From positions 1 through 64,000 of the forward strand of contig NZ_NHOA01000147.1 in assembly GCF_002727125.1 (NCBI RefSeq): a stretch of DNA of 64,000 nt, read 5' to 3'. The position numbers were made by a program, and so were the translations under genes. How positions within the stretch are numbered: the first letter of the stretch is position 1; every line of letters starts with the position of its first letter. Shown here one piece after another: positions 1 to 64,000 of the stretch. Source of the stretch: Halorubrum persicum. Its GTDB lineage: Archaea > Halobacteriota > Halobacteria > Halobacteriales > Haloferacaceae. Under the pieces are notes generated by a model. It was not told the origin of the DNA and ran no database searches. It saw only the letters and a program-made list of their open reading frames with translations.

Positions 1-1
1 A

Positions 2-874
2 GACGTCGAGCGCGCGGGCGTTCGAGTGCTCCCGGCGACCGGGGCGCTGCGTGGCGATCACGCCGGCGAGGTCGGCCACGTCGCCCCACGAGCGCTCCAG
101 CGTCCCGTCCTCCAGGCGGTCGGCGAACTTGTGTCGCAGCTGGCGAACGAGGGTGCGAACCCGCACCACCGCCCGCGCGTCGGTCTCGGTGTCGAGCAGC
201 GCCGGTTCGTCCGCGGCCTTCGTCTCCGGGAGGCCGCAGTCGGCGTACGCCTCGATCACCTCGCCGAGGAGCGAGGCGACCGACGCCGGATCCGGTGCCG
301 GGGCTCCGTCGATCCACTCGGCGAACCGCCGGAACCGGTCGTCGACGCCGTCCGCCGCGTCGACCCGCTCGATCCACTCCGCGATCGGTCGCGAACCGTC
401 CGGGAGGGCCTCCCGAGCCCGGTGTACCGCCTCGGGTTCGATCGGCCATGCCGGGTCCGGGGGCGGCGAGCGGTCCGATGCCGCGGCGGGCGTCGACTCG
501 CCCGCCCCCGCCGGCGACCACCGGAGTTCGAGCGGACGCAGGAACGTCTCACGGTCCACGGCGTCTCCGGCCAGCGCCTCGCACACCGACTCGACGAGGG
601 CGTACGGGCGGGTTCGCGTCACGCGAAGCTGCGTCCAGAACACTGGGGCGATCCCGTACTGGAGCGCCGCCCGGAACAGGGGCGCCTCGTACGGGTCGAG
701 GTCGCGGACCGCGACGGCGACGTCTCGGATCGGAACGCCCCGATCTCGGAGTGCGGCCGCCACCGCCATCGCGCTGCGCGCCTCGTCTCGGCGCGTCGGG
801 GACGCGAGTTCGACCGCCGGAACGTCGGGCGGGCGGATCGGCGCCGAGAGCGCGAGCCGGTCGGCGCCCGTCAT
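2..874 (-). CDS. AddB-like helicase/nuclease, second part (runs off the window)
   Basis: Minus-strand reading frame open from ATG at 874 to the window edge, 291 codons without a stop, so the gene is incomplete. It begins MTGADRLALSAPIRPP. A following stretch (about residues 28-95) has the pattern of helicase domain 2A in the AddB/RecB-like inactivated helicases: an arginine-aspartate-glutamate start, then alternating helices and strands ending in an RDLDPYE segment and a conserved YGI loop. The expected C-terminal PD-(D/E)XK nuclease would lie outside the window. Its ATG overlaps the stop of the upstream gene (ATGA at 871-874), so the two are probably translationally coupled and together form one AddB-like protein. 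Family assignment is by pattern only; the role (recombinational repair of DNA ends) is inferred. Confidence 0.55.
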   Translation of the reverse strand, partial: MTGADRLALSAPIRPPDVPAVELASPTRRDEARSAMAVAAALRDRGVPIRDVAVAVRDLDPYEAPLFRAALQYGIAPVFWTQLRVTRTRPYALVESVCEALAGDAVDRETFLRPLELRWSPAGAGESTPAAASDRSPPPDPAWPIEPEAVHRAREALPDGSRPIAEWIERVDAADGVDDRFRRFAEWIDGAPAPDPASVASLLGEVIEAYADCGLPETKAADEPALLDTETDARAVVRVRTLVRQLRHKFADRLEDGTLERSWGDVADLAGVIATQRPGRREHSNARALDV

Positions 875-1689
875 TCGAACGCCTCCGTTCCGGGGTCGGC
901 GACGGCGAGGAGGTCGGGAACCCGCCGCCGGAGGTACTCCCCGGTCCCCTCGCGAAAGTGGACGTCGACCTCGACGGACGTGGCGGCCAGCAGCCCGTGG
1001 ACGAGGTCCGTGTGGGGCGCCGACAGACTGCTGAGCCCGAGGAGCGTGAGCCGGTCGACGTTCGGAAACGCCTCTTCCCACGCCGACCCGTTCGTCGCCG
1101 TGATCGTCCGCGTCGCGCGGCGCAGGAGCGCCGTCTCCGAGACCGCCTTCGCGGTCAGCTCTCGGAGCTCGCGTTCGATGCCGACCCCGGCGTCGAGGAG
1201 CGCCGTCGACTCGTCGTCGATCGGCCCGGCGAGTTCGCCGGCCGTCTCCGTCCACGCCGCGATCCGCTCCGGGTGAAAGTTAGTGGTCGCTTCGACCGCG
1301 GTGCGGATCTGCTCGAGGCGTCGCGGGTCGTGGGACTGCACGCCCGTCGGCAGCGAGCGGTCGGTCGAGCCGTCACCCGCCGGGGGGTCGTTGATCGACC
1401 GGATCAGCGAGAGGCGGTCCACGCGGTCGACGGCGGCGGTCGGCCGCTCCGCCCTCTCCAACACGCGGAGACAGATCCCGACCGGATCCTCGAAGCGAAA
1501 CGCGTCCTTGGGCAGCCGCGCCTCGCGAAGCCGACGCTGGACGTTCCGCTGGTGGAGTTCGACCGGGGAGACGACGAGTTCGGTCGGTCGCGGGCGAGCG
1601 CGGGCGCGATCGAGCAGCTTCCCTTCGTCGCCGACGTGAAGCGTCAGCCGGTCCGGGATCCCGTCGTCGCGTGTGCGCGTTCCTTCCAT
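871..1689 (-). CDS. AddB-like protein, N-terminal part
   Basis: A 272-residue acidic protein. Central residues carry a segment FEDPVGICLRVLERAE and a VDRVDRLSLIRSI helix; the C-terminus has a strand-turn pattern (DRLTLLGLSSLSAPHTDLVH) followed by VEVDVHFREGTGEYLRRRVP. This resembles the N-terminal inactivated helicase domain of AddB-type proteins, where a target-recognition loop precedes domain 2A. No Walker A is visible. The next gene starts inside its stop codon and continues the same domain order, so this is either a naturally split two-gene protein or an ancient break of one gene. Upstream lies a 15-bp tandem repeat. The first in-frame ATG was taken as start. Confidence 0.5.
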   Translation of the reverse strand: MEGTRTRDDGIPDRLTLHVGDEGKLLDRARARPRPTELVVSPVELHQRNVQRRLREARLPKDAFRFEDPVGICLRVLERAERPTAAVDRVDRLSLIRSINDPPAGDGSTDRSLPTGVQSHDPRRLEQIRTAVEATTNFHPERIAAWTETAGELAGPIDDESTALLDAGVGIERELRELTAKAVSETALLRRATRTITATNGSAWEEAFPNVDRLTLLGLSSLSAPHTDLVHGLLAATSVEVDVHFREGTGEYLRRRVPDLLAVADPGTEAFE

Positions 1690-1755
1690 TGATCGGGGGC
1701 GACAGTTGGTTGGTCCGGGCTACAGCGTCCACCCCGGAACCGTTGTCGATCGCGG

Positions 1756-1815
1756 ACGCTGTCGGTGGGTACGCTGTCGGTGGGTACGCCGTCGGTGGGT
1801 ACGCCGTCGGGCGGG
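1756..1815. repeat. 15-bp tandem repeat, four copies
   Basis: Four head-to-tail copies of a 15-base unit (acgctgtcggtgggt and variants) at 1756-1770, 1771-1785, 1786-1800 and 1801-1815. The last copy is the most diverged. It lies between two minus-strand genes, upstream of the AddB-like gene start at 1689. Confidence 0.9.
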
Positions 1816-1937
1816 GACCGCTCAGATCGATATCGAACCGGGGCGTCGCGAAACGCTAGCGCTCGCCGACGACCACTGCGACCACATCCGCGGGAGCATC
1901 GTCGACCCCGAGCGGGTGGGGCAGCCCAGCACCGGCA

Positions 1938-3041
1938 TCATCCGCGCCGGGAGCGCGACCGCGACGACGACGCCGAGTCCGGCTCAGACCGTGCCGGCAG
2001 GACGATCCGCACGACCGTCCCCTCCGGATCGTTCTCGTCGAACTCGATCGTTCCGTCGGACCCCCTGATAGTCCAGTAGAGAATCCACAGTCCGAGACCC
2101 CGCGTGTGTGCGAGAGCCGTCTCCTCGGGGAGCGCGATGGCCTCTCGGTCCGGCGCGGGTATCCCCGTCCCCGTGTCGCTGATTTCCAGTTCCACCGTCT
2201 CATCGGGGAGTGCCTCGACCGTGATGTCGACCGACACGTCGGCGGGGTTGTGCTCGACGGCGTTCACCAGCGCCTCCTGAATCGCGAGCGGGAGCGCGGT
2301 GTGCGCGATTACCCGACACTCCTCCGGGAGCGTCGAACTGAACGTCGCGCTCGGGTACTCCTGGCGCAGCCGGCGGAGCTGGTCGTCGACGATCGACGCC
2401 AGATCGTGTTCGGTCTCGTCGCTGGTGTCCCATATCGACACGATCTTTCTGGTCCGGTCCGTGGTGTCGAGGAGCGCCTCCAAGTGGTCGCGGATCACCC
2501 TGAGATCGTCGTCGACGGTTTCCCCGTCGACCGTGCGCTCGACGTTTTCGAGGTGTCCGAGCGCGATCGAGAGCTCGTTTCGGAGGTTGTGCCGCAGGAC
2601 GCGCTGGTTGATCTTGAGGAGCTTGGTAAGTTCTTGCGTCTCGGTGAGTCGCTCGTTGGATTCCACCGCGTAGAGGCTTCCCCGGGCCCCGACCGCTGCC
2701 CCGAGCGAAGCGGCGAAGGCGAGGAGAAAAGATAACTCCCGGTTCACCCCGTCGATCGACCACGTCAACCAGACCAGAAACGCGAGCGCCGCGAACGCGA
2801 CCGACAGGAGGATCGTCAACAGGAGCGCTCTCCACCGCCCCTCGATGGAGACCGGCCGTTCCGGGAGCTCGTTCCCCGTGTACAAGACGATGGTTGCCAG
2901 CCCCACGATCATGAGAACCTCGAGGGCGGTTTCCAACCCCCCCGCTTCCAGTCGAGAGTGGGCGATTCCGATCCCGAAACAGATCCAGCCGAGCACGTAG
3001 AAGCCGTGTCGCGGCCGGAGCGTTTCGGTGGAGAACGACAT
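1938..3041 (-). CDS. Membrane sensor histidine kinase
   Basis: A 367-residue protein. The N-terminal third holds about five hydrophobic segments (roughly residues 10-150). A dimerisation/phosphoacceptor helix follows, with the haloarchaeal H-box RVLRHNLRNEL; the histidine is the likely autophosphorylation site. The C-terminal HATPase domain shows an N-box (EALVNAVEHN), a G1 box (DTGTGIP) and a G2-like GLGLWI. No separate extracellular or PAS sensor domain is visible, so the membrane region may be the sensor. I placed the start at MSFSTETLRPRHGF; upstream in-frame codons run into the shared promoter region. It is divergent from phoU, but no response regulator is adjacent, so the signal and partner are unknown. 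Confidence 0.88.
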   Translation of the reverse strand: MSFSTETLRPRHGFYVLGWICFGIGIAHSRLEAGGLETALEVLMIVGLATIVLYTGNELPERPVSIEGRWRALLLTILLSVAFAALAFLVWLTWSIDGVNRELSFLLAFAASLGAAVGARGSLYAVESNERLTETQELTKLLKINQRVLRHNLRNELSIALGHLENVERTVDGETVDDDLRVIRDHLEALLDTTDRTRKIVSIWDTSDETEHDLASIVDDQLRRLRQEYPSATFSSTLPEECRVIAHTALPLAIQEALVNAVEHNPADVSVDITVEALPDETVELEISDTGTGIPAPDREAIALPEETALAHTRGLGLWILYWTIRGSDGTIEFDENDPEGTVVRIVLPARSEPDSASSSRSRSRRG

Positions 3042-3145
3042 CGATATGCGTACGATCCCACGGGTACCCCCTTTGTTGTTGGGCCCGTAATCGGTCGACT
3101 GGCGACGTGTTTTTATACGTCCGGTGAGGGTGATACGGCAACACG

Positions 3146-3820
3146 ATGCCACGCGAACAGTACCAAACGAAACTGGAGGGGCTCCGCGACGACGTGCTCT
3201 ACATGAGCGAACTCGTCGCCGAGCGGCTCCGGATGGGTCTCGACGCCCTGGAGCGGCAGGACGCCGAACTGGGCGAGAAAGTCATCACCGGCGACGCGGA
3301 GATCAACGACCACTACCTCGAACTGGAAGGGAAGTGTACGGACCTCATCGCGCTCCAGCAGCCGGTGGCGGGCGATCTGCGTTTCATCGCCGCCTCGTTC
3401 AAGATCATCACCGACCTCGAACGGATCGCCGACCTCGCGACGAACCTCGGGGAGTACGCCAAAGAGGCCGACCGGGAGGTGTTCCCCGACGTCGACGTGC
3501 AGCGTATCGGCGACGACACGCTGGCGATGCTCGACGACGCGATGGCCGCCTACGCCGACTCGGACCCCGAGCGGTGCTTCGCGGTCGCCGAGGCCGACAA
3601 CGAGGTCGACGCCGCCTGCGAGGCCGCGAGCGAACTCGTCGTGCGCGACCTGATCGAGCGCGACGAGCTCCGCGACGAGGAAGACGTGGAGGGGACGATG
3701 CAGAACGTCTCGCGGCTCCTCCTCACGATCCGCGACCTCGAACGCGTCGGCGATCACGCGGTCAACATCGCGGCGCGCTCGCTGTACATGATCGAGAACG
3801 ACGACGAACTGCTGTACTGA
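3146..3820 (+). CDS. phoU: Phosphate-uptake regulator PhoU
   Basis: A 224-residue all-helical protein with two PhoU repeats. Each repeat ends in the metal-binding motif: DLERIADLATNLGEYAKE near residues 91-108 and DLERVGDHAVNIAARSLY near 196-213. PhoU proteins bind metal clusters and signal phosphate status to the Pst transporter and, in bacteria, to a sensor kinase. No pst genes flank it here, so this is probably one of several phoU copies. A TATA-like element (gtttttatacg, about 3108-3118) lies roughly 30 bases upstream of the start, giving a short leader. The thioesterase gene follows after five bases. Confidence 0.93.
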   Translation: MPREQYQTKLEGLRDDVLYMSELVAERLRMGLDALERQDAELGEKVITGDAEINDHYLELEGKCTDLIALQQPVAGDLRFIAASFKIITDLERIADLATNLGEYAKEADREVFPDVDVQRIGDDTLAMLDDAMAAYADSDPERCFAVAEADNEVDAACEAASELVVRDLIERDELRDEEDVEGTMQNVSRLLLTIRDLERVGDHAVNIAARSLYMIENDDELLY

Positions 3821-3825
3821 CCGGC

Positions 3826-4224
3826 GTGACCACCTACACCACGGAGATCGACGTTCGCTTCCGCGACATCGACGCGATGGGCCACGTCAACAACGCCGTG
3901 TACGCGACGTACCTCGAGCAGGCGCGGACCACCTACTTCCGCGACGTGCTCGACGCCGACCTTTCGTCGATTGCGACGGTGTTGGCGTCGCTGTCGATCG
4001 ACTTCCGGCGCCCGGTCGAACTGACCGACGGGACCGTCGCCGTCGAGATCGCGATCGACGAGCTCGGCACCTCCAGCGTAACGATGGCCCACGACATCCG
4101 TACCGGCGGCGAAGTCGTCGCCGAGGCGGAGGCGACGCTCGTGAGCCTCGATCCGGACTCCGGGAAGCCCGCGCCGATCCCCGACGAGCACCGGTCGGCG
4201 ATCGAGTCGTACCACGGGGTCTGA
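3826..4224 (+). CDS. Acyl-CoA thioesterase of the 4-hydroxybenzoyl-CoA (hotdog) family
   Basis: A 132-residue protein read from a GTG only five bases after the phoU stop; no closer ATG is in frame. It begins VTTYTTEIDVRFRDIDAMGHVNN, where the aspartate-methionine-glycine-histidine segment is the catalytic loop of the hotdog family. The long helix YLEQARTTYFRDVL follows. The length is typical of the YbgC/4HBT group, which hydrolyses acyl-CoA thioesters in the cytoplasm. Tight spacing suggests cotranscription with phoU. The substrate cannot be told from sequence. Confidence 0.88.
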   Translation: MTTYTTEIDVRFRDIDAMGHVNNAVYATYLEQARTTYFRDVLDADLSSIATVLASLSIDFRRPVELTDGTVAVEIAIDELGTSSVTMAHDIRTGGEVVAEAEATLVSLDPDSGKPAPIPDEHRSAIESYHGV

Positions 4225-4349
4225 CGGGCGGACAGCTGTCTGCGCGTCCGGCGTCCTCCCGCCCGGCGTCGTTCCCCCGCGCCCCCTCGCTCGGCGGACG
4301 CACACCGGAGCCACCTACCTTCTTGCCGTCGCGCGCCGATCGATCGGGT

Positions 4350-4589
4350 ATGTCCGTTCGACTGTACGCTCTCGACGGGTGTCCGTGGTGTGAGAAGGCC
4401 GCCGAGGCGTTAGACGACGCCGGCGTCGCGTACGAGACCGAGTGGGTCGACGCGCTCCACTCCGACCGCAACGGGGTGAAGCGAGTCAGCGGTCAGCGCG
4501 GCGTTCCCGTCCTCGTCGACGAGGAACGCGGGGTGACGATGGCGGAGAGCGCGAACATCGTGGAGTACGTCGAGAAGAGCCTCGCATGA
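4350..4589 (+). CDS. Glutaredoxin family protein
   Basis: A 79-residue thioredoxin-fold protein starting MSVRLYALDGCPWCEKAAEAL. The CPWC redox motif lies near residues 10-13, the cis-proline segment RGVPVLVD near 50-57, and the last helix is SANIVEYVEKSL. This matches the glutaredoxin/GrxA-type small thiol reductases. The ATG at 4350 was preferred over an upstream in-frame ATG because the fold starts directly after it. The stop overlaps the start of the cobalamin adenosyltransferase gene (ATGA), so the two are likely translated together. A role in cellular thiol redox is inferred from the family. Confidence 0.9.
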   Translation: MSVRLYALDGCPWCEKAAEALDDAGVAYETEWVDALHSDRNGVKRVSGQRGVPVLVDEERGVTMAESANIVEYVEKSLA

Positions 4590-5119
4590 CCATCTACACC
4601 GGACGCGGCGACGAAGGCGACACCGACCTCCGGGACATGAGCCGGGTGTCGAAGGCCAGCCCCCGGATCGAGGCGTACGGAACGGTCGACGAGGCGAACG
4701 CGCTGATCGGGACCGTCCGTCCGACCGGCCACGACGACCTCGACGACCTCCTCGAAACCGTCCAGAACCACCTCCACGTCGTGCAGGCGGATCTGGCGAA
4801 CCCGGATCCGGACCCCGACGACCCCGCGGTCGAACCGGGACACGTCGAGACGCTGGAGGAACACATCGACGCGCTCGACGAGGAGTTGGAGCCGCTGCGC
4901 TCGTTCATCCTCCCCGGCGGCGGCGAGGCGGGTGCCCGGCTGCACCACGTCCGGACGGTGACCCGGCGGGCGGAGCGACGGGTCGTCGAACTGGCGCGGT
5001 CGGAGCCGATCAACGAGGCGGTCGTCACCTACCTCAACCGGCTCTCGGACCTGCTGTTCACGCTCGGCCGCGTCGCGAACGCGCGGGACGGAGAGCCCGA
5101 AGAGGCACCCTCGTACTGA
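4586..5119 (+). CDS. pduO: Cob(I)yrinic acid a,c-diamide adenosyltransferase, PduO type
   Basis: A 177-residue helical protein that adenosylates cob(I)alamin with ATP to make coenzyme B12. The N-terminus carries the ATP-binding motif of the PduO family (YTGRGDEGDTDLRDMSRVSK), and EAYGTVDEANALIG follows. The conserved basic segment HHVRTVTRRAERRVVELA and the C-terminal NRLSDLLFTLGRVAN complete the active site. It starts at an ATG overlapping the glutaredoxin stop. Its product is the cofactor for the adenosylcobalamin-dependent ribonucleotide reductase further along this window (46398-49544), a plausible main use of the enzyme. Confidence 0.93.
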   Translation: MTIYTGRGDEGDTDLRDMSRVSKASPRIEAYGTVDEANALIGTVRPTGHDDLDDLLETVQNHLHVVQADLANPDPDPDDPAVEPGHVETLEEHIDALDEELEPLRSFILPGGGEAGARLHHVRTVTRRAERRVVELARSEPINEAVVTYLNRLSDLLFTLGRVANARDGEPEEAPSY

Positions 5120-5255
5120 CGCTCCTTACCGGTTTTCGTCGCTGTTGCCGTGCGGAGCCGACGGCTTCGACCCGACAGCGGCGGCGAGATTACCCCCAAT
5201 CTGTCCCCGGCAGATAGCCACAAAGAATATATCCGTCGCATACCAAAGGACAGAT

Positions 5256-5537
5256 ATGAGCAAACACTTCGAAGACGCACGGTACTACCTCGGTCGAGCG
5301 GCTGAGCACGCGAAAGCGGGCGTGAAAGAGGAGTTAGAGCCGGTCGAGGAACGAGTGAAGAGTCTCGTTGGCATCGAAGCGGAGGAGGAGGCGCCGGAGC
5401 CCTCGCGGCTCGACCGGCTGCAGGCCGACCTGAAGCAGCTGGAGGAGCGCGCGGAGGGCGAGGCCCGCGAGGCGGTGGCGTCGGCGCGCGAACGCGTCGC
5501 CGAGTACCGGGGCCACGACGCCGCGAAGACGGAGTAG
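5256..5537 (+). CDS. Small acidic helical protein, haloarchaeal conserved
   Basis: A 93-residue, highly charged protein beginning MSKHFEDARYYLGRAAEHA. It is predicted to be nearly all helix, with a heptad-like coiled coil in residues 45-85 (RLDRLQADLKQLEERAEG). It resembles a conserved haloarchaeal family of unknown function (DUF7553-like, from memory). The start at 5256 was chosen because a TATA-like element (aaagaatata, 5222-5231) lies about 25-34 bases upstream, fitting a leaderless or short-leader transcript. It stands alone before the tRNA-Val locus. No enzymatic motif is visible. Confidence 0.8.
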   Translation: MSKHFEDARYYLGRAAEHAKAGVKEELEPVEERVKSLVGIEAEEEAPEPSRLDRLQADLKQLEERAEGEAREAVASARERVAEYRGHDAAKTE

Positions 5538-5706
5538 GCGCCGGCCACGGTCGTCCGTCGATCCCGCGGGAGTACCGGAGCGGACGACGGGTCCACGAAG
5601 CCCCGGTGTGCGTACGCGTCGATCGTCGCGCGGTTGGGCCGCCCGGCGAAGCGCCTTCGCCGTAAGGTAACTCTTAAGTCCGGAGGTCGGATACGTCAAA
5701 TCGCGC

Positions 5707-5781
5707 GGGTTGGTGGTCTAGCCAGGTTATGACGGCTCCTTCACACGGAGCAGGTCGGCGGTTCGAATCCGCCCCTAGCGG
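5707..5781 (+). pseudogene. tRNA-Val(CAC) split by integration; 3' acceptor strand replaced
   Basis: The sequence starts with acceptor strand gggttgg (5707-5713), then a D arm, an anticodon arm (stem gctcc/ggagc, loop ttcacac, anticodon CAC at 5742-5744), a variable loop and a perfect T arm (ggcgg/ccgcc, 5757-5773). The 3' acceptor strand, however, reads cctagcg (5774-5780), which pairs with only four of the seven 5' bases. The strand that would pair perfectly (ccaaccc plus A) lies at 28463-28470, directly after a copy of the T arm. The host tRNA was therefore cut inside its 3' end by the element and was not rebuilt on the left side. It is probably non-functional. Confidence 0.85.
5758..5775 (+). 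repeat. attL core: 18-bp direct repeat within the tRNA-Val T arm
   Basis: The sequence gcggttcgaatccgcccc is identical to 28447-28464. It covers most of the T stem-loop plus the first two acceptor bases. To its left is host tRNA, to its right element DNA. Tyrosine integrases of archaea commonly cross over in tRNA T arms. Confidence 0.9.
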
Positions 5782-6008
5782 TGCGCAATCCGCCGATCCT
5801 GAAGGACACGAAATCGGCGCGTAACCCTGGCACGCACCCCGAACTGGTATTCGCAGCGCTCACCCGCCGTTTGAATCCGTGCGTGAACCGGGCGATCCTG
5901 TCCAGCACCCCAGGCACGTCCCCCGAATCAACTGAAGGAATCATAAAACTACGGGTCGATCCGCAATCCGAACGGATTAAGAGAACCCACACATAATCCG
6001 GAAGCACA

Positions 6009-6083
6009 GGGCTGCTGGTCTAGTCCGGTTATGACGGCTCCTTCACACGGAGCAGGTCCCAAGTTCAAATCTTGGGCAGCCCA
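6009..6083 (+). tRNA. tRNA-Val (anticodon CAC), intact, inside the element
   Basis: A complete cloverleaf of 75 bases. The acceptor strands gggctgc (6009-6015) and gcagccc (6076-6082) pair fully, with discriminator A at 6083. The anticodon stem is gctcc/ggagc with loop ttcacac and anticodon CAC at 6044-6046; the T stem is ccaag/cttgg with loop ttcaaat. The D and anticodon arms are almost identical to the split tRNA at 5707, but the acceptor and T arms differ, so it is not a simple duplication. A TATA-like attaag lies about 30 bases upstream and a T run follows at 6085-6088. It can replace the host tRNA that the element broke. Confidence 0.95.
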
Positions 6084-6586
6084 CTTTTACAATTTCTACA
6101 ATCAGTAGCGATCGGTACGCTCCTCTATGCACAAAGAGGTCGACCGCGAGGACGTTCCCAGATCCGCTATAGCCTTCCTTTTGCTCATTTCCATCCAAGC
6201 CGACGCCTAAAGCGTTACACGTCCGTGTGCCGTCGGGTCCGAGTTTCGAGTCCGCAAGGGAGAGACACAGCGACGTGTACAGCGACGAAAGACCGGCAAT
6301 CAGCGTACGAGTACACGTCAAGTCGCGGGCCACGCGTCAGGAGAGGAGCGATAACTCACCGGATAGAGTCCAACAAGCCCGACACCGTCGTCGGTAGCTA
6401 ATACAATCCTAAACACTACGACCAGCGCTTCAGGCGAACCAAATAGCAACAGCGACGAGGTCGCTACCTCGACCGAATCTAACCCGGTTCGAATTCCAGC
6501 GAGAAACATTTTCAAATTGGTACTTGACTAAGAATATCGGTTGACTACAAGGGTTTTTACGTATATCAGGATTAAATATAGATGTA
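6084..6586. other. Non-coding stretch after tRNA-Val
   Basis: No convincing gene on either strand; open frames here run through the tRNA or lack a coherent composition. The last 50 bases are AT-rich and hold a TATA-like tttttacgtatat (about 6553-6565) about 22-34 bases upstream of the start at 6587, so they probably serve as that gene's promoter. Confidence 0.5.
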
Positions 6587-6913
6587 ATGGTTCTAGAACC
6601 CATCCACCCGGGAGAATTCTGGGTCGAACCAGAAGACCGAGCAATCGAAACACAGCTCCGCGCGACCGGCAAACTCGTCGGGTACGGACCCAACCGGCGA
6701 AAGCGGGTCGAGTTCCATCCGGACGACGGAACGATCGCTACGTGGAATTCAACCTCTTTCAGCAAAATTCTAGACGAGCTCGCCGACAAGTACCGCGACG
6801 ACGTACCAACGAACGATCAGATCATCCTCGCACGCGTCGAGTGGCTCGCCGACGCCGAAGAGTACACCGTACAAGAAATCGCCGCCGATGAAATGCAAAA
6901 GACCCTCTCGTGA
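6587..6913 (+). CDS. Hypothetical protein of the element
   Basis: A 108-residue acidic protein starting MVLEPIHPGEFWVEPEDRAI. The middle has a basic turn (GYGPNRRKRVEFHPDD) and the C-terminal half is helical (FSKILDELADKYRDD). No known motif, signal peptide or membrane segment is seen. A promoter-like TATA sits immediately upstream, consistent with a leaderless message. It is the first protein gene inside the left end. Composition and acidic bias support it being real; its function is unknown. Confidence 0.6.
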   Translation: MVLEPIHPGEFWVEPEDRAIETQLRATGKLVGYGPNRRKRVEFHPDDGTIATWNSTSFSKILDELADKYRDDVPTNDQIILARVEWLADAEEYTVQEIAADEMQKTLS

Positions 6914-7159
6914 AGCCGTGCGGCGACTGAGCCTCGCCCCCTGATTTTCGCTGTAGTTGCCATCCGGCTGCAGTTCATAAGGTTGAATACCATCTATTAC
7001 CGGCCCCATTAACGGAAAACACGACCGGGTATTTCGACGCCGAAATACTGGCGAAAAAGCCTGAAAACCCTCGAAAATGTATTTCGCCGCGGTACAAGCT
7101 CCAAACGAAACCCCGGGGGGCGGTGAAAGATGCAGGTGGGCGTGTAAAAAATAAACACA

Positions 7160-7843
7160 ATGTCGGAAACAATCCCAGACCCCGTCGCCGCCGCTGTGAC
7201 ACCGAACCGCACCGAAGCCGCGACAGTAATACGAGCACTCCGAAACGTAGGCATCGAATGGATCGAAGACCGACACGTCGAGATCATCCACAGCCACATC
7301 GACAACGGAAGCCAAGCATCGATGCTATACCCTCGCGCCGACCCCGACGCCGTGTCCGTCGGTGTTGTGAACCTGCGCGCCGCCGCTGACCCGGGAGAGA
7401 GCGCTGCAGCACTCGCCGAATACGACACGTGTAACGCGCTCGTCGTTGCCCGGTTAGACGACCTCGCACTTGATGCGCTTGGGGAAATCGGTGAGAATGG
7501 CGTGTCGATCCACGCGTGCAAGGATCGAGTTACACTCCACGCGACGGACGCCGGGCTCACAGACGCCGCTCACGCCGCGCTCAACGCGCTCACAAGTACC
7601 GACATCGACTCGGCCGACCTTCTCGATGGGTACCCGTGGCGCGGGGGCCGTCCGCCCCTTGGGACGACGAGCCGGCACGGTGAGCTGAAGCCTGGCGAGA
7701 ACTATCGCAAAGTCTGCAAAGTACTGCAGCGCGTCGAAGACGACGACTACCTAGACAAGTCCGAAGCTGCCGAGCGACTCAACTGTACCCGATCGACAAT
7801 TGACGCGGCACTCCGACGCGGCGAGCTATATGGACTCGATTGA
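7160..7843 (+). CDS. Putative DNA-binding protein with resolvase-like C-terminal helix-turn-helix
   Basis: A 227-residue protein. Residues 1-150 form an alternating alpha/beta region of unknown type. The last 60 residues contain GRPPLGTTSRHGELKPGENY, then KSEAAERLNCTRSTIDAAL. This is the layout of the linker and helix-turn-helix found at the C-terminus of serine resolvases, but the catalytic domain with its active serine is absent. It sits just upstream of the candidate origin and the primase-helicase, so an initiator or copy-number regulator role is a reasonable guess, not shown. The first ATG after an AT-rich leader was taken as start. Confidence 0.65.
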   Translation: MSETIPDPVAAAVTPNRTEAATVIRALRNVGIEWIEDRHVEIIHSHIDNGSQASMLYPRADPDAVSVGVVNLRAAADPGESAAALAEYDTCNALVVARLDDLALDALGEIGENGVSIHACKDRVTLHATDAGLTDAAHAALNALTSTDIDSADLLDGYPWRGGRPPLGTTSRHGELKPGENYRKVCKVLQRVEDDDYLDKSEAAERLNCTRSTIDAALRRGELYGLD

Positions 7844-8054
7844 TACCGGTGAGGTGTCCATCGTCCTCTTAGAAACGGTGGACAGGTTACAGCTCTTCTG
7901 CGCACCGATATTATACGGTAGCGGCGATTGTCCACGCTGTCCGCGGAAACAAAGCGGTTACTACCCTGACTTTACACCTCTCAAGGATACCCTTTGGATG
8001 CTAACCTAAGGGTAATGCAAGGGTACCCTTTACTGACCTCTCGAATAGACTGGA

Positions 8055-8070
8055 CACGGTGGACACCGTG
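8055..8070. repeat. Perfect 7-bp inverted repeat with 2-bp spacer
   Basis: CACGGTG at 8055-8061 and CACCGTG at 8064-8070 are exact inverse copies separated by GA. The unit contains the GGTGGAC motif that recurs in this region. It is a candidate protein-binding site for an initiator or regulator. Confidence 0.75.
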
Positions 8071-8119
8071 GACGCCCCCTGTGAAACGGTGATAGCGGAC
8101 GTGTACTTCTTGAAAATCC

Positions 8120-8148
8120 GTCCACCGGTGTCAAGGGGTACGGTGGAC
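8120..8148. repeat. 8-bp inverted repeat of the GGTGGAC motif
   Basis: GTCCACCG at 8120-8127 and CGGTGGAC at 8141-8148 are perfect inverse copies 13 bases apart. With the palindrome at 8055-8070 they form a cluster of the same heptamer in both orientations. Confidence 0.75.
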
Positions 8149-8465
8149 ACTCGATCCGAGGTGTTCGCTGCGTGGCGGATTATCACTCGACACTATTTTC
8201 GGTTCGGTAGTATCTCCGATTACGATACAGTCGTACTGATACAGGTTCTTTATATACTTTTTACACAGCTTCTGAGAGTTACGCATAACTATTTTTCGCC
8301 GTGTAGAAACCCTTTACCGGCAGTTAAAGATATTCAATTCTGTGAAGGTTTTATAAGTTAGAAGTAAAAAGTATATTGTAAGCGCGACCGGTCACACCTC
8401 TCGCCCCGCTCCGAGACACGGACTCGCCGCTGCGTAGTTGTAGTCCGGAATCAAGTGCCGAGCGA

Positions 8466-8509
8466 CCGGGCGGAGCCCGGCCGGCTCGCGTGGACCACCT
8501 ATCAAGGTG
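8466..8509 (+). promoter_or_regulatory. Two hairpins before the primase-helicase start
   Basis: CCGGGC/GCCCGG at 8466-8480 with a GGA loop, and CACCT/AGGTG at 8496-8509 with an ATCA loop. The second overlaps the GTG codon at 8507, so it could mask this start and favour the ATG at 8516. This is a possible translational control point; there is no direct evidence. Confidence 0.35.
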
Positions 8510-11500
8510 ACCCACATGACGGAAGATGTACGCGCCCCTGATAAATCCGGGGGCCCCGACACAGACGCGGCGAAGAACCAGCGAACCAACACGACCGGTA
8601 GCGACTCCCCCGCACCCACCGGGACGGGAGACGAAGCCATCGATGCAATCGTATCCCGGTACATCGACGACACCAGCGAGCGGAACGAGCACGGCATCCC
8701 GGACTCGTGGCGCGACGGTACCGTGAGCGATATACCCGGCGGAACTGGCGGTATCCCGGACGCGAACGGAGTCGTACTCCGACGCGCGGAACACATGTAC
8801 TCACGTCACTGTGACGTGGTGGTAGGTGTGGAGAGCGGCGTGCCGGTTACGGTCGTGCGGCAAGTGGTCGACGGACTTCCGCACGGGTCGCAAGACGCGG
8901 GTATATCAACGGTCAAGGTTATTATCGACGATGACCCGTCGAATCTACACGACGTGCACCGGTCCCTGGAGCCCGATACTCTCGGGAGTAACACGGATGA
9001 GGTACTCGGTGTCACTGACGACGGTGACATCGTCGCCGTCGACCCGCCGGAGACGGAGACTGGTGGCGAGGACCGGGCCGGTGACGGTATCGACGCCGAC
9101 ACGCTCGAAGACCTTGCCGGCGGTGAGGACGTGACGCTCGCCGACGGCACCGTCATCGGTGAGAAGACCGACAGTATGATCGACCCGTACGAATGCGGCG
9201 CGTGCGGAAAGGCATTCGAGTCGGAGCACGGACTCAAGACCCATTACGGGTCGCAGCACAGTGGTGTCGACGACGAGGAACGCGAGAAGCTGATGAACGG
9301 TGACTTTGGACCGGACACGACGGACCCGGACACCGGCGAGTCACTCCCCGGCGACGACGAGTCGGAGACCCTATCGCAACGCTCACGAGAGAAGAACAAA
9401 GCCGAGCAGGACGTACCCGAGCTGTGGGGTGAGGCCGAGTGGCGGTACCAGGCGGCATCGATGTCATCGAGCGATATTCGGAAGCCGGACGCGCGGGATG
9501 CGGTCGTCACGGCGCTCGAAGCCCAAGACGACTGGCTCAGCATCCGTGAACGGTGCCAGGAAGGGAACACGCACCTTGCACGGTACGACCCGGACGAGAG
9601 CGGTTCCGGTGCGTGGACAACCGATAACATCTACACCTACGTACTGGACGAGTCGAAGGACCGGCTCGGGTCCACTATCACCGACACGGAAGCCGCGCAC
9701 ATCATTCTGGAGCTCGCGTCGCGGAACCGCGTGTCAGAAGACGACGTGAACGCTGGCGACGACGACCGGCTGTTAGTCCCGGTGGCGAACGGGACGCTGG
9801 ACCTGAGCGACGCCGAGTACGATACGGGGACGCACTCGGTGGACCTGGACTCGGTCGAACTCTTAGAACCGGATAAGTCGCGTATGTGGCAATACCGTAT
9901 CGACACTGAGTACGACCCCGACTCGGCGGACCTGGACGGGCTCGATGAATGGGTCAAAGAGATCACGCACGACCACCGTGACGACGACCGTCGAATGCTG
10001 TGGGAGTGGATAGGACACGCGTTACACCCGGAGTACCCGACTGACGGATTCTTAGTGCTTATCGGGGACGGTGGGTCGGGTAAGTCGCAATTCCTCGGTC
10101 TCAATCGGAAAATGGTCGGTGAACACAACACGACCGCTCGGTCCATCAAAGACCTGCAGTCAAGGTTCGGGAAGGTGAACGGCGCGCTTAGTAGCGTGGC
10201 GAACATCAACACGGAACTCTCCGGCACGAAACAGGCGGGTATCGGACCGCTTAAATCAATGACGGCGAACGAGCCGACGTTCGTCGAGGATTCGAAGGGC
10301 GACGACGGGTCCGAGCAGACGAACACGACGACGATGATATTCGCATCGGACAATCCGCCCGCATTCGGACAGTCGAACAGGGCACTCGGACGGAGACTGT
10401 ACCCGGTTGAATTCCCGATGGAATACTGTGAGAACCCGGACCCGGAGAACCCGTACGAGTTACAGGCACGACCGAAGCACCTCGTCGAGTCGGAACTGCA
10501 GGAAGATGAGGCGCGGCAGAAAGCCGCGCTTGTTCGCGCGGTGCAAGGGCTCGTGCGGCTCATGGAAGAGGGGAACCCGACGACGGATCTTGAATGGGAA
10601 GAACGCATCGGGCTATACAATTCGTACGCGGACCCGATCGCCGACTTTCGACGGTCGTGTCTGAAGAAGGCACCGGACGCACCAGGTATCCATACAAATG
10701 ACCTATCGGCCGCGTACGACCGGTTCGCCAAACTCAACGGGCACGAAGGCAAGACGAAGCGGACTCTCGTCGAGCAGCTGCAGAAGCTCGATATACCGAT
10801 GCGAAAGCAGCGAACACGGACGTACACGCCCGGCGAATCCCGCGACGTTATCTATCAGGGTATCACGTTTACCGAGGACGCCGTGAAGTTCTTCTTGGAA
10901 GAGGATGCGCATTGGGATGCCGGGCTGTACAGGGAGTACGTGTCCATCGGCACTATTGAGACGACCGAGCAGGACGGGCTCGATACCGACAGTAGTAGCG
11001 ATGCGGACGGGTCGGGCGTGGCGGTCGGTGATGCGCTTGATATGCTCCGGGTCCGCGCGGCCGGGTCGGAGCACGGCCGGTCCGCCGGTCCCCGGTCGGC
11101 GGTCCTCGATGCGCTCGCCGTCGCCGGTATCGACGAGCCTAAGGATGAGCTTGATGCGCTTAGGCTCGAAGAGGGTGCGGTGTACGTCGAGGACGGTGAG
11201 GTGAGATTAACGGACCCGGTTGAGGCTGATAGGGACAGGGATGACAACGGCGACAGCGGCGACAGCAGTTACGAGAGTGACGGTGACGAGGATGACGGCT
11301 TGGGCGGCGACGATGGCAGCGGTGATGAGGATAGTAACGTCGGCGGGTGTGACGACACTGGCGGAGAGTTAGGGTCAGGTGATGCGGTGCGCGTCGATAC
11401 GCCCCGAGAGATAGCTGACTGCGTGTTACGGAGTATCGAGTTCGACCCGCACTATCCGATCGAAAGCACGGTCAGTACGGTTATGGCTACGGTACCGAGA

Positions 11501-11626
11501 TGTGAGTCTCGGGAAGCCGTCGAGGCGGTCATCAGTGAACTTATTGAGCACGGTAGGATTGAGCAGACAGGATCGCATAGGTTCCGTGTCGTCGATTCGA
11601 CTGCGGTTAATTGGGGCAATGCCTAA
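8507..11626 (+). CDS. P4/D5-type primase-helicase (superfamily 3) with N-terminal C2H2 zinc finger
   Basis: A 1039-residue replication protein. Residues about 227-252 form a C2H2 zinc finger (YECGACGKAFESEHGLKTH, then a second histidine). Residues about 420-510 look like the D5_N domain. A superfamily 3 helicase follows: Walker A LIGDGGSGKSQF near 518-529, a NINTEL segment near the Walker B position, and motif C with its polar residue in TMIFASDNPP. The end is a long acidic, low-complexity linker (about 905-960), then a small winged-helix-like domain (ESREAVEAVISELIEHGRIEQTG). Such proteins unwind and prime plasmid or phage origins. The GTG at 8507 and ATG at 8516 are alternative starts; a hairpin covers the GTG. 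Confidence 0.85.
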   Translation: MTHMTEDVRAPDKSGGPDTDAAKNQRTNTTGSDSPAPTGTGDEAIDAIVSRYIDDTSERNEHGIPDSWRDGTVSDIPGGTGGIPDANGVVLRRAEHMYSRHCDVVVGVESGVPVTVVRQVVDGLPHGSQDAGISTVKVIIDDDPSNLHDVHRSLEPDTLGSNTDEVLGVTDDGDIVAVDPPETETGGEDRAGDGIDADTLEDLAGGEDVTLADGTVIGEKTDSMIDPYECGACGKAFESEHGLKTHYGSQHSGVDDEEREKLMNGDFGPDTTDPDTGESLPGDDESETLSQRSREKNKAEQDVPELWGEAEWRYQAASMSSSDIRKPDARDAVVTALEAQDDWLSIRERCQEGNTHLARYDPDESGSGAWTTDNIYTYVLDESKDRLGSTITDTEAAHIILELASRNRVSEDDVNAGDDDRLLVPVANGTLDLSDAEYDTGTHSVDLDSVELLEPDKSRMWQYRIDTEYDPDSADLDGLDEWVKEITHDHRDDDRRMLWEWIGHALHPEYPTDGFLVLIGDGGSGKSQFLGLNRKMVGEHNTTARSIKDLQSRFGKVNGALSSVANINTELSGTKQAGIGPLKSMTANEPTFVEDSKGDDGSEQTNTTTMIFASDNPPAFGQSNRALGRRLYPVEFPMEYCENPDPENPYELQARPKHLVESELQEDEARQKAALVRAVQGLVRLMEEGNPTTDLEWEERIGLYNSYADPIADFRRSCLKKAPDAPGIHTNDLSAAYDRFAKLNGHEGKTKRTLVEQLQKLDIPMRKQRTRTYTPGESRDVIYQGITFTEDAVKFFLEEDAHWDAGLYREYVSIGTIETTEQDGLDTDSSSDADGSGVAVGDALDMLRVRAAGSEHGRSAGPRSAVLDALAVAGIDEPKDELDALRLEEGAVYVEDGEVRLTDPVEADRDRDDNGDSGDSSYESDGDEDDGLGGDDGSGDEDSNVGGCDDTGGELGSGDAVRVDTPREIADCVLRSIEFDPHYPIESTVSTVMATVPRCESREAVEAVISELIEHGRIEQTGSHRFRVVDSTAVNWGNA

Positions 11627-11643
11627 CGTGAGGTGTTACAGTT

Positions 11644-12240
11644 ATGGGGAGTTACAACGATTTACAATGGCGAACGGACGAGCTCGCTGCGCTCCCGCGC
11701 CCGGAGTACGAGTGGAAGTGGGACGCGGTCGTCGATCCGGACGCCGGCGTGTCCTGGGGCCTGGCGCACCGGCTCAAGGATGCCGGATATATCGAGCCGA
11801 TTGAGGACCGGCCAGGGTACTGGTCGACAACACGTCGATTCGCGGAATGGGTCAGCGATTGGTTTCCTGATGTCGAGCTCGCAGATCACGGTCAGTCGCG
11901 GCTCCCGGTTCCGGACGGCGACCGGTGTTCCGACCAGTCACACGGCCGGAAATCCCGGGGTCAATCGATAAGAAATCCTGGGTTCGAGTCGGTGCAGCTC
12001 GATCTAAACGGGTCAGATGCAACGGCTGAATTCGAGGCGGTTCGACGACGGGAAGAGCTCGCGGTGGTTGAGGAAGCTCGCCGAGCTGGAGCGGAGAAGG
12101 GCCCGCCGAAGTCGATGCGGGCCGAAGACGATGATCGGCAGCTCGGACTTGACGCGTTCGCCGCGGACGGCGACGCGGTAGCTCCGGGGCGGCTCGCAGC
12201 GCCGGACGGGGATGTTATCGGGTCGCCGTCGCTCGCGTAA
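11644..12240 (+). CDS. Hypothetical protein, possible winged-helix N-terminus
   Basis: A 198-residue protein starting 17 bases after the primase-helicase stop, so probably cotranscribed. Residues 25-75 (SWGLAHRLKDAGYIEPIEDRPGYW and following TTRRFAEWV) resemble a winged-helix pattern of helix, helix and beta-hairpin. The middle is a charged helix (AEFEAVRRREELAVVEEARRAG) and the tail is acidic and proline/glycine-rich. No catalytic motif is visible. The context suggests an accessory replication or regulatory protein. The function is unknown. Confidence 0.6.
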   Translation: MGSYNDLQWRTDELAALPRPEYEWKWDAVVDPDAGVSWGLAHRLKDAGYIEPIEDRPGYWSTTRRFAEWVSDWFPDVELADHGQSRLPVPDGDRCSDQSHGRKSRGQSIRNPGFESVQLDLNGSDATAEFEAVRRREELAVVEEARRAGAEKGPPKSMRAEDDDRQLGLDAFAADGDAVAPGRLAAPDGDVIGSPSLA

Positions 12241-12346
12241 TAATTACCAGGCAATCTCTAAGATCATTCGAGTGGTACGATACGTAGGTAGACTAGACTC
12301 AGTCGTTTTACGAGCCTACTAATGGGTCTGTGAGTCCGTCGACGAT

Positions 12347-12643
12347 ATGACGGACCGAAACCGCAAGCAACTCGGTGAGACTCCCGAGACGGTGCATGTA
12401 TGGATCTGCCAGATCAAAGGATCAACGCATAAGACCACGGTGTTCTGCGACAGAGAACGCGCCAGGACGTGGGTACGTGCTCGGCTCGGATCCGACGGTC
12501 AATGGCGACACGGCGACTGGCGGGACGTGTATGAGCTTGACTCGGAGCCGGATACCGGGATCGTTGAGTTCAGCGTCGTTGAGGACGCCGTCGGTATCGT
12601 TGTTGAGGACGGTGGGACTAGTCCCACCGAACATAACGCGTGA
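12347..12643 (+). CDS. Small paralogous protein A of the element
   Basis: A 98-residue protein. Its core (VHVWICQIKGSTHKT, DRERARTWVRARLGSDGQW and TGIVEFSVVEDAVGIVVE) matches, in order and spacing, the proteins at 13523-13786 and, more weakly, 13791-14069. The predicted fold is a strand pair, a helix bearing an ARTWV or similar signature, a strand and a final strand. No known family is recognised. The members flank a PD-(D/E)XK gene and lie just before the type IIG restriction-modification gene, so a role in regulating or blocking restriction is possible but unproven. Confidence 0.65.
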   Translation: MTDRNRKQLGETPETVHVWICQIKGSTHKTTVFCDRERARTWVRARLGSDGQWRHGDWRDVYELDSEPDTGIVEFSVVEDAVGIVVEDGGTSPTEHNA

Positions 12644-12817
12644 TGGGTGTGTGCTAGTTACGGGAAATGTCGCTGCGTACGTTCTCACGAGCACCGTCAA
12701 ATCAGGCTCATCGCCTGCCAGTAGCCAAGAACGTCGGAGATTGACGATCAATTTTCCGAATCTATATTTAAATACATACCATAGTGGTAACTAAGCGCGG
12801 AAGTGCCTCAGAAGGCC

Positions 12818-12837
12818 CCCGGCGTGGCTGCGCCGGG
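12818..12837 (+). promoter_or_regulatory. GC-rich hairpin in the leader of the PD-(D/E)XK gene
   Basis: CCCGGCG (12818-12824) and CGCCGGG (12831-12837) are exact inverse copies with a six-base loop. It lies between an AT-rich promoter-like block (tatatttaaataca, about 12761-12776) and the start at 12856. It may be a leader structure or a terminator of the upstream unit. Confidence 0.4.
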
Positions 12838-12855
12838 TGCACCGTGCTGCCAAGC

Positions 12856-13395
12856 ATGACAGCAATGAGTCCTACACAACGCCGACATGAAAGAGTATCG
12901 CACCGATCAATCGAGGACTGCCCGGTTATTGAACTCTCCGAGCAGGAGTACAAAATCGGCTGGCATATCGCCGCTGCAAGGACGATCTCATACGAGGGTG
13001 TGAGCGACGATCCGTTTGGATCCCAGGACCAATTCCAAGCTCATTTGACAGGTGTGTTAGGTGAGATGGCAGTCGCAAAAGCCGCGAGGAGCGAGATGGA
13101 TGACAAGATCTATGTGCGTGGTGATCCCGGACATGATCTCCTCGTCGCTGAATACACTACTGACGTTAAGACTACCGCTACACACATTCAGCAACCGGAT
13201 CTGATTGTCCCGACAGATCGGAAGCTGAGCGCCGATTTGTATATCTTGGCGCATCGAATCGCCGGTCGGAAGATACGCTTGGTCGGTTGGGCTGACCACT
13301 GCACGATCACCGACTGTGAACCAAAGCGTGAACCGGGGTCTCAGCTGAACTACATCGTCCCGTTCGAGGAGCTACAGCCAATTCCCACCGAGTAA
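12856..13395 (+). CDS. Putative PD-(D/E)XK nuclease-like protein
   Basis: A 179-residue protein if read from MTAMSPTQRR; a further ATG three codons later is equally possible, and upstream codons cross a hairpin. The fold pattern is a helix with a conserved glutamate (GVLGEMAVAKA), then GHDLLV with the metal-binding aspartate, then TTDVKTTATH, where D-x-K fills the (D/E)-x-K position. Next come PDLIVPTDRKL, a DLYILAHRI strand and IRLVGWAD. This is the arrangement of PD-(D/E)XK nucleases seen in archaeal virus and plasmid proteins. It carries no target-recognition domain, so it may be a replication or repair nuclease rather than a restriction enzyme. Confidence 0.65.
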   Translation: MTAMSPTQRRHERVSHRSIEDCPVIELSEQEYKIGWHIAAARTISYEGVSDDPFGSQDQFQAHLTGVLGEMAVAKAARSEMDDKIYVRGDPGHDLLVAEYTTDVKTTATHIQQPDLIVPTDRKLSADLYILAHRIAGRKIRLVGWADHCTITDCEPKREPGSQLNYIVPFEELQPIPTE

Positions 13396-13522
13396 CCGAC
13401 ATATCCAGAGGATATGACGACTCAGGTGCAATACCCTCATCAGCGGGAGCAGCACGCGTGGATAGAGTAGTTGAGTTACATTGATTTGCGAGCTTACTTT
13501 TGAATCGGTGAGCCTGTCGACG

Positions 13523-13786
13523 ATGATGAGACGCGACATCGCCGCGGAAGACGACGACACCGTGTGTATCTGGGTATGCAAGCTACAAGGCACAAAGTCT
13601 GAGCTCGGTGCGAGAGCTGATCGTGAGCTTGCGCAGGCGTGGGTTGAGAGACGCCTCGATGACGACGGGGAATGGCACGAATATGGGCATAAATACGTTT
13701 TCCAGCCGAGCGATGGGATTGACTCCGGAATTGTAGAGTTAGTCCCGGTACACGACGCGGTCGGTATGGTCGTCGAGGAGCCGTGA
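13523..13786 (+). CDS. Small paralogous protein B of the element
   Basis: An 87-residue protein read from tandem ATGs (13523, 13526). The core VCIWVCKLQGTK, then RELAQAWVERRLDDDGEW, then SGIVELVPVHDAVGMVVEEP aligns along its length with protein A at 12347-12643. An upstream in-frame ATG at 13481 would add residues that do not match the family, so it was not used. The next family member starts five bases after this stop. Function unknown. Confidence 0.65.
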   Translation: MMRRDIAAEDDDTVCIWVCKLQGTKSELGARADRELAQAWVERRLDDDGEWHEYGHKYVFQPSDGIDSGIVELVPVHDAVGMVVEEP

Positions 13787-13790
13787 ATGG

Positions 13791-14069
13791 ATGGGACGGA
13801 TCCCGCCGAATCACGACGCTGCGGCCGTATTCGTAGCCGAATACCGGAGCAAGAGGCGAGCAGATGCGCGAGGATTTAGCAGCGCAGCGCGCGCCAAGAG
13901 ATGGATCGAAGAGCAAACCGAGCAGTCACTACAGTGGGACCAACCCAGAGAATTCGAGTGGCGTGTCACCACAGACTATCTGATGTGCCGGGTTCGACGA
14001 ATCCCGTTACACGACCCTCTTACTCTCCGGAGACGCTTCGAGGACGCATTCAACGGCAAGTACGATTGA
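13791..14069 (+). CDS. Small paralogous protein C of the element
   Basis: A 92-residue protein with the same layout as proteins A and B, though more diverged: AAVFVAEYRSKRRADARGF, then AARAKRWIEEQTEQSLQW, then CRVRRIPLHDPL. The tryptophan helix and the final strand are shared. It is more basic than its relatives. It ends immediately before the type IIG gene, suggesting one transcript. Function unknown. Confidence 0.55.
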   Translation: MGRIPPNHDAAAVFVAEYRSKRRADARGFSSAARAKRWIEEQTEQSLQWDQPREFEWRVTTDYLMCRVRRIPLHDPLTLRRRFEDAFNGKYD

Positions 14070-14111
14070 GTGTCGGAAACTTTGTATCCCATTAACGAGA
14101 CGGGTATTTCA

Positions 14112-17100
14112 ATGAGTGTCACGGTCGACCAACTTCTTGAAGACATCGACGTAAGCGAAATAGAGTCTCTCGCAAACGAATTCGGAAATCTCACAGACTA
14201 CGATCGGGACCAGATGAACGAAGCCACGGTCAGGCAGCAGTACATCAACCCGCTTCTACGGGCCCTTGGATGGGACACCACATCAGACCAGGTACTCCCA
14301 GAACAACGCACACTGGCCGGCGACGCCGACTACGCACTAAGCCTGAACGGCCGCGAACAGTTTTTCATCGAAGCAAAAGCCCCCGGCAGAAACCTTGACG
14401 GAACACGGCGAGTCCGCGGTGAAGAACAGTCATTCGCAGTGCAGGCAATCGATTATGCGTGGCACCAGGGATGCGATTGGGCGGTACTCACTAACTTCGA
14501 GGAATTCCGGTTATACTTCACTCACATTCCGAAAGACCGCATCGAGGACGGTCTCGTATTCGAACTCTCAGTAGACGAGTACGCGTCTGACGACGGGTTA
14601 GAAGAACTCGCGCAGATCTCGAAACCAGCGGTCCAGAACAGGTCGCTTGAAGCGCTTGAACGGAACCGTGAACGCGAAACCGTTACTGACGAGATTCTGA
14701 ATGTCCTGTCGAAAGCCCGTGTACAACTCACACAGGACGTGCACGGATCGCACCCTGACCTCGATATGGATGAGCTCAGGGACGGTGTGCAGCGGATTCT
14801 TGACCGGTTAGTCGTGATGCGCGTCGCTGAAGACCGGTCCGTTATCCCGCGGGATTCACTGTTGAATATGATGGAGTCATGGTCTGACACGACGATTAAC
14901 CCGGAAGTCCGGACGCTCGTGAAAGACCTGAAAAACGCGTTCCGGGATTTTGACTCAGTCTACAACTCGGAACTCTTCGCTGAGCACGACTGCGAGGACT
15001 ACGAAATCAGCAACGATGTCCTCGAAGAGATCATCGAGGAACTGTACGACTACAATTTCGCGTACATCGACGCGGACGTTCTCGGGTCAATCTACGAGGA
15101 TTACCTCGGGCACGCAATCGAGGACAAGGAAGGCGAGGAAGCCCTCGAACTTGTCACGCAAGCCGATGAGCGGCGAGAAGGCGGGATTTATTACACACCA
15201 GTTCCGGTCGTCGAATACATCGTTGAATCAACGCTCGGAGACCGGTTAGACCGGATCATGAGTGACGTTTCGGCCGAGTTAGACGGCGATGACCCGGATT
15301 TTGAAGCTGCACGCGAGGAATTCGACCGGATTGAGACTATCAAATTCCTTGACGTGACGTGCGGGTCCGGGTCATTCCTGATTAAAGCATACGACCTCAT
15401 CTTAGACTGCTACGAGGAGTACAAGCAGTTGGTGCAGGATGCGAACGGTTCCGGGGGTGTGACATCGTACTCAGAAGCGCAGACACTCCCGAACGACTAC
15501 GAGCAACGCATACTGAGAAACAACCTGTTCGGTGTCGACCTGGACTACCAGGCAACGGAAATCGCCACGGTGAACCTGTTGCTGAAAGCCCTACGGAAGG
15601 GTGAGAAACTCCCGGCGATCCTCGAAGACAACGTGCGGCGAGGGAACAGCCTGCTGAACGGTGACCCGGAAACCGTTGCTGATGTACTCGGGATTACTGA
15701 AGCTGAAGCGCGTGAACTCGGCGCGTTCCCGTGGGAAGACGAATTCGACGACGTATTCGAATCGAATGGTGGCTTCGACGTTATCGCCGGAAATCCACCG
15801 TGGGGAGCCGATATTGAAGGCATTAGAACGTGGGTTGAGCACGACGAACACGGGTTCGACTTAGCAACCGGGCAGTACGATTCGTACGAGTTACTGATGG
15901 AAGCCGGTGAAGACATTCTGACTGACGACGGGACGCTCGGATTCATTATCCCGGATTCAATCTTCCGTGAGGAACACGAGGAACTCCGAGAATGGCTGGC
16001 CGAGCAGCACACCATCGACCAGGCGCACAAGCTCGGAGAAGGTATCTTCGACGACGTGTGGAGCGGGACAGCCATCGTTCAGTACACGACGACGAAGTCG
16101 GATGGGTCGAACACGGTCGAGTGTTCAGTGCTACGTAAAGAGGACCGTGAGCGAATGTCCGGAACGGGCGGGTCGGCATTGTCAACGCTCATCGATGAGC
16201 GACGGAACACGAAACCGCAGCAACGAATTCTTGACGAGCCGGATTACAACTTCCGACCGTTTGCTAACGAGGACGACTACGAGATTATGGGTATCATGGA
16301 AACCGGAACCGTCGATACGTATGATGTCCTTGATGATTCCCGCGGTGATGAGATAGGGAAATCCGGTGAAGTGATGCGGTGCCCGAATTGCTTCGAGTGG
16401 GATACGTACCCGCGATCGCGTGCAGCCTCGAAGGGCGGTGGGTATTACCCGAAGACGTGCACGCACTGTGACCACGAGTACGAGTTCGAAGATGCAGCTG
16501 AGACGAGAGAGATCATCAAGGACAACCAGCCGAACGACGAATGGAAGAAACTGTATTTCGGTGAGCACGTCACCAGGTACCGGGAGACGGGCCGCGCGTA
16601 TATCGACGATTCGATTAGTGGGATTGATTTTGAAGACGAATCGTTGTATGAGCCCCCGAAGATACTGCTTAGGAAGACCGGATTCGGGTTCAACGCGTTC
16701 ATCGACTACTCGGATGCGCGGTGCTTGCAAGTGGTATTCGTGTTCAGACTGAAAGACGATCGTGACAAGCCGTTCGACCAGTATGATATAGAGTACTTCT
16801 TAGGGTTGCTGAACTCCCGCGTGATGCTGTATTACTACACGAAGGAACGGTCCGAGATTGAATGGCAGTCGTACCCATACAAGACGCAAGGCCTTGTGAT
16901 GGGGTTACCGTTCCCAGAGGTAGATTTTGACGATGAGGAACAGGTAGAGCAGTACGAACGGTTCTGTGAGTTAGTCCGGAATGCGTGCCAGGGAACCGGG
17001 AAGATTGATTCTCAGGATGATTGGGAGATTGAACGGTTAGCGTATGAGTTCTATGGGATTCCTGAGAATAAACGCAACCGGATTACGAATGAATTAAAGG

Positions 17101-17153
17101 AGCTACAACGGCTACAGGTGGTTCGAGAGTTATTCCCCGGTGACGAGGATTAA
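14112..17153 (+). CDS. Type IIG restriction-modification enzyme (fused endonuclease and adenine methyltransferase)
   Basis: About 1013 residues. The N-terminus is a PD-(D/E)XK nuclease: DADYAL, then FFIEAKAPG near residues 84-92. A helical connector follows, then a gamma-class N6-adenine methyltransferase with the AdoMet motif FLDVTCGSGSF near 410-420, the VDLDYQATEIATVNLL motif, and the catalytic NPPW near 561. The C-terminal target-recognition region contains a zinc ribbon (CPNC and CTHC, near 756-790). Such Eco57I-like enzymes both cut and methylate one recognition sequence, so no partner gene is needed. A GTG at 14070 could extend it by 14 residues; ATG 14112 was preferred. The (D/E)-x-K and NPPW motifs are intact, so both activities are plausible. 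Confidence 0.9.
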   Translation: MSVTVDQLLEDIDVSEIESLANEFGNLTDYDRDQMNEATVRQQYINPLLRALGWDTTSDQVLPEQRTLAGDADYALSLNGREQFFIEAKAPGRNLDGTRRVRGEEQSFAVQAIDYAWHQGCDWAVLTNFEEFRLYFTHIPKDRIEDGLVFELSVDEYASDDGLEELAQISKPAVQNRSLEALERNRERETVTDEILNVLSKARVQLTQDVHGSHPDLDMDELRDGVQRILDRLVVMRVAEDRSVIPRDSLLNMMESWSDTTINPEVRTLVKDLKNAFRDFDSVYNSELFAEHDCEDYEISNDVLEEIIEELYDYNFAYIDADVLGSIYEDYLGHAIEDKEGEEALELVTQADERREGGIYYTPVPVVEYIVESTLGDRLDRIMSDVSAELDGDDPDFEAAREEFDRIETIKFLDVTCGSGSFLIKAYDLILDCYEEYKQLVQDANGSGGVTSYSEAQTLPNDYEQRILRNNLFGVDLDYQATEIATVNLLLKALRKGEKLPAILEDNVRRGNSLLNGDPETVADVLGITEAEARELGAFPWEDEFDDVFESNGGFDVIAGNPPWGADIEGIRTWVEHDEHGFDLATGQYDSYELLMEAGEDILTDDGTLGFIIPDSIFREEHEELREWLAEQHTIDQAHKLGEGIFDDVWSGTAIVQYTTTKSDGSNTVECSVLRKEDRERMSGTGGSALSTLIDERRNTKPQQRILDEPDYNFRPFANEDDYEIMGIMETGTVDTYDVLDDSRGDEIGKSGEVMRCPNCFEWDTYPRSRAASKGGGYYPKTCTHCDHEYEFEDAAETREIIKDNQPNDEWKKLYFGEHVTRYRETGRAYIDDSISGIDFEDESLYEPPKILLRKTGFGFNAFIDYSDARCLQVVFVFRLKDDRDKPFDQYDIEYFLGLLNSRVMLYYYTKERSEIEWQSYPYKTQGLVMGLPFPEVDFDDEEQVEQYERFCELVRNACQGTGKIDSQDDWEIERLAYEFYGIPENKRNRITNELKELQRLQVVRELFPGDED

Positions 17154-17395
17154 TCGATCGGGACTAAGTCTGAGTGACGGAAGTGTACAGGAAGCTGCTT
17201 TCCTGTAAGAAGATCTTCAATAGAGTATGAGTAGGCGTTTAGTTCAGTTTCACTCTCTTCCCTGTTGATGTGAACATCAACTATCCGCCCTTTTATCCCG
17301 TGAAACTCTGAATCGGGATCCCGCGGATCAAGTCGTGTTTTCACCGTATCTCCCGGTGAATACGGTGAATTTGATGGTTGATGTGGATCGTTCAT
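17150..17395 (-). CDS. Small hypothetical protein, SH3/KOW-like pattern
   Basis: An 81-residue acidic protein on the opposite strand, its stop overlapping the end of the type IIG gene by four bases. The sequence YSPGDTVKTRLDPRDPD, then GIKGRIVDVHI, then LPVHFRHSDLVPID has the rhythm of a small beta-barrel (a GDTV strand, a G-x-V-x-V strand and a final RHSDLVPI strand). No signal peptide or cysteines. It is the only minus-strand gene in this part of the element. Function unknown. Confidence 0.6.
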   Translation of the reverse strand: MNDPHQPSNSPYSPGDTVKTRLDPRDPDSEFHGIKGRIVDVHINREESETELNAYSYSIEDLLTGKQLPVHFRHSDLVPID

Positions 17396-17490
17396 TTCCG
17401 TTCATTCCAGGTTCTAATGACTACAGTGTCAATCTTATCAAATAGTTGTTTCACCACAACAACTAATATATTATTGCTATCATTTGTTGT

Positions 17491-18522
17491 ATGCTCATTA
17501 CGGGTGGCCCGGGAAGGCCGATTGAACTGAGCGAACGGATCCACGAAGCAATTGGTACTGTTGTATCTCCAAAGGTACGTGCTGGATTCGCTTACGCAAC
17601 AGAATCTGGGATTGCCAGTCTCTGCGAAGATGAACAAGGGGTTGACTGGCGTGATGAGAGTCAATCCGAGTGGATTGTTGGGATTGATCAAGGAATTACT
17701 GAACCAGACGCACTCCGAGAACTAGCCAACCACAGACATGCTGATGTACGTGTTTTAGTTCCTGGTGGGGAAATTAATCGGAGAGCGTTATATACTCGCC
17801 CTCGGTTCCATGCGAAGGTTGTGTTTATACAATCAGAGACGAGTGGGGGTGCTTACCTTATCAATTCCTCAGCAAATATGACTGCTTCAGCGTTAGAAGA
17901 CACTCCGACAAACTATGAAGTAGGGACAATACAGTCAACCGAAACAGGGCTTACTAACGCCGATATACAGAAATTCAACGAGTGGTGGGAGTACGCATGG
18001 AACCGAAGTCAGGTAGTGACTGACGAGTTCCTCAGAGATTACGAGGAAGTAAGAGATGATTGGTTTGAGGATAATCCAGAAATTCAGGAGTTTGAATCAT
18101 CAGAATCGGTTAATCACGCGAGTGAAGCTACATGTCTATACATAGAAACAAGAGCTATGACTGGTGGGTCAAGGAATCAAATAGAATTGAGTGAAGAATT
18201 GAGCCCATTTATTGAGGATAGATACGGTGAAATAACGATCGTATATAATGGAACGACTCACACCGGTTGTTCTGTTTCACCGCGAGTGACAGACCCACCG
18301 TTCGGCATGAATATCACTCCAGTGTACCTGCCAACAGGATACGATTACACAGACAGTTGTATTCATTTGGAAAAACTTCCGTTCGATACCAATAACGAGC
18401 CAAGATATGAGCTTACAGTAGCTGATCCAGGCGACGATATTGTTAATCAGTGGCGTATGAGAGCCAAAACACAAGGTATTAGAGATGAAACCGGTGGGGG
18501 ACGAGAATACGGATACTACTGA
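17491..18522 (+). CDS. Phospholipase D-like nuclease, stand-alone
   Basis: A 343-residue protein of clearly lower GC than the chromosome. Residues about 95-130 hold the PLD/NgoFVII-type active-site pattern: PRFHAKVVFI with the H-x-K, followed by GGAYLINSSANMTASAL, the serine/asparagine segment after HKD. The aspartate usual after HxK is not present in canonical spacing. The C-terminal 170 residues are unrecognised and end in a beta-rich part. PLD nucleases act in restriction systems of the NgoFVII/DrmC kind, often with a helicase, but none is adjacent. An AT-rich promoter (taatatattattg) lies just upstream. Probably a DNA-targeting effector. Confidence 0.65.
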   Translation: MLITGGPGRPIELSERIHEAIGTVVSPKVRAGFAYATESGIASLCEDEQGVDWRDESQSEWIVGIDQGITEPDALRELANHRHADVRVLVPGGEINRRALYTRPRFHAKVVFIQSETSGGAYLINSSANMTASALEDTPTNYEVGTIQSTETGLTNADIQKFNEWWEYAWNRSQVVTDEFLRDYEEVRDDWFEDNPEIQEFESSESVNHASEATCLYIETRAMTGGSRNQIELSEELSPFIEDRYGEITIVYNGTTHTGCSVSPRVTDPPFGMNITPVYLPTGYDYTDSCIHLEKLPFDTNNEPRYELTVADPGDDIVNQWRMRAKTQGIRDETGGGREYGYY

Positions 18523-18656
18523 CACTAGCTGCGGAACGACGTTGAAATTAGTACCATTTATTGTATCATCGACCGCCTGTACGCAGCCAGGTAGTCGTGT
18601 ACAGCCTGTAAGCGAATTTCCTGTTTTATTAGTATACTACTGTTAGTCGACCGTGT

Positions 18657-19394
18657 ATGAGAAACACCGAGAATGTTGCCGCGTACGTTCGTGCAAGCAC
18701 CGACAAACAAGGATCACAACACCAACGCGACGACATCACCTATTGGTGCGGTCAGAACGACATCAACACCAGCAGCATCGATTGGTACGTCGACTTAGCA
18801 CAATCCGGGAGCGACCCCGGACGAGATCAATTCCGCGAGTTGACCGACGCCGTCGCAGCAGGCGAATACGATCGTGTTGTCGTTTGGGAAATCTCTCGTT
18901 TGGCACGACTTGGAAGCATCTATCAAGAATTCTTCGAGACCGCAGCCGACAATCAAACGATAGTCAACATCACCAACGGGTGGACCGACACGGTTCGCCC
19001 GGACGGCACGGGTAAACTCATTGCAGACATCAGTGCTGCTGTCGCTGAAGAGGAACGACGGAAGCTCATCAGTCGTGTGAACTCGGGAATCAAACGTGCC
19101 CGGCGCGAAGGTAAATGGCTGGGTGAAGTGCCAGTTGGGTTCGAGCGGAACAGTGAGGGATACTTACGACCCCTCATCGATGCAGACCCGGATGAGGACT
19201 CCTACTTAGAGATCCGGAATGCCCTCGAAGCCATCGAAGACGATGAGTCCTACAGGCAAGCCGCGATGGGTCTCAACACCACCCGGCAGACACTCTCACG
19301 TATCCACCAAGACGAGGACAGACGGCAGTGGTATCTCGATGCAACGGCCGAAGATAAACGGGTTGAGGAAGCGTTAGCAGAGGTACAACACTAA
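18657..19394 (+). CDS. Serine recombinase (resolvase/invertase family)
   Basis: A 245-residue protein. The catalytic domain is complete: AAYVRASTDKQ with the nucleophile at Ser14, DRVVVWEISRLAR with the active-site arginines, and the long E-helix beginning EEERRKLISRVNSGIKRARREGKWLG, which links to the C-terminal helix-turn-helix (SYRQAAMGLNTTRQTLSRI). Size and order match small resolvases and invertases rather than large serine integrases. With a tyrosine integrase at the right end, this enzyme probably resolves multimers or inverts a segment inside the element. Its target site was not identified. Confidence 0.9.
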   Translation: MRNTENVAAYVRASTDKQGSQHQRDDITYWCGQNDINTSSIDWYVDLAQSGSDPGRDQFRELTDAVAAGEYDRVVVWEISRLARLGSIYQEFFETAADNQTIVNITNGWTDTVRPDGTGKLIADISAAVAEEERRKLISRVNSGIKRARREGKWLGEVPVGFERNSEGYLRPLIDADPDEDSYLEIRNALEAIEDDESYRQAAMGLNTTRQTLSRIHQDEDRRQWYLDATAEDKRVEEALAEVQH

Positions 19395-19699
19395 TACTGG
19401 CGCGGTCGGAATTTCAATCACCCATACCTGTTTTCACTGGGTTACAACTCAACTTACAGCTATGAGGGTGAAAGATGAGATCCAATGCGCTCGACCGCAG
19501 AGATTGGGTGGATTTCGTGTACATCGATCGCCGGACCTGGACCGCAGGCTCTGTTGAAATCCTCTTCTTTAGATACATTATCGACTGAAACAGCTGGTCG
19601 ATGAAAGATGCTTATTGAATCCGGTCACAGAGTACCTGTTCGTTTTGGAATTCTATTTCTCCCGAAAGTACTTATTCTCAACCACTGTGTCCTGAATTA
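19395..19699. other. Intergenic region with left inverted repeat and possible transposase scrap
   Basis: No complete gene. A short frame at about 19474-19587 (37 codons, RDWVDFVYIDRRTWTAGSVE) looks like a fragment of a larger protein and crosses the inverted repeat at 19547-19564. It may be a transposase remnant, but I could not identify the family. Confidence 0.35.
19547..19564 (+). repeat. Inverted repeat, left copy, flanking the lipoprotein gene
   Basis: GGCTCTGTTGAAATCCTC matches the reverse complement of 20307-20324 at 17 of 18 positions. The pair spans about 780 bp and encloses one gene. They look like terminal inverted repeats of an insertion sequence or of a non-autonomous unit. No clear target duplication was seen outside them. 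Confidence 0.75.
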
Positions 19700-20263
19700 G
19701 TGAAAAGACGCTCATTCTTACTCGGATCTACAGGGATTGTAGGTTTATCCGGGTGTCTCGGAATGCAAGGTGGAAATGAAAGTGGGAATATTCGTCCTGA
19801 AGGGAACCCTACCGACGCTCCTAATGAGTTCGTCTGTGAAAACAGCGAGTTCAATAGACATCCTAAGCCGTATGATTCAGACAATCTCAAGTGGGGCGAC
19901 ACAGACGAAGAGTCACTCCGTGTAGATGGACTCTCGTTCAATTATGGGGAAACTGCTGAGATTAGCCTACATGCCAACGAACGAGGTACCAGCGACTCAT
20001 TTAACTTCGAGATATATACCGAGAACGGGTGGCGCGATGTACGGGGAGTAGTAGGCGACAGTAAGATTGGCTATACTGATGAACTTGTCAATGGTGGCTT
20101 CACATGGGAGCTCGAATTGACTGAAGAGGGAATCAGCTCCGCAAGTAATGATACAATTCCCTTGGAAGTGTGTCCTGATCTCGTTTCGGGTCGGTATCGA
20201 TTCGTATTCTGGGGCTTGACCGGAGACGAATCTGTTGCTGTCAGTTTCGACATTGACGTATGA
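19700..20263 (+). CDS. Tat-exported lipoprotein of unknown function
   Basis: A 187-residue protein from a GTG start. The N-terminus MKRRSFLLGSTGIVGLSGCLG has a twin-arginine motif, a short hydrophobic stretch and a lipobox with cysteine 19, so it is exported folded by Tat and lipid-anchored outside the cell membrane. The mature part is acidic and beta-rich (SLRVDGLSFNYGETAEISLH, then GRYRFVFWGL), like an Ig-type extracellular domain. It is the only gene between inverted repeats at 19547 and 20307 and has no nuclease partner role I can see. It may be a surface protein that alters adsorption or entry; this is speculation. Confidence 0.8.
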   Translation: MKRRSFLLGSTGIVGLSGCLGMQGGNESGNIRPEGNPTDAPNEFVCENSEFNRHPKPYDSDNLKWGDTDEESLRVDGLSFNYGETAEISLHANERGTSDSFNFEIYTENGWRDVRGVVGDSKIGYTDELVNGGFTWELELTEEGISSASNDTIPLEVCPDLVSGRYRFVFWGLTGDESVAVSFDIDV

Positions 20264-20306
20264 ATACACTGTACTGACCGCACCGGGATAGAATCTATCA
20301 CTTGCT

Positions 20307-20324
20307 GAGGATTTCAACAGAACC
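20307..20324 (-). repeat. Inverted repeat, right copy, flanking the lipoprotein gene
   Basis: GAGGATTTCAACAGAACC; its reverse complement differs from 19547-19564 at one position only. It begins 44 bases after the lipoprotein stop codon. Confidence 0.75.
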
Positions 20325-20415
20325 GGTCATTCGCAACTGAACGAGGAGCCGGACTCGGCAGCCGATTATGAAGTACCCAGGAAAAACTCTTGTAAGAGTA
20401 CTATGTATTCCAGAT

Positions 20416-22248
20416 ATGACTTTCAATCAAACTCACGTATCTGATACGCTGACGTGGACGATCTCGATTGAGGAACCAAGTGACGATGCGTCCGTTACCG
20501 ACCCGGTCCAGTGTGACTTAGAAGTAGATGTCGGAGACAGGAACGCAATAGACTACCCTGCATCAATCAGGATAACTGAGATTAACTTCACTACACTTGA
20601 TGACGCTGAGGAACTCATCGCATCACCCGACGATCTCCCGGTCCGGTACTCGTTCGAGATTTCGTCAAGCAATGACCGCCCAACAATCACCCTCAGCATT
20701 ACTGACAGTGGCGACGTATCCGAAACAGCAACGTTCCATCTCAGTCACAGTGAAGCGGTTCACCTAGCAAGTAAGATCCTGAACGGTGAGGAAACAGACG
20801 GGATCATAGAATTGATTGAACAGCACTTCACGTCGGTTTCCAGGTCAACCGGGTTCCGTGGCGAGATCGAACATTTCACATCATTCAACGAGTACGTCCA
20901 GCTTCTCGATTTCATTTATGGAGCTGAATCAAATCGGTATGCAGACGATGCTCGGACGGTGATGAAGCGAGTGCTGCGACCACACGGCCCGTATACGGCC
21001 GAGTCAATCAACGATCTCGAAACCAAGATCGAGCTCTACAGCTCACAACCGCACCTCGGAGACATCTCTACCAAGGATGTTGTTGTGGAACACATCTATG
21101 ACGTACTATCCCAGAGTAGTAATAAAGAGAACATAACGATAGACTCACTTGATGAGATCTCTACGCGACTAAACCTTAACCACGACTGGTCGAAACTACT
21201 GACTGAAACCGAGTTGAGTCTACTATTAGCCGCGTACTACGTTGAGCGTGGACCAGACGGGGTCGAAGCAGTACTTCACCGGCAAGACCCTGACCAGCTC
21301 CACGATATAGAGCGGAGTGAATTTCCGGAACACCTTGCAGACACGCTCATCCAGCATGCAGAAGAAACCAAGAAAGAAAATGCGCTTGTTGCATCCCTCT
21401 ACGAGCACGCAGCCGAGATATATGACGCGATAGGCGCTGATGAGCAAGCAGCAAGAGCAACAACGCAATCACAAATCAACACTGCATTCCAAGCAATAGA
21501 AGAGGAAGACCACACTACTGTACGTGAATCCTTCCGGAACGCAGTACGTGAATCAGCAGAATATCCGAACCTAGGCGGGGAGTTCATCTTCACAGCGAAT
21601 CAGGAAGCCACTGCGATCAAAAAACAATTCCAACACGACGGTGATTTGGAAACAGCACGTGACAACATTGAGTCATTGACAGAGATAATAAATGAACACC
21701 CGACAATTCAAATCGAAGGGCTTGACGATGTCAATGAAACCAAGGAATACCTTGAAGAGAAGAAAGAAGCAACCGACACGGACCAATCTGAAGTACCAAT
21801 CCCTGACGACGAACGAGACGACGCATCCTTAAAAGACGTTGAACGGGAATACACGGAAGTCCGGCGGAAACAACGTGATCAGCAATTCCGAGACAGAGTC
21901 ATCCAAGTCTACAACGGGACGTGTGCAATATGCGGCTCACAGCGACGAACTCCAGACGGACGACCGGAAGTCGAAGCAGCACACATCCAACCGGCCGGCG
22001 ACGACGGTCCAGACAAAATCAAAAACGGGATCGCGCTCTGCAAACTCCACCACTGGGCATTCGATAACGGGTGGATTGCCGTCAATGACAACTACTCAAT
22101 CATCGTCCGGGATGCCCCGCACGTCAATGGGTACGACGGGTTCTCCGAATTGGAAGGCACCGATCTTGTCTTGCCGAGCGACGACGGCCTTCACCCGGAG
22201 CAAGAATTCTTCGAGTATCATCGGGAAGCACACGGGTTCGAAGGGTAG
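20416..22248 (+). CDS. HNH endonuclease with beta-rich N-terminus and helical repeat middle
   Basis: About 610 residues from MTFNQTHVSD (an ATG 48 bases upstream is also in frame). Residues 1-120 are strand-rich. Residues about 150-420 are helical with a TPR-like run (LVASLYEHAAEIYDAIGADEQAARA). A charged linker leads to a C-terminal HNH nuclease: CAICG near 502, EAAHIQPAG, then NGIALCKLHHWAFD near 535-548, with both zinc-binding cysteine pairs and the catalytic histidines present. HNH domains with this EAAHI-ALC-LHH layout occur in restriction enzymes. No methyltransferase is adjacent, so it may be a modification-dependent or signal-activated nuclease. The next gene encodes another nuclease. 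Confidence 0.8.
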   Translation: MTFNQTHVSDTLTWTISIEEPSDDASVTDPVQCDLEVDVGDRNAIDYPASIRITEINFTTLDDAEELIASPDDLPVRYSFEISSSNDRPTITLSITDSGDVSETATFHLSHSEAVHLASKILNGEETDGIIELIEQHFTSVSRSTGFRGEIEHFTSFNEYVQLLDFIYGAESNRYADDARTVMKRVLRPHGPYTAESINDLETKIELYSSQPHLGDISTKDVVVEHIYDVLSQSSNKENITIDSLDEISTRLNLNHDWSKLLTETELSLLLAAYYVERGPDGVEAVLHRQDPDQLHDIERSEFPEHLADTLIQHAEETKKENALVASLYEHAAEIYDAIGADEQAARATTQSQINTAFQAIEEEDHTTVRESFRNAVRESAEYPNLGGEFIFTANQEATAIKKQFQHDGDLETARDNIESLTEIINEHPTIQIEGLDDVNETKEYLEEKKEATDTDQSEVPIPDDERDDASLKDVEREYTEVRRKQRDQQFRDRVIQVYNGTCAICGSQRRTPDGRPEVEAAHIQPAGDDGPDKIKNGIALCKLHHWAFDNGWIAVNDNYSIIVRDAPHVNGYDGFSELEGTDLVLPSDDGLHPEQEFFEYHREAHGFEG

Positions 22249-22338
22249 ATTCAAAATTACTAATCACAACGCAACACCGATAGATTAGAAATGAAGACAC
22301 TCTCCACATCGGTCGCAGTCAATCGTACACATTACTGA

Positions 22339-24009
22339 ATGCCTTGTTCTAAATGTAGCCACCCGCTTGTATACGACCACGAAGATCAGTATCTCTACTG
22401 TCCAAGGGGCTGTGGACTCCCTGTCGCAAACCGAGACGAGATACATAAAATAGTCGAGGACATCCAAGATAACGTATTGAACGCAACGAACATCCTCGTC
22501 CTACTCGAAGAATTCAGCGCCCCGCAAATTATCGGGGAACTCGTTCGGCAAGCAAACCACGCAGCATTCAACTTCACGCAAGAAAACCGGCTCGACTACA
22601 CCGCCTTCGTCTACCCCGCTTTACTGATTCAACGTGTCTACCGAGAAAACGACTTATTTACTGACGAAATCTCGCACGAACCCGGCGGACGCGACGAACT
22701 CGCAGACCGCGTTACTGACGTGTTGAACAAAGGTGTCTCTCTCACTGCCACGTTAGAAGAGGTACATCAAGAATTCCGCATCCCGATTGAGATCACACCT
22801 GGACACGGTGATTGGAGTTCTTTCTTCGGTAACCACGCGTTCCTCAAATCCGAGTACTGGTTCTGTATGCAGAGGTGTATGCAGAGCACAATCGGCGGAT
22901 GGGAAAACATCCGTGAGGACTTCCTCGAAACTAGGGAATCAATGCGGAAATTCGACCGCCCTGACCGAGATGACATCGAAACTCCGTACGACTTCGGGAA
23001 CGTTTGGTTCGACTTGATCACGAGTCTCGGCTTCGCAACCTCACTTGACCCGGATGCACAGAGCATCTTCTCGACGAACTTTCCCGGGACTGTCACAATC
23101 TTCGATATGCGTGCACTTTTCGACCGTATCGAAGAGGAGCCACGCGTCCAGCGACAACTACGAGCCGGCGGACAACACGATCTACGACCTGCAGCGATAC
23201 GAGAACACACGTTCGACGAGTGCGGCGAAGATGTGTTCGGTGATGAGTGGGCGATCGTCAAGGACAAAATCCTGATGAGCTCAGAAAACACGGATGCACA
23301 CCCCTTATTCTTCAAAATTACTGGAACACAGGAAATGCAGTTCCAGCCCGGCCGCCCAAAACGCGAACAAACTGTCACTCGGATTCTCTACCCTGACCAG
23401 CTCGTATTCATCCTGCAATTCCAGTTATTCCCACTACTACACAACCAGTCACCAGACCGTGGGAAACGGTTAATTGATCGGATTAACGGTGAGGAAAGGG
23501 CTCCGGAATTCGAACGGCAAGTCCACGAATATCTAGATGACAATGACATCGAATCATATCATAGTTGTACGCTCCCCGGTCCGAATGATCGGGAAATTGA
23601 TGTGCTGTTTGTCCGAGATGAAATAGTATACTACGGTGAAGTGAAATTCCTACTTCCTGAACTCGAACTCCGGTCACAGGATGGGATTCAAAATGTCGAC
23701 GAGGAATACGATGAGAAAATTTTCAACGTGGGATCAGACGATGGGATACCGTACCCTGAGAAAGTCAGTGATTGGCGGTCGTTAGAACCGGGGGATAGAT
23801 TCTATCACACCGGACAAGAACCATACACGGAGATCCCAAGCGAGTGGAGTGAATACGAGACGCAAATGCTGGTTATCTCAAACTTCACGCCATCCTACAT
23901 CGAAAAACGGGATGTGCGGTTCATTACAGACTTAGAACTCCGTCAGTGGATAGATAATGATCGAGATGTGTTTTACCCGGTACACTGTTTCGAATCCGAT
24001 CACAAGTAA
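22339..24009 (+). CDS. Zinc-ribbon protein with C-terminal PD-(D/E)XK nuclease
   Basis: A 556-residue protein. It opens with a zinc ribbon (MPCSKCSHPL, then YLYCPRGCGLPV). A long helical middle of unknown family follows (about 45-380). The C-terminus has a PD-(D/E)XK core: a helix with glutamate (EFERQVHEYL, about 390-400), DREIDVLFVRD with the catalytic aspartate (about 417), and YYGEVKFL with E-x-K (about 433-435). All three metal-site residues are present. It lies 90 bases after the HNH gene in the same direction, so the pair may form one defence module. I do not recognise the full-length architecture. Confidence 0.7.
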   Translation: MPCSKCSHPLVYDHEDQYLYCPRGCGLPVANRDEIHKIVEDIQDNVLNATNILVLLEEFSAPQIIGELVRQANHAAFNFTQENRLDYTAFVYPALLIQRVYRENDLFTDEISHEPGGRDELADRVTDVLNKGVSLTATLEEVHQEFRIPIEITPGHGDWSSFFGNHAFLKSEYWFCMQRCMQSTIGGWENIREDFLETRESMRKFDRPDRDDIETPYDFGNVWFDLITSLGFATSLDPDAQSIFSTNFPGTVTIFDMRALFDRIEEEPRVQRQLRAGGQHDLRPAAIREHTFDECGEDVFGDEWAIVKDKILMSSENTDAHPLFFKITGTQEMQFQPGRPKREQTVTRILYPDQLVFILQFQLFPLLHNQSPDRGKRLIDRINGEERAPEFERQVHEYLDDNDIESYHSCTLPGPNDREIDVLFVRDEIVYYGEVKFLLPELELRSQDGIQNVDEEYDEKIFNVGSDDGIPYPEKVSDWRSLEPGDRFYHTGQEPYTEIPSEWSEYETQMLVISNFTPSYIEKRDVRFITDLELRQWIDNDRDVFYPVHCFESDHK

Positions 24010-24325
24010 TCTCCACGCATACACCGGGTTGCAGGTGTTCACCGAATTGGATAGGCCAATACAGGCCGTGTTACGGGTGAAGCATCTCATCAATCACATC
24101 AGCGCTTCCAGTAATTCCTCATCCGAGTACTTCGGCGGCCCGGCATACGTACTCAGATTCACGGTGAACGTATAATCACACGGAACACCGGAACCCTATG
24201 TGAACAATACGTAGCTGGTGAAGTAGATTGAGAGGAGAAAGGCACGTGTGACGTGTAGAGACCGTCATTACTTGTTTGTCAAGACGCCGATGCTGGAACG
24301 CTCAGTCTTGAGACAAAGAGCCGAT
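24010..24325. other. Intergenic region, no gene seen
   Basis: Between convergent genes. Open frames here are extensions or shadows of neighbours. No tRNA or strong repeat was found. Confidence 0.5.
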
Positions 24326-24751
24326 CTATGTATCTCTGTTCGTCTTCTGTGAGACTTCTCGAATTGTTTTGAAAGCAAGGAGTAAGGGTGAAACCCCGAA
24401 TATGATGTATCCAATAGCAGCAATAACTAGACCGGCCTGGAAGACTAAGTTCGAAGTGAGGACGACAGATCCAATTACCAGAATCCCGGAAAATGTCAAG
24501 AGTCCAAGCGCGAGTTCCGCAGCGATGAATTCGTACGTCGATTGCGCATTTGTAATGGTAACCGTTTGGTGCTCCGTGTTTTCCGGCGTCATCTTCACTC
24601 CGGATCCTTCTCTCTCCAGATTCGGGATTTGCTTAACAAACGGTCGCATAAACACTTCAGTCAATACGGTCATATAGAGAGCTACAGCGGGGAGACTCAA
24701 CCCGATGAATTGCAATAATTGGAATCCGAACTCATCAACCAAACCACTCAT
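24326..24751 (-). CDS. Membrane protein, unknown family
   Basis: A 141-residue protein if it begins MSGLVDEFGFQLLQFIG; an ATG at 24850 would add a further hydrophobic stretch of 33 residues. There are about four membrane segments: LSLPAVALYMTVLTEV, LALGLLTFSGILVIGSVVL, LVFQAGLVIAAIGYIIFG and the adjoining SPLLLAFKTI. Between the first and second lies a polar loop (PENTEHQTVTITNAQS). No transporter or enzyme signature. It is on the opposite strand to the nuclease genes, close to other membrane-protein genes of the element. Confidence 0.65.
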   Translation of the reverse strand: MSGLVDEFGFQLLQFIGLSLPAVALYMTVLTEVFMRPFVKQIPNLEREGSGVKMTPENTEHQTVTITNAQSTYEFIAAELALGLLTFSGILVIGSVVLTSNLVFQAGLVIAAIGYIIFGVSPLLLAFKTIREVSQKTNRDT

Positions 24752-24888
24752 ACTGATCCTTGTTACTTCGCGTCCTTCCCGTCGCCAGGAGAAATCATTT
24801 TTCATATGAATTGCGAAAAATGGATAGGCTAACCCGGCAACCACCCCCACCCTGGTTATTTAATAACACTCATCGGGTTTTTGCATAT

Positions 24889-25008
24889 ATGCAGTCACCG
24901 AATACCGCCCCACAGGAAGTATTCACAACGTGGGCACGTCATTCCGTACCGTGGATGCTGTTATTCTTTGTATTGTTCACTATCACAGGCTACGCGTTGA
25001 TGCTCTAA
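24889..25008 (+). CDS. Possible small single-span membrane protein
   Basis: A 39-residue frame starting MQSPNTAPQEVFTTWARH and ending in one hydrophobic helix (VPWMLLFFVLFTITGYALML). A TATA-like tgcatatatg overlaps the start. A longer in-frame version from 24760 has an unlikely basic N-terminus. It is short and has no known family, so it may be spurious; the clean hydrophobic segment and promoter-like upstream argue for it. Confidence 0.35.
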   Translation: MQSPNTAPQEVFTTWARHSVPWMLLFFVLFTITGYALML

Positions 25009-25059
25009 AACGGTGGAGACGTGCAGGTACAGGGTGCGTGCGAAGAGGCTCAACTAATT

Positions 25060-25389
25060 CTACGTCGGCGGCACCCAGACATCCTGTAAAATCTCGTGAG
25101 CTTCCGCCATAACACGAGCACGGCGTTCGTTGTTCGCGTTTCGCTCCTCTCGAAGCATCCGCAACACCTGGTCGATCTCGTCTTGACTCTCCTGGGGCGC
25201 TGACTGGATCTCTTCAAGTTCCTCAATCGCTACGAGGAAGCACGAATCACGAAGCGTCATTCCGGGTCCCGCACTGTCCGGTTCATCATAGCCAGCAGAT
25301 CCGGGTTGAGCACTCCCCTCTCGCGTCATGTCGATCGCCTCTGCCAGATGCTCATTGTTCGTAACGTCATCACCGTTGACGTAATCCAT
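25060..25389 (-). CDS. Hypothetical acidic protein with coiled-coil tail
   Basis: A 109-residue acidic protein. Residues 40-105 are helical, with a charged repeat (DEIDQVLRMLREERNANNERRARVMAEAHE) that suits a coiled coil or helical hairpin. No membrane segment, cysteine motif or DNA-binding signature. It reads toward the upstream membrane-protein gene. The composition is that of a real haloarchaeal protein; function unknown. Confidence 0.6.
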   Translation of the reverse strand: MDYVNGDDVTNNEHLAEAIDMTREGSAQPGSAGYDEPDSAGPGMTLRDSCFLVAIEELEEIQSAPQESQDEIDQVLRMLREERNANNERRARVMAEAHEILQDVWVPPT

Positions 25390-25625
25390 ATGTCATAGTT
25401 GCTATGGAGAGTAGTTAACGCTTGGTGAGAATGAGAACACGGAAGGATAACAGAGGCACTTGACCAGCACTGACACCAAGATCGTATTTGCTACCGTGCT
25501 ACCGTGCTTGGTTCGTGGTATCAGTGATAAAACCGATAAGTACGGTATTGCCGGTCTTCGATCCTCAACATCAAATAATTCACTTTCACCCAGCTCGCGG
25601 AACCATTAAAAACCGTGAATGAGAT

Positions 25626-25853
25626 ATGTCCTCTATGAGTGATGATTCGAACGACTCCAACGGTGACGGGCGGGAACTCTCCGAATCACGGGAAGCGCTT
25701 AGCGGAGAAATAACAGGGAACGCAGAACGAATCAAAAAATCTGAATCCCGCGACGGCGGAGATAAACCATCAATCGAAGAGGTAGGTTTCGGACACATTC
25801 CAACGAAAGTTCAAGAACAAGCTTCGAAAACAAGTGACGCCAACGAAGACTAA
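25626..25853 (+). CDS. Small acidic hypothetical protein
   Basis: A 75-residue, serine/aspartate-rich protein, predicted disordered, starting MSSMSDDSNDSN; the second ATG at 25635 is equally possible. It ends 14 bases before the membrane protein gene at 25868 and probably shares its transcript. It may be a soluble partner of that protein. No motif is recognised. Confidence 0.55.
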   Translation: MSSMSDDSNDSNGDGRELSESREALSGEITGNAERIKKSESRDGGDKPSIEEVGFGHIPTKVQEQASKTSDANED

Positions 25854-25867
25854 CACGGGGCTTCTAA

Positions 25868-26584
25868 ATGGTGGTTTTCGACCCGGAATACCTTCTGCTT
25901 GCGCTCATACTTATCGTTCCCGGGTTCATCGCAGCATTCATCGGAGTGACTCTCGGAGTCGTCGAGCAACGAATCTCGAATGCGAAATGGGTGATCGTAA
26001 GCCTCGTCTCCAGCTTAATTGTCCTCTCCGGGTTTCTTGGAATCGCTCAATCCTTTGGTGACTCAGTCACATCACCAGAAGCAGTCGTTTACGTGTTTTT
26101 CACACCAGAGTTCCAAATCACACGAATTCTAATTCTCCTAGCACTCTCGGTTACGCTGGGACTCATTTACGCAGTAGTGCTATCTCGGAACTTCCACGTG
26201 TGGGTGCGGGGATTGATTTGGACGGGAACGGACAGGAAAAGGAATCCGTGGCAGCCGTGGGAAGGGGCAATGCAGGATGCTCACTTGGTGCAAGTCATTA
26301 CACGGGACGATGAGCTTGTAGCGGGGGAATTAGCTGAGTATAGTCGAGCTGGTAGAGATCGGCAACTTGTACTTCGAGATGTTGCTTGGTTCAAGGATAA
26401 TCAGGATAATCCCCAGAATCCAGAGTCTAAAGCGGTGAAAGAGATGTTTTTTGATGGTGAGATCAAGCAGGTTTCGATACTAATGACTGAAGACGGGGCT
26501 GAAAAAATGGCAGCAGAATCGGATCAGGGAGAAGGAGACGATAACGGCGGTTCAGAGGCTGTTGAGTGTAGGGACGAGGAGTAA
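25868..26584 (+). CDS. Membrane protein resembling the DUF6338 family
   Basis: A 238-residue protein. Three hydrophobic segments lie in the first 120 residues, beginning LLLALILIVPGFIAAFIGV with the PGF motif I associate with DUF6338 (from memory), then VIVSLVSSLIVLSGFLGIA and ILILLALSVTLGLIYAVVL. A soluble beta-rich domain follows (HLVQVITRDDELVAGELAEYSRAGRDRQLVLRDV), which looks like an SH3-type fold, then an acidic tail. Such proteins occur in mobile and defence regions, but their role is not known to me. It is probably cotranscribed with the small acidic gene before it. Confidence 0.65.
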   Translation: MVVFDPEYLLLALILIVPGFIAAFIGVTLGVVEQRISNAKWVIVSLVSSLIVLSGFLGIAQSFGDSVTSPEAVVYVFFTPEFQITRILILLALSVTLGLIYAVVLSRNFHVWVRGLIWTGTDRKRNPWQPWEGAMQDAHLVQVITRDDELVAGELAEYSRAGRDRQLVLRDVAWFKDNQDNPQNPESKAVKEMFFDGEIKQVSILMTEDGAEKMAAESDQGEGDDNGGSEAVECRDEE

Positions 26585-27211
26585 GATCGGAACCGACGGC
26601 CCTGTACTAACCCGGTATCTCACCTACGATGAGGTAAGCGTCACCGGAAACAAAGACCCCCCACTGAGGGATATGACACTCCGGATGATGCCGATAGCGT
26701 CGTTGTGTAGCGTTAGAAGCCCGTCGCACCATTCCTGCCAGGTAAGCGGTGATCCGAACGGGCACGCGCACGGATCGGTTCCGTGGGGAGACGAGGATCG
26801 GGGTGGGAACCTGCACTGGCGATGTAGTGCAGGAAAATGGAAGTCCTCGATGATCATCTGCTTAATGACTTGCTTGACTGGGAACTCGCGGTTTCCATCA
26901 CGAAAATCGGTGCCCTGCTTCGTTCCAAGTTGAGAACGTTCTTCGAAATGCGATTCGAACGGAGCGCCGGGGTTAGCAATCTAATTCAGGTTCATTGCGT
27001 TTTATCAACGATCCGATCCACAAGAGCGAATAGCATCTATTCGTTGCAGGCTGTGAATTCGGCAGGTTTCTCTGGATGACCATCCTTCGACGCGCCGCCC
27101 GGCCCCCCGTCCGATAGCGGTTGCGGCAGCGGTCTATGCAGCACGTGTGCCTTCGAGACCGCAGTTGAGATATTCACGGACAAGTGATCGACGCGGTCTT
27201 GATTGTCAACC
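26585..27211. other. Degenerate intergenic region before the integrase
   Basis: About 630 bp without a convincing gene. Frames of 60-120 codons exist, for instance at 26837-27079 (KIGALLRSKLRTFFEMRF), which could be a decayed coding remnant, but codon pattern and protein composition are poor. No terminal repeats were found. Probably the eroded remains of one or more genes. Confidence 0.4.
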
Positions 27212-28168
27212 CTACATATCGAACGCGTCGCGCCTTAATTCGCGCTTTTGCGTCTCTGACCGTACGTCGTAGTGCTTCTCCATCGTATCTGTGGAAGTGT
27301 CAACTCGACCAGACAGTAAGGCCGGCTCAGTCCCCCGATCTAACCATGCCGAGATTGACGACCGGCGGATGTCGTGTGGTGCGACCGAGTCGCTACACTG
27401 AGAGTACCGGTCCGCAGAACACTCACACGGCTCTGAGAGACCGCCACACGCGGTCAGACTATACACGTGGCGACGAACGGATGTACGGGAGAGACGACCT
27501 TCACCGGCGGTCAGCAACGGTGTACGACTGTAGTCGTCGGTACAGTCCGGACGCCGGTCGTCGATCCACGCACGAAGCACGTCACACACCCACCCGTGTA
27601 GGTTCACTTCCCGCTCAGATCCGTCTTTGTTCTTCAACGGAGTCCCTTCAGACGGACGGTGCACCAATTTGACCCACCGGTCATCCAAGTGCAAGTCCTT
27701 GATGTCGATTGCCCGCACCCCACCGATGCGAAGCGAACACGTCCACAGCAACGACAGGAGCACATGGTCCAGCGAGGCATACTCATATCGTTCTAAGTCG
27801 TCGAGAATAGCACCCACACGGTCCGGGTCGATTGATGTGTCCCGTGACCGACCGGCGCGAGTCGGGAGCACGATTGACTCAGGCAAAGCCTCATCACACC
27901 ACCCCATTCGGTGACAGAACCGAAGGAATAACCGCAGCACGCACAACTGGTTGTACATCGTATTCGAGTTGAGATCTTCGGAGCGATACCGGCGGAAGCG
28001 CGATAAGTCGATTGGGGCGATGTCGTCGAGATCGTCAAGACCGCCCGCACCCCCAGCCCATTGTCTAAACTGTTTCAACTGATAGTGGTGATTGCGCAGC
28101 GAACTATCTGACAGCTCTATACTACGTTCCGCAAAGTACGCCTCAACGGCATCATCAATCGTTGGCAT
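27212..28168 (-). CDS. Tyrosine recombinase/integrase of the element
   Basis: A 318-residue protein. Residues 1-95 form the SAM-like core-binding domain (TIDDAVEAYFAERS and following). The catalytic domain has CSLRIGGVRAI with Arg147, a lysine in the beta-hairpin (PLKNKDGSE, about 178-185), APHDIRRSS with His265 and Arg268, LLSGRVD with arginine in the second histidine position, and the nucleophile Tyr300 in MEKHYD. A cysteine cluster (241, 248, 250, 258) precedes the active-site helix. I chose MPTIDDAVEA as start; the upstream frame only continues through non-coding DNA into the tRNA remnant. Lying beside the right att core, it should catalyse integration into tRNA-Val and, perhaps, excision. 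Confidence 0.93.
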   Translation of the reverse strand: MPTIDDAVEAYFAERSIELSDSSLRNHHYQLKQFRQWAGGAGGLDDLDDIAPIDLSRFRRYRSEDLNSNTMYNQLCVLRLFLRFCHRMGWCDEALPESIVLPTRAGRSRDTSIDPDRVGAILDDLERYEYASLDHVLLSLLWTCSLRIGGVRAIDIKDLHLDDRWVKLVHRPSEGTPLKNKDGSEREVNLHGWVCDVLRAWIDDRRPDCTDDYSRTPLLTAGEGRLSRTSVRRHVYSLTACGGLSEPCECSADRYSQCSDSVAPHDIRRSSISAWLDRGTEPALLSGRVDTSTDTMEKHYDVRSETQKRELRRDAFDM

Positions 28169-28332
28169 AAGTGACTCTCCGGCCTGGGGAATGCTGGATA
28201 ACTCGTCGGTGGTCTCATCGCCGGAACGCCCGCCCGGCGGCCAGTGGCCGCCCGGCAGGAACCGGGGGTGGAAGCGGAGCGCAGCCGGCGTAGCCGGCGA
28301 GCACCGAACCGCGAAACCGACCGGAGCGTTGG

Positions 28333-28361
28333 CCTTCACACGGAGTATGTCGGCGGTTCGA
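28333..28361 (+). repeat. tRNA-Val fragment near the right end
   Basis: The segment from cctt through ggcggttcga matches the anticodon-to-T-arm part of the split tRNA-Val (5738-5766) with two mismatches. The last twelve bases, tcggcggttcga (28350-28361), are identical to 5755-5766. It lies 85 bp before the attR core and may be the trace of an earlier recombination at the same tRNA. Confidence 0.7.
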
Positions 28362-28446
28362 CGAGCGAACGTCAGTGAGCGAGTCGAACGCAGCGAGACG
28401 AAAGCCCGCGACGGGCCCGATGGGCCCGAGCGGGACCGTCTCGCAC

Positions 28447-28470
28447 GCGGTTCGAATCCGCCCCAACCCA
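28447..28470 (+). repeat. attR core plus displaced 3' end of the host tRNA-Val
   Basis: Bases 28447-28464 are identical to the attL core at 5758-5775. They continue with aaccca, which completes an acceptor strand ccaaccc plus discriminator A that pairs fully with gggttgg at 5707-5713. This is the original 3' end of the host tRNA, carried to the far side of the element. Confidence 0.9.
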
Positions 28471-28485
28471 CTCAGTTCCTTACTG

Positions 28486-28518
28486 GTCCTGAGTGACAGC
28501 CGTCCGCTGTCTCAGGAC
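28486..28518. terminator. Strong hairpin after the tRNA remnant
   Basis: GTCCTGAG..ACAGC and GCTGT..CTCAGGAC form a 13-bp stem with a two-base bulge and a five-base loop (28486-28518). It may end the former tRNA transcript or be a processing signal. No long T run follows. Confidence 0.45.
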
Positions 28519-28759
28519 TCGATCTGGTAACCGCCGTGGTGGGTCGGCTCGACGTTTAACGCACCGACGTTTCCGCTCCCGCGGGCCGGTGGCGGCATCA
28601 AGTGACCGACGGGGTCCGTCTCGCCGTTTTCTCCGTGGCATCCACCTCCCAAACGTTGGGGAATGAGGGGTCGCGGTCGGCCTGCGCTCTCGTGTTCCCT
28701 CCCAGACCGCTGAGTAGGTGGTAGACGGTGGGGCTGCAACCGCGACGTGCCCGGACCGA

Positions 28760-29611
28760 TCACGCGTCGCGTTCGAACTCGGGATCGAACAGCCGCGCCG
28801 ACATCGGCGCCGGGTCGCCCTCGGTGAGGTTGTACGCCGAGAAGTCGGTGACGCCCGCCTCGCGGAGGAGGTCCTCGTCGTAGAAGCTGTTGCCCGTACA
28901 CGCCGCCGGATCGCGCGCCAGGATCTCGAGCACCGCGTCGGAGACGACCTCCGGGGTGCGCCAGTCGTCTTCGGTCCCGAGCCCGAAGTAGCGAGTCGCG
29001 CGGGTGTCGATCGTCGTCACCGGCCAGAACGTGTTACAGCCGACGCCGTCGCCGGCCAGCTCCTCGGCGAGCGAGAGGGTGATGAACGACATGCCGAGCT
29101 TCGACCACGCGTACGGCGCCTTCCCCGGCGAGCGGTCGGTCACGACCGGCGGCGAGTTCGACAGCAGCCACGCCTCGTCGAGCCCCGAGAGATGCTCGGC
29201 GAACGCGTGCGCGACGAGATGGGTCCCGCGGACGTTCACCTCGGTCAGGAGGTCGAACCGATCGGCCGGCAGATCGGCGACGTTCGCGAGCTGGATGGCG
29301 CTCGCGTTGTTGATGACGATGTCGACCGCGCCGAACCGATCGATCGCCTCCTCGACGGCCGCCTCGACGCGGTCCTCGTCGCGGAGGTCGAGCTCGAGCG
29401 CGAGCGCCTCGACCCCGCGGTCGCGCACCTCTCGAGCCGTCTGCTCGATCGAGCCGGCGAGCTCGGCGTCGTCGTCGTCGGTCGTCTTCCCGGTGGAAAC
29501 GATGTTACAGCCGCGGTCGGCGAGCGCGAGCGCGAGCTGTTTGCCGATGCCGCGGGTCGTTCCGGTGATGAATGCCGTCGACCCCGTGAGGTCGGGATCC
29601 GCGAGTGTCAT
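28760..29611 (-). CDS. Short-chain dehydrogenase/reductase, HSDL2-like
   Basis: A 283-residue Rossmann-fold oxidoreductase. The cofactor loop TGTTRGIGKQLA lies near residues 17-28, the NNAS motif follows DIVINNASAIQL, and YAWSKLGMS carries the catalytic tyrosine and lysine. The conserved catalytic serine position falls in LLSNSPPVV. The combination NSPPV with YAxSK and a PAACTGNSFYDEDLL tail matches hydroxysteroid dehydrogenase-like protein 2 relatives. The start at 29611 was chosen because the preceding residues are not family-like. It is the first chromosomal gene after the element; the substrate is unknown. Confidence 0.9.
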   Translation of the reverse strand: MTLADPDLTGSTAFITGTTRGIGKQLALALADRGCNIVSTGKTTDDDDAELAGSIEQTAREVRDRGVEALALELDLRDEDRVEAAVEEAIDRFGAVDIVINNASAIQLANVADLPADRFDLLTEVNVRGTHLVAHAFAEHLSGLDEAWLLSNSPPVVTDRSPGKAPYAWSKLGMSFITLSLAEELAGDGVGCNTFWPVTTIDTRATRYFGLGTEDDWRTPEVVSDAVLEILARDPAACTGNSFYDEDLLREAGVTDFSAYNLTEGDPAPMSARLFDPEFERDA

Positions 29612-29823
29612 ACCCCTCGTTCGGCCGACCGCGGCATAACTCTCGGTGTCTGGCGCGCGGGTCGGCGTCGTCGAGGTCGTCAGCAACTACCACAGGCGCC
29701 CCGTGTCGTGGCGGTCGATCGGACCGTGTTTGCGCCGCGTCGAAACCCGGAGAAACAGCCCGCCCGCGGGCGCGACCCATGTCGGTGCGCTCCTCGGATC
29801 GCTGTCGGATGCGTGTGCGAGCG

Positions 29824-30102
29824 CTACGCCGTCGAGACGCGCCACGTCGTCGCGCCGGTGTACGACCACTTCTCGATCTCGAGGTCCTGCACCGAGTCCT
29901 GCAGCTGGACGATCAGCGCGCCGATCTCCTTGGGGGAGAGCCCGACATCGTCGCTGATGAACTTCGCCTTGAAGTACGTCTCGCCGTCGGCCGCCTCCTC
30001 GCGTAGGAAGGACGCGAGGCGATCGGCCTTCGAGGCGGTCGATTCGGCGGCTCGATCGGCGGACTGCTCGGTCGTCTGCGCGGAAGATTGAATAGTGCTC
30101 AT
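29824..30102 (-). CDS. Small conserved haloarchaeal protein, DUF7123-like, copy 1
   Basis: A 92-residue protein. The second half (GETYFKAKFISDDVGLSPKEIG, then IEKWSYTGATTWRV) is closely similar to the protein at 58376-58636; only the disordered N-termini differ. The pattern suggests a small winged-helix: helices, then a strand pair ending in TTWRV. The family is known to me only as DUF7123; function unknown. Its ATG overlaps the stop of the membrane-protein gene before it, indicating a two-gene operon. Confidence 0.85.
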   Translation of the reverse strand: MSTIQSSAQTTEQSADRAAESTASKADRLASFLREEAADGETYFKAKFISDDVGLSPKEIGALIVQLQDSVQDLEIEKWSYTGATTWRVSTA

Positions 30103-30377
30103 GGGTGGGTGGAGGAAGCGTCGTCGGAGGGGGTGTTGTGCTCGTGGCCGACCACGACGCAGGCCATGTGGACGGCGATGAGTGCGAGCGCGCTCCACGC
30201 GCCCTCGAAGCCCATCACGCCGTACGCCGCGGGGACGTACGCGAGGGGGAGGATGATCGCCGCCCAGAACGCCGCGGCGCGAACGCCCGCGATCGCTTTG
30301 GTCCGGCAGGCGGTCGACAGGCTGGACCCGATCCGAATCGGCGCCCGAATCGATGAGGGGGACGTTTGGCTTGACAT
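30099..30377 (-). CDS. Small membrane protein
   Basis: A 92-residue protein from MSSQTSPSSIRAPIRIG. There are two hydrophobic spans: AAAFWAAIILPLAYVPAAYGV and AWSALALIAVHMACVVVGHE. A TATA-like cttatatc on the minus strand (about 30417-30426) lies some 40 bases upstream. It is translationally coupled to the DUF7123-like gene. No family recognised. Confidence 0.7.
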   Translation of the reverse strand: MSSQTSPSSIRAPIRIGSSLSTACRTKAIAGVRAAAFWAAIILPLAYVPAAYGVMGFEGAWSALALIAVHMACVVVGHEHNTPSDDASSTHP

Positions 30378-30754
30378 GGGGAACACCGTCTTCGCTCGAC
30401 GCATGGAGCGCCGGGGGGATATAAGCGCCAGAGCGTTGTCGCGTCTTCAGCCGGATTAAGGATCGCTGCGGTGATTTTCGGACCGTTCATCGGTTTCTCT
30501 GACTGTTTAAAAACAGTTCAAAGAGCGTTAGAATATTTATAACGTCTTCTGAGGACGTTTCTCTAATCGAGGCAAAAAGCGCCACCTGCCGAGGGATGGG
30601 CTGTCACTAGCGGCTTTTGGAGGCTCGTTCGTCGCGGTACGGGCCTCGTTCGTCGCGGGCGTCACGGCGCGCGTTCGGATCAGGTTCCCGTCTGTCGGGC
30701 GGGATCGGTCGGACGCCGCGATCGTCTCGAAGGCGGGTCGGACGCGCTGCTCGA
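30378..30754. other. Intergenic region with two hairpins
   Basis: No gene beyond the promoter of the membrane-protein gene at its left end. Perfect inverted repeats ACTGTTT/AAACAGT (30502-30517) and AACGTC/GACGTT (30541-30558) surround an AT-rich block. They may end the transcript of the coiled-coil gene, which is read toward them. Confidence 0.5.
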
Positions 30755-31408
30755 CTACGAGTCGTCCGAGGTCTTCTCTTCGACCTTCTCGTCCACCGTC
30801 TCTTCGACCTTCTTGTCGACGGTCTCCTCGACCGTTTCGCCCACCGTCTCCTCGACCGTCTCTTCGACCTTCTCGCCAACCGTCTCCTCGACGGTCTTCT
30901 CCACTGTCTCCTCGACCGTCTCCTCGACCTTCTCGCCAACCGTCTCCTCGACTTTGCCGGTCACTTCCTCGCTGACGGTGTCGGTGACCTCGTCGGCGAC
31001 TTGGCTGACCTCCTTGTTGACGGTCTCGCCGACCGTCTTCTCCACCTCTTTGCTGACGGTCTCGCCCACGCTCTTCTCGACCTCCTTGCTGACCGTGTCG
31101 CCGACCGTCTTCTCCACCTCTTTGTTGACGGTCTCGCCCACGCTCTTCTCCACTTCCTTGTTGACGGTCTCGCCCACGCTCTTCTCGACCTCTTTGCCCA
31201 CCTGATCGGCGACCTCGCGGGTCATCCAGTCGGGGTCGAAGCGGGCCATCTTCCAGACGACGTGGACGACGTAGGAGGCGAACACACCGATCCCGAACGC
31301 CACCCCGATGTCGTTCACGTTGAGCGTCGCGATGAGGACGATCGCCAACGCGATCAGCGCGCCGTAGGCGATGTCGGTGATCGCGTCGACGCGGGCGGGG
31401 CTCACCAT
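30755..31408 (-). CDS. Membrane-anchored coiled-coil repeat protein
   Basis: A 217-residue protein. Two N-terminal membrane spans ([15 protein letters not shown], then [18 protein letters not shown]) are followed by a 150-residue repeat region. The first part has about five 12-residue units of the type [12 protein letters not shown]; the second has VEETVGEK and VEETVEET units of 4, 8 and 12 residues. The DNA carries matching 36-bp tandem repeats (about 31017-31205). A long amphipathic helix with valine at regular spacing and alternating acidic and basic residues is predicted. It may be a membrane-attached scaffold or stress-protective (LEA-like) protein; function unknown. Start [12 protein letters not shown]. 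Confidence 0.8.
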
Positions 31409-31614
31409 CGCCGATCCGCCTCCGGGACCGCGACGCGTCCGCGAGTCGCTCCGCCACCGATGTCCGCTCGTCGGCTCCACGTGGGAATCATTCGTACCTC
31501 CTCTATCCTCGCTGGCGGGCTAAAACTCCCGCTTCTCGACGGCGGTGGGCGCGTGAGCGGGTCGCGCTGCGCGCGGAGCGGGCCCCTTTTGTGGCGGATG
31601 GCCGAACGGCGGGT

Positions 31615-32742
31615 ATGGACATCGAGGAGGGCGGTCTCACCGTCTCCGTTCCGGAGGCCCGCGACGGGGCCAGCGAGGGCACCGGCGGCGGGGTCTTCTT
31701 CAACCCCACGCAGGAGCTGAACCGCGACATCACCGTCGCGGTGTTGCGCGCGTATCGCGATCGAGAGCCGCGCGCGGCGTCGTACCTCGACGCGATGGCG
31801 GCCTCCGGGGTTCGAGGCGTCCGCGCCGCCGCCGAGGGGTACGATGTCACCTGCGCCGACGTCGACCCGGACGCGGTCGAGCTGGCGGGCGACAACCTCG
31901 CCGCGAACGGTCTGGACGGGGAGACCGTTCACCGCGACGTCAACGCCCTCCTGTACGAGAACGTCTTCGACGTGGTGGATCTGGACCCCTACGGGACGCC
32001 GATCCCCTTCGCCGACGCCGCGCTGGCGAACGCGCGCAATCTCGTCTGCGTCACCGCGACCGACACGGCCCCCCTCTGCGGCGCCCACCTCAACAGCGGG
32101 ATCCGCAAGTACGGCGCGGTCCCGCGGAACACCGACTACCACCCCGAGATGGGGCTCCGAACGCTGATCTCCGCGCTGGTCCGGACCGCCGCGCGATACG
32201 ACAAGGCGGCCCGTCCGATCGTTTCACACGTCTCACGCCACTACGCGCGGACCTACCTCGAACTCGAGTCGGGCGCGCAGGCGGCCGACGCCTGCATCGA
32301 CGAACTCGGGTTCGTTGACCACTGCGAGGACTGCCTCTGGCGCGAGCCGACCCGCGGGCTGATCGCGGACCCCGTCGACGCCTGCCCCGTCTGCGGGAGC
32401 GACCGCGTGCTCACCGCCGGACCGCTCTGGCTCGGGCCCGTCGCGGACGCCGACTTCGCCCGCGCGGTGCGCGAGCGCGTCACCGACGACATGGGCGAGG
32501 CGAAGCGCGCCCGGAAGCTGCTCGGGACCGTCGCGCGCGAGATCGACACGCCCACGCACTACGACCAGCACCGCCTGTACAAGGAGTGGGGCGAGGCCGC
32601 CATCGGGATGGACGAGTTCGTCGAGCGCCTGCGCGGGGCCGGCCACGAGGCGAGCCGCGCGCACTACCGCGGCACGGCGGTCAAGAGCACGGCCTCGATC
32701 CCCGAGATGCGGGAGGCGGTCCTCGGCGACGACGGGGCCTGA
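31615..32742 (+). CDS. trm1: tRNA (guanine26-N2)-dimethyltransferase Trm1
   Basis: A 375-residue enzyme that methylates G26 of tRNA with AdoMet. It shows the N-terminal [11 protein letters not shown] segment, the AdoMet loop [15 protein letters not shown] (near residues 60-74), [12 protein letters not shown] with the catalytic aspartate-proline, and the C-terminal zinc site (CEDCLW and CPVCGS, near 238-262). The length is usual for archaeal Trm1. The start at MDIEEGGL was chosen because it directly precedes the conserved domain. It is divergent from the coiled-coil gene. Confidence 0.95.
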
Positions 32743-32822
32743 CACCCCGGCTTCGGCCACTCGCTGAACCGGATCCGCTCGTATCCGCCCCGCTTTTGTC
32801 GCCGTCGACCGAATCCGAGAGC

Positions 32823-34106
32823 GTGTCCCGTCACTCGACCACCGCGCTCGGAACTGCCCGCAGCGTCGTCGACACCGCGCTCGACCGCCAGGTAACGTTC
32901 CTCGCCGCCGCCATCGCCTACTACGCGTTCGTCTCGCTGATCCCCGCGCTGCTCCTGCTCGTCGTCGTCGCCAGCGCGGTGTTCGGGGAGGCGATCGCCG
33001 CCGAGCTCGTCGCCGTAACCGGCGAGTTCCTCACGCCGGCCGGCGAGGAGGCGGTCGGCGCCGCTGTCTCCTCCGCCGGGGGCCGGACGGGCGCGAGCGT
33101 TCTCGGGGTGGCGGTGTTGCTCTGGTCGACGCTGAAGGTGTTCCGCGGGCTCGACACGGCCTTCGTGACGCTGTACGGCGTCGAGGGCTCTCCGGACTTC
33201 CTCAAGCAGGTCACCGACGCCGCCTCCGTCGTCTTCGGCGTCGGCGTCGGGATCGCCGTGATGGTCGCCGTCGGCGCGTTCGTCGCGGCCGCCGACACGG
33301 TCCCGATCGTCGAGACCGCGAGCGTCCTCGCGCTGCCCGCCTTCCTCGCCGTCGTCTTCCTCCCGATGTACTACCTCCTCCCCCAACCCGCGATCGGGAT
33401 CCGAGAGGCGCTCCCGGGAGCCGTCTTCGCCGCCGTCGGCTGGACGCTGCTGCAGGCCGGCTTTCAGGTGTACGCCGCGAGCGCCGGGCAGTACCAGGTG
33501 TACGGCGTGATCGGCGGGATCCTGCTTTTGGTCACGTGGCTGTACCTCGCCGCCGTCGTCGTCGTGATCGGCGGCGTCGTCAACGTCGTCCTCGCGGGGC
33601 GGGGCGACAGGATCGCCGCGCGCGACGACGGCGCGGACCGGCAGTTACAACACGACCGCGACCGACCCACGGGTATGAACGGTGAGTCGGACGGCGCGGG
33701 CGACGCCGGCGACGAGGAACGCCCGGCGGGGGCGCCAGACGTGGCGGCGCTACAGGAGGAGGTGAGCCGACTGCGGGCGGAGTTCGACGCGTTCGAGGAC
33801 GACGTCGAGCGACGCACCGTCGACAAGCCGGCCGTCGAGTCGGAGCTGAAGCGGTACGTCCGCTCGCGGATGCGCCGCGGCCACGCCCGCGGCTGGGGGC
33901 CGTACCTCGTGCTGTTGTACGGTACGGTGCTGATACTCGGCGCGTTCTCGTTCCTCGACGGGGCGTACGCCATCGCCGCGATGCTCATTCTCGGGCTGTC
34001 GACGCTCGGGCTGTACACCCTCTTCATCATCGTGGGGATCGGCCTCAACCTGCTCGAAACGCCGGGGAAAGCGCTCGATTACGCCCGCGATCGGGGCGGC
34101 GACTAA
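32823..34106 (+). CDS. YihY/BrkB-type membrane protein fused to a second membrane domain
   Basis: A 427-residue frame from a GTG. Residues 1-265 are a YihY/BrkB protein: six hydrophobic segments, the TFLAAAIAYYAFVSLIPALL start and a TLKVFRGLDTAF loop. After a short polar linker, residues about 282-427 form another unit: a coiled coil (VAALQEEVSRLRAEFDAFEDD) and two spans (YLVLLYGTVLILGAFSFLDG, then IAAMLILGLSTLGLYTLFII). There is no stop between them, but an in-frame ATG at 33675 begins MNGESDGAGD, so two proteins could be made. BrkB-type proteins are of uncertain function (formerly called ribonuclease BN). Confidence 0.8.
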   Translation: MSRHSTTALGTARSVVDTALDRQVTFLAAAIAYYAFVSLIPALLLLVVVASAVFGEAIAAELVAVTGEFLTPAGEEAVGAAVSSAGGRTGASVLGVAVLLWSTLKVFRGLDTAFVTLYGVEGSPDFLKQVTDAASVVFGVGVGIAVMVAVGAFVAAADTVPIVETASVLALPAFLAVVFLPMYYLLPQPAIGIREALPGAVFAAVGWTLLQAGFQVYAASAGQYQVYGVIGGILLLVTWLYLAAVVVVIGGVVNVVLAGRGDRIAARDDGADRQLQHDRDRPTGMNGESDGAGDAGDEERPAGAPDVAALQEEVSRLRAEFDAFEDDVERRTVDKPAVESELKRYVRSRMRRGHARGWGPYLVLLYGTVLILGAFSFLDGAYAIAAMLILGLSTLGLYTLFIIVGIGLNLLETPGKALDYARDRGGD

Positions 34107-34122
34107 TTCGGGTGGTCGGCGC

Positions 34123-35103
34123 ATGACCGGACTCGTCAGCGCGGAGCGCGGCATCGGCGAAATCGTCCTGGTCGACGCGCTCCCGGAGTTCGTCGTCGTC
34201 GTCTTCGCGGCCGTCACCCACCTCGCGGACCCGTGGTTCCTCTTCGGACTGTTGGCGGTCGGCTACTGGTTCGCGAGCGACCGGTTCGCGGCCGCACCGC
34301 GCCGCGCCGGTGCGACCGCGATCGCGGCCGTCACCTGCGCGTACGCCGCCACGGCGCTCGGCAAGGCGTGGTTCGCGGTCGCCCGTCCGCCCGGCGCCGT
34401 CGGCCCCGCGGACGTGCCGACGTGGCTCCCGGGGCTGCTGTCGGCGTGGTACGAGGCGCAGGTGCTCTCCGACGGCTTCGGCTTCCCGAGCGGACACGCC
34501 ACCGGCGGCGCGGCGGCGTACCTCGCGCTGGCGCTCGCGTACGACCGGGCGTGGACCGCGCGGAAGCGCCTCTTCGCGGCCGCCGCCGTCGCCGTCGCCG
34601 TCGCGGCCTCGCGGGTCGTCCTCGAGGTGCACTACCTCGTCGACGTGCTCGCGGGGTTGGCCGTCGGCGTGGGCGTCGTGCTCGCCGCGTTGTGGCTCGC
34701 GGGCGACTCGCGAGTGCGACGGGACGATGCCGCCGGCCGCGGCGCCAGTCCCGCGCTCGATCCCACGGTGCCATTCCTGCTGGCGGCGGTCGTCTCCCTC
34801 GGCGCACTGACCGTCGCCGTCGCTGACGGGCACACCGGCGAGGTGGTCGAGGCGGGGATCGGGATCGCTACCGGCGTCGGCGGCGCGATCGGCTGGCGGT
34901 TCGTCGACGGCGACGAGCCCGCAGTCCCGGTCCGGATCGCGATCCCCGCGCTCGCCGTCACCGGCGGACTCTGGGTGGGCGCGTACGCGCTCGCCGGGAC
35001 GCTCGGGGTCACGCTGGCCGCGACGACCGCCGCCGTCGTCGCCGTCGTCGCGCTCCCGGCGCTGCCGGAGCGGATCGATCGGCTGTCGGCGAGCCGAAGC
35101 TGA
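34123..35103 (+). CDS. PAP2-family membrane phosphatase
   Basis: A 326-residue integral membrane protein with the three PAP2 motifs: KAWFAVARPP (near residues 82-91), FPSGHATGG (near 121-129) and SRVVLEVHYLVDVL (near 162-175). These form the phosphatase site that usually faces outside. About eight hydrophobic spans are seen; the last three follow the catalytic part. Such enzymes dephosphorylate lipid phosphates such as polyprenyl diphosphates. It starts 16 bases after the YihY-like gene and is probably cotranscribed. Confidence 0.92.
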   Translation: MTGLVSAERGIGEIVLVDALPEFVVVVFAAVTHLADPWFLFGLLAVGYWFASDRFAAAPRRAGATAIAAVTCAYAATALGKAWFAVARPPGAVGPADVPTWLPGLLSAWYEAQVLSDGFGFPSGHATGGAAAYLALALAYDRAWTARKRLFAAAAVAVAVAASRVVLEVHYLVDVLAGLAVGVGVVLAALWLAGDSRVRRDDAAGRGASPALDPTVPFLLAAVVSLGALTVAVADGHTGEVVEAGIGIATGVGGAIGWRFVDGDEPAVPVRIAIPALAVTGGLWVGAYALAGTLGVTLAATTAAVVAVVALPALPERIDRLSASRS

Positions 35104-35227
35104 CGGGGTCGCCCGGTGCGACCGGCTCCGCTCCGCCCATAGCCTCTTGTGAGCTCACCCGACGAGCGGGACGCTTCCGATCGACGGAGCACCGAGAAAA
35201 ACCGCGGTCGCAGAGGGCCGCGCCGAG

Positions 35228-35680
35228 TCAGTCGTCTTCGATGGCCTGCGCGATGCGCTGGAGCTGGCGGGTGGCGTCGCGGACCTCGTCGCGGAGCTGG
35301 CGCACCTCGCGGACGAGCTCCTCGTTACCGGCCTGATCGCCGCGTTCCTCGCCGCGACCGCCGGCGCCGCCCGGACCGCCCGGACCGCCGCCCATCCCCG
35401 GCGGGCCGCCCGCGCCGCCCGGACCGCCGCCGCCCATCATGCCGGACATCATCTGTGCGAAGGGGTTGCCGCCGCCGCCACCGCCCATCCCCGGCGGGCC
35501 GCCGCCGCCCATCATCTCCTCGGGATCGGGGCGGTCGCCCTCCTCGCGCTCCTGCTCGCGTCGCTCGCGGATCTCCTCGACGCGCTCGCGGAAGGATTTC
35601 TCCTCGCCGTCCTCTCCCTCGGCGGCGCTGTCGGCCTGTTCCTCGCCGGTATCGGCGTCGGTGGCGTCGTCGTCTGCCAT
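35228..35680 (-). CDS. Acidic protein with methionine/glycine-rich centre
   Basis: A 150-residue protein in three parts: an acidic N-terminus with a charged helix (FRERVEEIRERREQEREEG), a flexible centre of repeated PPGMGGGG and GGPGG units (residues about 55-110), and a C-terminal coiled coil (ELVREVRQLRDEVRDATRQLQRIAQAI). The centre resembles the GGM tail of chaperonins. The two helical ends could form oligomers tied by a flexible linker. No known family beyond haloarchaea is recognised; function unknown. Confidence 0.7.
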   Translation of the reverse strand: MADDDATDADTGEEQADSAAEGEDGEEKSFRERVEEIRERREQEREEGDRPDPEEMMGGGGPPGMGGGGGGNPFAQMMSGMMGGGGPGGAGGPPGMGGGPGGPGGAGGRGEERGDQAGNEELVREVRQLRDEVRDATRQLQRIAQAIEDD

Positions 35681-35809
35681 GGGCCCCGGTTCGGTATCCC
35701 CGCCGAAAAGGGTTGTCGTGCTGCCCGCGACGGTGCGTTTATATGCAGGTGACGAGGCGGGGAGCGTCGCCGCGTCCGGCGTCGCCGCGCGAGCGGCCCC
35801 GAACCGGCG

Positions 35810-35965
35810 TCACGCGCGAACCAGCCGGTGGCAGTTCGGACACTCCGCCGTCTTCCCGTCTCGCCCGGCCACCGGAACGCGGTCGCCGCAGTTGGGGCAC
35901 CGCAGCCGAGTGAGCGCGTATTCGGTGCGCGATCGGACGGCGGATCGATCGGTGTCGTCGGACAT
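35810..35965 (-). CDS. Small zinc-ribbon protein, 51 residues
   Basis: A short frame from ATG at 35965 to TGA at 35810. The sequence has two CPNC knuckles: RLRCPNCGDRVPV and TAECPNCHRLVR, 18 residues apart, forming a complete zinc ribbon. The rest is acidic. Haloarchaea encode many such mini zinc-finger proteins, some of which affect motility, biofilm or transcription; this one cannot be assigned. A TATA-like attagtta motif on the minus strand lies a few bases upstream. Confidence 0.8.
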   Translation of the reverse strand: MSDDTDRSAVRSRTEYALTRLRCPNCGDRVPVAGRDGKTAECPNCHRLVRA

Positions 35966-36058
35966 ACACTATTGGTAACTAATGTCACACAAATAGCTTC
36001 TCGACATATTCCTAAAACACGATTTAGGGGGTAGTAGGGTCGGATCGGGCTCCCGCGA

Positions 36059-37033
36059 CTACTCGTGGCCGGAGACGCGGACCGGCTCGTACGGCGCTTC
36101 GAGCCAGTCGATGTCGGATTCGGAGAGGTCGATGTCGAGCGCTTCGACGGCGTCTTCGAGGTGTTCGACGCTGGAGGTGCCGACGATGGGCGTGTCGACC
36201 CACTCCTTGTGGAACAGCCACGCCAGCGCGATCTGGGCCATCTTCACGCCCTTCTCGTCGGCGAGTTCGGCGACGCGCTCGTTGACCGCCGGCCCGCCGC
36301 CCTCGCGGTACGGGTGTTCGTAGAGGTGCTCTTCGGTCTCGCCGCGGAGCGTTGCGTCCACGTCCTCGTCCGGGCGCGCGAGGTAGCCGCGCGCGAGGGG
36401 ACTCCACGGCATCACGCCGATCCCCTCCGTCTCGCAGAACGGGAGCATCTCGCGCTCCTCCTCGCGGTACGCGAGGTTGTAGTGGTTCTGCATGGTGGCG
36501 AACCGCTCGTACCCCTCGCGGTCGCTCGTGTGGAGCGCCTCGGCGAACTGGTGGGCCCACATCGACGAGGCGCCGATATGACGCACCTGGCCGCGCCGCA
36601 CGGCGTCGTCGAGCGCGGCCAGCGTCTCCTCGATCGGCGTGTCGTAATCCCACCGGTGGATCTGATACAGGTCGATCGTCTCCATCCCGAGCCGGTCGAG
36701 GCTGTGCGATAGCTCCTGTTCGATCGCCTTCCGCGAGAGCCCGCCCGAGTTCGGGTTCGACTCGTCCATCTGGAAATACGCCTTCGTGGCGACGACGCTC
36801 TCCTCGCGGTGGCCCGCCAGCGCCTCGCCGAGGACGCGCTCCGACTCGCCGTTCGAGTACATGTTGGCGGTGTCGAAGAAGTTCACCCCGAGCTCGAGCG
36901 CGCGCTCGATGATCGCCTTCCCCTCCTCCTCGTCGAGGACCCACTCGCGCCAGTCCGGGTCGCCGAAGCTCATGCAGCCGAGACAGATCTTCGAGACCGT
37001 CGTCCCGGTGTTCCCGAGCGTCGTGTACTCCAT
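36059..37033 (-). CDS. Aldo/keto reductase
   Basis: A 324-residue TIM-barrel oxidoreductase using NAD(P)H. It starts MEYTTLGNTGTTVSKICLG; the catalytic tetrad residues are seen in FFDTANMYSNG (Asp and Tyr near 53-58), VATKAYFQ (Lys near 84) and YQIHRWDYD (His near 126). The C-terminal phosphate-binding part is PIVGTSSVEHLEDAVEAL. It is like the AKR13/YajO-type sugar reductase group. The substrate is unknown. It stands alone. Confidence 0.93.
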   Translation of the reverse strand: MEYTTLGNTGTTVSKICLGCMSFGDPDWREWVLDEEEGKAIIERALELGVNFFDTANMYSNGESERVLGEALAGHREESVVATKAYFQMDESNPNSGGLSRKAIEQELSHSLDRLGMETIDLYQIHRWDYDTPIEETLAALDDAVRRGQVRHIGASSMWAHQFAEALHTSDREGYERFATMQNHYNLAYREEEREMLPFCETEGIGVMPWSPLARGYLARPDEDVDATLRGETEEHLYEHPYREGGGPAVNERVAELADEKGVKMAQIALAWLFHKEWVDTPIVGTSSVEHLEDAVEALDIDLSESDIDWLEAPYEPVRVSGHE

Positions 37034-37098
37034 ACCGCGAGCAGACGGAGCGGAGGTAAAAAGCTACCCGCGCCGGGAGAGATCGCCGCGAGACGCGC

Positions 37099-37296
37099 CT
37101 ATCTGTCTCGGAACGACGCGGTGTACACGAAGAACGCCCCCGTCAGGAGCACGAACGCGAGGAACGTCACGAGCGCGAGCACGTTCGCGACCGGGGCGAG
37201 CGGTTCGAGGAACGACTGCCCGGTCGAGTCGAGCACGAGCACGGCGAGGAGGGCGGCGATCAGACCGAGGAGCCAGTTCGTGAGGATCTCGTCCAT
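37099..37296 (-). CDS. Small two-span membrane protein
   Basis: A 65-residue protein starting MDEILTNWLLGLIAALLAVL, with two hydrophobic helices (residues 8-23 and 36-58) and a short polar tail. An upstream in-frame ATG would add unrelated residues and was rejected. No family assigned. Confidence 0.65.
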   Translation of the reverse strand: MDEILTNWLLGLIAALLAVLVLDSTGQSFLEPLAPVANVLALVTFLAFVLLTGAFFVYTASFRDR

Positions 37297-37492
37297 ACCT
37301 CTCCCCTCACCGAGGCTGAGTAAAAAGGCGGGGGATGTCACGACCGAGAGGGAATCGCGGCCGCCGCCCGGCTCGTACACACGTCGCCAGCGACCGTCTA
37401 CCCCGTCGCCAGCGCTCGTTCGTCTCCGTCACTAGCGCTCCTCCGTCACCTGCGCCCGTACACCTACGTTGTCAGCGCCCATACGGAGTCGC

Positions 37493-39181
37493 ATGAGCGA
37501 CGACGCCGTCCTCTGGCTGCTGGGCGATCAGCTCAACCCCGACCTCGACGCGCTCGCCGACGCCGACGAGGTGCTGCTGATCGAGGCGCACGGCTTCGCC
37601 GACCGGAAGCCGTACCACGCCCACAAGCTGACGCTCGTGTTCTCGGCCATGCGGCACTTCCGCGACGCGCTCCGCGACCGCGGTCACGACGTGAGCTACG
37701 TGAATGCCGAGTCGTTCGGCGAGGGGGTAGACGGCTTCCTCGCCGACCGACCCGACGCTCACCTCCGGCTCATGCGCCCCGCGAGCCACGGCGCGGGCGA
37801 CCGCCTGCGCGAGCTCGTCGCCGAGCGCGGCGGGTCGCTGGAGCTGGTGGACAACGAGCTGTTCTGGACGACGCCGGCCGACTGGCGCGAGTGGACCGGC
37901 GAGCCGGGCGAGGAGGCGACCCGACCGGTCGTCGGAGAGGACGGGAGCGCCGACAGCCGCTACCGACAGGAGGGGTGGTACCGCCACGTCCGCCGCGAGA
38001 CGGGAGTGCTGATGGACGGCGACGAGCCGGTCGGCGGCGAGTGGAACTACGACGACCTGAATCAGGAGACGCCGCCGGACGACTGGGAGCCCCCCGAACG
38101 ACCGCGGTTCGACCCCGACGAGCTCACCCGCGAGACCCACGAGTGGGTCCGCGAGCGGTTCGATACGTGGGGGGCGGAGTCGCTCGACGCGTTCGCGTGG
38201 CCGGTCACCCGCGAGGAGGCGCGGGAGGCGCTCGACGCGTTCGTCCGCGACCGGCTCCCGTCGTTCGGGCGGTACGAGGACGCGATGGTCGAGGGGGAGC
38301 CGTTCCTCTCGCACTCGCTGCTCTCGCCCGCGATCAACCTCGGGCTCCTGAACCCGCGAGAGCCCGTCCGGGCGGTCGAGGCCGCCTACGAGGAGCGCGG
38401 CGTCGAGCCGGGCGCGTACGACTCCGACGAGGGCTCCGCCGCCGGCGGGTCGGCGACGACGCTGGACGCGTTCGGCGGGGGAGATCGAGAAGACGAGCCC
38501 GCCGACGCCGGAGACGCCGATCTCCCGCCGGTCCCCCTCAACGCGGCGGAGGGGTTCGTCAGACAGGTGATCGGGTGGCGGGAGTTCACCCGCCACGTCT
38601 ACCGCGAGGCGATGCCGGAGCTGGCGACGGCCGACCGGCTGGGGCAGTCCCGAGGGCTCCCGCCCGCCTACTGGGACGGCGACACGGACATGCGGTGTCT
38701 CTCCGAGGCGGTCGGCCACGTCCGTGAGTACGGCTACGCCCACCACATCGAGCGCCTGATGGTGCTCTCGAACGTCGCGCTCCTCTACGGGACCGACCCG
38801 GCGGCGCTGAACGAGTGGTTCCATCTCGGCTTCGTCGACGCCTACCACTGGGTCACCACGCCGAACGTCGTCGCGATGGGGTCGTTCGGCACGGACGTGC
38901 TCTCCTCGAAGCCGTACGCCGCCTCCGGGAGCTACGTGAACCGCATGAGCGACTACTGCGCGTCCTGCCCGTACGCCGTCTCGCGGACCACGGGCGAGGG
39001 CGCGTGCCCGCTCAACGCGCTCTACTGGGACTTTCTGGCGGAAAACGAGGAGACGCTGCGGGGAACCGGTCGGATGGGACTCATGTACTCACATCTCGAC
39101 GAGAAGGCGGGAGCCGAACTGGACGCGATCCGTGAGCGGGCGAGCGCGGTCAGAGAACTGGCGGCAGACGGGAAGCTGTGA
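37493..39181 (+). CDS. Iron-sulfur photolyase/cryptochrome (FeS-BCP, PhrB-like)
   Basis: A 562-residue flavoprotein. The N-terminus VLWLLGDQLNPDLDAL is the antenna-domain start of the FeS-BCP group. The FAD-binding half shows VRQVIGWREFTRHVYRE, then AHHIERLMVLSNVALL. Four cysteines fit the [4Fe-4S] ligands: one in MRCLSEAV (about 402), two in DYCASCPYA (about 488-491) and one in GACPLNALYW (about 504). A charged insert (about 305-345) looks haloarchaeal. These enzymes repair UV (6-4) lesions with light or act as photoreceptors. Start MSDDAVLW. Confidence 0.92.
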   Translation: MSDDAVLWLLGDQLNPDLDALADADEVLLIEAHGFADRKPYHAHKLTLVFSAMRHFRDALRDRGHDVSYVNAESFGEGVDGFLADRPDAHLRLMRPASHGAGDRLRELVAERGGSLELVDNELFWTTPADWREWTGEPGEEATRPVVGEDGSADSRYRQEGWYRHVRRETGVLMDGDEPVGGEWNYDDLNQETPPDDWEPPERPRFDPDELTRETHEWVRERFDTWGAESLDAFAWPVTREEAREALDAFVRDRLPSFGRYEDAMVEGEPFLSHSLLSPAINLGLLNPREPVRAVEAAYEERGVEPGAYDSDEGSAAGGSATTLDAFGGGDREDEPADAGDADLPPVPLNAAEGFVRQVIGWREFTRHVYREAMPELATADRLGQSRGLPPAYWDGDTDMRCLSEAVGHVREYGYAHHIERLMVLSNVALLYGTDPAALNEWFHLGFVDAYHWVTTPNVVAMGSFGTDVLSSKPYAASGSYVNRMSDYCASCPYAVSRTTGEGACPLNALYWDFLAENEETLRGTGRMGLMYSHLDEKAGAELDAIRERASAVRELAADGKL

Positions 39182-39211
39182 TCCCCTCCGCCTTCGGCGT
39201 CCGTGCCGAAC

Positions 39212-39457
39212 TCAGGCGCCGGCGGCGAGCCGCCGCAGCCGGGGGATCGCCTGCTCGTAGCCGAGCGCGACGACGCCGACGTACAGCGCCAGCAGCCCCA
39301 TCCCCACCGCCCACGCGCCGAGCGCGAGGTCGCCGGCGGTGACGGCGCTGAGCCCGAAGCGCTCCAAGAGGACCCCGATCACCGAGGCGGCGCCGGCGCC
39401 GATGACGACGGCGAGGAGTTCGATCAGTTCGACGGCGAACGCGGGTACGTCGACCAT
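39212..39457 (-). CDS. Small membrane protein
   Basis: An 81-residue protein with two or three hydrophobic spans (AVELIELLAVVIGAGAASVI and LALGAWAVGMGLLALYVGVV). It ends with a basic/alanine tail. No family motif. It faces the photolyase gene on the opposite strand. Confidence 0.7.
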   Translation of the reverse strand: MVDVPAFAVELIELLAVVIGAGAASVIGVLLERFGLSAVTAGDLALGAWAVGMGLLALYVGVVALGYEQAIPRLRRLAAGA

Positions 39458-39547
39458 ACCGGTATGCGACGGTGACGAAATATCACTCTTTCGGGCGCGT
39501 GCCGCGCGTGAGTCCGCGAGAATCCGCCGCCGTGAGGCCCCGAGCGG

Positions 39548-39688
39548 CTACTTGAGCCCGAAGGCCCGCATCGTCGAGTCGGCGATCCCCTTCGCGATCA
39601 GCGCGAGTCCGGCCAGCAGGATCGTGACGCCCGCCCCGACGACCGGATCGTGGACGGTCAAGACGCCGACCGCGACGAGGACGATCAC
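39548..39688 (-). CDS. Small membrane protein with uncertain start
   Basis: A minus-strand frame ending ADSTMRAFGLK at 39548 and coding two hydrophobic stretches (VLVAVGVLTV and GVTILLAGLALIAKG). The natural-looking N-terminus continues upstream as DTLGSEGIAGVV, but the only nearby ATG (39725) is out of frame by two bases. A GTG at 39688 gives a 46-residue product. This could be a real start, a frameshifted gene or a sequence error. The small-protein pattern is common in haloarchaea. Confidence 0.5.
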   Translation of the reverse strand: MIVLVAVGVLTVHDPVVGAGVTILLAGLALIAKGIADSTMRAFGLK

Positions 39689-39818
39689 GACGCCGGCGAT
39701 GCCTTCGGATCCGAGTGTGTCGCGCATACGCTCCGGTCGCCGCGTCGAGAATTAAAAAGGGCGCTTCCGCGCGGAGAGCGGCCCTTTTATTTCCGGGAGC
39801 GCGTATCACCGCGTACGC

Positions 39819-40109
39819 ATGAGCAACGGAGACGGCGGCGGTCGAAACGACCTCCGGATGCCCGACGACGACGAGGTGTTCGCGGAGGTCGTCGAGATGC
39901 TCGGCGCGAACCGGGTCAGGGTGCGCTGTGCGGACGGGAAAGAGCGGACCGCGCGGATTCCCGGTCGGATGCAAAAGCGCGTCTGGATCCGGGAGGACGA
40001 CATCGTCCTCGTCGAGCCGTGGGACTGGCAAGACGAGAAGGGCGACATCTCGTGGCGCTACGAGAAGAGCGAGGCCGAACAGCTCCGCGAGGAAGGCCAC
40101 CTGCAGTGA
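39819..40109 (+). CDS. eif1A: Translation initiation factor aIF-1A
   Basis: A 96-residue OB-fold protein: [20 protein letters not shown], then [22 protein letters not shown], then [19 protein letters not shown]. This is the complete IF1/eIF1A S1-like barrel. It binds the A site of the small ribosomal subunit and aids start-codon choice. The tail is short and lacks the long eukaryotic extension. Haloarchaea often carry more than one copy. A TATA-like element (cccttttattt, 39782-39792) lies about 27 bases upstream. Confidence 0.95.
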
Positions 40110-40165
40110 GCCGGGCGGGGTTCGCCCCGCGCGATTTTTAAGTCCGAACGGTCCCGAGCGAACGT

Positions 40166-41068
40166 ATGCTCCGGCTCGCGATGACGACGGATGCCGAGAC
40201 GTTCGAGCGCGTGCGCGGGCCGCTCGCCGACCGCGGCGTCGCGGTCGACCACGTGCAGGCCAAAGAGCGGTCGCTCCGCGTCTCCGCGGGAGCCGATCGC
40301 GAGGAGGCGGCGGGCGGCGACGGCGAGTTCGCCGACTTCGACGCCGGCTTCGTCTATCCCTCGCGGCTCATGGAGGGCGCCGTGGTCGACACGCGACTGT
40401 CGGTCCCGTGGGTGAACGGCCGCGAAGCGGTCCTCACCTCCCGGAACAAGGCGGGCGTGCTCGCCGCGCTCGACGACGCCGGGCTCCCGACTCCGCGAAC
40501 GACGCTGGTGTCGAACCCCGTCGACGAGGCGGTCGTCACCGAGGCGGTCGAGCCGTTCTCCTACCCCGTCGTCGTCAAGCCGAACTCCGCGACCCGCGGG
40601 GTCGGCGTCGCGACCGCGAGCGACCTCGACTCGCTTCTGGGCGTCGTCGACTACCTGAACCTCGTCCACGACTACCGCGCGACCGGCGACAAGTCGTACC
40701 TGATCCAAGAGTTCCTCCCGGACGCGCGCGACTACCGAGCCATGGTCGTCGACGGCGCGTACGTCGGCGCGGTCGAGCGGCGACTCCCCGCCGACGCGGT
40801 CGAGGAGGGGCGGTGGAAACACAACGTCCACCGCGGCGCCGCGGCCACCGGCGTCGGGCTCTCCGACCGCGCACGCGATCTGGCCGAGCGGACGGCCGAG
40901 ACGCTCGATATCGACTACCTCGGCGTCGACCTCTTGGAGACCGACGGGCGACTGGTCGTCAACGAGACGAACGCGCGGCCGACCGTCGACGCGGCCACGA
41001 AGTACGAGCCGGGGTTCTACGACCGGCTCGCGGGGTTGATCGAGCGGACCGCGGCGGCAGGAGAGTGA
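40166..41068 (+). CDS. RimK-like ATP-grasp ligase
   Basis: A 300-residue protein. After a variable N-terminal domain, the ATP-grasp fold shows SRNKAGVLAALDDAGLPTPRT, YPVVVKPNSATRGVGV, YLIQEFLPDARDYRAMVV and VNETNARPTVDAATKY, with the metal-binding glutamate and asparagines. RimK-type ligases add amino acids, often glutamate, to proteins or small molecules. Relatives take part in lysine/arginine biosynthesis, coenzyme F420 tailing and ribosomal S6 modification; the context here does not choose. Start at ATG 40166 after a TATA-like ttttaag. Confidence 0.9.
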   Translation: MLRLAMTTDAETFERVRGPLADRGVAVDHVQAKERSLRVSAGADREEAAGGDGEFADFDAGFVYPSRLMEGAVVDTRLSVPWVNGREAVLTSRNKAGVLAALDDAGLPTPRTTLVSNPVDEAVVTEAVEPFSYPVVVKPNSATRGVGVATASDLDSLLGVVDYLNLVHDYRATGDKSYLIQEFLPDARDYRAMVVDGAYVGAVERRLPADAVEEGRWKHNVHRGAAATGVGLSDRARDLAERTAETLDIDYLGVDLLETDGRLVVNETNARPTVDAATKYEPGFYDRLAGLIERTAAAGE

Positions 41069-41122
41069 GAAAATCCGGGCGTGAACCGGGGACCGAACGC
41101 GAAGTCGGAAGCCGACTGCCGG

Positions 41123-41500
41123 CTACTCTAGGTCGATCGAGGCGGAGTCGTCGTCGCGGTCGAACACGACCTCCAACACGCCGTTGTTGAACGTCGCGTC
41201 CGCCGAGTGCTCGTCGACCGGGGCGGGGAGGTCGACGGTCTCGTCGTACTCCCGCCGGTCGGACGCCGCGGAGATGGTGAGCGCCTCCCCGTCGCACTGC
41301 AGGGAGAGCTCCTCTTTCGAGACGGCCGGGAGGTCGGCGACGAGTCGCACGCCGTCTTCGGTCGTGTACGCGTCCACGTGCGTCGCCGAGCCGAAGCCGG
41401 CGTCCTCGTCTCCGGGGTTCCCGTTGGCCATCTCGTTCATCATCCGTTCGATCTCCTCGAAGAAGTCGCCGAACGGATCGTCACGGTCGTCTCTGTCCAT
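41123..41500 (-). CDS. Small heat-shock protein, Hsp20/alpha-crystallin family
   Basis: A 125-residue protein. The N-terminal helix DPFGDFFEEIERMMNEMANG is typical of archaeal Hsp20. The alpha-crystallin core runs VDAYTTEDGVRLVADLPAV, then LSLQCDGEALTISA, and ends ATFNNGVLEVVF, with the conserved NGVLEV. It binds unfolding proteins as an ATP-independent chaperone. A second Hsp20-like gene lies at 54818-55198. Confidence 0.92.
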   Translation of the reverse strand: MDRDDRDDPFGDFFEEIERMMNEMANGNPGDEDAGFGSATHVDAYTTEDGVRLVADLPAVSKEELSLQCDGEALTISAASDRREYDETVDLPAPVDEHSADATFNNGVLEVVFDRDDDSASIDLE

Positions 41501-41753
41501 GTCTCACGTGACGGCGGTGATCCCGATAAGCCTTCTGTCCACGACCGTCTTCGCCGGCGCTCGGGGTCGTGCGGGCGGTACGCGGTGTGTTCAGCGCTCA
41601 CTTCTCGCCGGCTCGGTCTCCCGGTCGGCCCGTCGAACCCCGCGAGCGGCGAGCCCCGGAAGAGAACCGACCGTCCGTAACAAAATCGAACGATAGTGAC
41701 CGTCACGCGCCGACTCGGTCGGTTTTAAGTATCTGGGCTTACCTTTTTCGAAC

Positions 41754-42806
41754 ATGAGTAAATCATATCTCGCCGCGGCCGACGACGTGAGCGACGACGA
41801 AGTCGTCCGGGTGGGCCTCAACGGCTTCGGTCGGATCGGGCGGAACGTGTTCCGGGCGGTGCTCGAATCGCCGCGGATCGAGCTCGTCGGGATTAACGAC
41901 GTGATGGACTTCGACGACATGGCGTACCTCGCGAAGTACGACACCGTCATGGGCCGGCTCGACGGCGTCGAGCGCGACGGCGACGCGCTGACGATCGGCG
42001 GCACCTCGGTCGACCTGTACAACGTGCAGGACCCCGCCGACCTCCCGTGGGACGAGCTCGACGTGGAGGTCGCGTTGGAGTGTACGGGCGTCTTCCGCAC
42101 CCGCGAGGACGCGAGCGCGCACATCGACGGCGGCGCCGACACCGTGATCATCTCGGCGCCCCCGAAGGGAGAGAAGGAGGTCAAACAGCTCGTCTACGGT
42201 GTCAACCACGACGAGTACGACGGCGACGACGTGATCTCGAACGCCTCCTGTACGACCAACTCCATCACGCCGGTCGCGAAGGTGCTCGACAACGAGTTCG
42301 GTATCGACGCCGGCACGCTCACCACCGTCCACGCGTACACCGGCTCCCAGAGCCTGATCGACGGGCCGAAGGCGAAGACCCGCCGCGGCCGCGCGGCCGC
42401 CGAGAACATCGTGCCGACCTCGACGGGCGCCGCGGGCGCCGCACAGCAGGTCCTCCCGCAGCTGGAGGGGAAGATCGACGGGATGGCGATGCGCGTGCCG
42501 GTCCCGTCCGGCTCGCTCACCGAGTTCGTCGTCAGCCTCGACGAGACCGTCACCGAGGAGGACGTGAACGCCGCCTTCCGCGAGGCCGCCGACTCCGGCC
42601 CGCTCGCGGGCGTGCTCGGCTACACCGACGACGAGGTCGTCTCCAGCGACATCGTCGGGCTCCCCTTCTCCAGCTACGTCGACCTGCAGTCGACGAACGT
42701 CATCGCTGGCGGGAAGCTCCTGAAGATCCTCACCTGGTACGACAACGAGTACGGCTTCTCGAACCGGATGCTCGACATGGCCGCGTACGTCCACGACGAG
42801 GCGTGA
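41754..42806 (+). CDS. gap: Glyceraldehyde-3-phosphate dehydrogenase, type I
   Basis: A 350-residue enzyme of the bacterial-type class I family. The NAD loop VGLNGFGRIGRNVFRAVL starts near residue 21; the catalytic SNASCTTNS is near 163-171; the histidine motif TTVHAYTGSQSLIDGP is near 186-201; WYDNEYGFSNRM lies at the C-terminus. It oxidises glyceraldehyde 3-phosphate to 1,3-bisphosphoglycerate in glycolysis; phosphoglycerate kinase follows 100 bases later on the same strand, as is usual in haloarchaea. The start at MSKSYLAAAD has a TATA-like ttttaagtat upstream. Confidence 0.96.
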   Translation: MSKSYLAAADDVSDDEVVRVGLNGFGRIGRNVFRAVLESPRIELVGINDVMDFDDMAYLAKYDTVMGRLDGVERDGDALTIGGTSVDLYNVQDPADLPWDELDVEVALECTGVFRTREDASAHIDGGADTVIISAPPKGEKEVKQLVYGVNHDEYDGDDVISNASCTTNSITPVAKVLDNEFGIDAGTLTTVHAYTGSQSLIDGPKAKTRRGRAAAENIVPTSTGAAGAAQQVLPQLEGKIDGMAMRVPVPSGSLTEFVVSLDETVTEEDVNAAFREAADSGPLAGVLGYTDDEVVSSDIVGLPFSSYVDLQSTNVIAGGKLLKILTWYDNEYGFSNRMLDMAAYVHDEA

Positions 42807-42906
42807 GCGGCTGATCGCGGCCGGACGAGCGAACGCCCCGGCACCCCGGCGGCAACGTTCCCCCGGAGAACCACCGCTTAAATATTTCATCGACGACTGT
42901 TCACTC

Positions 42907-44130
42907 ATGTCCACGTTCGACACCATCGACAGCCTCCCGGCAGACTCGCGCGTCCTCGTTCGACTCGACCTCAACTCCCCCATCGAGGACGGAGAACCGC
43001 AGGACAACCGCCGGTTCGAGCGCCACGCCGAGACGGTCCGCGAGCTCGCCGACGCCGGCCACCGCGTCGTCCTGCTGGCCCATCAGGGCCGCCCGGGCCG
43101 GGACGACTTCACGTCGCTCGCCGGGCACGCCGACATCCTCGCGGACCACGTCGGCCGCGAGGTCGCCTTCGTCGCGGACACCTACGGCGACGAGGCGCTG
43201 GCGGCGATCGACGCGCTCGGCGCGGGCGAGGTGCTCCTGTTGGAGAACGCCCGGATGTGCGACGACGAGCTCCCAGAGGAGTCGCCCGAGGCGAAGGCCG
43301 AGACGGAGTTCGTGACGACGCTCGCCCCGCGGTTCGACGCGTACGTCAACGACGCCTACTCGGCAGCCCACCGGAAGCACGCCTCGCTTGTCGGCTTCCC
43401 GCTCGCGCTCCCCTCGTACGCGGGCCGCGTGATGGAGACGGAGTACGAGGCCAACACCGCCATCGCGACCCGCGAGTTCGACGGCCCGGTGACGATGGTC
43501 GTCGGCGGGACGAAGGCGACCGACGTGATCGGCGTGATGGACGCCTTAGACGACCGGGTCGACCGCTTCCTGCTCGGGGGCGTCGCCGGCGAGCTCTTCT
43601 TGCGCGCCGCGGGGCACCCGGTCGGCCACGATGTAGGAGAGATGGACCTGTTCGACGAGCAGTGGGACGAGAACCGCGAGCTGATCGAGTCGGTGCTCGA
43701 CGAGCGCGGCGACGAGATCCGGCTCGCGACCGACCTCGCGTACGAGGGGCCCGACGGCGACCGCGCGGAGGTCGCCGTCGACGACATCGACGAGAAGACG
43801 GAGGGGTACCTCGACGTCGGGTCGGAGACGGTGGCGGCCTACGAGCCGCCGATCCGCGAGTCCGACGCGGTGTTCGTGAAGGGCGCGCTCGGCGTCTTCG
43901 AGGACGAGCGCTTCGCGGACGGCACCGTGGGCGTGCTCGAAGCGATCGCCGAGACCGACTGCTTCTCGGTGGTCGGCGGCGGCGACACCTCGCGGGCGAT
44001 CGAGATGTACGGGCTCGACGAGTCGGCGTTCTCGCACGTCTCGATCGCCGGCGGGGCGTACATCCGGGCGCTGACGGGCGAGCCGCTGCCGGCCGTGGAG
44101 GTCCTGGAGGCGGCGGCCGCGGAGCAGTAG
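42907..44130 (+). CDS. pgk: Phosphoglycerate kinase
   Basis: A 407-residue kinase with both Rossmann domains. It shows VLVRLDLNSPIEDG near residues 16-29, LLAHQGRPGRDD near 58-69, LLENARMCDDE, YVNDAYSAAHRKHASLVGFP, TMVVGGTKATDVIG and the nucleotide loop VVGGGDTSRA near 357-366. It converts 1,3-bisphosphoglycerate and ADP to 3-phosphoglycerate and ATP. It follows gap in the same direction but has its own TATA-like cttaaatattt about 22-32 bases upstream, so it may also be transcribed alone. Confidence 0.96.
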   Translation: MSTFDTIDSLPADSRVLVRLDLNSPIEDGEPQDNRRFERHAETVRELADAGHRVVLLAHQGRPGRDDFTSLAGHADILADHVGREVAFVADTYGDEALAAIDALGAGEVLLLENARMCDDELPEESPEAKAETEFVTTLAPRFDAYVNDAYSAAHRKHASLVGFPLALPSYAGRVMETEYEANTAIATREFDGPVTMVVGGTKATDVIGVMDALDDRVDRFLLGGVAGELFLRAAGHPVGHDVGEMDLFDEQWDENRELIESVLDERGDEIRLATDLAYEGPDGDRAEVAVDDIDEKTEGYLDVGSETVAAYEPPIRESDAVFVKGALGVFEDERFADGTVGVLEAIAETDCFSVVGGGDTSRAIEMYGLDESAFSHVSIAGGAYIRALTGEPLPAVEVLEAAAAEQ

Positions 44131-44212
44131 GCGGGACCAGCGCGACCGGGAGTCGGATACGGAAAGGGGAGAGCGGAGGACTGACGACTCGTCCTCGTGC
44201 GCTCGGCGGCGA

Positions 44213-44674
44213 CTACTCCTCGTTGAGGTCGAGGTCGAACTGTTCGTTTTCGGTGACGGGGTTGAGCACGACGCTGGTGTTCGATTCGCGGATGTCCGCG
44301 TCGGTGAGGATCGACTTGATCTGCTCGTTCATCCCGTCCGTGTCGGTGAACTTCCCGATGGCGATCACGTCGTAATCTCCCGTGACCTCGTAGACGCTCA
44401 CCATCTGCTTCTCCTGCCGGAGCTTCTCGGTCACGTCGGGGAGCGCGCTCCCCTCGACTTTGAGCTGGAGCACCGCCGTCACGTCGTAGCCGAGCTTGTC
44501 GTAGTCGACGATCGGGGTGTACCCCCGAATCACCCCCTCGTCCTCGAGATCGCGGAGGTGGTTCGACACCGTCGTCACCGATACGTCGAGCTCGTCGCCG
44601 AGGCTTCTGAGACTCGCCCGCCCGTTGCTGAGAAGGGAGTTGACGAGTTTCGCATCGAGGTTTTCGTACGTCAT
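44213..44674 (-). CDS. lrp: Lrp/AsnC-family transcription regulator
   Basis: A 153-residue protein. An N-terminal winged helix ([21 protein letters not shown], residues about 20-41) is followed by the RAM/AsnC effector domain ([21 protein letters not shown], then [16 protein letters not shown]). It is read divergently from glnA, the pairing seen in other haloarchaea where Lrp proteins control glutamine synthetase. A GTG immediately before the ATG is an alternative start. It probably senses an amino acid and regulates both promoters. Confidence 0.92.
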
Positions 44675-44697
44675 CACACCTATCCACGTCGTCAGGG

Positions 44698-44800
44698 GTT
44701 TATAATTTTACGAACGTCCAGCATTTTTGCGCGACTGGCGGTTCATGCGCCAAGCGATAAGGCCTTTATACTGGCAGATAACGAATGAAACGTCCAGAAC
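44698..44800. promoter_or_regulatory. Divergent lrp-glnA promoter region
   Basis: Facing TATA-like elements: tttataatttta (44699-44710) for lrp on the minus strand and ctttatactgg (44763-44773) for glnA, about 28-38 bases before its start. The octamer acgtccag occurs twice, at 44714-44721 and 44790-44797, near each start. These are candidate regulator contact points. Confidence 0.6.
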
Positions 44801-46171
44801 ATGACGGACGAACACGCGAAACCGGACGGCGGCCTCACGGCCGAAGAACAGGCAGTACTCGACGAGATCGAAGAGAAAAACGTCGATTTCCTGCGGCTCC
44901 AGTTCACCGACATTCTCGGCGTCGTGAAGAACGTCTCCGTCCCCGCCCACCAGGCGGAGAAGGCGTTCACCGAGGGGATCTACTTCGACGGCTCCTCCAT
45001 CGAGGGGTTCGTACGGATTCAGGAGTCGGACATGCGTCTCGTCCCCGACCCCGAGACGTTCGCGGTGCTCCCGTGGCGGAGCGACGGCAACGGCGACAGC
45101 GGGGCCGCGCGGCTCATCTGTGACATCGTGACCACGGAGGGCGAACCGTTCGTCGGCGGTCCGCGTCAGGTGCTCAAGCGCGTCCTCGAGGAGGCCGAGG
45201 AGATGGGTTACTCCGTCTCGATCGGGCCGGAGCCGGAGTTCTTCCTGTTCGAGAAGGACGACGACGGCAACGCGACGACGATCCCCCACGACAACGGCGG
45301 GTACTTCGATCTGGCGCCGAAGGACCTCGCGTCCGACGTGCGCAAGGAGATCATCTTCACCTTGGAGAAGATGGGCTTCGAGATCGAGGCCTCGCACCAC
45401 GAGGTCGCCGAGGGGCAACACGAGATCAACTTCAAGTACGACGACGCGCTCACCACCGCGGACAACATCGCGACGTTCCGCGCCGTCGTCCGCGCGGTCG
45501 CCGAGCAGCACGACCTGCACGCGACGTTCATGCCCAAGCCGATCGCCGACATCAACGGCTCGGGGATGCACAGCCACATCTCGCTGTTCGACGAGGACGG
45601 CAACGCGTTCGCCGACGACTCGGACGAGTTCAACCTGAGCGAGACCGCCTACCAGTTCATGGGCGGTATCCTGAACCACGCGCCCGCGTTCACGGCCGTC
45701 ACCAACCCGACCGTGAACTCCTACAAGCGCCTCGTGCCCGGCTACGAGGCGCCCATCTACGTCGCGTGGTCCGACACGAACCGCTCGGCGCTCGTCCGCG
45801 TCCCCGACGCGGCCGGCGTCTCCGCGCGGTTCGAGGTCCGCAGCCCCGACCCGTCCTGTAACCCCTACCTCGGGATGGCGTCGCTCATCGCCGCCGGCCT
45901 CGACGGGATCAAGACGGAGGCCGACCCCGGCGACCCGGTCCGCGAGGACATCTACGAGTTCGACGACGAGAAGCGTCAGGAGTACGGCATCGAGACGCTG
46001 CCGCCGAACCTCGGCGCCGCGGTCGAGGAGTTGGAGGCGGACGAAGTGATGCAGGAGGCGCTCGGTCCGCACACCTCCGAGAAGTTCGCCGAGGCGAAGT
46101 CCCAGGAGTTCAGCGAGTATCTCACCCAGGTGTCCGAGTGGGAGGAGGACCGCTACCTGGAGACGTTCTGA
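44801..46171 (+). CDS. glnA: Glutamine synthetase, type I
   Basis: A 456-residue enzyme that joins ammonia to glutamate with ATP, the main entry of nitrogen. Family signatures are complete: FDGSSIEGF near residue 65, GPEPEFFLF near 145, the [12 protein letters not shown] metal/glutamate site near 250, [17 protein letters not shown] near 305, and [14 protein letters not shown] near 347. The tail lacks the adenylylation tyrosine context of GSI-beta enzymes, suggesting the GSI-alpha type. Divergent lrp probably regulates it. Confidence 0.97.
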
Positions 46172-46397
46172 GGCGACGACGCGGTTCGACGCCGGCGGTC
46201 TCTCCCGGTGTCTTTCAACTCTCTCGGTCTCTTGCGGCTCTCTCCTGCCGTCCGTTTCGTTCCGCCGCTGTGTCGGTACCGACCTGCGTTCCGTGACGTG
46301 CGCGTAGCCCGAACGCGGTCGATAGCGGTGCGCAGTACACCACGGCAAGAAGCGAAAATCGCGTCGTCGAGCGTCCGTTACCGACGGCCGCTCCCGC

Positions 46398-49300
46398 CTA
46401 GCACTCCGACCAGCCGCACGACTCGCACGTCTTGCAGCCCTCGGAGTAGTAGAGATTCATCCCGCCGCACTCGGGACACTCGGGCGACTCGCCCGCCGCG
46501 ATCAGTTCCTGCATCGCGTCGTCGGCGCCGGCCGCGTCGTCCGCGGTCTCGGGAGCGTCGGCGCCCGAAACGTCGGTCGCGGACGACGCGCTGACCGCGC
46601 CGCCGTCGGTCTGGCTCGGGGGTTCGGCGACGCCCTCCACGTCGTCGAGGCTCTGCTGTTGGGGGATCCCCTTGTCGATCTCGTCGTCGAGGTAGCGGCG
46701 GAGCGCGGTGCCGATCGCGTCCGGGATAGACTGGATCTGCTCGCCTTTGTCCCACGCGACCTTCGGGCTCCGGGTGCCCTGCAGCTCGTCGACGATCTCC
46801 TCGGGGTCGACGCCCGAGCGGAGCGCCGTCGAGATGACCTTCGCGAGCGCCTCGGTGAAGGAGTTGGTGTAGCCGCCGGAGTGGCCGATGTTCGCGAACA
46901 GCTCGAACGGCAGCCCCTTCTCGTCCTCGTTGATGGTGACGTACAGCTTTCCGTACCCCGTCTCGACCCGCTGCGTGACGCCGTTCAGGGAGTCCGGGCG
47001 CGGACTGCGTTCGCTGTAGTCGATCCGGGGCTGCTCGCTGGCCTCGAGCAGGTCCGAGATCTCCGCGTCGATTGCCCGCTGGACATCCTCGTTGTCGAGG
47101 AACGACTCGATGCCGCCGAACACCTCGCCGATCTGCTCGACGATCGCCTCGGCCGCCTCGCTCTCGTCGGCGAACTCCGTGTTCTTCGCGCGCGTCGTGA
47201 GCACCTGCTTCGAGCGGGTGCCGTCGCGGTAGACGGTGACGCCCTTGCCGCCGTGGTCGTAGATGTAGCGGTACACCTCTTCCATCTCCTCGGCGGTGGC
47301 GTCGTTCGGGAAGTTACACGTCTTCGAGATGGCGGAGTCGACGCCCTCCTGACACGCGCACTGGACCGCCGCGTGCTGCTTGCCGGAGAGGTCGCCGGTG
47401 ACGACGAACAGTTCGCCGATGGCGTCCGGCACCGTCTCCAGGCCGTCAACGCCGTCGAACTCGTTCGTCGCCATCTGCTCTTGGGCCTCCTGTTTGACGG
47501 CGTCGACGTCGACGTCGTTCTCCTCTAAGGTGCGGAGGAAGTAGTCGTCGAACTCGACGAGCATCTCGTCGCCCTGCACGTCGTCGGAGACGTTCTTGTA
47601 GTAGGCGACGTTGTAGATGGGCTCACAGCCGCCGGTGGTGTTGCCGATCATCGACGTCGTACCCGTGGGCGCGATCGTCGTCGTGTTGTGGTTGCGCACC
47701 GGGAAGCCATCTTCCCACTCGTCGGCGTCGAGGCCGGTGTAGTGCTCGAACCACTCGCGGTACTCGGTGGGGTTCGCGTACTTCGACTCCTCCCAGTCGT
47801 TGAACGTTCCGCGCTCCTCGGCGAGCTTGTGGGAGGTCTGCTTCGACGCGTGGTTGATGTGGGTCATCAGCTGGCGGGCGACCTCGTTGCCCGGCTCGGT
47901 GCCGTACTGGATCCCGAGCTGGATGTACAGCTGTGCGAGCCCCATGATGCCGAGCCCGATCTTCCGCATGTCGCGGACCTTCTGTTCGATCTTCTCGACC
48001 GGGAAGTCCGACATCGTGACCACGTTTTCCAGGAAGCGGGTCCCGTAGTCGATCCGCTCGTCGAACTCCTCGAAGTCGATCGCCTCCTCGAGGAAGGCGT
48101 CGATCGCCGCCGCCTGCGAGTCGTACTCGTCGGCGTGCGCCTCGGACCAGACGCGCCAGTCCGGCGCGTCCTGCGCCGCGAGCGTCGAGAGGTTGATGTG
48201 GCCGAGGTTACACGCCTCGTACTCCTCGAGCGGCTGCTCGCCGCAGGGGTTTGTCGCGAGGATCCGGTGATCGGGGTGCTCCTCGACGTCGAACGAGTGC
48301 TCCTTGTTCACGCGTTCGAGGTAGATGACGCCCGGCTCCCCGTTCTCGTGAGCGCCCTCGATCATGTCGTCCCACAGCTCTTGGGCGGGGATCGAGAGCT
48401 CCTCGCCGACCTCGACGTGCTCGCCGAGGCCGAACATGTCGTAGATCTCCTTCGTCTCCGGCGTCGCGATGTGCGGCTCCTCGGTGCGCGGGTTCGTGAA
48501 GGTGAACTCCTCGTCGTTGTACAGCGCCTCCATGAAGTCGTCCGTGACGCCGACGCTGATGTTGAAGTTCGACAGGTGGCCCTCGACCGCGTTGCGGAGG
48601 TGTTCGGGGACCTTCCCGTCGTCGTCGATGAGGTCGCGGGCCTCTTCCAAGGCGTCCGCGAAGGAGTTGTGGGTGAAGTCGTCGGGGTCGTTCAGCCGGA
48701 GCGAGTGCGCCAGCGAGACGTCCTTGTTCTTCGAGTGGATGAACTGGATGACGTCGGGATGGGAGACGCGCATGACGCCCATCTGCGCGCCGCGTCGCGC
48801 GCCGCCCTGCGCGATCGTCTCGCACATCTGGTCGAACGTCCGCATGAACGTGATCGGCCCGGAGGCGATGCCGCCCGTCGAGCCGACGGAGTCGCCGTAG
48901 GGGCGGAGCTTCCAGAACGCGTACCCCATGCCGCCGCCGGACTGGAACACCTCGGCCGCCTCCTTGGCGGTCTGGTGAATGTCGGTGATGTCGTCGTCGG
49001 GGGAGTCGACGAAGCAGGCGGAGAGCTGCTGGAGCTCGTCGCCCGCGTTCATCAGCGTCGGCGAGTTCGGCATGAAGGAGAGCTGTTCCATCCCGTCGCG
49101 GAACCGGTCCGCGGTCGCTTCGACGTGGTCGCGCACGCTCTCGGGCAGCTCGGGGACGACCGTGTCGTACGCGAACTTGTTGACGTTGTGCGCGGTGAGC
49201 GCCGTCTCGACCTCGTCGTTCGCGGTCGTGCCCGTGCCGAAGACCTCGGCGGCAAGCTCGTCGCGCCGCGGGTGGTCGGGCTTCAGCTGGTCGGGCGTGA

Positions 49301-49544
49301 CCGTGACCTCGACGCCCTGTTTCTCGGCCTCGAAGACGGCCTCCGCAAGCGCGACGTTGCGCGCGACGCGGTCGAACAGCTCCTCGGGGTCTTCGATCGC
49401 CTCCCCGTCCGCGTTCTTCCGGAGGTAGCGCGCGGGCAGGATGTTGTGATAGGCGTTGGCCGTGAGACGCTCCTCCATCGTCTCGCCCGTGGTGCGTTTG
49501 ATCGGCAGTTCGAGTTCGTCGGCGGCGACGCCGTCGCTGCTCAT
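46398..49544 (-). CDS. nrdJ: Adenosylcobalamin-dependent ribonucleoside-diphosphate reductase (class II)
   Basis: A 1048-residue enzyme that makes deoxyribonucleotides using the B12 radical. It shows FMPNSPTLMNAG, LSACFVDSPDD with an active cysteine, FQSGGGMGYAF, NPCGEQPLEEYEACNLGHINL with the radical NPCGE, and ACQEGVDSAISKTCNFP. A C-terminal double zinc-ribbon (CPECGG, CKTCESCGW) fits the redox tail. The start MSSDGVAADE was chosen because upstream codons run through a promoter-like region. No intein or insertion seen; length is usual. It depends on the cofactor made by the adenosyltransferase at 4586-5119. Confidence 0.96.
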   Translation of the reverse strand: MSSDGVAADELELPIKRTTGETMEERLTANAYHNILPARYLRKNADGEAIEDPEELFDRVARNVALAEAVFEAEKQGVEVTVTPDQLKPDHPRRDELAAEVFGTGTTANDEVETALTAHNVNKFAYDTVVPELPESVRDHVEATADRFRDGMEQLSFMPNSPTLMNAGDELQQLSACFVDSPDDDITDIHQTAKEAAEVFQSGGGMGYAFWKLRPYGDSVGSTGGIASGPITFMRTFDQMCETIAQGGARRGAQMGVMRVSHPDVIQFIHSKNKDVSLAHSLRLNDPDDFTHNSFADALEEARDLIDDDGKVPEHLRNAVEGHLSNFNISVGVTDDFMEALYNDEEFTFTNPRTEEPHIATPETKEIYDMFGLGEHVEVGEELSIPAQELWDDMIEGAHENGEPGVIYLERVNKEHSFDVEEHPDHRILATNPCGEQPLEEYEACNLGHINLSTLAAQDAPDWRVWSEAHADEYDSQAAAIDAFLEEAIDFEEFDERIDYGTRFLENVVTMSDFPVEKIEQKVRDMRKIGLGIMGLAQLYIQLGIQYGTEPGNEVARQLMTHINHASKQTSHKLAEERGTFNDWEESKYANPTEYREWFEHYTGLDADEWEDGFPVRNHNTTTIAPTGTTSMIGNTTGGCEPIYNVAYYKNVSDDVQGDEMLVEFDDYFLRTLEENDVDVDAVKQEAQEQMATNEFDGVDGLETVPDAIGELFVVTGDLSGKQHAAVQCACQEGVDSAISKTCNFPNDATAEEMEEVYRYIYDHGGKGVTVYRDGTRSKQVLTTRAKNTEFADESEAAEAIVEQIGEVFGGIESFLDNEDVQRAIDAEISDLLEASEQPRIDYSERSPRPDSLNGVTQRVETGYGKLYVTINEDEKGLPFELFANIGHSGGYTNSFTEALAKVISTALRSGVDPEEIVDELQGTRSPKVAWDKGEQIQSIPDAIGTALRRYLDDEIDKGIPQQQSLDDVEGVAEPPSQTDGGAVSASSATDVSGADAPETADDAAGADDAMQELIAAGESPECPECGGMNLYYSEGCKTCESCGWSEC

Positions 49545-49998
49545 TCGACGGCCACCCCGCTCGGTTGGCGTGGGATATGGATCATCTGTAGTGTTGATGT
49601 ACTGGCGAGGCGGGCCCTTGTACGTTCGGATGTTCGGACCCGACAGTCGCGATATGTACGATTCGTTATGCAACGTCCGTTCCGCGCGTCTGACGTTGGA
49701 TTTCGGTACGTCGGCAACGAACGGACTCCGGACACATAAGCGTAGCCAGACCGGGGTGAAACTGATCGGCCACCGAGAAAACCGGGGTAATGAGCCGTCT
49801 CCCCACCGGAACAAAAGGGGGGTTTCGAGACGGCGATGCGCCGAAGGGTGCGGCGCGGTCCCGCGCTCACGGCCGACGGACCGGTGATCATTTGTCGTCG
49901 TTTGACGAAGTTCTTGCCGCAAACCTGTCAGAGTTCGACAACTGGCCGCTCGAGCGCCCTCCCACAAACTTATGCCGGACCTCGCCGTGGACGCGGAC
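49545..49998. other. Intergenic region between divergent genes
   Basis: About 450 bp. It holds the promoter of the ribonucleotide reductase and, at its right end, a TATA-like cacaaactta (49962-49971) before the small gene at 49999. No convincing gene or known riboswitch. The frames present are shadows. Confidence 0.5.
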
Positions 49999-50211
49999 AT
50001 GACCACTTCGCTCGCCGCGCTCGCGGCCTCGATACCGCTTCAGGCCGGCATCCTCGGCAGCCAGACCGGACAGCTACTCGTCGCGCTCGTCGCCGTGGCA
50101 GTCGTGATCATCCTCGGGAAGTTCGTGTTGAAGCTCGCGTGGCGGCTCGTCACGATCGGGATCGTCGTCGTCGCCGTGCTCTACCTGCTGTCGACGCTGG
50201 GCGTCGTGTGA
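49999..50211 (+). CDS. Small membrane protein
   Basis: A 70-residue protein from MTTSLAALAASIPLQAG; an ATG at 49972 is also in frame but lies on the expected transcription start. Two adjacent hydrophobic spans (QLLVALVAVAVVIILGKFVL and LVTIGIVVVAVLYLLSTLGVV) are separated by a KLAWR turn. No family recognised. Confidence 0.7.
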   Translation: MTTSLAALAASIPLQAGILGSQTGQLLVALVAVAVVIILGKFVLKLAWRLVTIGIVVVAVLYLLSTLGVV

Positions 50212-50272
50212 GCCGTCGGGTACCGTTGGAAAAATCGCCGCCGCGGACCGACGCTGACCGAAGCCGGGCCGA

Positions 50273-52540
50273 CTACTGGAACGCCGTGCCGGGCTCGGTC
50301 TCCGCAGATTCGACCTCCGACCGGCGGAACTGCTGTTCGATCTCCTCGTAACGCTCGCGCGTCTCGGGGGTGACGCTCGGGTTCACCTCGTCCAGGGCGT
50401 CCTCGAAGTGCTGCATCGTGACGCGGACGTTGCCGACGGACTCGCCGACTTCCTCGCGCGTGACGCTGCCGATGAACTCCCGGGAGGCGTTCATCGACGC
50501 CTCGCGGGCCACCGCCTCGATGTCGGCGCCGACGTACCCCTCGGTCTTCCGAGCGATCGCGTCGAGGTCGACGTCGTCGGCCAGCGGCTTGTTCCGGGTG
50601 TGGACCTCCAGAATCTTCCGGCGCGCGTCCTCGTCCGGCACGGGGACGTGCACGTGGCGGTCCAGCCGGCCGGGGCGGAGCAGCGCCGAGTCGATGAGGT
50701 CCGGGCGGTTCGTCGTCGCGATGACGACCACGTCCTCCAGCGACTCGAGCCCGTCGAGCTCCGTCAGCAGCTGGGAGACGACGCGTTCGCCGACGCCGGA
50801 GTCACCGGAGTTCTTGCCGCGCTCGGTCGCGATCGAGTCGATCTCGTCGAAGAACACGATCGTCGGCGCGTTCTCGCGGGCCTTGCTGAACACCTCGCGG
50901 ACGCCCTTCTCGGACTCGCCCACGTACTTGTTCAGCAGCTCGGGCCCCTTGATCGAGATGAAGTTCGACTCGCTCTCGTTGGCGACGGCCTTCGCGAGCA
51001 GGGTCTTCCCCGTGCCCGGCGGCCCGTACATCAGCACGCCCTTGGCGGCCTGCATGTCGAGCTCCTCGAACACTTCGGGGTACTCGAGCGGCCACTGGAT
51101 CGTCTCGCGGAGCCGCTCTTTGGTGCCCTCCAACCCGCCGACCTGCTCCCAGCTCACGTCCGGGACTTCGACGAACACCTCGCGGAGCGCGGAGGGTTCG
51201 ATCCCCTTCATCGCCTCCTTGAAGTCGGACTCCGTGACCTGGATGGAGTTCAGCACGTCGGCGTCGATCTCGTCGCTTTCGAGGTCGATCTCGGGGCGGA
51301 TGCGCCGCAGCGCGTGCATCGCCGACTCCTTCGCCAGCGATTCGAGGTCGGCCCCGACGAAGCCGTGCGTGTTCTCGGCGTACTCGTCCAAGTCGATCTC
51401 GTCGACCAGCGGCATGTTCCGCGTGTGGACCTGCAGGATCTCCTTCCGTCCGTCGCGGTCCGGGACCCCGACCTCGATCTCGCGGTCGAACCGGCCCCCG
51501 CGCCGGAGCGCGGGGTCGATGGCGTCGACGCGGTTCGTCGCCCCGATGACGACGACCTCACCGCGCTCTTCGAGCCCGTCCATCAGCGAGAGCAGCTGGG
51601 CCACGACGCGGCGCTCCACGTCGCCGCCGGCCTCCTCGCGCTTCGGCGCGATGGAGTCGAGCTCGTCCATGAAGATGATCGCGGGCGACTCCTCGGACGC
51701 CTCCTCGAACACCTCGCGGAGCTTCTCCTCCGACTCGCCGTAGTACTTCGACATGATCTCCGGGCCGGAGATCGTGTGGAAGTTCGCGTCGATCTCGTTG
51801 GCGACGGCCTTCGCGATCAGCGTCTTCCCGGTGCCCGGCGGGCCGTGCAGGAGCACGCCCTTCGGCGGGTCGATCCCGAGCCGCTTGAATAGCTCCGGGT
51901 GCCGCATCGGCAGCTCGATCATCTCCCGGACCTGTTCGAGCTCGCTGTCGAGCCCGCCGATGTCCTCGTAGGTCACGTCGGGACCCTCGCTCGCGGCGTC
52001 GCCGTCGCCGCTCGGCTCGGCCAGCTCCTCGGCGGGGACCTCGGAGATCTCGATCTCGGTGTCGTCGGTGATGACGACGGTGCCGGAGGGGGTCGTCGAG
52101 GCGACTTTCATCGGCACCGCCTGCGACTGGCCGCCCATCAGCCCGAACCCCATCGACGTGCGGATCGTCTGGCCCTCGGTCACCGGCTGCCCGGAGAGCT
52201 TGTCGCGGATGAACGGGGCGATCTGCCCGCGGACGCGGAGCTGGCTCGGGAACGCGATCGTCACCGACTCCGCCCGCGAGACGTCGACGTCCTCGACCGT
52301 CACGCGGTCGTCGATCCCGACGTTCGCCTCCTGGCGAAGTCGGCCGTCGATACGCACGACGCCGGTTCCGTCGTCTTCGGGGTAGCCGGGCCAGACGCGG
52401 GCGATCGCGGCCCCGTCCGGTCCCTCGACGCGAACGATGTCTCCGCCGGAGAGCCCGAGCTCCTCGGCGGCGACGCGGTCGATCGCCGCGAGGCGGCGTC
52501 CGGCGTCCTTCTGTTTCAGCGGTCTGACGGTGAGCTTCAT
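50273..52540 (-). CDS. CDC48/p97-type AAA ATPase
   Basis: A 755-residue ATPase: N-domain (residues 1-185, double-psi barrel start [20 protein letters not shown]), then D1 and D2 AAA domains. D1 has Walker A GPPGTGKT near 233 and Walker [14 protein letters not shown]2 has the second GPPGTGKT near 507 and [11 protein letters not shown], with sensor ATTNRPD and arginine fingers. Hexamers unfold proteins for the proteasome. Haloarchaea have several copies. Its ATG overlaps the stop of the small Hsp20-like gene upstream, so the two are an operon. Confidence 0.95.
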
Positions 52541-52788
52541 CGCTGTCCCTCCACGGTGATCACGCCGTTCTCGACGACGACCGAATCGGCCTCGCCCGGG
52601 AGCTCGAACTCCGACTCGACGGGCTCGCCGTCTCCCTCGATCACGACGATCGCTGTCTCGCCGACGGTGTCGACGGAGACGTTCACGGCGTCGGCGCCCA
52701 GATCGGCGGCGACGACCCACCCGTCCTCGTACTCGTACCGGCGGAGCAACGCGCCGTCGCCGGTCGATCGGGTCTGTTGGTGATTCAT
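52537..52788 (-). CDS. Small Hsp20-like protein, DUF7127-like
   Basis: An 83-residue protein, starting [21 protein letters not shown]. Beta-strands ([46 protein letters not shown]) follow the alpha-crystallin pattern, with ENGVITV at the place of the conserved NGVLxV. It is co-encoded with the CDC48 ATPase by a four-base overlap, so it may present substrates to it. Family name from memory; function not established. Confidence 0.8.
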
Positions 52789-52800
52789 GCTAACTACAAG

Positions 52801-52833
52801 TTAGGCGCGAGAGTATATAAATATATCGCCTAA
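52801..52833 (-). promoter_or_regulatory. TATA element flanked by a perfect inverted repeat
   Basis: TTAGGCG (52801-52807) and CGCCTAA (52827-52833) are exact inverse copies enclosing tatataaatatat (52814-52826), the likely TATA box of the Hsp20-like/CDC48 operon. An operator over the TATA box would let a repressor block the basal factors. Confidence 0.6.
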
Positions 52834-52939
52834 AATCGCATGACGTGAGATATCGACGGCGTATCGGTAGTGTTGCGGTTCGGGGGTCGATCCGGGCGCG
52901 GCGGCGACCTTTATGAGGCGGCGCGCGGGACCAATCTCC

Positions 52940-53722
52940 ATGGAGCGGGTCACACACCACGGGCGCGACACCGCCTACCGAATCTCCGACCGCGGCGGCG
53001 ACGGACCGACGGTCTGTTTCGTCCATGGAAGCGGAGGGAGCAAAGACATCTGGAAGGCGCAGGCGCGCGTGAGCGACCGATTCCCCGTCGTTGCGCTCGA
53101 CCTCTCGGGCCACGGCGACAGCGACGACGTGGACGCGCCGGCCGGGCGCGACGCGCTCGCGGAGTACGCGAACGACGTGGTCGCCGTCGCGGAGGCGACG
53201 GGCGCGACCGTCCTCTGTGGCAACTCGCTGGGGGGAGCCGTCGCGCTGCGGGTGGCGATGGAGCGCGACCTGTCGCTCGACGGGCTCGTGCTCGCCGGCA
53301 CGGGCGCGAAGCTCACCGTCGCCGAACCCCTCCGCACCGCGCTCGCGACCGACTTCGATCGGGCGATCGAACTGCTCCACGAGCCCGACCGGCTGTTCCA
53401 CGACGCGCCGCCGGAGTACGCGGAGCTGTCGCGCGCCGGGATGCGGGCGTGCGGGCGCACTGTCACCGAACGCGACTTCCGCACCTGCCACGCCTTCGAC
53501 GTCCGCGACCGCCTCGACGAGGTCGCGGTCCCGTCGCTCGCGGTCGTCGGCGAACACGACGCGCTCACGCCCGTCGACTACCACGACTACCTCGCGGAGC
53601 GAATCGAGGACTGCGAGCGCGCGACGATCGAGGGCGCCGCGCACCTCGCGATGCTCGAACGGCCGGAAGCGTTCAGCGCGGCGCTCACGGCGTTCTGCTC
53701 GCGGATTGACCCGGCGGCGTAG
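52940..53722 (+). CDS. Alpha/beta hydrolase
   Basis: A 260-residue protein with the oxyanion region VCFVHGSGGSKDIW near residues 25-38, the nucleophile elbow GNSLGGAVA with the serine near 96, an acid in VVGEHDALTP and the histidine in GAAHLAMLE near 238. A cap insert lies between. Such enzymes hydrolyse esters or related bonds; the substrate is unknown. It is divergent from the CDC48 operon and starts at MERVTHHGRD. Confidence 0.9.
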   Translation: MERVTHHGRDTAYRISDRGGDGPTVCFVHGSGGSKDIWKAQARVSDRFPVVALDLSGHGDSDDVDAPAGRDALAEYANDVVAVAEATGATVLCGNSLGGAVALRVAMERDLSLDGLVLAGTGAKLTVAEPLRTALATDFDRAIELLHEPDRLFHDAPPEYAELSRAGMRACGRTVTERDFRTCHAFDVRDRLDEVAVPSLAVVGEHDALTPVDYHDYLAERIEDCERATIEGAAHLAMLERPEAFSAALTAFCSRIDPAA

Positions 53723-54003
53723 CGTCGGCTCGTCGTCCGCGCACGTCCTCAAAAAGCCGCGGCGAGCGAAGCGGTCGCCGGGGGCGCGCCCCGGAACGGG
53801 GACGCGACCCGCGTCCGGAAGCCGTCTGGACAGACCTCTGTTCGATACCACCTGATCGTCGGTCGCTGTTGGGCCCGGTCCTCGATATCTTCCGTACTCA
53901 CCTCGTGTGCCACGATAGCACACCCCATTACTTAACTCGTTCGCCGCCGCCGGTCGCGAGGGCGCCGGCACGCTTTTTAAACCACGGTCTCGATCGACCC
54001 CCA

Positions 54004-54750
54004 ATGGACGGCTCCCGCTCCGAGGGTGACGCCGATCACTCCGAGTCTCGCGGAGGGGCCGGCTCCCCGGGGAGCGGCGACGCTCCCGAGAGCGGCCCCA
54101 GATCAGACGCCGCACGCGAGCGGGACGCCACACAGGGTCCCGCAGACCCGGACATTAACGACCTGCTCGCGAAGCTCGACGCCCTGCGCGACACGGTCGA
54201 CGAGGGGCACGAGCGCGAGGAGGTTCGCCAGACCATCTCGCTCGTCGAGCGGATGCCCGGGAGCGCCGCGTTCACCACGCGCATCACCAAGTACACGTCC
54301 CGCGACATGGCCGAGGCGTTCGTGGGGTCGGTCCTCTTCGCGCTCCCCCTGCTCGTTGAGGGGGGCGTCTTCGAGATCGCGGCGTGGTTCGCCGCGGTGA
54401 CGCCGGTCGGCGTGCCCGTCCTCCTGCTCGCCCACGTGGGGTTCGTCCTGGTCATGACCGCCGGCCTGCTGTACTTCGCCGACTTCCGACAGATAGCGAT
54501 CAGCCACCCGATACTCGGCTTCGTCCCGCGGCGCTACGCCGGCATCTTGCTCGTCTCCCTGTTTACCTCGGCGTTCATGCTGGCCCTCTGGGGCCGGCTT
54601 CACGAGGGGGATCCCACCGGGCTCGAACGGATCTCACGCGTGGCCGTCGTCTGGGCCGCCGCGGCGTTCGGCGCCGGACTCGGTGACATTCTTCCGGGGG
54701 AGTCGCAGGGAGAGGACATCAGCGAGCTCGATCTCGACTTCAGCGGCTAA
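54004..54750 (+). CDS. Membrane protein, DUF2391-like
   Basis: A 248-residue protein. Residues 1-95 are acidic and partly helical (DINDLLAKLDALRDTVDEGHE). About four spans follow: EAFVGSVLFALPLLVEGGVF, TPVGVPVLLLAHVGFVLVMTAG, YAGILLVSLFTSAFMLALW and VVWAAAAFGAGLGDIL. The TKYTSRDMAEAFVGS start of the membrane part fits what I remember of DUF2391. Function unknown. Confidence 0.75.
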   Translation: MDGSRSEGDADHSESRGGAGSPGSGDAPESGPRSDAARERDATQGPADPDINDLLAKLDALRDTVDEGHEREEVRQTISLVERMPGSAAFTTRITKYTSRDMAEAFVGSVLFALPLLVEGGVFEIAAWFAAVTPVGVPVLLLAHVGFVLVMTAGLLYFADFRQIAISHPILGFVPRRYAGILLVSLFTSAFMLALWGRLHEGDPTGLERISRVAVVWAAAAFGAGLGDILPGESQGEDISELDLDFSG

Positions 54751-54817
54751 CCGGTCCCCGGCGGGAGCGTCCCCCCCTTTCCACACCTTTTTCGCCGCGG
54801 CGACCGTACTACTGTAC

Positions 54818-55198
54818 ATGTCAGCGTTACGCGACGCGCTCCGGGACCTCCCGGACGCGGTGTTTGCGGACCTGCTTGAATCCGACGAGGGGTACGTGCT
54901 CGTCGTCGACCTCCCCGGCGCCGCCGCCGAGACCACCGAGGTCCTCGCGGAGGACGGCCGGATCGCCATCGAAGGACGGCGCGAGAAGTCGGTCCCCGAG
55001 GGGTTCCGCTACGTGCGTGAAGACCGACCGCTGTTCCTCGACGTGGAGCTCCCCCTCCCCGGCGACGCGGACGGTAGCGGCGCCGACGCCGAGATGGACC
55101 GGGAGGTGCTCGAAGTGACGATCCCCAAGCGGACCGGCGGCACCTCCCGCACCATCCCGGTCGACGAAGCCGGGGACGACGAGGCCGACGGCGCCTGA
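54818..55198 (+). CDS. Hsp20-like protein
   Basis: A 126-residue acidic protein starting MSALRDALRDLPDAVFADL. The beta-rich core (GYVLVVDLPGAAAETTEVLA, then GRIAIEGRREKSVPEGFRYV, then EVLEVTIPK) follows the alpha-crystallin order with a longer loop. It ends in a disordered acidic tail. A kinase gene begins three bases after its stop, suggesting cotranscription. Confidence 0.85.
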   Translation: MSALRDALRDLPDAVFADLLESDEGYVLVVDLPGAAAETTEVLAEDGRIAIEGRREKSVPEGFRYVREDRPLFLDVELPLPGDADGSGADAEMDREVLEVTIPKRTGGTSRTIPVDEAGDDEADGA

Positions 55199-55201
55199 TG
55201 G

Positions 55202-56875
55202 GTGGTTACGCTGGTTAACCTCCGCGCATACTGGCGGTTCTTCGTGGTCATGCGGCAGTTCTCGCCGCTGATCGTCGCCTACTGGCGAGACCGGAAGCGG
55301 TACTTCCTGTTCGGCGGCGGCCGCGAGGTCGACCCCGAGACGCAGCGCGAACGCGCCGCCATCCTCCTCGACATCCTGCTCACGCTCGGGCCCACGTTCA
55401 TCAAGCTCGGACAGATCCTCTCGACGCGGCCGGACATCCTCCCGCCGGCGTACATCGAGGTGTTGGAGGGGCTCCAAGACGACGTGCCGCCGGCCCCGTG
55501 GGCGGAGTCGAAGACCGTCCTCGAAGACGAGCTCGGTCCGGTCGACGAGACGTTCGACGACTTCGACCGGGAGCCGATAAGCGGCGCGAGCCTCGGGCAG
55601 GTGTACACCGCGCGCTACGAGGGGACCGACGTGGCCGTCAAGGTCCGGCGACCGGGGATCGAGTCGCTCGTCGAGGCCGACCTCCGGACGATCCGGTGGT
55701 CGATCCCGCTGGTCCGGCGGTTCATCGGCAGCGGGCGGGCCTTCTCCTTGGAGAACCTCGCGGACGAGTTCGCGAAGACGATCCGCGAGGAGATGGACTA
55801 CGACCGCGAGCGGGAGATGCTCGAGGAGATCCGCGCCAACTTCGCGGACGAGGATCGGATCCGGATCCCCACCGCCTTCGAGGCGGTCTCCGGCCCGCGC
55901 GTGCTCACGATGGAGTACATTCCGGGGACCAAGATCAGCGACACCGGCGCCCTCGACGACGCGGGGATCGACCGGAACGCCATCGCAGAGACGCTTCAAG
56001 AGGTGTACCTCCAGATGATCATCGAGGACGGCGTGTTCCACGCCGACCCCCACCCCGGGAACCTCGCGGTCGACGAGCGCGGCGCCGTGATCTTCTACGA
56101 CTTCGGGATGGCCGGACGCGTGGACCCGTTCATCCAAGAGAAGATCGTCGACTTCTACGTCGCGGTCGCCCGGCAGGACATCGACGGCATCCTCGATACG
56201 CTGATCGCGATGGGGACACTCTCGCCGGAGGCCGACCGGGACGTGATGGGGAACGTCATGGAGCTGGCCATCGCGGACGCCAGCGGGGAGGACATCGAAC
56301 AGTACCAGGTGAACCAGATCATCGAACAGGTGGAGTCGACGATCTACGAGTTCCCGCTGCGGCTCCCGCCGAACCTCGCGCTCGTGTTGCGCGTCGCGAC
56401 CGTCGTCGAAGGGGTCTGCGTCACGCTCGACCCCGAGTTCGACTTCATCTCGACCGCGACGGAGTACCTCAAGGAGGAGGGGTACTACGAGCAGACCGCC
56501 CGCAACCTCGCGGAGGACGCCGGACAGCAGGCCCAGAAGACGGCGGAAGCGCTGTTCACGGTTCCCCCGAAGGCCGACGACTTCCTCGACCGGGCGAACC
56601 GCGGCGACCTCCACGTCGACGTCACGATCGACGACGGCTCGAACGTCCTCGACAAGCTCGCGATGCGGATCGCCTACTCGGTGCTGCTCGCCGTCGGCGT
56701 GCTCTCGGCGACGATCCTCTACTCGTTCGCCCAGTCGTGGCGGCTCGCGGCGGTCGTCCTCCTGCTCGCCGCCCCGCTCGCCGTCGCGCTCTACCGCTCG
56801 TTCCGGAAGAAGCGCGGGCTCCGCGCGACCCCCCAGTTCACCAGACAGGGGATGAAGAAGCGACGCGAGGACTGA
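55202..56875 (+). CDS. ABC1/AarF/UbiB family atypical kinase
   Basis: A 557-residue protein from a GTG. The family motifs are complete: the KLGQILSTRPDILP (KxGQ) segment near residues 68-80, GASLGQVYTA nucleotide loop, VAVKVRRPG with the ATP-binding lysine, EEMDYDREREM, FHADPHPGNLAV catalytic loop and FYDFGMAG. Two spans (YSVLLAVGVLSATILYSFA, then LAAVVLLLAAPLAVAL) anchor the C-terminus in the membrane. In other organisms these proteins support quinone synthesis. It is transcribed with the preceding Hsp20-like gene. Confidence 0.94.
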   Translation: MVTLVNLRAYWRFFVVMRQFSPLIVAYWRDRKRYFLFGGGREVDPETQRERAAILLDILLTLGPTFIKLGQILSTRPDILPPAYIEVLEGLQDDVPPAPWAESKTVLEDELGPVDETFDDFDREPISGASLGQVYTARYEGTDVAVKVRRPGIESLVEADLRTIRWSIPLVRRFIGSGRAFSLENLADEFAKTIREEMDYDREREMLEEIRANFADEDRIRIPTAFEAVSGPRVLTMEYIPGTKISDTGALDDAGIDRNAIAETLQEVYLQMIIEDGVFHADPHPGNLAVDERGAVIFYDFGMAGRVDPFIQEKIVDFYVAVARQDIDGILDTLIAMGTLSPEADRDVMGNVMELAIADASGEDIEQYQVNQIIEQVESTIYEFPLRLPPNLALVLRVATVVEGVCVTLDPEFDFISTATEYLKEEGYYEQTARNLAEDAGQQAQKTAEALFTVPPKADDFLDRANRGDLHVDVTIDDGSNVLDKLAMRIAYSVLLAVGVLSATILYSFAQSWRLAAVVLLLAAPLAVALYRSFRKKRGLRATPQFTRQGMKKRRED

Positions 56876-56942
56876 CCCCGGAGCGGCCCGCCGACCGCAC
56901 GTTCCGGAGACCAGACGCGCTGCCGGCCGCGCCCCGACGCCC

Positions 56943-58094
56943 TTACGCCCCGACGACTTCGATCGGAACGAGGAGGAAACAGAGCGCGCCGACCACGAAC
57001 GTCCCGATCCCGACGGCGAGGCGGGCCCAGTCGAGCCGCTCCTCGTCGGCCGGGTTCGCGGGGCCGTTGAACGCGATCACGAGCGAGAACACGCCCCAAA
57101 ACGCCCAGAGCCCCACGGACTGGTCGAGGCCGAAGCCGCGCCAGAAGTAGAGGTAGGCGGCGATCGTGAAGAGGGCCCCGGGGACCAGCGCCGCGACGGT
57201 CTCCTGTCGCGGGCCGACCATGGCCCGGACCATGTGCCCCCCGTCGAGCTGTCCGACCGGGAGGAGATTGAGCAGGGTGAAGAACATCCCGACCCAGCCG
57301 CCGATCACCACCGGGTGAGCGGAGAGAGACGGATCCTCATATGCCGTCGGCTGACCGAGGAGGTCGGCGATGAGCCCCAACAGCGGGGGGTTGTTGAATC
57401 GGATCACCGGCCCGGAGACGTTCGCGATCTCGGCCGGGACCCGGATCGGGTCGAGCGAGAGCCCGATCGCGGTGACGACGACGGTCGCGACCAGCCCGGC
57501 GATCGGGCCGGCGACTCCGATGTCGAACAGGGCCTTCCGCGAGGGCATCCGGCCCCGCATCCGGATGATCGCTCCGAGGGTGCCGAACGGGAAGATGAAC
57601 GGGATGACGTACGGCAGCGAGACGTCGACGCCGTGGTAGCGTCCGGCGACGTAGTGGCCGAGCTCGTGGGTCATCAGGACGCCGAGCACCGCGGCGGTGA
57701 ACGGCCACGCCCGCAGCATCACGAGCGGATCCGCCGCGATCTCCTCCCAGCCGATGTAGTACCACCCGTACGCGCCCACGAACAGCGTCGACAGGATCGT
57801 CGCCGCGAACATCGCGACGTTGACCCACGGGACCCCGTCGCGCCCGCGGTCGAACGGCGTCGCGACGACGACGTGCCCCCCCTCGACCGCCTCCAAGTCG
57901 ACGTCGTATCCGGCGTCGCGGAACCCCGGAACCAGCTTCCGCAGCAGCGTGCGCTCCGGGATGTACGACTCCCCGACGTACCGAACGCGACCGTCTTCCC
58001 GGCGCACCTCGTCGACCCGGAAGAACGTCCGGAGCGGCTCCGGACGCGGAACGTCGGACGCGCCCGACGGCTCCCCGTCCTCGTGTTCTGGCAT
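56943..58094 (-). CDS. Site-2 protease family (M50) membrane metallopeptidase
   Basis: A 383-residue protein. After an N-terminal soluble domain (LRTFFRVDEVRREDGRVRYVG), the membrane part shows MTHELGHYVAGRYHGVDV with the zinc site HExxH near residues 143-147 and LLNLLPVGQLDGGHMVRA with the third ligand aspartate near 280. About seven spans are seen. These proteases cut within the membrane, for instance releasing transcription factors. The target is unknown. Confidence 0.93.
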   Translation of the reverse strand: MPEHEDGEPSGASDVPRPEPLRTFFRVDEVRREDGRVRYVGESYIPERTLLRKLVPGFRDAGYDVDLEAVEGGHVVVATPFDRGRDGVPWVNVAMFAATILSTLFVGAYGWYYIGWEEIAADPLVMLRAWPFTAAVLGVLMTHELGHYVAGRYHGVDVSLPYVIPFIFPFGTLGAIIRMRGRMPSRKALFDIGVAGPIAGLVATVVVTAIGLSLDPIRVPAEIANVSGPVIRFNNPPLLGLIADLLGQPTAYEDPSLSAHPVVIGGWVGMFFTLLNLLPVGQLDGGHMVRAMVGPRQETVAALVPGALFTIAAYLYFWRGFGLDQSVGLWAFWGVFSLVIAFNGPANPADEERLDWARLAVGIGTFVVGALCFLLVPIEVVGA

Positions 58095-58375
58095 CGTCGG
58101 TCGTAGCTGGTCGGCGAGTATAAACCCCGCGTCGGGCGAAGCGGCTCTCGGTCGGGTCGACAGAGAGGTCCGAGCCGTGCGGATCGAGCGACGCGCGGCC
58201 CTCAGCGGGACGAGAGTGAGGAAGCGGTCGCGGGCGAGACGGGGGAGAACGGAGAGTGGGGAGCGGTACTGGGGTTGAGAGCGGAGTTCAGTAGCAGGGA
58301 CCGAGGGGAGTCAGTCCGTCGATTCGGGGACGCGCGGGGGCGCGCTGATCGGCCGCGGCGGGACGCTCCGGACGG

Positions 58376-58636
58376 TCAGGCCGGCTCGACGCGCCACGTC
58401 GTCGCGCCGGTGTACGACCACTTCTCGACGGTGAGCTCCGTGGCGGAGTCGCGGAGCTTCACCATCAGGGCGCCGATCTCCTTCGGCGAGAGCTCGACGT
58501 CCTCGGAGATGAACTTCCCCTTGAAGTACATCTCACCGTCCTCCGCGCGGTCGAGCAGGTACCGCTTCAGCCGCTCTTCCTTGCTGAGGTCGTCGGTCGT
58601 TGTCGCGGTCGTGGAGGGGTTTGCAGTCGCGCTCAT
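58376..58636 (-). CDS. Small conserved haloarchaeal protein, DUF7123-like, copy 2
   Basis: An 86-residue protein with the same core as the gene at 29824-30102: EDGEMYFKGKFISEDVELSP, then KEIGALMVKL, then VEKWSYTGATTWRV. The first 20 residues are disordered and threonine-rich. A minus-strand TATA-like element (cctttataac, 58666-58675) lies about 30 bases upstream, so it stands as its own unit here. Function unknown. Confidence 0.85.
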   Translation of the reverse strand: MSATANPSTTATTTDDLSKEERLKRYLLDRAEDGEMYFKGKFISEDVELSPKEIGALMVKLRDSATELTVEKWSYTGATTWRVEPA

Positions 58637-58971
58637 GGTACACTCCCTGCTTCTCCCCGGAGGATGTTATAAAGGTAAGACCGTTGGGGGGTGTTCAGTA
58701 GCTTTCATCGCGTTTCAGGCGACGACGGGGGAGTAAAAGGTGTCAGACGGATCGTTCACGAGTATTTTAGAATCGATTAGACGTTTTATAACTGTCTCAG
58801 AATCCTTCGATATGGATCGTCGGTAGCCAAGCGATTCCGGTTCGTTCGGCGTGAGGACCCGTCGTGTACCGGCAGAAAGATCCGCAACGAGACGGCCAAC
58901 GCCCTCGTCCGCGCGCGGTCGCCCCCGCGTCCGTAGCCACTCAGAGCGCTCGCAACCCGGCGCCGCCGGGA
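58637..58971. other. Intergenic region, no gene seen
   Basis: The left part holds the promoter of the DUF7123-like gene. The rest contains an AT-rich block (about 58760-58815) and the 3' flank of the moaE gene. No repeat or RNA was recognised. Confidence 0.5.
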
Positions 58972-59841
58972 CTACTCCCGCCGGTGGACCCAGAACTCCT
59001 CGGCTTCCGTGGTCTCCTTCTTGAATATCGGCACCTCGTCTTTCAGCCGGTCGATCCCGTCCTCGACGGTCCGGAACGCCTCCCGGCGGTGGCCGGCGAG
59101 GACGACGACGAACACGATGTCCTCGCCCGCCTCGATGACGCCGGTCCGGTGGTGCATCCGAACCTCGAACACGCCGTCGCGCTCGGCCAGCTCGGCCGCG
59201 ATGCCGTCCATCCGCTCCGCCGCGACCCCCTCGTACTTCTCGAACGCGAGATGGGTCGTCCGGTCGTCGTCGGGTGCGTCGCGCGCCCGAACGCGCCCGG
59301 TGAACGTCGCGATGGCGCCGGCGCGGTCCGCGTCCGCAGACGCCTCCACGCGACTCACGAGCGTCTCCCGGGTGATCCACGGCTCCGCGTCTGCCACCTC
59401 CGCGACGAGCCCGGTGAGGGCGATCTCGTCGGGCGCGTCGGCGGCGGCGAGGACCGGGCCGGGGACGTCACCCGGTTCCGCGTCGGCACCGAGCAGGACC
59501 GTCGGGACGCGCAGGCGGGACTCGCCGACGGCGACGAGATAGTCGTGATCGGGCGCGAGCCCGTCGAGGAGATCGTCGAATCCGTCGACGCGGCCGCGTC
59601 CCGTCCACGACCCGTCGGAGCCGAGCGCGAGCGTCGTGTCTGCGGTCGGCGACGCTACCTCGTCGCCGTCGTCTCGCCCTACCGCGACACCGCCGTCGGT
59701 CGCCTCGGAGTCGGCGGATCGGCGGGTTCCCCCTCCCGTCTCCGTCTCGCAGTCGACGACCGCCACTCGTCCGTCGAGCCGATCCGCGAGGCGTCCCGCG
59801 AGGTCGGTCGCTCCCGGCCCGACGATCGAAATCGGTTGCAT
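58972..59841 (-). CDS. moaE: Molybdopterin synthase catalytic subunit MoaE with N-terminal MobB-like domain
   Basis: A 289-residue protein. Residues 1-145 begin MQPISIVGPGATDLAGRLAD and resemble a degraded MobB-type nucleotide-binding domain (the P-loop lysine is missing). Residues about 155-289 are MoaE: GAIATFTGRVR, LAFEKYEGVAAERM, VRMHHRTGVIEAGEDIVFVVVLAGHR, then DEVPIFKKE with the catalytic lysines. MoaE transfers sulfur from MoaD to precursor Z, forming molybdopterin. The partner MoaD is not in the window. Confidence 0.9.
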   Translation of the reverse strand: MQPISIVGPGATDLAGRLADRLDGRVAVVDCETETGGGTRRSADSEATDGGVAVGRDDGDEVASPTADTTLALGSDGSWTGRGRVDGFDDLLDGLAPDHDYLVAVGESRLRVPTVLLGADAEPGDVPGPVLAAADAPDEIALTGLVAEVADAEPWITRETLVSRVEASADADRAGAIATFTGRVRARDAPDDDRTTHLAFEKYEGVAAERMDGIAAELAERDGVFEVRMHHRTGVIEAGEDIVFVVVLAGHRREAFRTVEDGIDRLKDEVPIFKKETTEAEEFWVHRRE

Positions 59842-59981
59842 ACTCGAAGGCGGGCTGCGAGCGGCTTAGGCGTTTCCCGGCGGCAGGGCCGGTCTCGCCC
59901 GTGTCGCCGATCTCCCGTTTCCGCCTACCCACCTGTTCCGCTTGATAATCCTTAAGACCGCGACAGGGGTATTCCGCCGTA

Positions 59982-60707
59982 ATGAGAGTCGTCGTTTCTA
60001 TCGGCGGGAGCGTGCTCGCGCCGGATCTGGACTCCGACCGGGTGGCCGCGTACGCCGAGGCGATCGAGCGGCTGGTGGCCGACGGCTGCGAGGTCGGCGT
60101 CGTCGTCGGCGGGGGTGGCGTCGCGCGCGAGTACATCGAGACCGCGCGCGACTTGGGCGCGAACGAGGTCGAGCTCGATCAGCTCGGCATCGGAACCACC
60201 CGGCTCAACGCCCGCCTGCTGATCGCCGCGCTCGACGACGGCGCGAACCTCTCGCCGGCGACGGGGTACGAGGAGGCGGCGGCCGCCCTCCGCCGCGGAG
60301 AGGTGTCGGTGATGGGGGGGATGACCCCCGGTCAGACCACGGACGCGGTCGCTGCCGCCTTCGCGGAGTCGATCGACGCCGACCTGCTGGTGTACGCGAC
60401 GAGCGCTAACGGCGTGTACGACGCCGACCCCAACGCCGACCCGGACGCGACCCAGTTCGGGTCGATGTCGCCGGCGGAGCTCGTCGACATCGTCCTCCCC
60501 ATGAGTCGGAACGCCGGGGCGTCCGCGCCCGTCGACCTGCTCGCGGCCAAGCTGATCGACCGGGCGGGTATCCGGTCGATCGTCCTCGACGGTACCGACC
60601 CGAGCGCGGTCGTCGACGCGGTGCTCCGCGGTAGCCACACCGGAACCGACGTGATTCCGACCGGGAGCGACGAACCGACCTACTGGACGGGGGCGAGCGA
60701 CGCGTGA
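59982..60707 (+). CDS. pyrH: Uridylate kinase (UMP kinase)
   Basis: A 241-residue amino-acid-kinase-fold protein: VVVSIGGSVLAPDL at the start, VGVVVGGGGVAREYIE near 45, MGGMTPGQTTDAVAA near 110, and ATSANGVYDADPN near 139. This is the archaeal PyrH type that phosphorylates UMP to UDP. The next gene, lysS, starts within its stop codon, a pairing seen in other haloarchaea. A TATA-like cttaagac lies about 30 bases upstream. Confidence 0.95.
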   Translation: MRVVVSIGGSVLAPDLDSDRVAAYAEAIERLVADGCEVGVVVGGGGVAREYIETARDLGANEVELDQLGIGTTRLNARLLIAALDDGANLSPATGYEEAAAALRRGEVSVMGGMTPGQTTDAVAAAFAESIDADLLVYATSANGVYDADPNADPDATQFGSMSPAELVDIVLPMSRNAGASAPVDLLAAKLIDRAGIRSIVLDGTDPSAVVDAVLRGSHTGTDVIPTGSDEPTYWTGASDA

Positions 60708-62413
60708 GCGACGCCGACTCACCCCACATCCTCTCCGAGCAGGGGAGCGAGGCCGGCGGCGCAGGAGGCGGCGCCGACGGAAGCGACGAGGACGGCGGCG
60801 AGGAGTTCCACGCCTTCTGGGCCGACGTGGTGGCGGACGAGGTAGAGGCGCGCGACCCGGACGAGCCGATCGTGATCAAGGGGGGCGTCTCCCCCTCTGG
60901 GGTCGCGCATCTCGGGAACTTCAACGAGATCATCCGGGGGTACTTCGTCGCGGCGGTGCTTCGCGAGCGGGGCCACGAGGTCCGGCAGGTGTTCACCTCC
61001 GACGACAAAGATCCGCTCCGCAAGCTCCCGCGGAAGCTGGCGAACGCGGACGGCGAGATCGTCGGGCTCGGCGAAGTGGACGCCGGCGCGCTCGGTCGGA
61101 ACCTCGGGAAGCCGTACACCGCGATCCCGGACCCGTTCGGCGAGCGCGAGTCGTACGCCGCCCACTTCGCCGCGCTGCTGAAGGCCGACGCCGACCGGCT
61201 GGACATCCCGGTCGAGATGGTCTCGAACACGGAGCTGTACGCCGACGGCGACTTCGACGACGTGACCCGGACCGTCCTCTCGGATCTCGACGGGGTCCGC
61301 GAGGTGCTCTCGAAGTACCAGGATAAGGTCGACGGGGAGTACGTCCCGTTCAACCCGGTGTGCGCCGAGTGCGGGAAGATCACGGAGACGGTGACGAGCG
61401 TCGACGCCGACGCCGGGACCGTCGCGTACGTCTGCACCGACATGGCGGTCGGCGACAACGTCATCGAGGGATGCGGTCACGAGGGAACCGCCACGTTCCG
61501 CGAGGGGAAGCTCCCGTGGCGGCTGGAGTGGCCCGGCCAGTGGGACGTGCTCGGCGTCGACTTCGAGCCGTTCGGAAAGGACCACGCGGAGGGCTCGTGG
61601 CCCTCCGGCGTCGACGTGGCGCGGAACGTGTTCGGGAGCGAGCCGCCGGTGCCGATGGTGTACGAGTGGTTCACGCTCAACGGCGAGCCGCTCTCCTCGT
61701 CGGCCGGCAACATCGTCACCGTCCCCGAACTGCTCGAGCTCCTCGAACCCGCGGTGCTCCGGTACTTCTTCGCGCTCCACCCGAAGAAGGCCCGAGACCT
61801 GGACATCGAGCGGCTCGACCAGCTCGTCGACCGCTTCGATCGGTTCGAGCGCGCGTACTTCGGCGAGGTCGACGACGAAGACCTGACCGCCTTCGCCGAG
61901 CGCGCCTATCCGTTCGTCGTCGGGCGCGCGGACGACCCGCCCGAGGAGAAGCCCGTCCGGCTCCCGTACACCTTCGCGGCCGTGCTCGGGATGGTCGACG
62001 ACCCCGCCTTCCGCGAGCGGCTCGCCCGCGACGAGGGGCACATCCCCGACGACGCCGACGACGAGACTGTCGAGGCGGCGCTGGCCCGCGTCGAGAAGGC
62101 GCGCAGCTGGGCGGAACGCACCGGCAACGAGTACGACTACCGGCTTCAGACGGAGCTGCCCGACGTGGACTTCGACGGCGACATCGCGGCCGCGCTCGAC
62201 GATCTCGCTGACTTCGTCGCTGCGGGCAACGACGGCGACGCGATCCAGTCGGAGATGTACGAGACGGCGCGCGCACACGACGTAGAGGTGAGCGACTTCT
62301 TCGCCGCCGGCTACCGCCTCTTCTTCGACGACACCCAGGGACCGCGGCTCGGCGAGTTCCTGGGCGAGCTCGAGCGCGACTACGTCGTGGCGCGGCTCCG
62401 GCGGGAGGCGTAG
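60704..62413 (+). CDS. lysS: Lysyl-tRNA synthetase, class I
   Basis: A 569-residue enzyme from a GTG overlapping the pyrH stop. An acidic extension (1-30) precedes the Rossmann fold with the HIGH-type motif SPSGVAHLGNFNE near residues 66-78. A zinc site (CAECGK, CTDM..GCGHEG) is near 219-263 and the KMSKS-type loop reads LSSSAGNIVTV near 330-340, where alanine stands at the second lysine position. The helical anticodon-binding domain follows. Class I LysRS is the usual archaeal type. Confidence 0.95.
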   Translation: MSDADSPHILSEQGSEAGGAGGGADGSDEDGGEEFHAFWADVVADEVEARDPDEPIVIKGGVSPSGVAHLGNFNEIIRGYFVAAVLRERGHEVRQVFTSDDKDPLRKLPRKLANADGEIVGLGEVDAGALGRNLGKPYTAIPDPFGERESYAAHFAALLKADADRLDIPVEMVSNTELYADGDFDDVTRTVLSDLDGVREVLSKYQDKVDGEYVPFNPVCAECGKITETVTSVDADAGTVAYVCTDMAVGDNVIEGCGHEGTATFREGKLPWRLEWPGQWDVLGVDFEPFGKDHAEGSWPSGVDVARNVFGSEPPVPMVYEWFTLNGEPLSSSAGNIVTVPELLELLEPAVLRYFFALHPKKARDLDIERLDQLVDRFDRFERAYFGEVDDEDLTAFAERAYPFVVGRADDPPEEKPVRLPYTFAAVLGMVDDPAFRERLARDEGHIPDDADDETVEAALARVEKARSWAERTGNEYDYRLQTELPDVDFDGDIAAALDDLADFVAAGNDGDAIQSEMYETARAHDVEVSDFFAAGYRLFFDDTQGPRLGEFLGELERDYVVARLRREA

Positions 62414-62707
62414 ATGCCCGAGGACCGCTCGCTCGACGAGTTCGGCGGAGCGGGCGCGGACACCGGCGCGGCCGAAACCGGGACGGCCGGGGGCACAGAC
62501 GACGAAACCGAGACGACCGAGACCCCAGACGACGACTCCTCATCCGCGGAGCCGGACGACGGGGAGAGTGTCGAGGAGCCGACGCCCGCCACGGCGACGG
62601 CGACGTGGACCGCCGGCGGCGCCGACTGCGAGCGGTGCGGCGACCGCGTCGAGCGCCGCTGGCTCGACGACGGGGACCGCGTCTGCCCCGACTGCAAGTC
62701 GTGGTGA
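62414..62707 (+). CDS. Acidic protein with C-terminal zinc ribbon
   Basis: A 97-residue protein directly after the lysS stop, so cotranscribed. The first 65 residues are acidic, threonine/alanine-rich and disordered. The C-terminus CERCGDRVERRWLDDGDRVC and the final CPDCKSW-like end form a zinc ribbon. The family is haloarchaeal (DUF7573-like, from memory). Function unknown. Confidence 0.8.
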   Translation: MPEDRSLDEFGGAGADTGAAETGTAGGTDDETETTETPDDDSSSAEPDDGESVEEPTPATATATWTAGGADCERCGDRVERRWLDDGDRVCPDCKSW

Positions 62708-62784
62708 CGCCGGTCAAAGTTTAATACCTCCCGGGGACTGCCGTTAGTTACGCCAGAAATTGTTCGAGGTTTAGTAGAGTATAA

Positions 62785-63792
62785 ATGAAATTAGAATCCG
62801 ATCTCGTCTTCGACCGATCCCCGCGGAAGCTCGCCGCCGCGTATCTCTGTCTGGGGTCGCTGTTCGTCGTCGCGGCGGACCTCGCGGTGGGGGCGGCGGT
62901 CGGATCGCTCTCGACGTGGACGCCGGCGCGTGTCGTCGACGGGTGGGCGTTGGTCGGCGCCTCGTCGCTGGTGCTCTACGGTGCGACGACGTATCAGCGG
63001 CGGCGTGCGGTTTCCGCCCGGAGTGAGCTCGAAACCTCGAACCAGCAGCTGCAGGTGTTGAGCAGAGTGTTCCGCCACAACGTGCGGAACGACCTCAACG
63101 TCATTCAGGGGTACACTGACCTGCTCGCCGACCGGGTCGAGGACGAGCGGAGCCAGGAGTGTCTGGAGACGATCCGGGAGACGACCGACGACGTGGTCGA
63201 GATCAGCGAGAAACTGCGCGTCATCGAGGACGCGTCGCCCGCACCCCCGAGCGGACGGGTCGATCTCGCCGACGCGGTCCGCGAGGCGGCCGCGGAGGTC
63301 GACCGCGCGGACGTCGCGCTCACCGTCGACGCGCCGGCCGAAGCGTGGGTCCGCGCGGACGAGTCGATCGAGTACCCGATCCGAGAGGTGTTCGAGAACG
63401 CCGTCACGCACAACGACGAGTCGACGCGCCGGGTCGACGCCCGAGTCACCGAGCGCGGCTCGACGGTCTGCTTAGCGGTCAGTGACAACGGCCCGGGGAT
63501 CCCCGACGACGAGCGGGCGGTGTTGCGGGCCGAGGAGGAGACGCCGCTGTCGCACGCGAGCAGCATCGGGCTCTGGCTCGTCAAGTGGATGTGCGAGACG
63601 CAGGGCGGAACCGTCGGCTTCGAGACGAACGACGACGGGACGACGGTCCGACTCCGGTTCGAGTCGGTCGATGACCCGGCGGGAACGGCATCGACGGCGG
63701 AGGCGAGACAGCGGGCGTCGCGCGGGAGCGGTACGGCGCGAGCCGACACGGTCGCGGACGGAAGCGGGGAGAGACCGGTCGATAACGGCTGA
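62785..63792 (+). CDS. Membrane sensor histidine kinase
   Basis: A 335-residue protein. Two N-terminal spans (residues about 15-75) lead to a dimerisation helix with H-box RVFRHNVRNDLNVIQGY; the histidine is the phosphoacceptor. The HATPase domain shows VFENAVTHND (N-box), SDNGPGIPDDE (G1) and SIGLWLVKWM (G2). The tail is disordered. No sensor domain beyond the membrane part and no response regulator nearby. Its layout is close to the kinase at 1938-3041. A TATA-like tttaatacc lies upstream. Confidence 0.9.
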   Translation: MKLESDLVFDRSPRKLAAAYLCLGSLFVVAADLAVGAAVGSLSTWTPARVVDGWALVGASSLVLYGATTYQRRRAVSARSELETSNQQLQVLSRVFRHNVRNDLNVIQGYTDLLADRVEDERSQECLETIRETTDDVVEISEKLRVIEDASPAPPSGRVDLADAVREAAAEVDRADVALTVDAPAEAWVRADESIEYPIREVFENAVTHNDESTRRVDARVTERGSTVCLAVSDNGPGIPDDERAVLRAEEETPLSHASSIGLWLVKWMCETQGGTVGFETNDDGTTVRLRFESVDDPAGTASTAEARQRASRGSGTARADTVADGSGERPVDNG

Positions 63793-63843
63793 GTGGAAGG
63801 TGAGCAGAAGAGGGGACAGAAGAGCGGAACCTCGACCGCGAAC

Positions 63844-63978
63844 CTAGTCGAGTTCCGTGATCGTCACCGCGTACACCGCCCCGCAGTTCCCGCATTCGAC
63901 GTGGACCCCGCGGCTCGCCTCCCCGCGGGTGAACTCGGAGATCTCCTCCGAGCACGAGCACTCGAACTGGACTTTCAT
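63844..63978 (-). CDS. Small zinc-binding protein, 44 residues
   Basis: A short frame from ATG at 63978 to TAG at 63844: MKVQFECSCSEEISEFTRG, then VHVECGNCGAVYAVTITELD. The two cysteine pairs (CSC and CGNC) could form a small zinc ribbon. It is convergent with the histidine kinase gene. The composition and clean ends support it as a real mini-protein; function unknown. Confidence 0.75.
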   Translation of the reverse strand: MKVQFECSCSEEISEFTRGEASRGVHVECGNCGAVYAVTITELD

Positions 63979-64000
63979 TGCCTTCGGTACAGCCTTCTGG

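Follow-up and report, generated by a model that had tools for sequence, protein, structure and literature searches.

The window, the whole 64,000-nucleotide stretch of DNA that was analysed (G000:C20:1-64000), belongs to a 3.58-Mb haloarchaeal draft genome of 158 contigs that is 97.65% complete. The genus of the source genome, g1, includes Halorubrum sp. 48-1-W (G135). A mobile element of approximately 22.7 kb (about 5776-28464) is inserted in the tRNA-Val(CAC) gene, and its GC content is approximately 50% versus approximately 70% in the flanks. The 5' 69 nt of the host gene, which run through the T arm and the first 3' bases of the acceptor, remain at attL (5707-5775, forward strand) and match the corresponding part of the intact tRNA-Val(CAC) at 100% identity in ten genomes of g1. 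They end in the 18-bp attL core GCGGTTCGAATCCGCCCC (5758-5775, forward strand), an exact direct repeat of the attR core (28447-28464, forward strand). In an alignment with the attL of Halomicrobium katesii DSM 19301 (G140), TAGCGG (5776-5781, forward strand) replaces the acceptor 3' strand AACCCA. The left junction reads CCCC/TAGCGG (the slash marks the core edge), and acceptor pairs 1-74, 3-72 and 5-70, three of the seven, are broken. The displaced host 3' end AACCCA lies beyond the right junction (28465-28470, forward strand), as identified from the sequence and the sister genomes.

A functional host tRNA is rebuilt at neither attL nor attR, and the CCCC/TAGCGG junction differs from that of ordinary, restoring archaeal integration. 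The two junctions indicate that a non-restoring integration broke the host tRNA-Val(CAC). When the flanks are joined across the two 18-bp cores, the product is a native tRNA at 75 of 75 positions and is identical to the gene of the sister genomes. The broken host copy (5707-5781) scores 42.4 bits in RF00005, above the gathering cut-off, and receives no ARAGORN call. It is conceivable, at that score, that the broken copy retains some residual function. Annotation pipelines may list it as a functional tRNA on the same score.

The element encodes a 318-aa tyrosine integrase that adjoins attR (27212-28168, reverse strand; PF00589/PF02899, phrog_1, tree) and lies approximately 280 bp from it. In the circular form, the integrase gene, attP and a carried tRNA would be contiguous. 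The remaining annotated genes are all on the forward strand. They encode a D5_N/DUF5906 primase-helicase-like replication protein (8507-11626; Pfam, PHROGs), a type IIG restriction enzyme-methyltransferase assigned to cargo and defence (14070-17153; PADLOC PDLC03604, E 5.5e-88; Eco57I Pfam), a serine resolvase/invertase (18657-19394; PF00239) and an HNH endonuclease protein assigned to cargo (20368-22248; PF13391). The right arm contains a vestige of tRNA positions 31-59 (28333-28361, forward strand; BLAST, sequence). The vestige and the core are separated by a GC-rich insert of approximately 86 bp, and the 9-mer GCGGTTCGA is present on both sides. This arrangement identifies the right arm (28333-28470) as an apparently older, longer tRNA homology that was later interrupted.

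A Pfam and PHROGs scan of 11 element proteins, a subset of the ORFs, detects no virion or capsid protein family, and no viral contig matches the tRNA pattern, the integrase or the left-arm pattern of the element. On both counts the element differs from a temperate phage. A tRNA search of phage records for a free or viral form gives nothing, and plasmid records contain distant tRNA-Val matches only.

A second element in the same genome (L125; G000:C102:4805-4879 and 13472-13505) is inserted in tRNA-Val(GAC), and its integrase is 46% identical. This second insertion rebuilt its target tRNA and displaced a 34-nt 3' fragment, which makes it an in-genome example of ordinary restoring integration.

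The carried tRNA and its copy number

ARAGORN identifies one tRNA in the window, a tRNA-Val(CAC) at 6009-6084. In RF00005, 6009-6083 (forward strand) scores 59.2 bits (E 2.7e-12), and the 3' end of the carried tRNA is at 6083, with A as the discriminator. The tRNA is intact and sits 233 bp inside the left end of the element. The preliminary description had placed a tRNA with the anticodon of the broken gene approximately 230 bp inside this end, and both the distance and the end at 6083 are correct. Between the carried tRNA and the pre-insertion host tRNA, 15 of 75 positions differ. Thirteen of these are in the acceptor and T arms, as had been described, and two are in the D loop (positions 16 and 18). 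The anticodon arm is identical, so the earlier statement that the D and anticodon arms match the host gene holds in full for the anticodon arm and, for the D arm, everywhere except these two bases. The recoded acceptor and T arms overlap the att core.

A TATA-like box, ATTAAG (5976-5981, forward strand), precedes the carried tRNA by approximately 30 nt and is a putative promoter element by comparison with other promoters. Every carried tRNA has such a box approximately 30 nt upstream, and the spacing equals that of the native promoter. Among the five distinct carried tRNAs, four stem pairs vary (7-68, 29-45, 31-43 and 52-66). All four variable pairs are compensatory, with both sides changed and pairing kept, and all five tRNAs keep the CAC anticodon.

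No second intact tRNA-Val(CAC) is found in the source genome, a draft of 158 contigs, by BLAST and pattern search. This absence rests on those two kinds of search; an RF00005 scan of the genome misses the 6009 tRNA and is not a full inventory. The carried tRNA is thus the sole intact CAC tRNA found, which supports the earlier proposal that it would rescue the cell from loss of the host tRNA. In the family sample, the CAC pattern is matched in 132 of 139 genomes, with exactly one copy in 131 of the 132. The two high-quality family genomes without a pattern match contain one CAC gene each by BLAST, and tRNA-Val(CAC) is kept throughout the high-quality sample. Since the gene is single-copy and kept in the family, its loss is expected to be costly. 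Its essentiality we only infer, because tRNA-Val(UAC), which is present in the source genome, might read GUG by wobble; tRNA-Val(CAC) would then be important rather than essential.

Sister genomes have the ordinary host tRNA, not the carried type, at the insertion site. This supports the earlier view that the carried tRNA is element-borne and is not a by-product of integration. Within the genus, tRNA-Val(CAC) is an integration hotspot, and several genomes contain displaced 3' fragments approximately 10-18 kb from the intact gene (G020:C1:2396130, G018:C16:58033, G014:C7:23077 and G010:C113:12875).

Related loci in other Halobacteria

The search for the carried tRNA type covered 392 Halobacteria genomes and, in addition, named genomes. 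In the MAG Haloarculaceae CSSed162cmA_77 (L160), the break in the host tRNA-Val(CAC) falls at the same core edge (CCGCCCC/TTTTGGC), the carried tRNA lies approximately 250 bp past the break, and no other CAC gene is found in that MAG. In Halomicrobium katesii (G140), the host gene is restored (CCCC/AACCCA), the carried tRNA is 239 bp further on, and the integrase is 70% identical to the window integrase. The host gene is also restored in G044, where the carried tRNA is 229 bp further on. In G302, an intact host gene is followed by a tandem element and then by a core and a carried tRNA. The G302 locus is weaker evidence, since its carried tRNA opens the second tandem element, behind the attR of another element. 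In this tandem array (G302:C1:2530609-2545844), the first element has its own integrase and the left end of the second bears the carried tRNA, with recoding in the anticodon stem as well (GTCGCC/GGCGA, the two strands of the stem).

In G022 and G135, both from the genus of the window, the sole CAC tRNA is of the carried type and is preceded by element left-arm sequence; neither contains a host-type CAC gene. These two tRNAs were considered as native genes, a reading that was rejected because their upstream sequences match element left arms and not native promoters. The left arm of the window element (5776-6008, forward strand) is homologous to those of G140, G302, G044, G022, G135 and MAG L160 by alignment and shuffles. 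Left arms align better than shuffled sequences, with z from 4.0 to 38, except for the window-G044 pair, which is weak (z 2.2). The window left arm has no match in native upstream sequences (z about 1). In a tblastx comparison of the window with G140, sharing within the element is limited to its two ends, the left one and the one with the integrase. Because tblastx is noisy in GC-rich DNA, synteny of the native locus is taken from blastn of the flanks. Shared ends with an unshared interior fit a portable module of integrase, attP and tRNA with differing cargo. Across these loci, the alignments assign the carried tRNA to the left end of the element in several families.

The carried tRNA of G022, G135 and MAG L160 equals the native Halopenitus tRNA over 75 nt. 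The Halopenitus tRNA-Val(CAC) is at its native locus, with native promoter and neighbours. This tRNA type may have been captured by an element, or it may have passed from an element to Halopenitus and genus g23; the sequences are consistent with either. All sampled species of Halopenitus (L163-L165) and g23 (L170, L171 and L178) have the same recoded T arm without the att core at the native locus. This recoding may confer resistance to integration or may reflect an old replacement. In two g18 genomes, another recoded T arm and acceptor, GATGGTTCAAATCCATCGCAGCCCA, is present in the only CAC tRNA matched (G426:C2:402101-402165 and G427:C101:10447-10511).

In the integrase tree, the window integrase nests in a supported clade (100/99) with G060, G075, G362 and G062 (another family); the branching inside the clade is not fixed. 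In these four relatives the CAC gene is restored and no second CAC tRNA is found. Since the window integrase is nested among restoring relatives, non-restoration looks derived. G140, G044 and G302, with a restored gene and a carried tRNA, look like the intermediate state. The favoured order on these comparisons is that the tRNA was acquired first and restoration was lost later. Integration would have been of the ordinary restoring kind at the outset. A tRNA-Val(CAC) would then have been captured beside attP while restoration still worked, restoration would have been lost after that, and the host gene would have been lost last, in some lineages. For tRNA-dependent lysogeny in phages, the evolutionary order has been called unclear, with tRNA-first among the plausible orders (PMC10865867).

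A broader reading is advanced more tentatively and is best regarded as a possibility somewhat short of probable. It holds that the carried tRNA has repeatedly replaced an indispensable archaeal tRNA as the sole copy (the window, MAG L160, G022 and G135), that the native T-arm variant of Halopenitus and g23 may be an older outcome, and that the loci record gain of the tRNA first and loss of restoration second.

Mechanism and alternative explanations

The element at this locus very probably represents non-restoring integration rescued by a carried tRNA-Val(CAC). In the proposed mechanism, the tyrosine integrase would target the 3' part of the single tRNA-Val(CAC) gene through an 18-bp core that ends inside the acceptor stem. 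The attP would lack the last six bases of the tRNA gene, and integration would thus break the host tRNA. The complete carried tRNA, 233 bp from attP and with its own TATA-like promoter, would replace the lost gene. Paired recoding of the T arm and acceptor leaves the integrase no 18-bp target in the carried tRNA, which would protect it from re-integration. On circularisation, the integrase gene, attP and the tRNA would form one portable module.

The device would make integration survivable and would penalise imprecise loss only. The preliminary description had proposed an addiction device that makes loss of the element harmful. Precise excision would rebuild the native tRNA, and therefore a clean loss should do no harm; that part of the proposal is not supported in its strong form. 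Harm would be expected from imprecise loss, or from loss after the host copy has vanished. The carried tRNA would no longer be dispensable once the host gene has been lost, as it apparently has been in G022 and G135. Rescue is not the sole past benefit of the carried tRNA, because it is now redundant in G140, G044 and G302.

The same redundancy lends some plausibility to post-integration decay, in which the host tRNA was first restored and then lost its 3' end to decay, being dispensable in the presence of the spare copy. G140, G044 and G302 each have a restored host gene beside a carried tRNA, a state that would allow such decay. The distribution of changes in the window makes this explanation improbable. 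Four of the six bases 3' of the core are changed and none of the other 69, which equal those of the ten sister genomes; by our own calculation, the chance of this is approximately 1e-5 for four random changes. MAG L160, an independent locus in an unrelated host, is broken at the same edge. Both observations favour an attP that itself lacks the six bases.

Codon supply is a commonly proposed explanation for the tRNAs of many viruses. If the carried tRNA were a translation helper for element genes, the broken host gene would be incidental, and the three relatives that carry the tRNA despite an intact host gene are in keeping with this. GTG is rarer in the element genes than in hand-chosen flanking ORFs (17.0 versus 23.8 per 1000 codons; 26% versus 30% of Val codons). 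In every clear element case, moreover, the carried tRNA and the target gene share one isotype, and the tRNA adjoins the att core. A role in codon supply is accordingly rated slightly below decay, as a quite unlikely explanation.

Counter-defence, in which the carried tRNA stands in for host tRNA-Val that anticodon nucleases have destroyed, draws on an idea discussed for phage tRNAs (PMC10865867). It is very unlikely here: the carried tRNA has the same anticodon arm and loop as the host tRNA, so that an anticodon-loop nuclease should cleave the two alike, and the divergence is in the arms that overlap the att site and in two D-loop bases. Least likely of all is a functionless host tRNA captured by chance with flanking DNA, for although the identity of the G022, G135 and MAG carried tRNAs to the native Halopenitus tRNA makes capture from a relative plausible, compensatory changes preserve the structure in divergent copies and the carried tRNA is the sole intact CAC gene found in the window genome, MAG L160, G022 and G135.

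Comparison with known systems

The preliminary description knew of no case in this exact form, and the same principle has in fact been described in actinobacteriophages (PMC10865867) and in a Rhizobium prophage (PMC8631192). tRNA-dependent lysogeny has been shown experimentally in the actinobacteriophages Fionnbharth, Gabriela, Whirlwind and others (PMC10865867). As in the window, these phages have a tyrosine integrase, an attB that overlaps a single-copy host tRNA gene, a short att core without tRNA rebuilding and an element-borne, intact cognate tRNA that matches the target in isotype (PMC10865867). The element described here differs in its archaeal host, in having no virion gene among the scanned proteins and in being known from sequence, whereas the phages are known by experiment. 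Its core is 18 bp (8-17 in the phages), its target is the T arm and acceptor of tRNA-Val(CAC), its tRNA lies beside attP, and some of its relatives with a carried tRNA still restore the host gene.

The vTRX32-1-like prophages of Rhizobium also carry a whole replacement tRNA without the integration motif, which is said to prevent super-integration (PMC8631192). They differ in that the host is bacterial, the virus is a podovirus, the tRNA is tRNA-Leu and the motif is 12 bp, and the function was inferred by the authors (PMC8631192). The Lactobacillus prophage Lj965, as cited in PMC10865867, combines non-restoring integration with a cognate prophage tRNA and is likewise bacterial. In ordinary archaeal integration, a tyrosine integrase by attR also targets the 3' part of a tRNA gene, but the tRNA is rebuilt there and not here, where a replacement is carried (PMC8371274). 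According to a review of archaeal integrases, integration leaves the tRNA restored, and tRNA-Val(CAC) is among the favoured targets (PMC8371274). The element integrase has Pfam domains in common with the SNJ2-type archaeal integrase (PMC8371274).

No archaeal case of tRNA-carrying, non-restoring integration is found in the literature searched, which mostly lies outside the subscription journals. The principle is already known from phages; what is new is an archaeal, apparently virion-less form with informative relatives. Because the archaeal review states that tRNA is restored upon integration (PMC8371274), the locus extends a phage strategy to another domain and probably also to another kind of element. 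The haloarchaeal loci are candidate intermediates and end points, and their order is testable by genome comparison. The finding is relevant to tRNA annotation and to the building of integrative vectors in haloarchaea, and it points to a route by which an indispensable tRNA gene may be swapped for a mobile, recoded one.
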